Shown here one piece after another: positions 1-33,788 of a stretch of DNA of 33,788 nt; positions within the stretch are counted from its first letter, which is position 1; each line of letters opens with the position of its first letter. The translations under genes were made by a program, and so were the position numbers. Below the pieces are notes generated by a model. The model saw only the letters and a list, made by a program, of their open reading frames with translations. It searched no databases and was not told the DNA's origin. Source of the DNA: Candidatus Niyogibacteria bacterium RIFCSPLOWO2_12_FULL_41_13 (GTDB lineage: Bacteria; Patescibacteriota; Minisyncoccia; 2-12-FULL-41-13); contig MHMS01000002.1 of the NCBI GenBank assembly GCA_001821615.1, positions 1,102 through 34,889 on the forward strand. The letters are read 5' to 3'.

Positions 1-15
1 TAGCAAAATCATAAT

Positions 16-246
16 ATGAACAAAAAATTTTTAATTGCGGCGTTTATTTTAGTTGTCGCGGCGCTCGCTATGACGGCGTATTTTATCCTGCGATCAAAGC
101 CCAAAATTCCGCCAAAGCCGGTTGAAAAAGCAAAGCCGATAATTGAAATCAATCCAATTTCAAACCCGCTTGAAAAAAAACCGGAATTAAATCCGATTGA
201 AAAAATAAATCCTTTCAAAGATATTTACAAAAACCCTTTTGAATAA
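16..246 (+). CDS. Small membrane-anchored proline-rich protein
   Basis: A 76-residue protein of unknown family. Residues 1-5 are a short basic start (MNKKF), residues 6-26 form one hydrophobic segment, and the rest is a low-complexity tail rich in Pro, Lys, Glu and Ile with repeated NPI/NPF-type motifs. This suggests a type II membrane anchor or uncleaved signal with an extracytoplasmic tail. The stop overlaps the proposed TTG start of the cysteine-repeat gene by 8 nt, so the two are probably translated together. A CATAAT hexamer lies directly upstream, but the window edge prevents a firm promoter call. It may be a spacer or wall-linked accessory of the disulfide module downstream; that role is inference from position only. 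Confidence 0.6.
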   Translation: MNKKFLIAAFILVVAALAMTAYFILRSKPKIPPKPVEKAKPIIEINPISNPLEKKPELNPIEKINPFKDIYKNPFE

Positions 247-1510
247 TACAAATAAAACAATAATTTATTTTTTTATCGTCCTGATGGCAACTTTTTTGGC
301 TTTGGGGATTGTCTTAGCTTCTTCAAAAGAAGATATTGTTTTTCCCGTTGTTGAACTTGGCGGATGCGAAAATAAAGAGCAATGCAAGATGTATTGCGAC
401 AATCCCGATAACATCAAGCAATGCGTCGGTTTTGCCGAAAAACATAATTTACTGGGCAAAGACGAAATTGAAAAAGCGAAAAGATTCATGGAAGCCGGAA
501 ATAAGGGACCGGGCGAATGCAATTCGCAAAAATCCTGCGAAGAATATTGCAATAATATAAATAACATGGACGAATGTCTGGCGTTTGCCGAAACGCACGG
601 AATGATGGATGATGAAGAACTTGAAGAAGCGAAAAAAGTCCAGTCGGCGCTGAAAAGGGGAGCAAAACTTCCGGGAGGATGCGAAAACAAAAATGAATGC
701 GAACAATACTGCGAGAACTCCGAGCATATGGAAGAATGCATCGCTTTTGCGGAAACAGCGGGATTCATTCCGCCGGACGAACTTGAAGACGCCAAAAAAG
801 CGCTCTCGGCGATAAAAAGGGGGATTAAACCGCCGCCTTGCCGGGGCAAAAAAGAATGCGATAATTATTGCGGAGAACCGCAGAATTTTGAATCTTGCCT
901 TGTTTTTGCCGAGGCGGCCGGCTTTATCAGCGAAGAAGAAGCGGAAATGGCGCGAAAAACCGGCGGCAGGGGCCCTGGCGACTGTCGGGGCAAAGACGAG
1001 TGCGATGAATATTGCCAAAGACCGGAAAATGTAAAAGAGTGCGTTGATTTTGTGGAAACCGCACAAACCAGCGGACCGGGCGGCTGTAAATCCAAAAAAG
1101 AATGCGAAGAATTTTGTCAAAAACCGGAAAATACGGAAACCTGCCTGGATTTTGCCGCGAAATCCGGAATGATGAGTCCGGAAGAAAGCGAAAAAATTAA
1201 AAATATGATGAGACAAGCTCAACCAATTAAAAGACCTGACCGAGAACGAGAACATGACCGACAAGGAGAATTTAAACAAATGACACCGCCCGAATTTGAA
1301 TCCGAATTTAAACTTGAAAGAGAAAAAATATTTGAATCTGAAAAAGAAAAAATAATGGAGCAGATTCCGCCCGAATTTCGTGAAATAATTCCGCGAGAAA
1401 TGCCCGACAAAATGCCGCCGCCCCCGTCTTCCGAACCAATGCCGCAAATTCTGCCTTTTAAAAAATCCATTGACAACGCCAAAGCCCTTATTTTGGAAAT
1501 TTTGCGTTAA
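239..1510 (+). CDS. Exported protein with six four-cysteine repeats
   Basis: Residues 5-25 form a hydrophobic signal or anchor. Residues about 41-325 hold six copies of a roughly 35-55-residue repeat with the pattern GxC-x5-C-x3-C-x8-C followed by FA/FV and a charged helix; each has four cysteines, 24 in all. The C-terminal ~90 residues are Glu/Lys/Pro-rich with no cysteine. I do not recognise a named family. Even cysteine spacing and the export signal suggest disulfide-stabilised modules outside the cytoplasm. DsbA-like and VKOR genes follow immediately, so this is a plausible substrate of that pair (inference). The start shown is TTG at 239, overlapping the previous stop; an ATG at 284 is in frame but would cut the hydrophobic segment short, so I prefer 239. 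Confidence 0.7.
   Translation: MNNTNKTIIYFFIVLMATFLALGIVLASSKEDIVFPVVELGGCENKEQCKMYCDNPDNIKQCVGFAEKHNLLGKDEIEKAKRFMEAGNKGPGECNSQKSCEEYCNNINNMDECLAFAETHGMMDDEELEEAKKVQSALKRGAKLPGGCENKNECEQYCENSEHMEECIAFAETAGFIPPDELEDAKKALSAIKRGIKPPPCRGKKECDNYCGEPQNFESCLVFAEAAGFISEEEAEMARKTGGRGPGDCRGKDECDEYCQRPENVKECVDFVETAQTSGPGGCKSKKECEEFCQKPENTETCLDFAAKSGMMSPEESEKIKNMMRQAQPIKRPDREREHDRQGEFKQMTPPEFESEFKLEREKIFESEKEKIMEQIPPEFREIIPREMPDKMPPPPSSEPMPQILPFKKSIDNAKALILEILR
359..1215 (+). repeat. Six tandem protein-level Cys repeats in the gene at 239
   Basis: Successive repeats begin with GGC, PGEC, PGGC, PPC, PGDC and PGGC and each contains C-x5-C-x3-C-x8-C. Copies 1-4 and 6 keep a ~20-residue acidic helical linker; copy 5 has lost most of it. 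The DNA copies are diverged, so this is an old internal duplication, not a recent tandem array. Confidence 0.75.
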
Positions 1511-1533
1511 TTCGCTATTATATCCCAATAATA

Positions 1534-2187
1534 ATGAATAAAATCGTTTATTGGCTATTGATTACCGGCCTTGCCATCGCTGGCGTTGTTATCGGCGTAA
1601 AAAGCTTAAACAACAGCAGGCCGCAGAATAATTCAAGTTATTCTCAAGCGGCGGCTATTTCTCCCAACGATTGGATAAAAGGAAAAAAAGAAGCGAAAAA
1701 CACATTAATTGAATACAGCGATTTCCAATGTCCGGCTTGCGGACTTTATTATCCGCTTTTAAAACAATTAAGCCGGGAGTTTGGCGAAAATATGATGTTT
1801 GTTTACAGGCATTTTCCTTTACAACAGCACAAAAACGCAAAACCCGCGGCTTACGCGAGCGAGGCGGCCGGAAAACAGGACAAATTCTGGGAAATGCACG
1901 ATTTAATTTTTGAAAATCAGGACGAGTGGTCGGCAAAAAGCGACGACAAGGCAAAAGAAATTTTCATAAAATACGCAGGCTCTCTCAATCTTAATATTGA
2001 AAAATTCAAAAACGATTTAAACTTGGAAGAAATAAATAAAAAAGTGGAAAGCGATTTCCAAAGCGGGCTCAAGCTCAAAGTTAACGCCACGCCAACATTC
2101 TTTTTAAACGGCGAAAAACTCCAAAATCCGCGAAGTTATGATGAACTTAAAAACATTATCCAGCAAACAATCCAAACAGCTTCTTGA
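1534..2187 (+). CDS. DsbA-like thiol-disulfide oxidoreductase
   Basis: A thioredoxin-fold protein of the DsbA/DsbG/BdbD type (217 aa). Residues 5-23 are a membrane anchor or signal. The strand 'YSDFQCPACGLYYP' places the redox pair at C66-P-A-C69, and 'NATPTFFLNG' provides the cis-proline loop at T186-P187. The region between them has the helical insertion expected for DsbA. It would catalyse disulfide formation in exported proteins and be reoxidised by a membrane partner. That partner is very likely the VKOR encoded next, whose ORF overlaps this one by 50 nt. A TATTAT hexamer at 1516-1521 lies 12 nt before the ATG and there is no Shine-Dalgarno sequence. The family call is firm; partner and substrate are inferred. 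Confidence 0.88.
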   Translation: MNKIVYWLLITGLAIAGVVIGVKSLNNSRPQNNSSYSQAAAISPNDWIKGKKEAKNTLIEYSDFQCPACGLYYPLLKQLSREFGENMMFVYRHFPLQQHKNAKPAAYASEAAGKQDKFWEMHDLIFENQDEWSAKSDDKAKEIFIKYAGSLNLNIEKFKNDLNLEEINKKVESDFQSGLKLKVNATPTFFLNGEKLQNPRSYDELKNIIQQTIQTAS

Positions 2188-2602
2188 TTGGCTGATTGCC
2201 GCTTTCCTTGGCTTTGGATTTACCGGCTTGATTGACTCCGCGTACCTTACCGCAAAATATTATTCCGGCTCTCCTCTTGAATGCCAGATTTTAATCGGAT
2301 GCGATATTGTCGCCACAAGCCAATACGCGGAAATATTTCATGCGCCGGTCGCTCTCTTGGGAGTGATTTATTATTTATTGATTGTTTCGCTTATCGCCCT
2401 CTATGTCAAAACAAAAAAAGAGAATGTTTTAATCGGCGTTTCTTTTTTAACAATTTTCGGCTTCTTGGCTTCCCTCTGGTTTTTGTATCTCCAATTGTTC
2501 GTCATTAAAGCGCTTTGTTTTTATTGCATCGTCTCGGCCGCCGCTTCAACGGCTTTATTCATTTCAGGAATTATTTTTATCAGAAAATTTAACGCGCGAT
2601 AA
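2138..2602 (+). CDS. Vitamin K epoxide reductase (VKOR) family protein
   Basis: A 154-residue integral membrane protein with four hydrophobic segments and the VKOR cysteine layout: a loop pair C49 and C55 ('LECQILIGCDIV') and a membrane-edge C127-F-Y-C130. In bacteria this family replaces DsbB: it reoxidises a DsbA-like partner and passes electrons to a quinone. 'Quinone' is family knowledge; nothing here identifies the actual acceptor. The start codon lies 50 nt inside the dsbA-like gene, implying translational coupling; a later start is possible because the first ~15 residues are polar and precede TM1. Length is normal for a VKOR domain without a fused thioredoxin. Confidence 0.88.
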   Translation: MMNLKTLSSKQSKQLLDWLIAAFLGFGFTGLIDSAYLTAKYYSGSPLECQILIGCDIVATSQYAEIFHAPVALLGVIYYLLIVSLIALYVKTKKENVLIGVSFLTIFGFLASLWFLYLQLFVIKALCFYCIVSAAASTALFISGIIFIRKFNAR

Positions 2603-2629
2603 TCGCAAAATAATGATAATATACCGATT

Positions 2630-3127
2630 ATGAACCCCGAATCAATGCTAAAAGGCCGGATGGCCGAGACATTGTTTGAGGAACTAATGCGCCAATCTGG
2701 CAATATCGTGTACAGATTCGGCTATGAGGCGATAGCGCAGAATTTAACCCAATTGGAAGAAAAATTTGACCGCTACAGCGAAGTGGGGGAACGAATCCGC
2801 GCTATCCCTGATTTTATTGTAATCGATCAAAAGGGTAAACCCGACTTTGTGGAGGTAAAATTTCGCTGGAAGCCGGAATTACACAGAGATGATTTCGAGA
2901 AACTTAAAAAGATTGATAAGTTGTGGAGCCCAAAGTTAATATTTGTTAATTGTTGGAAACAACCATATTTTCGCATATCCGAACCTCCTTATATTGATAA
3001 AGGAAAATTGCGTTTAAAACCGCTTCTTGCGGAAAATAATTGGAGAATCAACAGGGAAATTTACGATGAATACGAAAGATTGGTTTATAAGTATCTCACG
3101 CCTACATTAATTCCGTCTAAACGATAA
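2630..3127 (+). CDS. PD-(D/E)XK nuclease-like hypothetical protein
   Basis: 165 residues, no signal or membrane segment. The order of acidic residues fits the restriction-endonuclease-like fold: an N-terminal helix with a Glu (about E13), then P60-D61-F-I-V, then V74-E75-V-K77 on the next strand. This matches E...PD...ExK seen in Holliday-junction-resolvase-like and Mrr-like proteins. I cannot name the family or the DNA target. A GATAAT hexamer at 2615-2620 sits 9 nt before the ATG with no Shine-Dalgarno site, suggesting a leaderless mRNA and a transcription unit separate from VKOR. It could instead be a non-catalytic member of the fold. Confidence 0.6.
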   Translation: MNPESMLKGRMAETLFEELMRQSGNIVYRFGYEAIAQNLTQLEEKFDRYSEVGERIRAIPDFIVIDQKGKPDFVEVKFRWKPELHRDDFEKLKKIDKLWSPKLIFVNCWKQPYFRISEPPYIDKGKLRLKPLLAENNWRINREIYDEYERLVYKYLTPTLIPSKR

Positions 3128-3155
3128 TTAAATTATAACTTTTTTAAGTTCATAC

Positions 3156-3185
3156 TATCTCTAATTCGTGCGAATAGTAGAATAA
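3156..3185. promoter_or_regulatory. Palindromic site, left copy (candidate ArsR operator)
   Basis: A 30-nt block centred on ATTCG-TG-CGAAT (3164-3175). It is 28/30 identical to a block at 3512-3541, and the two bracket the ArsR-type gene. A short palindrome upstream of an ArsR gene is the usual operator layout; binding is inferred. Confidence 0.5.
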
Positions 3186-3234
3186 ATAATAATTTTGTTA
3201 TACAATAAATAAAATATAATTATTATAAATTATA

Positions 3235-3507
3235 ATGAACAAATATATGAAAAAAATGGAGAGAATTTTAAAAGCATTGGCTAACCAACGGCGGTTGGCG
3301 ATTCTAAAATACTTAAAAGAAAACAAAGAATCTCCGGTGGCGGAAATCGCGGAAGAAATTGATTTATCGTTTAAGGCCACTTCAAAACATCTTGGCGTTT
3401 TATCGGCGGCAGACATTGTTGAAAAAGAACAGCGAAGTTTACAAATGTTTTATCGTTTATCCGATAATCAACAACTGCCGGCAAAATATATTATCTCCCT
3501 TCTTTAA
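3235..3507 (+). CDS. ArsR/SmtB-family winged-helix transcriptional regulator
   Basis: A 90-residue protein made almost entirely of one winged-helix domain. It shows the ArsR signature 'LANQRRLAILKYL' followed by the recognition helix 'SFKATSKHLGVL' and a short wing. No metal-binding CxC or C-terminal His/Asp pair is visible, so the inducer may not be a metal. The gene stands alone between two near-identical palindromic blocks (3156-3185 and 3512-3541), which suggests autoregulation plus control of something on the right, perhaps the minus-strand Cys/His gene. ATGs at codons 1, 4 and 7 are all possible starts. The upstream DNA is very AT-rich with TATAAT-like hexamers close to the ATG. Confidence 0.82.
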   Translation: MNKYMKKMERILKALANQRRLAILKYLKENKESPVAEIAEEIDLSFKATSKHLGVLSAADIVEKEQRSLQMFYRLSDNQQLPAKYIISLL

Positions 3508-3511
3508 TTTA

Positions 3512-3541
3512 TATCTCTAATTCGTACGAATGGTAGAATAA
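3512..3541. promoter_or_regulatory. Palindromic site, right copy (candidate ArsR operator)
   Basis: Second copy of the 30-nt block, with a perfect 12-nt palindrome ATTCGTACGAAT at 3520-3531. It lies just after the ArsR stop codon and before a terminator, an unusual place for an operator of the upstream gene. Confidence 0.45.
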
Positions 3542-3557
3542 TGAATATAAAATAAAA

Positions 3558-3588
3558 AACGCCCACACTACTTGTGTTGGGCGGTTTT
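3558..3588. terminator. Intrinsic terminator, probably bidirectional
   Basis: CGCCCACAC pairs with GTGTTGGGCG (one bulge) around a five-base loop. It is followed by GTTTT on the plus strand and, read on the minus strand, by a T-rich run. It separates the ArsR gene from the converging minus-strand gene at 3609-3830. Confidence 0.65.
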
Positions 3589-3608
3589 CAATGTCCGGTT
3601 TGCGAATT

Positions 3609-3830
3609 TTAGCATGGCCATCCAATTTTTGTTTCAGAATGCTTTCCTATTTGACTCTTGAAATGACATTCGAAACACGGAGTGGGTTTTTTATGACGAA
3701 AACAATATGCGCCAGTTACAAAGCGATATGCTTTCTTTACGCAATCTGGATGTCCATAAATTTCTCCTCCTGCTTCCGAAGACAAAAGAACTAACATCCC
3801 TTCTTCTTGTCCGCAATAAAAACATTTCAT
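3609..3830 (-). CDS. Small Cys/His-rich (zinc-ribbon-like) protein
   Basis: 73 residues. Potential metal ligands are C3xxC6, H27xxC30, C43xxH46, C52xxC55 and H56, an arrangement like a compact zinc-binding protein. No family recognised. The start is fixed by a perfect AGGAGGT at 3837-3843 six nucleotides before the ATG; a longer frame reaching 4046 exists but would ignore this site and overlap the PBP2 gene. It converges on the ArsR terminator. It is one of the few genes here with a strong Shine-Dalgarno sequence. Function unknown; zinc binding is inference. Confidence 0.7.
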   Translation of the reverse strand: MKCFYCGQEEGMLVLLSSEAGGEIYGHPDCVKKAYRFVTGAYCFRHKKPTPCFECHFKSQIGKHSETKIGWPC

Positions 3831-3836
3831 CGTAAT

Positions 3837-3843
3837 ACCTCCT
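3837..3843 (-). promoter_or_regulatory. Strong Shine-Dalgarno site
   Basis: AGGAGGT on the minus strand, six nucleotides before the ATG at 3828-3830. It decides the start of the small Cys/His gene. Confidence 0.8.
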
Positions 3844-3930
3844 CTCTCTGATTTTAAGTTTAGAGCTTGAATAAGAACCAAAATCTGCTTAAAGTTTATA
3901 TAATAAATCAAAAAAAGCAAGGCTAATTTT

Positions 3931-5757
3931 ATGGCGTATAAAGATAAAGACGGGGAAATCAACCCTGACGAGATATTTCTTGATTCAAAAAACATTCCCG
4001 GTTTTGACACGGGCCGTCTTGAAGGCAGATTGCCTCTTTTTATCAAACCCGGAATTTCTTACGCGGTTTTTTTCGCGTTTTTTGCCATTATTTCAATAAT
4101 TTTCGCGAAACAATTTTATCTCCAAATAATAAAAGGCGAAGAACTTAAAAATCTTGCCGAGAAAAATTCTTTAAAAAAGCGCGCTGTTGCGGCGGAGAGG
4201 GGAATAATTTACGACCGATTTTCAAAAAAATTGGCTTGGAACACGCCTTCTTTTCGGATTGTTTTAAACGCCGAAAAAATCGGGGATGATGAAAAAATCC
4301 AAAATTACCTGCTGGCAAATTTTGGATTGAAAAAAGAAGAAATGAGCGCCGAGAATAAAACAATTCTTGGCGAATTCACCGACTGGGGAGAAATAGAAAA
4401 AATTCTGCGGGAATTCAAAGATTTTGAAGGCGCGATTGAAATAGAAAATTCGGCTTCCCGGCAATACTCTGATATTAAGGGTTTGTCGCATATTGTCGGA
4501 TACATCGGCTATTCTGATAAGTCGGATGCAAAATCCGGAATGGACGGCGCGGAAAAAATTTTTGAGGACAAGTTAAAGGGAGAGAGCGGAATAAAACTCA
4601 TGGAAACAAACGCTCAGGGCAAGATAATTTCGGAAAATATGATTTCAAAACCAAAAAAAGGCGAAAATATCCAACTGACGATTGACGCGGAGCTCCAGAA
4701 CGCTTTACATAAAAGCATTGAAAACACGGCCCTGATTTCCAACTTTAAAGGAGGCGCGGGAATAATTATTGATGTTGAAAACGGCGAAATAGCGGCAATA
4801 ACAAGTTATCCGGAATACGACCTTGGCGTTTTAAACGCCGGCCGGCCGGCAGGGGAGATTAAAAAATTTTTAAACGACCCGAACCACCCTTTCTTTTTTC
4901 GGCCCTCGGAAGGCTTATATTCGCCCGGCTCCACTTTCAAGCCCTTAATCGCTCTCGGAGCGTTAAACGAAAAAATTATTGATTCTCAGAAAAAAATTTT
5001 GTCAACCGGTTCAATTTCTCTTCCTAATCCTTATAATCCCAAAGCTAAAAACATATTTTACGATTGGAAGGCGCACGGCTGGGTTGATATGAACGACGCG
5101 CTCGCTTATTCTTCCAATGTTTATTTTTACGAAATCGGCGGAGGATTTGAAAATCAGCCGGGGCTCGGCATAAACAGAATTAAAAAATACGCGGAAATTT
5201 TTGAATTGACCAAAAAAACCGGCTTTGAATTTAACGAGGCCGAAGGATTGATGCCGGACCCTGAATGGAAAAAGAACAATGATAAAAACGACCCCGTCTG
5301 GCGGATTGGCGACACTTATAACGCAAGCATCGGTCAGGGGGCGGTGAAAGTCACTCCTTTGCAAATGGCAAAATTTATTTCAATAATCGCCTCGGAGGGA
5401 GAATCAATCGCGCCGCATATAATAAAAAAACAAATCGCTCCCAAAAAAATAGAGTTTAACAAAGAATATTTTAAAATAGTAAAAAAGGGGCTTGAATCGG
5501 CGGTGAATTACGGAACCGCTTCGGCTCTAAGCGGCCTTCCGATAAAAGTTGCCGGCAAAACAGGAACCGCCGAGCTCGGCCCGGCAAATCTTATTGATTC
5601 GTGGTTTATCGGTTATTTTCCGGCGGAAAAACCGAAATTCGCCATCGTCATAGTTCTTGAAAAAAGACAAAGCAACAACTTAACCGGCGCTGTTTATGCG
5701 GCAAAACAAACTCTGGAATGGTTTTTGGAAAACCGAACAGCAGAATATAATTTATAA
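3931..5757 (+). CDS. mrdA: Penicillin-binding protein 2 (class B transpeptidase)
   Basis: 608 residues, class B PBP. A cytoplasmic stretch of ~45 residues is followed by one TM segment (about 47-66), then the dimerisation domain starting with 'AERGIIYDR', then the transpeptidase domain with all three motifs: S334-T-F-K337 (catalytic Ser and Lys), S394-S-N396, and K543-T-G-T546. It crosslinks peptidoglycan peptides outside the membrane. The N-terminal region and the overall motif pattern favour the PBP2/MrdA branch; a second class B PBP at 15766-17502 sits in the division cluster and is the FtsI candidate. No RodA is adjacent. A TTGAAT...TATAAT pair near 3866-3904 may be its promoter. Confidence 0.9.
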   Translation: MAYKDKDGEINPDEIFLDSKNIPGFDTGRLEGRLPLFIKPGISYAVFFAFFAIISIIFAKQFYLQIIKGEELKNLAEKNSLKKRAVAAERGIIYDRFSKKLAWNTPSFRIVLNAEKIGDDEKIQNYLLANFGLKKEEMSAENKTILGEFTDWGEIEKILREFKDFEGAIEIENSASRQYSDIKGLSHIVGYIGYSDKSDAKSGMDGAEKIFEDKLKGESGIKLMETNAQGKIISENMISKPKKGENIQLTIDAELQNALHKSIENTALISNFKGGAGIIIDVENGEIAAITSYPEYDLGVLNAGRPAGEIKKFLNDPNHPFFFRPSEGLYSPGSTFKPLIALGALNEKIIDSQKKILSTGSISLPNPYNPKAKNIFYDWKAHGWVDMNDALAYSSNVYFYEIGGGFENQPGLGINRIKKYAEIFELTKKTGFEFNEAEGLMPDPEWKKNNDKNDPVWRIGDTYNASIGQGAVKVTPLQMAKFISIIASEGESIAPHIIKKQIAPKKIEFNKEYFKIVKKGLESAVNYGTASALSGLPIKVAGKTGTAELGPANLIDSWFIGYFPAEKPKFAIVIVLEKRQSNNLTGAVYAAKQTLEWFLENRTAEYNL

Positions 5758-5796
5758 TATTGATTTTACGGATATTATTCGCTATTTTTAAATAAT

Positions 5797-7263
5797 ATGA
5801 GCCCAATTGACGATATACGGAAAAACCGCCTTGAAAAATTAAATATTCTCAAATCAAAAAACATTGAGCCCTATCCAGTCAAAACGGGGAAAATTTCATC
5901 TCTTGCCGAAGTTCTTGGAAAATTCAAAACTTTGGAAAAAAAGAAAGCGAAAACGGCGATTGCCGGAAGAATTATAGCCAAAAGAGAACATGGTAGCTCA
6001 ATTTTTGCCGATATTTATGACGGCGAAGCGAAATTGCAGGCGTATTTCAAAAAAGATTCGCTGGGAAACGAATCTTTTGACGCGTTTCAAGAAACGATTG
6101 ACATCGGCGACTTTGTTTATTTAAAAGGCAGGGTTTTTACGACTAAAAAAGGAGAAAAAACTCTTGAAGCGGGGGAATGGAAAATTTTATCAAAAAGTTT
6201 GTTGCCTCTTCCGGAAAAATGGCACGGACTGCAAGATATTGAAGAAAGGTTCAGAAAAAGACATTTGGATTTATTGATGAACGAAAATGTCCGGGAAGTT
6301 TTTTCAATCAGGCATAAACTTATTAAATTTTTGCGCGACTTTCTTGATAAAGAAAATTTTATTGAGGTAGAAACGCCCATACTCCAATCCCAAGCAGGCG
6401 GAGCTTTGGCAAAACCATTTGTCTCTCATCATAACGCCCTAAATATTGATTTATATTTGAGAATCGCGCCAGAGCTTTATCTTAAACGCCTACTGGTCGC
6501 CGGCTATAAAAAAATCTACGAAATCGGAAGAAATTTCAGGAACGAAGGAATTGACGCCACCCACAATCCCGAATTCACAATGCTTGAATTATACGAAGCG
6601 TACGCCAACGCGGATTCACACATTGAATTCGTTGAAAAAATGATAAAGCATCTGGCAAAAAATCTTTTCGGAAAGCCGCTCATTCAATATAAGGACCAGA
6701 CAATTGACCTTAGTAAAAAATTCAAAAAAATCACTTTTGACGAAGCATTGTCGCGCTACGCCTTGATTCGCGATTTTGAAAAACTTTCCGACAAAGAACT
6801 CGCGCTCAAAGCGAAACAACTCGGACTTGAGCCGGAAAAAATCGCTTATCGGGGCAAATTAGCCGATGAAATTTTCAAAAAAATCTGCCGGCCAAAAATG
6901 ATAGAGCCGACTTTTATCGTAAATCATCCGCAGGAAATTTCACCTTTGGCAAAACCGAGTTCAATTGAAGGAAAAGCCGACCGTTATCAGCTGATAATCA
7001 GAGGCCTTGAAATCGTAAACGGATTTTCAGAGCTTAACGACCCCCTTAAGCAAAGAGACTTTTTTGAAAACCAGCAAAAATTAAAAGCAAAAGGAGAAGA
7101 AGAAATTATGCCGCTTGACGAAGAATTTTTGGAAGCTCTTGAGTACGGAATGCCTCCAGCCGGAGGGCTCGGCATAGGCATAGACCGTTTAATTATGCTT
7201 TTTACAAATACCACCAATATTAAAGAGGTTATTTTATTCCCAACTCTAAAACCGCGCGAATAA
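5797..7263 (+). CDS. lysS: Lysyl-tRNA synthetase, class II
   Basis: 488 residues, normal length for bacterial LysS. The N-terminal OB-fold anticodon-binding domain covers about residues 55-140. The catalytic domain shows class II motif 1 ('FIEVETPILQ'), motif 2 ('YEIGRNFRNEGIDATHNPEF') and motif 3 ('GGLGIGIDRLIMLF'). It charges tRNA-Lys with lysine using ATP. No Shine-Dalgarno sequence precedes the ATG; the upstream 30 nt are AT-rich with several -10-like hexamers. Transcription is co-directional with PBP2 and may be linked to it, with a 39-nt gap. Confidence 0.96.
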   Translation: MSPIDDIRKNRLEKLNILKSKNIEPYPVKTGKISSLAEVLGKFKTLEKKKAKTAIAGRIIAKREHGSSIFADIYDGEAKLQAYFKKDSLGNESFDAFQETIDIGDFVYLKGRVFTTKKGEKTLEAGEWKILSKSLLPLPEKWHGLQDIEERFRKRHLDLLMNENVREVFSIRHKLIKFLRDFLDKENFIEVETPILQSQAGGALAKPFVSHHNALNIDLYLRIAPELYLKRLLVAGYKKIYEIGRNFRNEGIDATHNPEFTMLELYEAYANADSHIEFVEKMIKHLAKNLFGKPLIQYKDQTIDLSKKFKKITFDEALSRYALIRDFEKLSDKELALKAKQLGLEPEKIAYRGKLADEIFKKICRPKMIEPTFIVNHPQEISPLAKPSSIEGKADRYQLIIRGLEIVNGFSELNDPLKQRDFFENQQKLKAKGEEEIMPLDEEFLEALEYGMPPAGGLGIGIDRLIMLFTNTTNIKEVILFPTLKPRE

Positions 7264-7342
7264 AAAATGGGTTATCCACAATAGAATTGCGGATTTAAAA
7301 ACTTTTATAATAAGTAAAAGCTCTTAAAAAAGGAGGTGGCGG

Positions 7343-7549
7343 ATGCCAGTAATAACGGTAAAAATAAGGAAAGGGGAGATTTGCGGACTGATTAGAAGAC
7401 CGGTAATTGATGATTTTAGAAACAGATGTATATCACCATCTTATCTGCTTGAACTCATTGGAAAAGAAGTTGAAGTTAACATATTGCCCTGTCTGGAACA
7501 AAACACTTGTTGTCATAATCAGCATCCTCTTTCCAGAGGAGACCCATAA
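7343..7549 (+). CDS. Small hypothetical protein with strong SD
   Basis: 68 residues, no recognised family, no membrane segment. The sequence begins 'MPVITVKIRKGEICGLIR' and has cysteines at about 14, 29, 50, 56 and 57, with the pair CC-x-N-x-H near the end. A perfect AGGAGGT at 7331-7337 precedes the ATG by five nucleotides, and a terminator overlaps the stop codon, so the gene looks like a self-contained short unit. TATAAT at 7306-7311 may be its -10 box, although no good -35 lies at the right distance. Reality as a gene rests on the ribosome site and terminator. Confidence 0.6.
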   Translation: MPVITVKIRKGEICGLIRRPVIDDFRNRCISPSYLLELIGKEVEVNILPCLEQNTCCHNQHPLSRGDP

Positions 7550-7566
7550 AGTCTCCTTATTTTTTA
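7537..7566 (+). terminator. Intrinsic terminator
   Basis: AGGAGAC (7537-7543) pairs perfectly with GTCTCCT (7551-7557) around a 7-nt loop that contains the stop codon of the 68-aa gene; TTATTTTTT-like T-rich sequence follows. Confidence 0.75.
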
Positions 7567-7569
7567 TCT

Positions 7570-7597
7570 TTGAATAGCGTGTTTTCCCTGCTATAAT
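7570..7597 (+). promoter_or_regulatory. Sigma-70-type promoter giving a probably leaderless mRNA
   Basis: TTGAAT (7570-7575), 16-nt spacer, perfect TATAAT (7592-7597). Only 8 nt separate the -10 box from the ATG at 7606, so transcription should start at or within a base or two of the start codon. Confidence 0.7.
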
Positions 7598-7605
7598 GTC
7601 AGATT

Positions 7606-10281
7606 ATGAATTTTGATTTATTCTGGCACGGCGAAAGCGCGGAAAAAGTTTTATCAGAGTTTGAAACAAACGCCGAATACGGGCTTAGCGAAAAAGAAGC
7701 GAAAACGCGTCTTCTGAAATTCGGGAAAAATATTTTTAAACATAAAGAAAAATTCAGATTTTTAAAACTGCTTTTTCGCCAGATTGAAAGCCCTCTCATT
7801 TTAATCTTGATTATCGCCGGGTTGATTTCCGTTTTTTTATTTAGGGATTATTCCGACGCCGCCATTATCTTTGCCGCGGTTTTTTTAAACACCGTTATCG
7901 GAATAATTCAGGAAGGAAAAGCCGGGAAAATTTTTGAAAAATTAAAAACTTACCTTTCCCTGAAATCAAACGTCCTTCGCGAAGGAAAAATAAAAAAAAT
8001 AGATTCTTCAGAGATTGTTCCCGGAGATATTTTGGTTTTATTTCAGGGAGAAAAAGTGGGGGCGGACGGCCGGCTCTTAGAATCAAGAAATCTTGAAATA
8101 AACGAATCGGCTCTTACCGGCGAATGGCTGGCAAACACGAAAGAGAACAAAATTTTGCCGGAAAACACTCCTTTGGCCGACAGAGTTAATATGATTTACG
8201 CCGGAACAACCGTTGAATCCGGATTCGGAAAAGCGATAATTACGGCGACGGACGAACGCACCGAAATTGGCAAAATTTCGGAAATACTGGCGAAAGAAAA
8301 AAAGGAAATTTCTCCCTTTCAAAAGGGAATGAAAAATTTGGCAAGAACAATCGCCATCGCGATTGTTCTCTTCACTTTTTTGATTTTCGGCGTCGGCATT
8401 TTAAGGGGTTTTGGCTTTGAAGAAATGTTCTTAACCGCCATCGCGGTGGCGGTCTCCGGCATACCCGAGGGGCTTCCCGTGGCAATAACCGTTATTTTGG
8501 CCCTGGGAATGGAAAAAATACTTTATAAAGGCGGGCTTGCGAGACGGCTTTCGGCCGCTGAAACGCTTGGCTCAACCGATGTTATTATCGTTGACAAAAC
8601 TGGGACTTTAACCCAAGCAAAAATGACATTAAGCGCCTTAATCACCAAAAACCATAAAATCGGCTCTTACGAAGAAATCAAAAACATAAACGAGCAGGAA
8701 ATTCTAACCGGCTTTAAATCCGCTTTTTTCGCAACAAGCGCTTTTATAGAAAATCCCGGCGCTCCGATAAATGAACTTATCATTCAGGGAGAACCGACTG
8801 AAAAAGCGATGCTTGAATCGGCGATTAGAGGCGGCTTGGATTACGAGGAGGTTTTGAAAAACGAACCGAGAGTGGATTTTCTTGATTTCCATCCGGAGCG
8901 GCGATGGTCGGCGTCTTTGCATAAAAGCGGAGAGAAAAGAATAATTTATTTGGCTGGCGCGCCTGAAACTGTTTTGCGCCTTTCCGACAAAATTTTAGAC
9001 GGCTCAAAGCCGGCCGACTTCAACGAAACGGATAAAAAAAGATTCCACAGGCAATTTGAAAATTTGGCCGATAAAGGTTCAAGAGTGGTCGCGCTCGCCT
9101 ATAAAGAAAACCATTATAAAGCTCTTGAACTTTTCGAATCGCCGAAAATTTTCACCGGTTTTGTTTTTTTGGGGCTTTTGGCTTTTGAAGACCCGATTCG
9201 CGAAGATGTTTTTGAAGCCGTAAAAACAATAAAAGAAGCCAATATTAAAATAGTGATGGCGACCGGCGACCATAAGGGCACGGCAAAAGCAGTGGCGGAA
9301 AAACTTAATATCGCCGGCTCGCCCAAAGAATTAAAAATTATGGAAGGGGAAGAATTGGAAAAAATTTCGGAAAAAGCGCTTTCTTTCGCGATTGATAAAA
9401 TTGACGTTTTCGCCAGAACCACTCCTCAGCAAAAACTGAAAATCCTTGAAGCGTTTCTGAAAAGGGGATATACGGCGGCAATGACCGGCGACGGGGTGAA
9501 CGACGCCCCTTCATTAAGGCGCGCCAATATCGGGATAAGCCTTGGTTCGGGCACGGAAGTGGCGAAAGAAGCGTCGGATTTAATCCTGATAAACGACGGC
9601 TTTGCTGTTCTCGGCCGGGCGATTGAAGAGGGGAGGATAATAATTGATAATTTAAAAAAGGTCATTGTTTATCTCCTTTCCACCGGTTTTATGGAAACAT
9701 TTTTGATTGGATTGGCGCTTTTCGGAGGTTTTCCATTGCCGCTTCTTCCCGGCCAAATCCTTTGGGCGAATTTAGTGGGAGAGGGCTTTATGAATTTCGC
9801 TTTCGCTTTTGAAAAAAAAGAAGACGGAATAATGCGCAATCAGCCCAAGGATTATTCTTTAAAAAAAATACTGAGTTCGGAAACTATTAAAATGATTTCA
9901 ACTATTGGAATTATAACGAGCTTTATTCTTTTTGGATTATTTTTGTATCTTTTTTACTCCGGCGTTTCTCTGGAAAAAATAAGAACGATTATTTTTGCCG
10001 GAATAAACGCGGCTTCTTTGTTTTTCGCTTTTTCAATAAAAAATCTCAATAAACCGATTTGGAAAATAAAATTTTTCTCAAACTGGTATTTGGTCGGCGC
10101 GTGGTTTTTAAGCATGGGATTGCTTTTTTCAGCCCTATTTCTCCCCCCGCTTCAAAAACTTTTAAAATTAGTCCCGCTCAACTCCTATGAATTGCTGCTT
10201 GTTTTATCTCTGGGCTTTGCCAACCTTTTCGTGATAGAAACGGTAAAATTGTTTAATAACCGCAAATCAAACGCCAAATAG
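7606..10281 (+). CDS. P-type cation-transporting ATPase (P2/Ca2+-ATPase-like)
   Basis: 891 residues with the full P-type plan: N-terminal cation-ATPase domain, actuator domain, P287-E-G-L-P291 in M4, phosphorylation site D330-K-T-G-T334, nucleotide-binding domain, T627-G-D-G-V-N-D633 hinge, and about six C-terminal TM helices. The PEGLP motif and M6 'LWANLVGEGF' resemble P2A Ca2+ pumps, but the M6 Asp of the usual 'NLVTDG' is Glu here. The actuator loop reads T171-G-E-W174 where TGES is typical. It would export a divalent cation, perhaps Ca2+ (inferred). The next gene, a CaCA antiporter, starts 4 nt after its stop, supporting a cation-homeostasis operon. Confidence 0.9.
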   Translation: MNFDLFWHGESAEKVLSEFETNAEYGLSEKEAKTRLLKFGKNIFKHKEKFRFLKLLFRQIESPLILILIIAGLISVFLFRDYSDAAIIFAAVFLNTVIGIIQEGKAGKIFEKLKTYLSLKSNVLREGKIKKIDSSEIVPGDILVLFQGEKVGADGRLLESRNLEINESALTGEWLANTKENKILPENTPLADRVNMIYAGTTVESGFGKAIITATDERTEIGKISEILAKEKKEISPFQKGMKNLARTIAIAIVLFTFLIFGVGILRGFGFEEMFLTAIAVAVSGIPEGLPVAITVILALGMEKILYKGGLARRLSAAETLGSTDVIIVDKTGTLTQAKMTLSALITKNHKIGSYEEIKNINEQEILTGFKSAFFATSAFIENPGAPINELIIQGEPTEKAMLESAIRGGLDYEEVLKNEPRVDFLDFHPERRWSASLHKSGEKRIIYLAGAPETVLRLSDKILDGSKPADFNETDKKRFHRQFENLADKGSRVVALAYKENHYKALELFESPKIFTGFVFLGLLAFEDPIREDVFEAVKTIKEANIKIVMATGDHKGTAKAVAEKLNIAGSPKELKIMEGEELEKISEKALSFAIDKIDVFARTTPQQKLKILEAFLKRGYTAAMTGDGVNDAPSLRRANIGISLGSGTEVAKEASDLILINDGFAVLGRAIEEGRIIIDNLKKVIVYLLSTGFMETFLIGLALFGGFPLPLLPGQILWANLVGEGFMNFAFAFEKKEDGIMRNQPKDYSLKKILSSETIKMISTIGIITSFILFGLFLYLFYSGVSLEKIRTIIFAGINAASLFFAFSIKNLNKPIWKIKFFSNWYLVGAWFLSMGLLFSALFLPPLQKLLKLVPLNSYELLLVLSLGFANLFVIETVKLFNNRKSNAK

Positions 10282-10285
10282 ATTT

Positions 10286-11224
10286 ATGTTTTTTTCCATT
10301 TTATTTTTCTTTATCGGGTTTTATATCCTTATTAAAGGCGCCAATTTTTTGATAGACGGCGCCTCTTCGCTTTCAAGGCGTTTCAATGTTTCGCCTTTTG
10401 TCATCGGCCTCGTGATTGTCGGCATTGGAACTTCAATACCGGAATTTGCCATTTCAACGATTGCCAATATCGCCGGCAAAAACGAAATCGCTCTGGGAAC
10501 GATTATCGGCTCAAACACATTCAACATCCTTTTTATTTTGGGACTGACGGCTTTATTTTTTCCTTTAACAATGAAGCAAGAGTGGGTTTCACGCGATATG
10601 GTCTGGAATGTCATCGCCGTGCTTGGCGCGATTCTGCTCGTCATACCTTTTAACGGAGGAATGATTTCAAGGCCAGAGGGTATTTTAATGCTTCTTCTGT
10701 TTTTTTATTGGCTTTATCAAACAGTTGAAAAATCAGACGGACAAGAAGAAGGACGATTTCAGATAAAAGAATTTGCTTTTCCGATTGCGGCCGGGCTTAT
10801 TATAGCCGGTTTTGCCGGAATATTTTTAGGAGGAAAATGGGTTGTTGACGGAGCAACGGCGATAGCCCGCGAATTGGGAATGGGGGAAGCTCTTATCGGG
10901 CTTACCATAGTGGGTATCGGCACATCTCTTCCGGAGCTCGTTGCTTCGTTCGCCGCCGCCCGCAAAAAACAAACGGGTATTGTCGTCGGGAACATCATCG
11001 GCTCAAACATTTTTGACTTTTTAATGATTCTGGGAATAAACGCCGTTATTAAACCGATTAAATTTCCGTTTCATCTTTCTTTTGACATAATTATAACCCT
11101 GATAACCACTTTACTGTTGTATCAAGCGATGTTTATCGGAGAAAAATATGTTTTTAAAAGATGGCAGGGTTTGATTTTCGTTTCTTTGTATATTCTTTAC
11201 ATAATTTATATAATGTCGGCATGA
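10286..11224 (+). CDS. Sodium/calcium exchanger (CaCA) family antiporter
   Basis: 312 residues, about ten TM segments and two inverted alpha-repeats. Repeat 1 carries 'GIGTSIPEF...GTIIGSNTFN', repeat 2 carries 'GIGTSLPEL...GNIIGSNIFD'. The acidic residues within GTS(I/L)PE are the cation-binding residues of the YrbG/CaCA family. It would exchange Ca2+ for Na+ or K+ across the membrane. It follows the P-type ATPase by 4 nt and shares ATGA with the rmuC-like start downstream, so all three are probably cotranscribed. Ion specificity is inference. Confidence 0.92.
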   Translation: MFFSILFFFIGFYILIKGANFLIDGASSLSRRFNVSPFVIGLVIVGIGTSIPEFAISTIANIAGKNEIALGTIIGSNTFNILFILGLTALFFPLTMKQEWVSRDMVWNVIAVLGAILLVIPFNGGMISRPEGILMLLLFFYWLYQTVEKSDGQEEGRFQIKEFAFPIAAGLIIAGFAGIFLGGKWVVDGATAIARELGMGEALIGLTIVGIGTSLPELVASFAAARKKQTGIVVGNIIGSNIFDFLMILGINAVIKPIKFPFHLSFDIIITLITTLLLYQAMFIGEKYVFKRWQGLIFVSLYILYIIYIMSA

Positions 11225-12270
11225 GCTTGATTTTATTTTTAATTATTATTGCCGTATTTTTCGCCGGAATCATCGCGGCGATTTATCTCCTGCTTAAAAA
11301 ATTTTCCAGAGAGCCGAAAAACAACGACCAGGCGATGTTGATGCTCCAAAATCAGATTCAAGACCTTCGCAAAAATCTTGATATACGGCTGGGCGAATCA
11401 ACGAAAATGATTCAATACCATTCAACCGAAAGTCAAAAAGTCATCCGCGACATTACCGAAAAAGTCACGAGGAAACTCGCCGAAGTAGGGGAGGGGCAAA
11501 AACAGGTTTTTGACATCGCCAAACAGCTGGACAATCTTCAGGATATTTTAAAAAATCCGAAACAAAGAGGGGTGCTTGGCGAGTATTATTTAAAAACGGT
11601 TTTGGAAAATGTCCTTCCGCCGAATGTTTTTCAAATGCAGTATAAATTCAAAGACGGCGCGACTGTGGACGCCGCGATTTTCATTAAAGATTATATCATT
11701 CCGATTGATTCCAAATTCAGCTTGGAAAACTACAATCGGCTCATTTCTTCAAAAAACGAAGAAGAAAAGAAAAAGCTTGAAAATGCGCTCGGCGAAGATT
11801 TAAAACAAAGAATTGACGAAACGGCAAAGTACATAAGACCGGACGAGGAAACAATGGATTTCGCTTTTATGTTTATTCCGTCAGAAGCCCTTTATTACGA
11901 TTTATTGATTCACAAAGTCGGTTCAATAAATTCCCGCGATTTGATTGAATACGCGACTCGCGAAAAAAAAGTCATCATTGTTTCGCCGACCTCGTTTTTC
12001 GCTTATTTGCAGACAGTTTTGCAGGGCTTGCGGGCTTTTCAAATTGAGAAATCAGCCAAAGAAATCATAAAAGATGTGGAAAAATTGGGAAAACACCTCA
12101 TAAGTTTTGACGGCTATATGAAAAAAGTCGGTGTTCATCTCGCCACCACCGTAAACACTTATAACACCGCTTCCAGGGAACTGGGCAAAATAGACAAAGA
12201 TGTCCTCAAAATCACCGGCGAAGCGTTGGATATTGAACCAGTGGCGATAGATAAACCAAAAGAGGAATAA
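11221..12270 (+). CDS. rmuC: RmuC family DNA recombination protein
   Basis: 349 residues. One N-terminal TM segment (about 3-26), then a coiled-coil stretch ('MLMLQNQIQDLRKNLD'), then the RmuC domain with 'KQRGVLGEYYLKTVLENVLPPNVFQMQY' (split here: residues around the conserved GxxGE), an acidic 'IPIDSKFS' strand and 'FMFIPSEALYYDLL'. RmuC limits inversions between short repeats in E. coli and has a predicted nuclease-like core. I chose the ATG at 11221 because it overlaps the CaCA stop as ATGA and starts right before the membrane segment; an in-frame ATG at 11161 would lie 64 nt inside the antiporter gene. Confidence 0.88.
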   Translation: MSLILFLIIIAVFFAGIIAAIYLLLKKFSREPKNNDQAMLMLQNQIQDLRKNLDIRLGESTKMIQYHSTESQKVIRDITEKVTRKLAEVGEGQKQVFDIAKQLDNLQDILKNPKQRGVLGEYYLKTVLENVLPPNVFQMQYKFKDGATVDAAIFIKDYIIPIDSKFSLENYNRLISSKNEEEKKKLENALGEDLKQRIDETAKYIRPDEETMDFAFMFIPSEALYYDLLIHKVGSINSRDLIEYATREKKVIIVSPTSFFAYLQTVLQGLRAFQIEKSAKEIIKDVEKLGKHLISFDGYMKKVGVHLATTVNTYNTASRELGKIDKDVLKITGEALDIEPVAIDKPKEE

Positions 12271-12332
12271 CACCACTAAATCACTTCATGATGACAAAAG
12301 AATTATTTCCAAAAATTGAAAGAGGAAAGGAT

Positions 12333-12899
12333 ATGGAAACAGGCAATATCAAAGAATTTCGATTGCTGGAGAAGTTAATTAAAAAAAATTTTGAGACAGA
12401 AGACATTGAAAAAATTAAACAAGCATTAGATCTTGCGGAAATACAGCATAAGGGGCAGGAAAGAAAATACGAAAATGCTCCGTATATTGTTCATCCCGCG
12501 AGAGTGGCGAATATTTTAATCGAGGAACTTAAAATTAAAAATGTTGATTCCGTGGTGGCTGGACTTTTGCATGATGTGGTTGAAGATTGCGATTATTCAT
12601 TGGAAAAAATAGGCGAGGAATTTGGGCAAAATACTCAAAAACTTGTTGATTATTTGTCGCATAGAAAAAGCGAAAGCGATAATGAATATCTCGATAGAAT
12701 TTTTAACTCTGGTAATTCAGGGGTAAAAATTTTAAAGATGTCTGATAGATTAGATAATCTCAGATCTTTAAAATACGCCAGTGAAGAATTTAAAATTAGA
12801 TATTTAAAAGAATCTCAGAAGGATTTTCTTCCGCGCGCAAAAGGTGTTAATGAGTATTTATATAGCGAGATAAAAAAAGAGATTAATAGATATTTGTAG
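12333..12899 (+). CDS. HD-domain (p)ppGpp-hydrolase-like protein
   Basis: About 188 residues. The HD domain shows H39 ('QHKGQERKY'), H54-P ('YIVHPARVA') and H80-D81 ('LLHDVVED'), the metal-binding pattern of SpoT/Mesh1-type hydrolases. There is no synthetase or TGS domain, so it is a stand-alone hydrolase-like protein. Substrate is inferred from the family; other nucleotide substrates are possible. A GAGGAAAGG block just before the ATG at 12333 decides this start over the in-frame ATG at 12288, whose nearest purine-rich stretch is too far upstream. Codon use looks somewhat more AT-rich than in its neighbours. Confidence 0.78.
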   Translation: METGNIKEFRLLEKLIKKNFETEDIEKIKQALDLAEIQHKGQERKYENAPYIVHPARVANILIEELKIKNVDSVVAGLLHDVVEDCDYSLEKIGEEFGQNTQKLVDYLSHRKSESDNEYLDRIFNSGNSGVKILKMSDRLDNLRSLKYASEEFKIRYLKESQKDFLPRAKGVNEYLYSEIKKEINRYL

Positions 12900-12957
12900 G
12901 TGTTGAGCTTCACTGCCCTCTTTTAATTTGGGAGCTAAATTTCGAAAAATTAATAAC

Positions 12958-12984
12958 TTGAATAATTTTCAGGAATCATATAAT
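12958..12984 (+). promoter_or_regulatory. Promoter of rplU, probably leaderless
   Basis: TTGAAT (12958-12963) and TATAAT (12979-12984) with a 15-nt spacer; the ATG of rplU is 10 nt after the -10 box and lacks a Shine-Dalgarno sequence. Confidence 0.55.
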
Positions 12985-12994
12985 ATAAATTGAT

Positions 12995-13312
12995 ATGACT
13001 TACGCGGTAATTGAAACCGGGGGGAAACAATATCTGATAAAAGCCGGCGACAAACTAAAAATTGAAAAATTGGCTGGCGAACGGCCATTGGCAAATGTTG
13101 AATTCGACAAGGTTCTTTTGGCTTTTGACGAAAAAGAAACAAAAATCGGCTCTCCGCACTTGGAAAAAACAAAAGTAATAGGGGAGTGGCTGGGCGACAA
13201 ACTTGCCAAAAAAGTCATTGTTTTTAAATACCACTCAAAAACTCGTTATCAAAAGAAAAAAGGCCATCGCCAGCCGTTTAGTGAGATATTGATTAAAGAA
13301 ATTAAATACTAG
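12995..13312 (+). CDS. rplU: Ribosomal protein bL21
   Basis: 105 residues with the classic start 'MTYAVIETGGKQYLIKAGD' and the basic C-terminal 'KYHSKTRYQKKKGHRQPF' that contacts 23S rRNA. Full length for the family. It normally pairs with rpmA (bL27), which is absent here; the next gene is cutA. The stop codon TAG is the first part of an AT-rich short repeat (13308-13346). Expressed from what appears to be its own promoter. Confidence 0.97.
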   Translation: MTYAVIETGGKQYLIKAGDKLKIEKLAGERPLANVEFDKVLLAFDEKETKIGSPHLEKTKVIGEWLGDKLAKKVIVFKYHSKTRYQKKKGHRQPFSEILIKEIKY

Positions 13313-13346
13313 TATCTAGTATCTAGTATTTAGTATTTAGTATTTA
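13308..13346. repeat. AGTATYT short tandem repeat between rplU and cutA
   Basis: Five or so units of TAGTATCTAGTATTTAG-type sequence with 7-8-nt period. The same unit appears in frame inside mpg at 31719-31755. Confidence 0.7.
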
Positions 13347-13351
13347 ACAAA

Positions 13352-13678
13352 ATGATATTTATTTACACAACCTGTAAAGACGCCGCGGAAGCGAAAAAAC
13401 TCGGCAAATTGATTGTGGAAAAGCGTTTGGCTGGCTGTGTGAATGTCTGGCCCATAGAATCAATGTACTGGTGGCAGGAAAAATCCGAAAAACAAGAAAA
13501 AATCGTAGAAGACAAAGAGGTCGTTCTTCTTATTAAAACCCTTCAGCAGAAAGTAAGCCAAATAGAAGAATTAATTCTCAAAAACCATAGTTACGCTGTG
13601 CCTTGCATCGCCACTATATTTGTTGACCGCGTAAATCAGAATTACAAAGAATGGCTTAATAAGTGCGTGGAGTTGTAG
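13352..13678 (+). CDS. cutA: Divalent-cation tolerance protein CutA
   Basis: 108 residues covering the entire CutA1 fold: 'IYTTCKDAAEAKKLGKLIVEKRLAGCVN' region at the N-terminus (conserved Cys in LAGCVN), the 'SMYWWQ' strand, and 'YAVPCIATI' near the end. CutA1 is a small PII-like trimer of uncertain function linked to copper tolerance in E. coli. No Shine-Dalgarno sequence; the ATG follows directly on the AGTATYT repeat array, so promoter and leader are hard to define. The call is firm by sequence; function is not settled for the family. Confidence 0.93.
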   Translation: MIFIYTTCKDAAEAKKLGKLIVEKRLAGCVNVWPIESMYWWQEKSEKQEKIVEDKEVVLLIKTLQQKVSQIEELILKNHSYAVPCIATIFVDRVNQNYKEWLNKCVEL

Positions 13679-13772
13679 GTAAAGCGGATTTTGCGATGCT
13701 TTAGCGTTGCAAAATCCGCGCTTACATTTTAAGACCTTTTAATACAAGGTCTTAAAATGTAGATTGTGCGAC
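13679..13772. repeat. Cluster of strong hairpins after cutA
   Basis: GCGGATTTTGC (13684-13694) pairs with GCAAAATCCGC (13709-13719). Then TACATTTTAAGACC (13723-13736) pairs perfectly with GGTCTTAAAATGTA (13748-13761). A small GTGCG-A-CGCAC hairpin follows. The stretch 13679-13930 otherwise holds only the promoter at 13852-13880. The hairpins may terminate cutA or be a dispersed palindromic element; none has a long T-run. Confidence 0.55.
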
Positions 13773-13851
13773 GCACTATATCCTTCCCCTCTTTCTCGAA
13801 TCAATGCTAATTTTAGTATCGCTATATATTAAGGAACGCAATAAAGGGAAC

Positions 13852-13880
13852 TTGACAGCACAATGAATATTTGATAAACT
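13852..13880 (+). promoter_or_regulatory. Sigma-70-type promoter
   Basis: TTGACA (13852-13857), 17-nt spacer, TAAACT (13875-13880). It lies 50 nt before the 125-aa gene and gives a leader of about 45 nt containing the ribosome site. Confidence 0.75.
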
Positions 13881-13930
13881 TACGGAGGTAAGATAAAATC
13901 AAAAGTTCTTTTTAAGAAAGGAGTAGTAGT

Positions 13931-14308
13931 ATGGTAAAATATAACTCTACCAAGGAAATAGTGGAAAAATTAAAGACGCTGATACGCGCTAACTTTAAAC
14001 CTGAATATCAAGAAGAGAAAGAAGAAGGAGGAACTAAGAGGTTTATTGAGGAAGAGATAATACCACTACTAGAGCAAGGTAATAAAAAAATCGTTTTTTC
14101 TCTTACTGCTGATAAGACGTATACAGTAGGTCCTGGCGGTCTATATTCAACCACCAGAGGTCTACATGTACCAAGTGGGACAAATGGATTTCGTGTAGAA
14201 GAATACCTTAAAGAAAGTGGGTTTACGCTTAAACACGAAGGGTATTACGGAAGTATTTGTTTGGCATCGGTTCCGCGTATAAAGGAAAAAATAACATCCT
14301 TTAAGTAA
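13931..14308 (+). CDS. Hypothetical protein with own promoter, SD and terminator
   Basis: 125 residues, soluble, family not recognised. The N-terminal half is helical and charged ('FIEEEIIPLLEQGNKKIVFS'); the C-terminal half is Gly/Ser/Tyr-rich and strand-like ('GPGGLYSTTRGLHVPSGTNG', 'GYYGSICLASVPRIK'). AAAGGAG at 13917-13923 is seven nucleotides from the ATG. A consensus-like promoter precedes it and a perfect-stem terminator follows, so it is a monocistronic unit. Its strong Shine-Dalgarno site contrasts with most neighbours. Confidence 0.75.
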   Translation: MVKYNSTKEIVEKLKTLIRANFKPEYQEEKEEGGTKRFIEEEIIPLLEQGNKKIVFSLTADKTYTVGPGGLYSTTRGLHVPSGTNGFRVEEYLKESGFTLKHEGYYGSICLASVPRIKEKITSFK

Positions 14309-14340
14309 GTAAGCAGAGTAAAAAGTAAACAAAGTAAGTA

Positions 14341-14371
14341 AATGAGTAGATAAAACCTACTCATTTTTTTA
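14341..14371 (+). terminator. Intrinsic terminator
   Basis: AATGAGTAG (14341-14349) pairs perfectly with CTACTCATT (14357-14365) around a 7-nt loop; a run of seven T residues follows. Confidence 0.9.
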
Positions 14372-14381
14372 TTTGCTTTTA

Positions 14382-14456
14382 CGCTCCCATCGGGATTTGA
14401 ACCCGAGTTTCGGCCTTGAGAGGGCCGCGTCCTGGACCGGACTAGACGATAAGAGC
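14382..14456 (-). tRNA. tRNA-Glu (anticodon CUC)
   Basis: On the minus strand the acceptor GCTCTTA pairs with TGGGAGC. The D-arm begins TCGTCTAG, typical for tRNA-Glu. The anticodon stem CGGCC/GGCCG encloses the loop CTCTCAA with anticodon CTC (reads GAG), and the T-arm contains GGTTCAAATC. 75 nt with discriminator G; no CCA is encoded. It begins 10 nt after the murF stop codon in the same direction, so it may be processed from the cell-division transcript. Confidence 0.92.
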
Positions 14457-14466
14457 TTTTTTTTAT

Positions 14467-15759
14467 TTACGTGTCCTCCCAATCCTGCCTGACTAGTAAT
14501 TCTTTCGCCTGCTCCGGATGAGCCATTATATTCTTTACTATTCTTTCCATCCGCATTAATTGAGAACCTTTAACCAATATCAAGTCGCCTTCTTGCGTTT
14601 GATATTTTAACTCTTTTATTAAATCTTCTTGAACAAGATAACTGAAAATCTTGTTTTTTTCAAATCCCCTCTCCCCTGCTTCGTCCGCTATAAATTTCGC
14701 GCGGCCGCCAAAAGTAAAAATCAAATCAGCGATTTTTGCCGTTTTCTCGCCCACCGCCCGATGGGCTTGCTCGGTAAATCTTCCTAATTCCAGCATATCG
14801 CCCAAAACAGCGATCTTTCTTTTCGCGGGCAAATCTTTCAACAAATCAAGCGCTTCATGCGTTGCCATCGGCGAAGCGTTGTAAGTATCGTCTATAATAT
14901 AACTTTGCTTGATTCCTTCAATCAATTTTAATCTTCCGGCTGGCGGCGCGTATTGAGCCAATTGGCCAACGAGCTCTATTAAGTTTAAATCCATTGCCAC
15001 GCCGACCGCCAATCCTGCCAAAATCGCGTAAACCTGCGATTTGCCAAATCCGCCAAAAATTCTTAGCGGCACATTTGACCCATTGTAATCAACTTTAAAA
15101 GAAATGCCTTCGGGAATAATTTTTTCTTCCGCTTCTTTTAATATTAACCGATAGTTGGAAGCTTTAATATTCGCTCCTTCGCCAAAACCATAGGTAATAA
15201 CTTTTGCTCTGGTCTTTTCGCGATAATCAAGAACCGTCATATCGTCATAATTTAAAATCGCGAATCCGTCAGCCGGCAAATTTTCAATTAATTTTCCTTT
15301 TTCTTTCGCTATTTCTTCCGAACCGGCGAAAAACTCAACATGAACCGGAATTTTGCCAACAGCGGTAAAAATTCCGATTTTCGGCGGAGCCAGTTTTATT
15401 AACTTTCCGATGTCTCCGGGACGGTCTAATCCGTATTCCAAAATTAAAATTTCGGGATAGCTAAAAGAAAACAAACACTTCCTTGCTCCCAAAAACATGT
15501 TTTTAAACCAGTAGAAAAAAGATTTTCCGGCATTTTCCAATCCCAAAATCGTCAAGGGAACGCCGATTTCGCTGTTATAGCTTTTCTCGCTTTTACGAAC
15601 ATCAAAATACGGCTTTAAAACCGCGCAAACCGCTTCTTTGGTTGAAGTTTTGCCGACTGTGCCGGTAATGGCGATAATTAACGGCTTAAATCTGAACAAA
15701 ATTATCCTGGATTCAAAATTTAAAACGCGGATAATTATTTTTTTAAAAAAATTTTTCAT
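14467..15759 (-). CDS. murF: MurF-type Mur ligase
   Basis: 430 residues. The P-loop G33-T-V-G-K-T-S39 lies unusually close to the N-terminus; 'YNSEIGVP' and 'EYGLDRPGDI' belong to the central ATPase domain, and 'DDTYNASP' is diagnostic for MurF in the C-terminal ligase domain. It should add D-Ala-D-Ala to UDP-MurNAc-tripeptide in the cytoplasm. The separate N-terminal substrate-binding domain of E. coli MurF (about 100 residues) is missing, leaving a short hydrophobic/basic lead. Last protein gene of the mraZ-rsmH-ftsL-ftsI-murF row; ftsI ends 6 nt upstream. A MurT-like or other Mur ligase role cannot be fully excluded. Confidence 0.88.
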   Translation of the reverse strand: MKNFFKKIIIRVLNFESRIILFRFKPLIIAITGTVGKTSTKEAVCAVLKPYFDVRKSEKSYNSEIGVPLTILGLENAGKSFFYWFKNMFLGARKCLFSFSYPEILILEYGLDRPGDIGKLIKLAPPKIGIFTAVGKIPVHVEFFAGSEEIAKEKGKLIENLPADGFAILNYDDMTVLDYREKTRAKVITYGFGEGANIKASNYRLILKEAEEKIIPEGISFKVDYNGSNVPLRIFGGFGKSQVYAILAGLAVGVAMDLNLIELVGQLAQYAPPAGRLKLIEGIKQSYIIDDTYNASPMATHEALDLLKDLPAKRKIAVLGDMLELGRFTEQAHRAVGEKTAKIADLIFTFGGRAKFIADEAGERGFEKNKIFSYLVQEDLIKELKYQTQEGDLILVKGSQLMRMERIVKNIMAHPEQAKELLVRQDWEDT

Positions 15760-15765
15760 AATTCA

Positions 15766-17502
15766 TTAGCGGTCGGGCGGCGTTTCGTAATAATTCAGCA
15801 AGAATTTCATTATTTCGCCAAACGGCTCGCCCAATGATTGAGAAGCATAGCGCACTCCTTTTGGTTTTTCAAGAAAAATGACGATTAAAAATTGGGGGTC
15901 AAAAGCCGGAGCGTAACCAAAAAACGAATGCAAGTATTCATCGGAATATCCCCGACCGTCTTTTTTTGATATTTGAGCCGTGCCGGTTTTCGCCGCCACT
16001 GTGTAATTTGCGAGTTTTATTTTTCCGCCCAACAATGCTTCATCAACCACCCTTACCAGCATCTTTGTGATTTCCTCGGAGGTTTCTTTTTTTATAACCC
16101 TATTTTCTTCAACATTGATAGCCGGCTTTAAATCTTTGTCCGGAAGGCCGCTTTTGACTATTTTTTCCGCTATATACGGCTTAATCAAATAACCGCCGTT
16201 TGCCAGACTGGAAAGAGCTCTTGCGAGAGCCAGGGGAGTAAAAGCGATGCCCTGTCCAAAAGAAGCGGTGGCATACTCAATTTCTTTTCCTTTGGCAAGA
16301 TTGCCCAAATCCCCTTCTCTTTCGTATTTTAAATTCACGCCCGTTTTTTCTCCCAATCCGTAATTTTTAAAATATTGGTAAAATTTTTCCTGCCCTAATT
16401 TTTGCTGGATGAAAACCGCGCCGGTGTTAAGCGACTCATTGAGTATTTTCTGAATATCGGCTTTTCCTCTTCCTTTTTCGTCAAAATTTTTAATTTCATA
16501 AGACCCGATTTTTACGAAACCGCGGTCAAAATAGGTCGTATTGCGAGTTATCGCTCCCGCGTCCAAACCGGCGGCAACGGTCAAAGGTTTGATAACCGAA
16601 CCAAATTCGTAAATATTTTGAATTGAAGGATTTTTGAATTTTTCAAAATTCTTTATTTCATAATACCGATTCGGGTCAAAATCCGGCCTTGAAGCCATCG
16701 CTAAAATTTTGCCGGTTTTTGGATTTAAAATGATTCCACCCGCTTTTTCCGCTCCGTATTTTTCCAGCGCTTCGCCCAGTTTTTTTTCAAAAAAAATCTG
16801 GACGGCGGGCTCAATCGTTAAAATCAGATCATTGCCTTCGCTTGGAGGCAAGAAAAATTTTTTGCCGAAACCTAAAAAATTTTCCACGAATCCGTCATTC
16901 TTTAAATAATCGCTTCTCCCGCTTAAAACATCTTCATAGGTTTCTTCCGCTCCGTATCTCCCCTGCAACTTATCCCCATTATAACCGACAAATCCCAAAA
17001 TCTGGCTCGCCAAGCTACTCGCCGGATAATAACGCCAGCTTTCAGGAGCGGCGCCGATTCCTTTTATTGATAATTTATTTATCTTATCGGCAATATCTTT
17101 TTCAACTTTATGGGCGAAAACCTCAAAAGGGTCGTTTTTCTTGCCGGCGAGGGCCAAAAATTCGTCTTTCGTCAAAATTTCGTTTTTTCCATTCATAATT
17201 TCAGAAATTCTCAAATAGACTTTCTCGTAATCGGACTTGCTCTTCTCCAGCTCTTTTGGATTGATGTAAATCAAATAGCCGTTTTTTGTCGCGGCGGCTA
17301 AACGCGGTTTTCCGGATTTGTCCTGAAAAAATATTTCGCCCCTTTTAGGAGGGAAATTCTTGGAGGATGAGTGCTGTTTTTCCGACAAAGACGAATAATA
17401 CGAATGGCTGACTATTTGAAGCAAGTACAATTTAAATAAAATCGCTCCGCCGACAAGCAATAAAGCGGCAAAGATAAAAGTTAGCCGCCATTTTTCATCC
17501 AT
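15766..17502 (-). CDS. ftsI: Division-specific class B penicillin-binding protein (FtsI/PBP3)
   Basis: 578 residues. One TM segment at about 9-29, a PBP dimer domain starting near 'PPKRGEIFFQDKSG', and the transpeptidase domain with S302-V-I-K305, S357-L-N359 and K505-T-G-T508. It crosslinks septal peptidoglycan. It lies directly downstream of an FtsL-like gene (4-nt gap) in a dcw-type cluster, which supports the FtsI assignment over the PBP2 at 3931-5757. No PASTA domains are visible at the C-terminus. Confidence 0.93.
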   Translation of the reverse strand: MDEKWRLTFIFAALLLVGGAILFKLYLLQIVSHSYYSSLSEKQHSSSKNFPPKRGEIFFQDKSGKPRLAAATKNGYLIYINPKELEKSKSDYEKVYLRISEIMNGKNEILTKDEFLALAGKKNDPFEVFAHKVEKDIADKINKLSIKGIGAAPESWRYYPASSLASQILGFVGYNGDKLQGRYGAEETYEDVLSGRSDYLKNDGFVENFLGFGKKFFLPPSEGNDLILTIEPAVQIFFEKKLGEALEKYGAEKAGGIILNPKTGKILAMASRPDFDPNRYYEIKNFEKFKNPSIQNIYEFGSVIKPLTVAAGLDAGAITRNTTYFDRGFVKIGSYEIKNFDEKGRGKADIQKILNESLNTGAVFIQQKLGQEKFYQYFKNYGLGEKTGVNLKYEREGDLGNLAKGKEIEYATASFGQGIAFTPLALARALSSLANGGYLIKPYIAEKIVKSGLPDKDLKPAINVEENRVIKKETSEEITKMLVRVVDEALLGGKIKLANYTVAAKTGTAQISKKDGRGYSDEYLHSFFGYAPAFDPQFLIVIFLEKPKGVRYASQSLGEPFGEIMKFLLNYYETPPDR

Positions 17503-17506
17503 AAAA

Positions 17507-17848
17507 CTATCTCATCTTTGAAAAAACTTCAGCTACGAATATCTGGGCTTTAACGAATTTTGGATTTTTCGCTTCAATTAAACCAAGATTTTTAAAAACA
17601 TCTTCGTTTAGACCCGATAATTTATTAAGTCGCTCTGAATCCAGCTGTTGATAAGACACTAGAATGTTTTGGATTTCTCTTTGAAGATATTTTTGATTAT
17701 AGCCGTATTCAATTCCCTGCCAGATGAAATAAAGATAGGCGAAACTTAACGCGAAAATGCCGAAAATTAAAATCAAAAAAATCGCTTTTTTTGAAGAAAA
17801 ACTTTTTGCTTGAGATTCAACCGGGTAATAAGTGGTAAAACACAACAT
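17507..17848 (-). CDS. ftsL: FtsL-like septum protein
   Basis: 113 residues: a ~22-residue cytoplasmic part, one TM segment (about 23-45), then a heptad-like coiled coil ('YLQREIQNILVSYQQLDSER') and a short tail. Sequence similarity in FtsL/DivIC is always weak; the call rests on topology and on the position between rsmH and ftsI, the usual place of ftsL. It would bridge the FtsI/FtsW complex to the divisome. The 41-nt gap to rsmH contains AT-rich TTTCTAATTTCTAAT-type repeats. Confidence 0.75.
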   Translation of the reverse strand: MLCFTTYYPVESQAKSFSSKKAIFLILIFGIFALSFAYLYFIWQGIEYGYNQKYLQREIQNILVSYQQLDSERLNKLSGLNEDVFKNLGLIEAKNPKFVKAQIFVAEVFSKMR

Positions 17849-17889
17849 AATGATAAAATTTCTAATTTCTAATGTCTGATTTTTAATTT

Positions 17890-18786
17890 TTAACGCTTAA
17901 CAAATCCTCTTAATTTTGCCGACCGGCTTCTTGGATTCTGGCGAATTTCCTCAATTGACGGCTGAATCGGCTTTTTTGTTAAAATTTGCCCTTGATTTTC
18001 TTGCTTTTTTTGGCGAAAAAAGTTTTTGACAATCCGGTCTTCCAACGAATGAAAACTTATGACGACCATTCTTCCTCCTTTGTTTAAAATTTCAAAACCT
18101 TGTTCCAAGCCGTCTTTCAAGGCGTTTAGTTCGTCGTTAACCGCGATTCTTAACGCCTGAAAAGTTTTAGTGGCGGGATGAATTTTTTTCATCCTTGGGA
18201 CGGTTTTAAAAAGGACATCAACCAGTTCTTTCGTTGTTTCAAATTTTTTTATTTTCCTTCTCTCGGCAATCGCTTGGGAAATTTTTCTCGCGTATCTCTC
18301 TTCTCCGTATTCTCTTAAAATTTCTTCCAACTCTTCCCTGCTCCATTGATTCAAAATTTCTCTCGCAGTCAATTTATCCTGAAACTCCGCGCTGTAAGTC
18401 ATAATCAGCGGTTCGTCTTTCTGAAAACTAAATCCCCTTCCCGATTTTTCAAGATGATAACTGCTCATTCCCAAGTCAAAAATTATTCCGTTCACCCTGA
18501 GCTTTGCCGAAGGGTCGATTTCTTTTAATAAATTTTTAAGGTTTCTAAAATTCCCCTTTTTCAAAATCAATCTTTTTTCTCCTATTTCTTTTTGAAATTT
18601 ATTTTTTAATGAATTTATCAAATCCCCATCCTGCTCAATTCCTATTAAAACCACCCTTCGCTTCATTCTTTTTAAAATCTCCCGACTATGCCCTCCGCCG
18701 TTGATTGTCGCGTCAATAAACATTTTCCCTTTTTCCGATTTCAATAAATCCATGCTTTCTTTTAAAAGGACGGGGATGTGAACCAT
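17890..18786 (-). CDS. rsmH: 16S rRNA m4C1402 methyltransferase RsmH (MraW)
   Basis: 298 residues with the expected start 'HIPVLLKESMDLL', SAM-binding 'FIDATINGGGHS', 'FDLGMSSYHL' and the C-terminal 'VVISFHSLEDRIVKNFF' and 'NPRSRSAKLRG'. It N4-methylates C1402 in the decoding centre. In this genome the target base lies only a few nucleotides after intron 3 of the 16S gene on the spliced RNA. Three nucleotides separate it from mraZ upstream. Confidence 0.97.
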   Translation of the reverse strand: MVHIPVLLKESMDLLKSEKGKMFIDATINGGGHSREILKRMKRRVVLIGIEQDGDLINSLKNKFQKEIGEKRLILKKGNFRNLKNLLKEIDPSAKLRVNGIIFDLGMSSYHLEKSGRGFSFQKDEPLIMTYSAEFQDKLTAREILNQWSREELEEILREYGEERYARKISQAIAERRKIKKFETTKELVDVLFKTVPRMKKIHPATKTFQALRIAVNDELNALKDGLEQGFEILNKGGRMVVISFHSLEDRIVKNFFRQKKQENQGQILTKKPIQPSIEEIRQNPRSRSAKLRGFVKR

Positions 18787-18789
18787 TTT

Positions 18790-19224
18790 TTAATACGCGC
18801 CGATTTCTCCCAGCTTCTCCGCCAAAATTTCCGACTCTCCCTCTGTTTTCTTTTTATACTCCTCCCAATTTTTCTCATTCCAAATTTCAATTCTCTTGTA
18901 AATTCCTATAATTATCACATCTTGAGAAAGTCCGGCGTATTGTTTTAATTTGTCCGGGATTAAAATTCTTCCCAAATTATCAATTTCAACATTCCTTGCT
19001 CCGGCTAAAAATGAACGCGTAAACGATCTGTTGACTGCTTGACCCACGGGCAACTTGCTTAAATTCTCCGCCACCTTTTCCCATTCTTTCAGAGGATACA
19101 AAGATAAACATTTATCCTGACTTTCCGTTATAACCGCTTCTTTCCCTATTTCCTTTCTGAATTTAGCCGGCAAAGCCACTCTGTTTTTATTGTCTAATGT
19201 ATGTTTAAATTCTCCAATTAACAT
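18790..19224 (-). CDS. mraZ: Transcriptional regulator MraZ
   Basis: 144 residues with two tandem SpoVT/AbrB-like halves: 'DNKNRVALPAKFR' and 'DNLGRILIPDKLK'. MraZ forms a ring and represses the division/wall cluster that it heads by binding short direct repeats upstream. Repeats of the form NTGTGG are present in this promoter. It is preceded by a ~55-nt leader with no Shine-Dalgarno sequence. First gene of the minus-strand cluster. Confidence 0.96.
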   Translation of the reverse strand: MLIGEFKHTLDNKNRVALPAKFRKEIGKEAVITESQDKCLSLYPLKEWEKVAENLSKLPVGQAVNRSFTRSFLAGARNVEIDNLGRILIPDKLKQYAGLSQDVIIIGIYKRIEIWNEKNWEEYKKKTEGESEILAEKLGEIGAY

Positions 19225-19251
19225 AAAGGTAAATTAAGTTATCAACACTCT

Positions 19252-19298
19252 CCACATGTTTTTCCACAATATACCACTTTTCTATTAGTATATTCCAC
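19252..19298 (-). promoter_or_regulatory. Candidate MraZ-binding repeat array
   Basis: Four GTGG cores on the minus strand (plus-strand CCAC at 19252, 19264, 19274 and 19295) spaced 12, 10 and 21 nt, about one or two helical turns. One lies inside the promoter spacer and three lie downstream of the -10 box. This matches how MraZ repeats are arranged in other bacteria; the exact box is inferred. Confidence 0.55.
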
Positions 19299-19315
19299 AA
19301 TAACTCACTTGTCAA
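19287..19315 (-). promoter_or_regulatory. mraZ promoter
   Basis: Minus strand TTGACA (19310-19315), 17-nt spacer, TATACT (19287-19292). Near-consensus; the start of transcription would be near 19280. Confidence 0.8.
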
Positions 19316-19404
19316 AATTTTTTAAAAAAATTCAAAATTCTTTATAACAAAAGGGTTTTTAGCCAAAGATTAAAAATTATCCACAAATGTGATAAATTAT
19401 AAAA

Positions 19405-20058
19405 ATGAATTGGAGAAAAATCGTCTGGATGTTCTTTTGGCCGCTTTACAGATTATTCGCGGAATTATTTTTTCAATTTGAAATTAAAGGCGGGGAAAAT
19501 CTTAAAAATTTAAAAAAACCGTTTATCCTGGCGGCAAATCACGCCAGTTATCTTGATGGAGAATTTATTGTGGTTGCTTTTCCCTGGAATTCGGAATTTT
19601 TTCCAATCAGATATATGGCCGCTGAATATTATTATAAAAAATTATTTCTGGGTTCTATTCTATGGCTCTTGGGGGGATTTCAAGTGGTTCAGGGAATCGG
19701 GCTTGACGAATCGCTCGCCCCGGCAGTTTCTTTATTATTAAAAAATAGCGATGTTGTCGGCGTATTTCCCGAAGGCAAAATAACAAAAGACGGAAATTTT
19801 GGCGAAGGAAAACCGGGAGTGGCTTATTTGGCGTTAAAAACCAATCTTCCGGTTCTGCCGGTGAATATCTCCGGAAGCTTTGGCTTAAACAATATTAAAA
19901 CCGTTGTTTTCGGCCGAAAAAAAGTAGGAATAACTTTTGGCAAGCCGTTTTATTTAAAAGATTATGTCGGCGAACATAATCCCGACCCGGAAAAAGACAA
20001 AGAAATTTTAATCAAAGGAACTAAGATTGTGATGGAGAAGATAAAAGATACTCTTTGA
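19405..20058 (+). CDS. plsC: 1-acyl-glycerol-3-phosphate acyltransferase (PlsC family)
   Basis: 217 residues. Catalytic NH46-A-S-Y-L-D51 (HX4D) and F121-P-E-G124 are both present, and the N-terminus is hydrophobic. It would transfer an acyl group to lysophosphatidate at the membrane. CPR genomes often lack full lipid synthesis, so the substrates may come from a host or medium; that is background, not seen here. The ATG is preceded by TATAAAA with no Shine-Dalgarno site. Its last 38 nt overlap the converging aminotransferase gene. Confidence 0.9.
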   Translation: MNWRKIVWMFFWPLYRLFAELFFQFEIKGGENLKNLKKPFILAANHASYLDGEFIVVAFPWNSEFFPIRYMAAEYYYKKLFLGSILWLLGGFQVVQGIGLDESLAPAVSLLLKNSDVVGVFPEGKITKDGNFGEGKPGVAYLALKTNLPVLPVNISGSFGLNNIKTVVFGRKKVGITFGKPFYLKDYVGEHNPDPEKDKEILIKGTKIVMEKIKDTL

Positions 20059-21337
20059 TTTTCTCGGCAATTGTTTCAATAATCCATTTGAATTTCTCTT
20101 CGTCGGATTCAAGAAGAGTCAGCCGAAAACCCAATAAATCGGAATTAAAACTGGAAAGCGGCACCAAACAAATGCCGGTCGCTCCCAACAAATAATAAAC
20201 AAAGCGTTTGTCCGGCAGGGCATTTTTAATGATTTTTTCCACAAATTTTTTCGCTTCCTTATTCTCTATTTTCAGTTTTTGCCGTACATTCAATGTTCCG
20301 TTTTTGAAAACAATTGACATGTAAAAAGCGCCTTCGGTTTTTGGAACAATGATACCCTCTGTGTTTTTTAAAATGATAGAAACGATTTCCGCTTTTCTCC
20401 CATACCTCTCGTTTTTTTCGTTAAGATGAATTTCATAGCGAGGGTCGGTTGTAATTTTTGGAATTACGAGTTGAGGAAGAGTGGTGGAGCAAACTTCAAG
20501 CATTTTTGCGTCAATGATTGATTTGATGTAGCGGCTGAACAACGGGTCCTTATCCCGATTATAAACTTCAATCCAGCCGCAACGCGCTCCGGGCCAGGGA
20601 AATTCTTTTGAAATTCCTTTCATCGCGATTCCGGGCGTCTCGCCGATTACTTCGGCAAGCGACGCCACTTCTTTGCTTCCGTCATAAACAATCCGCGAAT
20701 AAATTTCGTCGGAAACAATAAAAAGGTCGTATTTTTTCGCTATCTCAACTATTTTTCCAACCGTTTCTCTTGAATAAACCGTTCCCGTGGGATTGTTGGG
20801 ATTAATGATTAAAATTCCGGAAATCGCGGGATTGGAGCGGATTTTATCTTCCAATTCGTCCAAATCAAGAAGCCAGCCGTTTTCCGGCATAAGCCGATAG
20901 GTAATATGATGAGAACCGCTGTGGCTCGCCTCTGCCGATGAATGAGTCGGATAAGCCGGCGAAGGCCCGATTACGCGGCTGGAACGGTTAAGATAAGTGT
21001 AAATTTTGGAGATGGCATCTCCAAGGCCGTTGAAAAAAACAATATCATCGGGAGTGATTTTCACTCCCCCTTTATTATTGCAAATTTCCGCCAAAAATTT
21101 TCTTGTCTCAAGAATCCCTTTGGTTGGCGAATAAGCGAAACTCCTATCCGATTCTATTTCTTTTTTGACAATATCTTTTATCCAATCGGGAATTTTTTCG
21201 CCTTTTGCAACCGGGTCTCCGATATTTTCCCAAAAAATTTTCACGCCGAGTTCTTGAAGCTTCTCGGCTTTTTCAACAATGCCCCTTATCTCATAGCTTA
21301 ACTCCCCCGCTCCTTGATGAACAATGTTATTTCGCAT
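20021..21337 (-). CDS. PLP-dependent aminotransferase, class I/II
   Basis: 438 residues, fold type I. Visible motifs: 'YSPTKGILETRKFLAE', the 'NPNNPTGTVYS' strand, 'DLFIVSDEIYSRIVYDG' (PLP-ring Asp and phenolate Tyr) and 'GISKEFPWPGARCGW' with the Schiff-base Lys; an Arg near 'LLGFRLTLL' would bind the substrate carboxylate. It resembles aspartate/alanine aminotransferases (AspC/AlaA type) but the substrate cannot be read from sequence. GATAAT at 21346-21351 lies 8 nt before the ATG, suggesting a leaderless mRNA. The C-terminal tail overlaps plsC by 38 nt. Confidence 0.88.
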   Translation of the reverse strand: MRNNIVHQGAGELSYEIRGIVEKAEKLQELGVKIFWENIGDPVAKGEKIPDWIKDIVKKEIESDRSFAYSPTKGILETRKFLAEICNNKGGVKITPDDIVFFNGLGDAISKIYTYLNRSSRVIGPSPAYPTHSSAEASHSGSHHITYRLMPENGWLLDLDELEDKIRSNPAISGILIINPNNPTGTVYSRETVGKIVEIAKKYDLFIVSDEIYSRIVYDGSKEVASLAEVIGETPGIAMKGISKEFPWPGARCGWIEVYNRDKDPLFSRYIKSIIDAKMLEVCSTTLPQLVIPKITTDPRYEIHLNEKNERYGRKAEIVSIILKNTEGIIVPKTEGAFYMSIVFKNGTLNVRQKLKIENKEAKKFVEKIIKNALPDKRFVYYLLGATGICLVPLSSFNSDLLGFRLTLLESDEEKFKWIIETIAEKIKEYLLSSPSQS

Positions 21338-21365
21338 TTTTCAATATTATCATATTAAATGTTTT

Positions 21366-21393
21366 TTGACTCTATTTTCAAAACTGCTATTAT
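21366..21393 (+). promoter_or_regulatory. Promoter before small ORF/attenuator-like leader
   Basis: TTGACT (21366-21371), 16-nt spacer, TATTAT (21388-21393). Transcription would begin around 21400, at the ATG of a 42-codon ORF. Confidence 0.6.
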
Positions 21394-21400
21394 TTTTAAT

Positions 21401-21529
21401 ATGTTAAGCTTAAGCGAATTAAAAATCTTGGCAAGAGCATCACAATCAAGAAAAAAAGGTCAATTTTTCAATTTTATAATATTTCCAAAAGCGCCGTTTT
21501 GCGGCGTTTTTGGGTTTAGAATGATATGA
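21401..21529 (+). CDS. Possible 42-aa leader peptide
   Basis: An uninterrupted ORF that starts right at the predicted transcription start and runs through the terminator hairpin at 21491-21510, ending 5 nt before the 551-aa gene. The peptide begins 'MLSLSELKILARASQSRKK' and shows no run of one amino acid. It could be a leader peptide whose translation controls the hairpin, or the region may simply be a short RNA. No homology recognised. Confidence 0.3.
   Translation: MLSLSELKILARASQSRKKGQFFNFIIFPKAPFCGVFGFRMI
21491..21510 (+). terminator. Intrinsic terminator/attenuator hairpin
   Basis: CGCCG (21492-21496) pairs with CGGCG (21502-21506) around TTTTG, followed by TTTTT. It lies between the promoter at 21366 and the start codon at 21534, so it could end a ~110-nt RNA or attenuate the downstream gene. 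Confidence 0.6.
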
Positions 21530-21533
21530 ATTT

Positions 21534-23189
21534 ATGATAAGTTTAGAGGCAACCCAAAAAATATTGGGTATCAATGAAAAAGTCCATATATTGCCCGAAG
21601 AAATGATAAAAAATGTCAAAATTACTTTTTTCCCTTATTCCCCGGAAAAAATAAGCAGAGAAGTTGAATTATTCAGCGATGAACTTAAACAATCTTTTAT
21701 AAAATTAGGAGTTCAGATAATCCCTTTTGAAAAATCTTTAGTCCCAACACCGTTGCGTAGAATTTTAAAATGGTATTTATACGCATTGATTAATAGCGCG
21801 CTTGCGTTTCTAAAAAAAATTATGGGGTTAAAACACGATAGCGCAAGGCCGGGTTTAAAAACCTTATCGCAGATAAGGAAGGGAAAAAGAGTGCGGGAAG
21901 ATATTTCAATTATTGCTCTTGGTGAAAATAAGGAAGGAAACCTCCCGATGGATTATTTGACGAGTTTAAAAAATAGTTTGGTGGTTACAGTTATAGACAT
22001 GCCGCCAGGCATTCATAATGAAACCGACTTTGTTACCCATTTTAATACAGCGATGAATCTTTTCGCTCATCATATGACCCATATTGTTATAGGTGTAGAT
22101 AAAGAAAAATGGATTCTCTATAATATGAATGCCGCTCATCCTATCCACCTTAGAGAAAAAGATTCTAAAAATTACATTTTAAAAACCCTTATTCCAAAAC
22201 TATCCTCGCCGATAAAACCGCCCAGACTCTCTGAATTTATCATTAAAGAGGAAGATTTTGACCCTTATGACGATTTTCACAAAAAATTTACTCAGGACAT
22301 AATTGAAGGCGCGAATCTTTTCAATAAAACTAATCTCTATCCTCCCGGAAAATCATTAAATGATCTTCCCTTTAGAAACGAATTTTACCGCTGGGTGGGG
22401 AAAAGGCACTTAGACGACAGATCGGGCATGAGCTACGGATTCCTTGCCAGACAGTTGCCTGTAAAATTGCCCAAAATATTCAACATTCAAGAAGCTGAAA
22501 ATATTTTTGGAAATGACGCAATAAAAGAAAATAAAGATTATTTTATTAAAGACGATAAAATTTACATCATAATAAAATCTTTTCAAGAAAAAATATGTTT
22601 TGAAGTCCCTGAAGTTTGGATTCTTACTCAGCGTTCAGGATGCGACAAAACTCATTTTATTCCTTCCGAGGATTTGATAAAAATCGGCTTGTCCCGCGGA
22701 AAAATGATTCTCGCCACGCCAAAGGGATTAAAACTTCAGGATGGATACCGGCCATCATATGACACAAAAGTTATTTTAGCGCATGCGGTTGGAAATGCCA
22801 TCGTAGCTAATATAATACGCCATTTTTGTCCGACTTGTCCTTTCCCGAATATAATTGAGAACAACGGCGTATCAATAAATCATTGGCATGGCTATTTCAA
22901 AAAAGATTTCATTCCAGCCGGGTGGCATACTCACGGCGCAAAAAGACCTCATGTATCTTGCTCAACGCCGCAAGCGGCTATTTACGCTTTAGACGGAAAA
23001 ATAAACGCGGCTCTGGAAAGCCTGCGTTTTAAAAAAGATTATTTGGGAGACATCCATATAGAACCTCATCACGGCACCAATATGACTTATTCTTCTTTGG
23101 TTGATTTAGCTAATTTTTTGTCCGGCAACGCCGCTACCCGTATAACGGAATTGGGAAATAAACATTTAAACGATTATGAAATATATTAA
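21534..23189 (+). CDS. Unrecognised His/Cys-rich protein
   Basis: 551 residues; I do not recognise the family. No signal peptide. A weakly hydrophobic helix lies at about 80-97. Three clusters look like active-site or metal ligands: C432-P-T-C435, H450-W-H452-G, G463-W-H-T-H467...H473-x2-C476, and E510-P-H-H-G-T-N516. An N-terminal domain (about 1-240) has alternating strands ('ISIIALGENKEGNLPMDY', 'VVTVIDMPPGIHNETDF'). The histidine-kinase gene starts 9 nt after its stop and is probably cotranscribed. Expression may pass through the upstream terminator. A metal-dependent enzyme is a guess. Confidence 0.75.
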   Translation: MISLEATQKILGINEKVHILPEEMIKNVKITFFPYSPEKISREVELFSDELKQSFIKLGVQIIPFEKSLVPTPLRRILKWYLYALINSALAFLKKIMGLKHDSARPGLKTLSQIRKGKRVREDISIIALGENKEGNLPMDYLTSLKNSLVVTVIDMPPGIHNETDFVTHFNTAMNLFAHHMTHIVIGVDKEKWILYNMNAAHPIHLREKDSKNYILKTLIPKLSSPIKPPRLSEFIIKEEDFDPYDDFHKKFTQDIIEGANLFNKTNLYPPGKSLNDLPFRNEFYRWVGKRHLDDRSGMSYGFLARQLPVKLPKIFNIQEAENIFGNDAIKENKDYFIKDDKIYIIIKSFQEKICFEVPEVWILTQRSGCDKTHFIPSEDLIKIGLSRGKMILATPKGLKLQDGYRPSYDTKVILAHAVGNAIVANIIRHFCPTCPFPNIIENNGVSINHWHGYFKKDFIPAGWHTHGAKRPHVSCSTPQAAIYALDGKINAALESLRFKKDYLGDIHIEPHHGTNMTYSSLVDLANFLSGNAATRITELGNKHLNDYEIY

Positions 23190-23197
23190 ATAACAAT

Positions 23198-24802
23198 ATG
23201 CTCGTTGAATCAATAACAGTCTTTATCGGTTCTATAATTATGGGGATTGTCATCCTCCTTTTGGGAGGACTTATTTATTCAGCCAATCGCAAAGATGAAA
23301 TAAATAAAATCTTTTTTCTCCTTACTATTTCAGTATTCATCTGGATATTATCGATATCAGTTAGATTCATCGGGACGATAGAATATCCAATACTTCTAAG
23401 CGCCAAAATTTCCTATGCCTCAATGTCTATAGTTGTCTTTTTCTTTGCCTATTTTTCTTATATCTTTCCGGTTAAAAACAAATATAAATTTCCGGTGTTA
23501 GCGTCGCTTTTAGTAAGTTTTATAGTTGCTATTATTAGTTTATTTACATCATATATAATTCAAGATGTTGTTGCTGTTGATGAAAGACAAATTAATATTT
23601 TTGGCTCTTATTTTTATATATTTGGCATTTATTTTATTTCATACATTGGCTGGGGAACTTATAATCTTCTTTCCAAGCGCCATTATTTGGACGCAACCGG
23701 CAAGGCTCAGATTAATTTTATGATTACTGGAACGGTTTTTTCCGCCACATTTGGTTTTTCCAGCAATTTTATAATTCCGGCGATTGCCAAAACAACGACT
23801 ACGGAACAATACGGACCGTTTGCCGTTATATTTCTAATTTTATTCACCGCTTACGCCATACTTAAACATCATCTTTTTAACATCAAAGTAATTGCGACTG
23901 AACTTTTAACTTTCGCTATTTGGAGTTTTATCTTGATAAGAATTATGCTGTCAAATTCCGCAAGAGATTACATTATTAACGGAATATTTTTTGCATTCGT
24001 CCTTGCTTTTGGGCTTTTACTTATTCGCTCGGTTAGAAAAGAAGTAAAACAAAGGGAAGAGTTGGAATCATTAACCAAGGAATTAGAAAACAAAAACATC
24101 AAGCTTCAGGAATTGGACAAAGTGCGTTCAGAATTTCTTTCTTTTGCTTCTCATCAGGTAAAAGCGCCGATGACGGTGGTAAAGGGTTTTGCTTCAATGA
24201 TTTATGACGGAACGCTGGGGCAAGCAACGGATAAAATCAAGGAAGCGGCGCAAAAAATCCAGATTTCCGCCGAACGACTGATTGCCCTTGTAAATAATCT
24301 TCTTGATTTACGAAGAATTGAAGAGGGAAAAATGGAATTTAATTTTGAAAAAGTTGAATTAAACGAATTGATTGCGAGTTTAACGGAGGAATTCGGGATG
24401 CTTGCAAAAAATAAAAATCTGGAATTGATTTTTAAGCCGCTCCGAGAAAAAATTTACATCAACGCCGATTATCAAAAATTCCGCCAAGTCGTTCAAAATT
24501 TAACGGAAAACGCCATTAAGTACACAGAAAGGGGCTGGGTTAAGGTCGCTATAAAAAAAGATGCTGGAGAAAGCGTTTTAATCGGCGTTTCAGATTCCGG
24601 CCGGGGAATTTCAAAAGAACTTTTGCCGAACCTATTCAAGCAATTCAGCCGCGACCGCGAACTCGCCAAAGAACTCCAGGGAACTGGCTTAGGGCTCTAC
24701 ATCGCCAAACAAATTATTGACGGACACAAAGGTAAAATCTGGGCAGAATCAGCCGGTCAAAATCAAGGAAGCGTTTTTTACGTGAAAATGCCGATTGGTT
24801 AA
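23198..24802 (+). CDS. Sensor histidine kinase with 7-8 TM input region
   Basis: 534 residues. Residues 1-~285 form eight hydrophobic segments resembling the HisK-N-7TM/MASE-like sensory region, followed by a coiled-coil linker. The HisKA helix has 'SHQVKAPMTVVKGF' with the phosphate acceptor H319 (Gln in place of the usual Glu after His). The ATPase domain has N box 'NLTENAIKYT', G1 'DSGRGIS', an F-box-like 'LFKQFSR' and G2 'GTGLGLYIAKQII'. No response regulator is adjacent. It probably senses a membrane or lipid-soluble signal. Its end overlaps the converging lemA gene by 4 nt. Confidence 0.9.
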   Translation: MLVESITVFIGSIIMGIVILLLGGLIYSANRKDEINKIFFLLTISVFIWILSISVRFIGTIEYPILLSAKISYASMSIVVFFFAYFSYIFPVKNKYKFPVLASLLVSFIVAIISLFTSYIIQDVVAVDERQINIFGSYFYIFGIYFISYIGWGTYNLLSKRHYLDATGKAQINFMITGTVFSATFGFSSNFIIPAIAKTTTTEQYGPFAVIFLILFTAYAILKHHLFNIKVIATELLTFAIWSFILIRIMLSNSARDYIINGIFFAFVLAFGLLLIRSVRKEVKQREELESLTKELENKNIKLQELDKVRSEFLSFASHQVKAPMTVVKGFASMIYDGTLGQATDKIKEAAQKIQISAERLIALVNNLLDLRRIEEGKMEFNFEKVELNELIASLTEEFGMLAKNKNLELIFKPLREKIYINADYQKFRQVVQNLTENAIKYTERGWVKVAIKKDAGESVLIGVSDSGRGISKELLPNLFKQFSRDRELAKELQGTGLGLYIAKQIIDGHKGKIWAESAGQNQGSVFYVKMPIG

Positions 24803-25350
24803 AATTTCACCTCCGGAGTTTTTTTCTCGCCCTCGTTTTCAAGTTCAAAAAATTTTTCGCGAGAGAAGCTGAAAATTTTCGCGACAACGCTTGAAGGAAA
24901 AGAATCAATATAAGTGTTTAAATCGCGGACGGTTGCGTTGTAAAATCTGCGGCTGGATTGAATTTTATTCTCGGTGTCGGAAAGTTCTCTTTGAAGCTCC
25001 AAAAAATTAACATTTGCTTTCAAATCGGGATAATTTTCCGCCACGGCAAAAAGGGTTTTGAGAGTTTGCGAAAGAAAATTTTCTTTTGCGTCGCGTTCAA
25101 GCGGACTTCCCGCGGCTGATAAAACTTCGGCTCTGGCTTTCGTGACATTCTCCAAAACTCCTCTTTCATGCGCCATATAACCCTTAACTGCTTCCACTAA
25201 ATTAGGAATCAGGTTCGCTCTGCGTTTTAACTGAACATCAATATCAGAGATTGCTTCTTTCGCGCGAAAAGAAAAAGAAACCAATCTGTTATACATCCAG
25301 ATTAGCCAAAAAATAATTACGCCCAAAATTATCCAAAAATATATTGGCAT
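24799..25350 (-). CDS. lemA: LemA family protein
   Basis: 183 residues: an N-terminal TM segment (about 3-20) followed by the all-helical LemA domain, with 'YNRLVSFSFRAKEAISDIDV', 'RRANLIPNLVEAVKGYMAHE', 'LFAVAENYPDLKANVNFLEL' and 'RRFYNATVRDLN' as family landmarks. LemA proteins are membrane-anchored with the helical part outside; molecular role is unclear. It lies immediately downstream of the 16S locus in the same direction, where 23S would be in a standard rRNA operon. Confidence 0.95.
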   Translation of the reverse strand: MPIYFWIILGVIIFWLIWMYNRLVSFSFRAKEAISDIDVQLKRRANLIPNLVEAVKGYMAHERGVLENVTKARAEVLSAAGSPLERDAKENFLSQTLKTLFAVAENYPDLKANVNFLELQRELSDTENKIQSSRRFYNATVRDLNTYIDSFPSSVVAKIFSFSREKFFELENEGEKKTPEVKF

Positions 25351-25398
25351 GAGTTAATCCTATTTGTTAAATGTCAAATGTCAATTGTTTATTATTTA

Positions 25399-25425
25399 TT
25401 CATTCACTTTATTCTGTTCTGCTCC
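25399..25425 (-). other. 3' half of pre-16S processing stem
   Basis: On the minus strand this reads GGAGCAGAACAGAATAAAG then TGAATGAA. It is complementary, apart from a 4-nt gap and two wobble/mismatch positions, to 29177-29207 just before the 16S gene. Such a stem around 16S is the usual RNase III substrate. Confidence 0.75.
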
Positions 25426-25658
25426 GGGTCAGACTTTTAAAGCGGCCTGACCAACGCTTTTCCGATATAAATCGGAAATCGCCTCTCAACCCGCAAAAAT
25501 TTTCAAAGAAAATTTATGCGAGCGAATAGTTTAGTATAATCCACGCGCAGGTTCCCCTACACGTGCCTTGTTACGACTTATGCCTTGTCACCGAGCTTAG
25601 TTTAGAACCGCTTGCGCGGCGCTTCGACTATTCCCGGCTTCCCTGCATTGACGGGCGG

Positions 25659-26489
25659 ATTGCGATAGTTGGCTGACTTCGCGTTCCCACATAGCAAGCG
25701 GATTTCCCGCACTACGCGATCCCGACAGTTCTTTGATTTATTTGCGGCTTCAATTTGCGAATTTGTTTTATACCTTCTTTTGTAAGATGTTTTTTATTTC
25801 TTACGATTCCAGCAATCTTACAAAATAAATGAAAACTTTTTTGTTTTGAAGCGCTTTGCAACGAATATCGTTGAAAAAATGGAATAATCCTACCAATAAT
25901 ATCTTTATGCGAATTAACGGTATAACGATAGCATTGAACATGATTCTTGCGTTTTTCTTTCTGGAAATATACATTACCGCATCCTAACTTATCTTTTACT
26001 TTACCAAGTAAATCTTTGTCTTTTTCTTGCATCTTAATATGGAAATTAAGATCTATTCTCGCTCCGGCAATATACCTTAAAGAATTCACCACATTAACAT
26101 AAAAACATCCTTCGCCGTCTGTTAAGCCAACGATATAATTTGCAGAAACCATCGGTTTTGTCCTTCCCGAGCGCATAAGTTTTTTATGCGCTTCGGTACT
26201 ATGACGCAGCTGACTTCTTGTGATTGCTTTCATTGCCTCTATTATATCACAAGATCTCCTGGGGTCGCGTTATTTACGATTCCTGACATCCTTTCTGTGT
26301 TTTTAAGTAACCTTCTCTTTGACTCACCGCAAAGATCGGCTACAACAGTTGCAATAAAGGCTGCCATTTGTCACTTCGAACCCTTCGGTCCACGGATCGC
26401 TCCAGAGGACCTGTTCTTCGACTATATTGCTTGCGCAATAAGAGGATTTAAACCTCTTCGCGAATAATACTGCCCAGCGCATTTAATTT
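25659..26489 (-). mobile_element. 16S intervening sequence 3 (E. coli ~1398/1399), LAGLIDADG-encoding
   Basis: The conserved CTTGTACTCA is separated from CCGCCCGTC by about 831 nt. The insert has several hairpins in its first 220 nt (e.g. AAGAGG/CCTCTT, ATTGC-GCAA-GCAAT), the ORF at 25712-26233, and a GTGCGGGAAATCCGC element at the ORF end that resembles group I P/Q sequences. I could not place R and S elements in the normal order, so the ribozyme class is open. Boundaries are uncertain by a few nucleotides. Confidence 0.7.
25712..26233 (-). CDS. LAGLIDADG_1 homing endonuclease, intron 3
   Basis: 173 residues with a single LAGLIDADG helix, 'YIVGLTDGEGCFYV' (catalytic acid in DGEG), then the family's strands ('FHIKMQEKDKDLLGKVKDKL', 'GCGNVYF') and the helical end 'IIPFFQRYSLQSASKQKSF'. 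Single-motif members act as homodimers and cut an intronless target allele to spread the intron. TATAAT lies 8 nt before the ATG. The stop codon (TAG) falls inside a GCG-TAG-TGCGGG segment that may be part of the ribozyme core. Intact, so possibly active. Confidence 0.9.
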   Translation of the reverse strand: MKAITRSQLRHSTEAHKKLMRSGRTKPMVSANYIVGLTDGEGCFYVNVVNSLRYIAGARIDLNFHIKMQEKDKDLLGKVKDKLGCGNVYFQKEKRKNHVQCYRYTVNSHKDIIGRIIPFFQRYSLQSASKQKSFHLFCKIAGIVRNKKHLTKEGIKQIRKLKPQINQRTVGIA

Positions 26490-26526
26490 TGAGTACAAGA
26501 CTCGAGAACGTATTCACCGCGGCGTT

Positions 26527-26560
<34 letters not shown>

Positions 26561-26566
26561 GAGTCA

Positions 26567-26597
<31 letters not shown>

Positions 26598-26941
26598 TTT
26601 TGATGGGATTTGCTCCGCCTCGCGGCTTAGCGCCCCATTGTGCCGGCCATTGTAACATGCGTGTAGCCCAGGACATCAGAGGGCCATGCGGATTTGGCGT
26701 CATCCCCTCCTTCCTCCCAGCACTATTTTCCCGAACCGATGCTCCGGAAAATAATGCTGGGCGGTCTGCTGTGACAAATATAACACAGCACGGGGGTTGC
26801 GCTCGTTTCCCCACTGAAGGGAACAATTCAAACCACGAGCTGACGACCATATATAATCTGACAATTGACATTTAACTTTAACTAATGACAATTGACTAAG
26901 ATTCTGTCCGTTATTACTAACGGTATGGACTATACCTTCAC

Positions 26942-27012
26942 CGAAACACATAAATTATTTATGTGCTCGGGTCGGCATTTTACCAAGCGCATAAAATAAA
27001 TTATGTGCTCGG
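26942..27012 (-). repeat. Duplicated hairpin in intron 2
   Basis: Two similar imperfect hairpins, 26942-26970 and 26985-27012, each ending TTATGTGCTCGG on the plus strand. They lie between the R and S elements, i.e. in the P8/P3 region, and look like a local duplication. Confidence 0.5.
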
Positions 27013-27028
27013 TCTGATCTAAAAATAT

Positions 27029-27640
27029 TTAGATCAAGTCTCTACGGGGTACAAATACTGATTTTTGTAATCTTAATGAATATGGATAAATTAAAGAAAG
27101 AAATTTATGTGTTTCTAATCTAGAAAAATACAGACAAAAAGTTTTTGCGCTCCGATAATTGTAGATTTTCATTTTCTTAAAACCTAGCGAATTCATTAAC
27201 ATTAAATCTTTTTGCGCTTCCTTTAAATTGCTATAAACAATGCGGCAGTCGCGATAAAAGTCCTTCGCGACTGAACCGTCTCCGTCAAATCTTCCAGCCA
27301 TATAAGGAAAAATCATATCTTTGCTGATGAATTTCAGTATATTATTTTTGAACTCCCTAAACTTTCTTAACAATGGACGGCTATTTACATAGAGATGATA
27401 TGCTTTTGTGCGCCTTTTAAATTTATCTGGGAGATAAATTCGCAATTTTAACCTTTCTGTTGGCAAAAATTTCAAGAAAAATTCTTCAAATTTTTTTATT
27501 AAATCAACTTTGGTATTGCTAATCCCAATACTGCTTGTCCGATGATAACCATCAGCGCACCATAATCCTACAATGTAAGCGTCGTCTTTTGTTTTAAGAT
27601 TCCAAAAATCAGTATTTATACTTCCCACGGTATTACCCAT
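27029..27640 (-). CDS. Two-motif LAGLIDADG homing endonuclease, intron 2
   Basis: 203 residues, two LAGLIDADG helices: 'YIVGLWCADGYHR' near the N-terminus and 'YMAGRFDGDGSV' in the middle, so a monomeric enzyme with pseudo-dyad symmetry. Basic strands such as 'FKRRTKAYHLYVN' would contact DNA. The start codon ATGGGTAATACC lies in the P4/P5 sequence of the ribozyme, and the last codons (VPRRDLI) are read from the R element CCCCGTAGAGACT, so coding and catalytic RNA overlap at both ends. The ORF is intact. Confidence 0.9.
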   Translation of the reverse strand: MGNTVGSINTDFWNLKTKDDAYIVGLWCADGYHRTSSIGISNTKVDLIKKFEEFFLKFLPTERLKLRIYLPDKFKRRTKAYHLYVNSRPLLRKFREFKNNILKFISKDMIFPYMAGRFDGDGSVAKDFYRDCRIVYSNLKEAQKDLMLMNSLGFKKMKIYNYRSAKTFCLYFSRLETHKFLSLIYPYSLRLQKSVFVPRRDLI

Positions 27641-27895
27641 ACATAAATTTTAACATAAATGTATTAGGGTTCCACCGTTATGAGCCGATTTCTCCGTCCA
27701 CCAACTGGCGGATCAGAGGGTGCCACTCTGCCTCTGGCAGAGAGTCGATAAAATCAACCATGCAGCACCTGTGCCGGCGTCCTTGTGAGACATCCGCCTT
27801 TCAGCGGACTTCACCGGCATTTCAAGTCCTGGTAAGGTTCTTCGTTCGTCATCGAATTAAACCGCATGTTCCACCGCTTGTGCGAGTCCCCGTCT

Positions 27896-27927
<32 letters not shown>

Positions 27928-28028
27928 TCCCAGGCGGCAGACTTAACGCGTTAGCTTCGCCACTCGAAGGGTCGATACTTCAAATAGCTAGTCTGCATCG
28001 TTTAGGGCGTGGAATACAAGGGTATCTA

Positions 28029-28392
28029 CATTTTGTTGCTTATTATTGTTCTCAATAATGGTTAGAACATTTCTGTCTAACTCTTCACATTACTATGAAG
28101 ATCGGACTATATCATATACCAATAAATGGTATCTCGGCGTATAGTCTCTACGGGGTCATATAAAATTAAAAATCAAATATTAAAATGTAAAATTTTAGTA
28201 TCGCTTTCGCAATAATTTTAAATTTTAATTTATCATTTTAATTTTTTATTTTTGATTTTTAAATTTTTGTAGACTTCCCTCGGTATCGTCCTTTAAATAA
28301 AAGGGTTTTTACCGATATAGCCAAGTTTGCTTAGTGAATTTATTCACTAAGGGACTAGTTGTTTTATTATACCCTAATGGGTATCTAAACCA
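28029..28392 (-). mobile_element. Group I intron 1 in 16S (E. coli ~788/789), no ORF
   Basis: 364 nt between GGAT and TAGATACCCTTGTA. P4-P5: TATCGGTAAAAACCC...GATACCGAGGGAAGT. R: CCCCGTAGAGACTA (plus ~28143-28156). S: GATATAGTCC (plus 28104-28113). These match intron 2 closely, so the two are the same subgroup. Where intron 2 has its ORF, this one has a ~120-nt AT-rich near-palindrome capped by GCGAAAGC. The intron ends in G. The exact 5' splice site is uncertain because TAGATACCC occurs on both sides. Confidence 0.8.
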
Positions 28393-28782
28393 ATCCTTTT
28401 TTATGCCCACGCTTTCGCTGGTCAGAGTCTGGAAGCGCGCCAGTTGATTGCTTTCGCTTTCGGCGTTCCCCTAGATATCAATGGATTTCACCCCTACACC
28501 TAGAGTTCCATCAACCTCTCGCGTCCTCAAAGTTTTGCCGTATCCTGTCCAGCCCCTCCGTTGAGCGGAAGGATTTAAAACAAGACTAACAAAACCTCCT
28601 AACAGCGCTTTACGCCCAGTGATTCCGGATAACGCTCGGGCCCCTCGTATTACCGCTGCTGCTGGCACGAGGTTAGCAGGCCCTTATTCCTCCAGTACTA
28701 TCAATCCGGCCCTTGCGGACCAGACTTTATCCCGGAGAAAAGGAGTTTACATCCCGAGGGATTTCATCCTCCACGCGGCGTC

Positions 28783-28816
<34 letters not shown>

Positions 28817-29122
28817 TCGGCTGCTGCCACCCGTAGGTGTGGGACCCGTGTCGCAGTGTCCCTGGTGGGGAACAAGCTCTCACTCCCCCTAGCCGTCATC
28901 GCCTTGGTAGGCCGTTACCCTGCCAACTAGCTGATAGCGAGCAGGCGAATCTCCAAGCGGATTGCTCCGTTTACCCTTGCGGGAACTATCGGGAATTAGT
29001 CCGCCTTTCGGCGAATTATACCCGTCTTAGAGGAATCTACCTGCCTATTACTACCCCGTTTGCCGCTAACGCAATTATTGATGTAATCTCAAATCGTGTC
29101 CGCGCGACTTGCATGCCTTATC

Positions 29123-29162
<40 letters not shown>

Positions 29163-29176
29163 AATAATGATTTCAC

Positions 29177-29207
29177 GGAACAGAACAGAATAAAATGACT
29201 GAATGAA
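29177..29207 (-). other. 5' half of pre-16S processing stem
   Basis: On the minus strand it reads TTCATTCAGTCATTTTATTC then TGTTCTGTTCC, complementary to 25399-25425. It ends about 8 nt before the mature 5' end by homology, whereas the 3' half is about 104 nt past the expected 3' end. Confidence 0.75.
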
Positions 29208-29264
29208 CGTATTTTGTGTTTGATTAAGTTTTTAAAGTACTTAACCATATAAGTTATAATATAT

Positions 29265-29292
29265 TGTATAAAAATTCAAATTGATTTGTCAA
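29265..29292 (-). promoter_or_regulatory. Putative 16S rRNA promoter
   Basis: Minus strand TTGACA (29287-29292), 16-nt spacer, TATACA (29265-29270), about 95 nt before the mature 5' end. A second TATAAC lies further in. Confidence 0.6.
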
Positions 29293-29312
29293 ATCTATAA
29301 AGCCGTTATTTT

Positions 29313-29777
29313 TCAATACATTATCCTTTTTCTTTCTGATTTTAAAAATTCAAGATATTTTTTAAAGCCGTCTAATTGGCCGTCATTTAATAAATTTAAC
29401 GCCTCGTTAAAATTGACCCAGCGATGTTCCGTATGTTCATCGGACAACACTATGTTTCCGCCGGTATATTCAATTTCAAACCCCAGCATTAAAATTCTTT
29501 TTTCCGGTTTGCCTTTTTCTGTTACTTCGGGCCGACGATGACGAAAAATGCAAACAATACCGTTATTACGATATTTTACATTCGCGCCAAGTTCTTCTTT
29601 TAATTCTCGCGCAAGAATTTTTTCAAATGGCGTAAAAAATTCGTCGGGAGAAACACTCCCTCCGGGCAAATCCCATTTACCGGCAACATCCTTGCATAAC
29701 AATATTCTATCTTCCTTAACCACAAAAGCTTTAGCCGCCACATTGTAGGTATCGCGAATCTCGTTATTCAAATCCAT
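29313..29777 (-). CDS. NUDIX hydrolase
   Basis: 154 residues. The NUDIX box begins GGSVSPDE and ends 'RELKEELGA', with about three extra residues between the first Glu and the REL segment compared with the standard GX5EX7REUXEEXGU. 'KWDLPGG' precedes it, as in MutT-type enzymes. It would hydrolyse a nucleoside-diphosphate derivative; substrate unknown. TATAAA at 29785-29790 lies 7 nt before ATG, with no Shine-Dalgarno site. The 16S promoter begins just past its stop codon. Confidence 0.9.
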   Translation of the reverse strand: MDLNNEIRDTYNVAAKAFVVKEDRILLCKDVAGKWDLPGGSVSPDEFFTPFEKILARELKEELGANVKYRNNGIVCIFRHRRPEVTEKGKPEKRILMLGFEIEYTGGNIVLSDEHTEHRWVNFNEALNLLNDGQLDGFKKYLEFLKSERKRIMY

Positions 29778-29855
29778 ATTTTTATTTATATCAAAATTAA
29801 AAGGGAGCGCGCAAACGCAAAATATTTTAGAAATTAAACATTAGAAATTAGAAAT

Positions 29856-30998
29856 TTATTTATACGCCTCTCTCGTATATTTATTAGACGGGTCCCAAGC
29901 CATCCAACTTCGCAAACCTGCGTCATAAATCGCCTGTTTTTCTTTTTTAATCATTTCGGCGTTATATGTCGCGCCCAAATCAAAATCCTGAATCCAGGGA
30001 CGGAGCTTGGCCGGCGTGCTTGAAGCTTTGATCAATCTATCCGCAGCCGTGGTCATCGCTTCAAAAATTATTTCATAAGGATGCTCCGCCGGATTTTTGA
30101 AATTATTATAATTTTTCGGATAGTGCGACGGATAAACCATTGGCGCGATATAATCAAAATACGGCTCGGCTTTTTCTAAAACCTGGCCAATATTCAAGTC
30201 GTTGGTTTCGGTCGCGATAAATCCGAATAAATCGACGGAAAGCGGAATTTTTAAACCCGCAAGCTCTGTTTTTAAATATTTAAAAAACGATTCAAGAGCC
30301 GCGACTCTTCCCTCTTGAGTATTTGGTTTTATGGGATACTCCATATTTTCCATTTTTCCGTCCGATGGAAAACGGACATAATCAAAATTCAATTCGTCAA
30401 AGCCGGCTTTTTCGGCTTGTCTCGCGATTTTTATGTGATAATCCCAAACATCTTTTTTGGTCGGGTCAAGCCAGGCAATGCCTTTATGGTCCAGCCAAAC
30501 TCCTCCTTTTTTGTTTTTAACGGCTAAATCCGGCCTGATTTTCGCCAAATAAGGGTCTTGAAAAACAACAATTCTTCCGATTGCGTAAATATTTTTCTTA
30601 TGAAGTTCGCCTATAAATTCCTTTATGTCGAGAATTCTTTTTTCAATTGAGCCGAGATTTATAATTTCCGAGTCATCCATTTCAAAGGCGATGCGGCCGG
30701 AATAGTCCTTGATATCAATGACCATGGAATTTATTTCCGATTCTTCCGCGAATTTAATCAACTCGTCTCTTCTTTGGATAAAACCGGCGGTGTAGCTCGT
30801 CAAATAAATCGCCCTGACCGCGTCCGGAGTTTTCAGATGCGTAGGCCCCTTTTCTTTAATCATTACGACTTTCGCTTCTTTGTCGCCGGAAAAATAATAA
30901 ACAGGCAAAAAAACAAACTTGCTTAAAAACAAATTCAGTCCGAAAAAAACCGCGAAAATAAAACTGAACCAAATAAAATATTTCCTGTAGCCGGCCAT
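29856..30998 (-). CDS. DUF4015 putative glycoside hydrolase
   Basis: 380 residues: an N-terminal membrane anchor (about 8-30), then the DUF4015 (GHL-type) TIM-barrel with 'VRAIYLTSYTAG', 'MVIDIKDYSGRIAF', 'YAIGRIVVFQDPYLAK', 'GFDELNFDYVRFPSDG' (candidate catalytic acids in NFDYVRFP), 'DLFGF', 'YIAPMVYPSHY' and 'WIQDF'. Probably exported and surface-bound; a glycan substrate is inferred from the family. Its ATG starts only ~6 nt after the T-run of a terminator read on the same strand, so expression may depend on read-through. Confidence 0.88.
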   Translation of the reverse strand: MAGYRKYFIWFSFIFAVFFGLNLFLSKFVFLPVYYFSGDKEAKVVMIKEKGPTHLKTPDAVRAIYLTSYTAGFIQRRDELIKFAEESEINSMVIDIKDYSGRIAFEMDDSEIINLGSIEKRILDIKEFIGELHKKNIYAIGRIVVFQDPYLAKIRPDLAVKNKKGGVWLDHKGIAWLDPTKKDVWDYHIKIARQAEKAGFDELNFDYVRFPSDGKMENMEYPIKPNTQEGRVAALESFFKYLKTELAGLKIPLSVDLFGFIATETNDLNIGQVLEKAEPYFDYIAPMVYPSHYPKNYNNFKNPAEHPYEIIFEAMTTAADRLIKASSTPAKLRPWIQDFDLGATYNAEMIKKEKQAIYDAGLRSWMAWDPSNKYTREAYK

Positions 30999-31004
30999 TT
31001 TTTT

Positions 31005-31049
31005 AAAAAAAGACGCCCCGCCTTTTTTGCGGGCGAGGTGTCTTTTTTT
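31005..31049 (-). terminator. Intrinsic terminator between two minus-strand genes
   Basis: GACACCTCGCCCGC pairs with GGCGGGGCGTC (minus strand, with G-U pairs) and is followed by TTTTTTT. It ends the 55-aa gene upstream. The plus strand also has a T-run, so it works in either direction. Confidence 0.8.
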
Positions 31050-31075
31050 AAAAAACTCTTATATTAATTTAGACA

Positions 31076-31243
31076 CTACATCTGCGAACCGCCTTCCCCT
31101 CCTCCGAGCGCGCTCTTGAAGCCCAAAACGGCGATTATCAAACCGACAACGATCAAAACTATTTTCCAAATCCCGGCGGGAATGCCGATGATACCGGCAA
31201 CTATGACAATTATTCCGAGAATTCCATTAAGCCAATTTAACAT
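31076..31243 (-). CDS. Small two-helix membrane protein
   Basis: 55 residues: 'MLNWLNGILGIIVIVAGIIG' and 'IPAGIWKIVLIVVGLIIAVL' form two hydrophobic helices joined by a tight turn, followed by a Gly-rich tail ending GGSQM. No family recognised. A GATATT hexamer directly upstream of the ATG and the terminator downstream support a short independent unit. It is too short for most gene callers, yet codon use (GGC, GCC, ATC mix) matches neighbours. Function unknown. Confidence 0.7.
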   Translation of the reverse strand: MLNWLNGILGIIVIVAGIIGIPAGIWKIVLIVVGLIIAVLGFKSALGGGEGGSQM

Positions 31244-31389
31244 ATTAAATATCGGATTTTAATAAAATTTATAATCGTAATCGACCAATTCTTGCCCGCA
31301 AAAGGCAAGCTAATAAATTCTTGATTGCAGAAGTTATTGTTTATTCTATTAAATCTAATCCGGCATAGTCAATAAAGTTTTCCACATTT

Positions 31390-31480
31390 ACCCCGTTAGA
31401 GAATGCCAAGCGGCTTGCCGCCGGGTCTGGCTCAATACGAGCGCGGGGTCCAGTGCCCCGCGCTCGTTCTCTAACGGGGT
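31390..31480. repeat. GC-rich nested palindrome (three-way-junction shape)
   Basis: Outer stem ACCCCGTTAGAGAA (31390-31403) with TTCTCTAACGGGGT (31467-31480), 14 bp perfect. Inside are a hairpin CGAGCGCGGGG/CCCCGCGCTCG (31438-31448/31456-31466) and a middle arm with GCGGC/GCCGC. Much more GC-rich than the surroundings. It ends one base before the mpg stop codon and may also act as its terminator. The rest of 31244-31389 holds nothing I recognise. Confidence 0.7.
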
Positions 31481-32071
31481 TTACTTGAATTTGGAAACGA
31501 ATTCGCTGTTTTTGAGCCAAAATCGCCAATGAATTTTTGACCAACGCGGGCCGGCGTAATCAATGCCGATTCTCGGCCCTTTTGCGATTTGAGAAGGTTT
31601 AATTTTCTCTCCCCCGTCTTCCAGCCAAATTCTGCTTGATTTAACCGTATCTTCGCCGTAAAAAGATTTGTCAAACTTGAAATATCCGCACAATTTCCCC
31701 GGCCCATTCGCTTTGTTTAAGTATCTTGTATTTAGTATCTTGTATTTAGTATTTACAACTGGCTCAACAGCGCGGATTAACACGCACTCTGGTTTGCCTT
31801 CTTTATAAGTTGAGATATTAAATTGCCAGTGCATTCCGTAAACCAAATAAATATAAATATGGCCGCCTTTTAAAAATTCAGCGCGGTTTCGCGCCGTTTG
31901 CTTTCCGCCGTAAGCGTGGCTCGCTTTATCTTTTGGTCCGACATACGCTTCGGTTTCAACAATCTTGCCGACGATTTTTCCGCCGCGGTATTTCCTAACC
32001 AAATATTTTCCCAATAAATTTTTCGCAACTTTTAGTGTCGACTGGAGAAAAAAATCTCTTTTAAGCTTCAT
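31481..32071 (-). CDS. mpg: 3-methyladenine DNA glycosylase (MPG/AAG family)
   Basis: 196 residues. Family motifs: 'LGKYLVRKYRGG', 'IVETEAYVGPKDKASHAYGG', 'HIYIYLVYGMHWQFNIST', 'CVLIRAVEP' and 'NGPGKLCGYF'. It removes alkylated bases in base-excision repair. Between 'AVEPV' and 'NGPGKL' is an insertion NTKYKILNTRYLNKA encoded by an AT-rich tandem repeat (31719-31755) of the same type found between rplU and cutA. A TAAAAT hexamer at 32081-32086 lies 9 nt before the ATG; no Shine-Dalgarno site. The gene is in frame and otherwise complete. Confidence 0.92.
   Translation of the reverse strand: MKLKRDFFLQSTLKVAKNLLGKYLVRKYRGGKIVGKIVETEAYVGPKDKASHAYGGKQTARNRAEFLKGGHIYIYLVYGMHWQFNISTYKEGKPECVLIRAVEPVVNTKYKILNTRYLNKANGPGKLCGYFKFDKSFYGEDTVKSSRIWLEDGGEKIKPSQIAKGPRIGIDYAGPRWSKIHWRFWLKNSEFVSKFK
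31719..31755. repeat. In-frame AGTATYT/TGTATYT repeat inside mpg
   Basis: Plus strand GTATCTTGTATTTAGTATCT and continuing TGTATTTAGTATTT; period 7-8 nt. Encodes the KYKILNTRYLN insertion in Mpg. Confidence 0.75.
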
Positions 32072-32111
32072 AATTTTGTTATTTTAACACAAATTAACAT
32101 TGATTAATAAA

Positions 32112-32151
32112 ATTAAAAGGGACCAAAACGATATGTCACCGTCTTGGTCCC
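32112..32151 (-). terminator. Intrinsic terminator of the 189-aa gene
   Basis: Minus strand GGGACCAAGACG pairs with CGTTTTGGTCCC (one G-U) and TTTTAATTTT follows. Confidence 0.85.
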
Positions 32152-32182
32152 CTAAATTTAAAAAGGAGGGTGAAGGTATGCG

Positions 32183-32752
32183 CTAAGCGCGCGCATATTC
32201 AGCTTCCTCGTTCTTTTCTTTCGCCTTCTTTGTAAGATGTTCTTGATCAATTATCTTCCAGGCAGATCTCATGCCGATGTTGGCGATAAGAATCAAAACA
32301 ACGAGGAAACAAAAAGCAAGGAAATACGACAACCGATCCTTTTCTAGCTGGATGAAAGCCCTTCCATCCTTTATCACCATAGATACAGGTTTTAATCCAG
32401 CTTTCTCAATACTTGGCCCTATAACCGCATATGAAAAAAAGGTGTCTTGAAACTCAATGAAATAGCAAAGAGTCTTCCCATCATAAAAAATATTAATTTG
32501 TTTATCTCCTCTTATTTTTTCAAGAGAAGCTAAACTGGGAACATCCGCTCTTTTCTTGTTATTATTCCAAAAAAAAGAGAAAGGTTTGATCGGATTGAGC
32601 TTCGAATTTGGCGGAATATAAATTCCCTCCACTTTGATTGGCTCCGGAAGGGGCGATACATAACCTTCTATAAGCCAGCCTATCGCTATAAAGCAAAGGC
32701 CAAGAAAAAAATTAAAAAATACCAAACCCATGATGGGTAAAGGTTTCTTCAT
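32183..32752 (-). CDS. Hypothetical membrane protein with two TM segments
   Basis: 189 residues. TM1 at about 8-29, an extracytoplasmic domain (about 30-145) with 'EGIYIPPNSKLNPIKPF' and strand-rich sequence, TM2 at about 146-163, then a charged cytoplasmic tail rich in Lys/Glu. Family not recognised. The start is set by GGAGGG at 32760-32765, seven nucleotides before the ATG. A promoter at 32813-32841 and a terminator at 32112-32151 make it a stand-alone unit. Another member of the strong-SD group. Confidence 0.75.
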   Translation of the reverse strand: MKKPLPIMGLVFFNFFLGLCFIAIGWLIEGYVSPLPEPIKVEGIYIPPNSKLNPIKPFSFFWNNNKKRADVPSLASLEKIRGDKQINIFYDGKTLCYFIEFQDTFFSYAVIGPSIEKAGLKPVSMVIKDGRAFIQLEKDRLSYFLAFCFLVVLILIANIGMRSAWKIIDQEHLTKKAKEKNEEAEYARA

Positions 32753-32759
32753 TGCCTTG

Positions 32760-32765
32760 CCCTCC
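32760..32765 (-). promoter_or_regulatory. Strong Shine-Dalgarno site
   Basis: GGAGGG on the minus strand, seven nucleotides before the ATG at 32750-32752. Confidence 0.7.
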
Positions 32766-32812
32766 GTTGCGGTTAAAGTTTAAAAAAAGAACTATCCATT
32801 TATGCCTGTTTT

Positions 32813-32841
32813 AAGATAACAAAATACAATAAAAAAGTCAA
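32813..32841 (-). promoter_or_regulatory. Sigma-70-type promoter
   Basis: Minus strand TTGACT (32836-32841), 17-nt spacer, TATCTT (32813-32818). Drives the 189-aa gene with a ~50-nt leader. Confidence 0.65.
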
Positions 32842-32884
32842 TATAATAAAAGGGGGCGATCATATCTATAATCAATGTATATTT

Positions 32885-33788
32885 ATGCTTCGCCTATATA
32901 ATACGCTTAGCAAAAAAATTGAGGTTTTTAAGCCACTCAATAAAAAAGAAGTCCGGATGTATAACTGCGGGCCGACTGTTTATGATTACGCCCATATCGG
33001 AAATTTAAGGTCCTATGTTTTTGTTGACCTTTTGAAAAGATACCTCCGCTATTCCGGCTACAAAGTAAAACATATTACGAATATCACCGATGTGGACGAC
33101 AAAACAATAAAAGGAAGCCGGCAGAGTCGCCAATCTTTGAAAGAATACACGGATTTTTATTTAAAAGAATTTATCAAAGATATTAAAACGCTCAATGTGG
33201 AATTTCCGGAAAAAATGCCAAGAGCCGCAAAACACATCAACGAGATGACAGATTTAATAAAAATTCTGTTAAAAAAGGGCTATGCCTATGAGTCCGACCA
33301 TTCAATTTATTTTAAAATTTCAAAAGCGAAAGATTACGGAAAATTGGCGGGCGTTAAAAAACAGGATTTGAATCGCGCCGCAAAAATATCCGTAATTGAA
33401 GACGAATACAAAAAAGAAAATATGAGCGACTTCGCCCTTTGGAAAGGCTGGAAACCGCAAGACAGGAATGTTTTTTGGAAAACCAAAATCGGCAAAGGAA
33501 GGCCGGGTTGGCATATAGAATGCTCGGCGATGAGCATAAAATATCTGGGAAAAAGTTTTGACATTCATCTCGGCGGAATTGATTTGATTTTTCCCCACCA
33601 TACCAATGAAATAGCCCAGTCAGAATCGGCGACCAATAAAAAATTCGTCAATTACTGGCTCCATAACGCTCATTTGCTGGTAAATGGCGAAAAAATGTCC
33701 AAATCACTCGGAAATTTTTACACTCTAAAAGACATCGCAAAAAAGGGATACAATCCCCTGCTTTTAAGATTGATTCTGCTTAAAACCC
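32885..33788 (+). CDS. cysS: Cysteinyl-tRNA synthetase, 5' part (cut by window end)
   Basis: About 301 codons are visible, the gene continues past the window. Zn-ligand and signature regions: 'MYNCGPTVYDYAHIGNLR' (first Zn Cys and the HIGH-type HIGN), 'ITDVDDKTIKGS', 'GWHIECSAMS' (second Zn Cys), 'HLGGIDLIFPHHTNEIAQSE' and 'GEKMSKSLGNF' (KMSKS). It charges tRNA-Cys. TATAAT at 32867-32872 lies 12 nt before the ATG, without a Shine-Dalgarno sequence, so the mRNA is near-leaderless. Divergent from the 189-aa gene. Confidence 0.95.
   Translation, partial: MLRLYNTLSKKIEVFKPLNKKEVRMYNCGPTVYDYAHIGNLRSYVFVDLLKRYLRYSGYKVKHITNITDVDDKTIKGSRQSRQSLKEYTDFYLKEFIKDIKTLNVEFPEKMPRAAKHINEMTDLIKILLKKGYAYESDHSIYFKISKAKDYGKLAGVKKQDLNRAAKISVIEDEYKKENMSDFALWKGWKPQDRNVFWKTKIGKGRPGWHIECSAMSIKYLGKSFDIHLGGIDLIFPHHTNEIAQSESATNKKFVNYWLHNAHLLVNGEKMSKSLGNFYTLKDIAKKGYNPLLLRLILLKT

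Follow-up and report, generated by a model that had tools for sequence, protein, structure and literature searches.

A palindrome at the mpg stop codon of a Patescibacteria genome as a MITE-like element that shares its ends with a GIY-YIG nuclease unit

A GC-rich nested palindrome lies directly 3' of the mpg gene in the window, the whole 33,788-nucleotide stretch of Candidatus Niyogibacteria bacterium RIFCSPLOWO2_12_FULL_41_13 analysed here, and raises the question of what it is and how it came to occupy this position. The preliminary description of this DNA had offered three readings: a mobile palindromic element, a structured RNA or a terminator for mpg. The architecture that it reported was borne out. 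A 14-bp outer stem (ACCCCGTTAGAGAA/TTCTCTAACGGGGT, positions 31390-31403 paired with 31467-31480) encloses a middle arm at about 31405-31431 and an 11-bp GC-rich hairpin (CGAGCGCGGGG/CCCCGCGCTCG, 31438-31448 paired with 31456-31466). RNA and DNA folds place the first inner arm at 31405-31431 of the plus strand, where a GCCA/TGGC base carries a GCGGC-TT-GCCGC hairpin (31410-31421), and the second, which contains the 11-bp hairpin, at 31437-31467 of the same strand, so that the basal stem and two arms form a three-way junction. The RNA fold reached -61.4 kcal/mol (z = -6.9) and the DNA fold a z of -7.35, with none of 200 shuffles folding as well in either case.

Direct copies of TTTA bracket an 89-bp unit at 31391-31479, delimited by the sequence itself, a census of its own genome and alignment A3; its assignment to the plus strand is arbitrary and was set to match related copies in that alignment. 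The layout is TTTA, CCCCGTTAGAGAA ... TTCTCTAACGGGG, TTTA, in which the left (31391-31403, plus strand) and right (31467-31479, minus strand; given here as read on the plus strand) terminal inverted repeats (TIRs) are 13 bp long and perfect. The left TTTA copy occupies 31387-31390, scored as exact when the own genome was surveyed, and the right copy 31480-31483; the 4-bp register of this target site duplication was fixed on 50 units. Base pair 14 of the outer stem belongs to these flanking repeats and lies outside the mobile unit. No gene is present within the 89 bp. The methylpurine-DNA glycosylase gene mpg (31481-32071, minus strand; PF02245, E 9.2e-58) lies outside the element, and the TTA of the right TTTA (31481-31483) is its stop codon TAA. 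Because the right copy contains this stop codon, mpg was left undamaged by the insertion.

The search for further copies that the preliminary description had proposed covered 561.9 of the 562.4 kb of the genome, stitched from regions. The 14-mer of the outer stem was confined to the window palindrome, yet the 10-bp core CCCCGTTAGA occurred exactly 33 times, nearly always as facing pairs, and the palindrome is not a single occurrence. The genome contains 17 TIR-bounded units of 61-280 bp. Across the class, 384 genomes were scanned with a strict pattern, which found units in 70 of them; the same pattern reversed, as a control, gave none. The TIRs of the family span 13 bp, a length set by the within-copy matching of end positions, and consist of YCCCGTTAGA followed by three bases that vary between copies and match within one copy.

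Identical 4-bp flanks were present in 35 of 50 distinct units, compared with a mean of 5.8 and a maximum of 14 when the right flanks were shuffled in 2,000 trials; the same 50 units showed no excess of 3-bp, 6-bp or 7-bp matches. The most frequent target sites among them were TTCA, TCAA, TTTA, TAAA and TGAA. The family therefore appears, from these flanks, to insert into TNNA-like sites (TTTA, TTCA/TGAA, TAAA, TCAA) and to duplicate 4 bp. Many short units adjoin gene starts or stops. The subfamily of the window unit favours TTTA/TAAA targets, which accounts for its location at the mpg stop codon.

Several further observations concern the make-up of the units. One unit of 79 bp with its own CTTG duplication is nested inside another with a TTTG duplication (locus L286). 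One pair of nested units, whose inner units measure 128 and 68 bp, recurs in genome G112 (L276 and L279), as if the composite had moved or been duplicated. In genome G115 (units at 219734, 243569, 245067, 357213, 503089, 541809 and 629966), a length of exactly 100 bp is common, even though several interiors are different; in other genomes unit lengths cluster near 80 or 100 bp. These lengths suggest a constraint on length, not on sequence. tRNA genes were seen between the same TIRs at L061:1644-1753 of the own genome (G000:C16:6643-6752), identified by ARAGORN as tRNA-Ala CGC, and at G115:235348-235452 and G115:255549-255653, two sequences that were read by eye as tRNA-like. Unlike the other units, these three carry no matching 4-bp duplication.

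Empty sites were found for related copies; for the window copy itself, the nearest genomes compared are class-level relatives. When the flanks of a 71-bp unit of genome G319 (L009) were joined, they aligned without a gap over 500 columns to its congener G123, with a single TAAA, and also to G005, with TAAA at the junction. Uninterrupted congener loci with less exact junctions were found for a 280-bp GIY-YIG unit of the kind described below (L132) and for two short units (L012, L014); the junctions of L132 and L014 were ragged, and the alignments of L013 and L139 stopped short of the junction. The tRNA-carrying pairs of two genomes, with no matching duplications, count against the explanation preferred below. 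Collectively, the TIRs, 4-bp duplications, dispersed copies and empty sites mark the window palindrome, as judged from sequence, as a transposition product that is MITE-like, and mobility of the family is well supported by the same comparisons. The mobile element of the preliminary description is thus the reading that prevailed.

The only protein-coding unit found with the ends of the window element is about 280 bp long, and its sole gene encodes a UPF0213/YhbQ-like GIY-YIG nuclease of 84-95 amino acids across the family. In the own genome, this unit is one of the 17 (C6:44078-44357); it spans 280 bp, is flanked by a CTCA duplication and encodes a protein of 84 residues (PF01541, E 1.5e-18). 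Relatives of this protein were present in 306 of the 384 class genomes, with up to 14 per genome. Among the best 30 GIY-YIG loci, 15 passed a strict test of TIRs and duplication (12-bp inverted ends with at most one mismatch and an exact 4-bp duplication), and in most of the others these ends were also seen, but the duplication was altered or the locus reached the edge of a contig. A similar test was passed by 13 of the next 40 loci and by 12 of 800 controls with mis-paired flanks. DNA identity between units at different places was approximately limited to the unit and reached 96.8% within one genome. As read from the locus alignments, these units often lie at ATGAA start codons, where the terminal A of the unit and TGAA rebuild ATGAA.

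In an independent named collection, loci of at least about 60% identity nearly all had CCCGTTAGA-like ends, mostly 274-285 bp apart, and were carried by Daviesbacteria, Terrybacteria, Zambryskibacteria, Ryanbacteria, Wildermuthbacteria, Levybacteria, Nomurabacteria, Kazan, Uhrbacteria and others. Across all 80 loci of this collection, 14 to 20 percent met the strict test (script count 14; controls 15 of 800), a low rate because the distant half has other or imperfect ends. The active-site residues Y5, Y16, G18, R26, H30 and E62 were kept in 70-72 of 72 copies, and the gene therefore appears, on this conservation, to be under selection to cut. Together with the PF01541 profile, these residues place the coding partner, which lies outside the window, in the GIY-YIG superfamily. 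No relatives were confirmed in viral contigs at the sensitivity of that search.

More distant GIY-YIG genes (L312, L315, L316, L319, L322, L330, L358, L361) are bounded by ends of a different, imperfect kind (such as CCCCGTAGTGAAAATTC), frequently accompanied by TATG/CATA on each side, and probably represent sister families. Relatives in Verrucomicrobia (L333, L348, L350, L368) adjoin a different palindrome (GCGTAAAAGCTT...), and a similar association of GIY-YIG gene and palindrome may exist outside Patescibacteria. Two GIY-YIG genes between CCCGTTAGA-like ends were found in bins labelled Candidatus Scalindua and Bordetella parapertussis (L309, L311); these are likely mis-binned contigs, transfer being the alternative.

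The short units and the GIY-YIG unit have in common their end bases (the first base being C or T), their TIR length and their 4-bp duplication, and beyond these ends the interiors of the short units are unrelated to the coding unit. A GIY-YIG match was present in 67 of 70 genomes with short units and in 239 of 314 without (p = 6e-5, hand tally). Taken with the evidence for mobility, these results make it likely that window positions 31391-31479 belong, as a non-autonomous, MITE-like copy, to a minimal transposon family found in Patescibacteria, with the ~280-bp GIY-YIG unit acting in trans. The enzyme so supplied and responsible for mobilisation is, we infer, the GIY-YIG protein.

Chief among the rivals is a conventional MITE, mobilised in trans by a DDE-type transposase that is encoded elsewhere, with the GIY-YIG gene as a passenger or homing-type helper that uses the same ends. 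Perfect TIRs with a target duplication of fixed length are the classical sign of DDE transposition. Moreover, three genomes with short units have no small GIY-YIG gene, which counts against the GIY-YIG link and in favour of this rival: G333, with several short units, lacked any GIY-YIG match, and in G305 and G293 a single hit per genome fell in a long frame comparable in size to UvrC. An IS1595-type transposase was present in G293. Against it, in a survey that comprised DDE_Tnp_1 and IS1595-type transposases, the former were absent from 11 of 11 carrier genomes and the latter from 9 of 11, and neither was found in the own genome. Within such ends, GIY-YIG was the sole protein gene detected in the own genome and in 800 of the 923 kb of G115, accompanied only by tRNA genes, and in many families the ~280-bp unit is taken up by the GIY-YIG gene. 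A DDE transposase acting in trans is, on this balance, rather unlikely, and the trans action of the GIY-YIG unit is the reading that we prefer.

A REP/BIME-type palindrome moved through single-stranded DNA by a RAYT (Y1 transposase) would also give dispersed GC-rich palindromes, and the own genome contains two Y1_Tnp genes. However, a 4-bp target duplication, as is present here, is not expected of Y1 transposition, and no CCCGTTAG was found within 1.5 kb of either Y1 gene. On these two grounds, the REP/RAYT explanation was rejected as very improbable.

The fold of the element is conserved among its relatives. Across 11 units closely related to that of the window, pairing holds in 94% of the cells of the three stems. 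In 13 cells both sides had changed, compared with 4.2 in shuffles, a figure that is not a probability, the 11 sequences being akin; sliding the partners abolished this pattern. Two-sided changes were seen in 2 of 5 pairs of the hairpin of the first inner arm and in 6 of 10 pairs of that of the second, and the covariation that the preliminary description had proposed to look for was thereby found. A compact class of 61-71 bp has a near-constant layout of a 13-bp stem, one base, a hairpin usually of 7 bp, one or two bases and a second stacked hairpin. Its first hairpin has as few as 3 of 17 letters in common between copies of one genome, and pairs in 42 of 42 cells (shuffle maximum 35). TIR positions 11-13, which vary between copies, match within a copy in 16 of 16 cases in the own genome (3.5 expected) and in 19 of 22 in G115 (7.4 expected), where position 14 matches near chance. 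Since the ends match each other and not a fixed sequence, they may pair as one folded strand. Alternatively, both the compensatory changes and the matching ends could come from arm-copying mutation rather than from selection.

These compensatory changes, and the many copies against gene starts or stops, would also be in keeping with a structured RNA under selection at numerous loci, as a small RNA or a cis-regulator, with mobility incidental. Such an RNA would not be expected to have interiors that differ so widely between copies, or to lie, in two thirds of contexts, beside genes of no common function, and one unit is inserted within an otherwise continuous, alignable locus. Rfam gave no match at gathering score at the window locus or at five related loci, and a known RNA family was rejected on this basis. 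Of the structured RNA of the preliminary description, the conserved fold stands, while action as an RNA gained no support, and we regard this explanation as very improbable. An intrinsic terminator of mpg, for which the GC-rich stem directly 3' of the stop codon speaks, was dismissed as scarcely credible. A T-run is missing from both sides, an absence that the preliminary description had itself noticed; stems of this length are far beyond the usual, comparable units are found at the starts of genes, and the TTTA/TAAA target explains the position.

Returning to a GIY-YIG unit acting in trans, a mechanism can be proposed. Both TIRs on one strand would pair to form the basal stem, as a hairpin or cruciform, and the inner arms would complete a compact three-way junction and so keep the element ends together. 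The GIY-YIG nuclease would cut the base of the paired-TIR stem and cleave a TNNA target with a 4-nt stagger; host repair would then fill in the 4-bp duplication and complete the joining. In the window, the insertion would have struck a TTTA over the mpg stop codon. We infer the folded strand as substrate and the host repair step; all steps after cutting are conjectural. Branched DNA is a known substrate of some GIY-YIG enzymes, SLX1 among them. To our knowledge, no GIY-YIG enzyme performs transposition, and we know of no strand-transfer activity among them. It is therefore a tentative proposal, to which we give somewhat less than even weight, that transposition of a TIR/TSD transposon is catalysed by a lone nuclease of about 85 residues, which acts on folded ends and depends on host repair, with the window palindrome as a parasite of this transposon and the three-way-junction fold as the substrate form that the nuclease reads.

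If this is correct, few known autonomous transposons would be as small as the 280-bp unit, the stems of the three-way junction would be free to change in sequence but not in shape, and transposition would join homing and repair among the roles of this nuclease family. Patescibacteria genomes are very small, yet relatives of the GIY-YIG gene are present in most of the sampled class; if these genes drive 280-bp transposons, many poorly explained genes and intergenic palindromes would have one explanation.

Among known systems, insertions in the rRNA genes of CPR bacteria are similar in that some bear GIY-YIG proteins and others are short and ORF-less. All GIY-YIG proteins in those genes were found in insertions that match neither intron type and seem to be outside homing, and the uncharacterised ORF-less insertions were mostly shorter than 200 bp (PMC11270868). 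That paper makes no mention of inverted repeats; these insertions may be the same elements as the family described here. In the window itself, the 16S rRNA gene is interrupted at 26945-27932 by roughly 1 kb of inserted DNA with a gene for a LAGLIDADG protein (27029-27640 on the minus strand; PF14528, E 2e-8), an intron-type insert like those reported for CPR rRNA genes. By sequence, the nearest solved structure to the nuclease of the coding unit is a UPF0213/YhbQ-type small GIY-YIG protein (1zg2, BH0048; E 6.6e-5), and the match to SLX1 was not significant (E 0.37). We know of no mobile role for UPF0213/YhbQ-type proteins. In the literature searched, whose coverage excluded bioRxiv and most subscription papers, no description was found of GIY-YIG units with TIRs and target duplications.

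REP/RAYT elements are likewise dispersed, imperfect GC-rich palindromes near gene ends, whereas the window family has 4-bp target duplications and no linkage to Y1 genes. Integron attC sites resemble the family in a conserved fold with variable sequence and in the core letters GTTAGA/TCTAAC. However, the core sites face the opposite way (GTTAGA ... TCTAAC here, RYYYAAC ... GTTRRRY in attC) and the window unit has a target duplication; an attC site was rejected on the order of these cores. The closest comparison is with bacterial MITEs, of which Correia/NEMIS and RUP are further examples. MITEs such as MITEAba12 (PMC6382973) are similarly short non-coding units with TIRs, a fixed-length duplication, many copies and a coding relative with the same ends. 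The window unit has these features, being short and gene-free with TIRs, a 4-bp duplication and dispersed copies, the empty sites belonging to other copies, and by structure it is a MITE. It differs in that the sole protein-coding unit with the same ends, in the place of an autonomous element, holds a GIY-YIG nuclease of putative transposase activity and no recognised transposase, and in that interiors vary widely while the fold is kept, in units down to 61 bp. The family thus looks like a new variant of these elements, and possibly a new kind if the GIY-YIG nuclease is the transposition enzyme.
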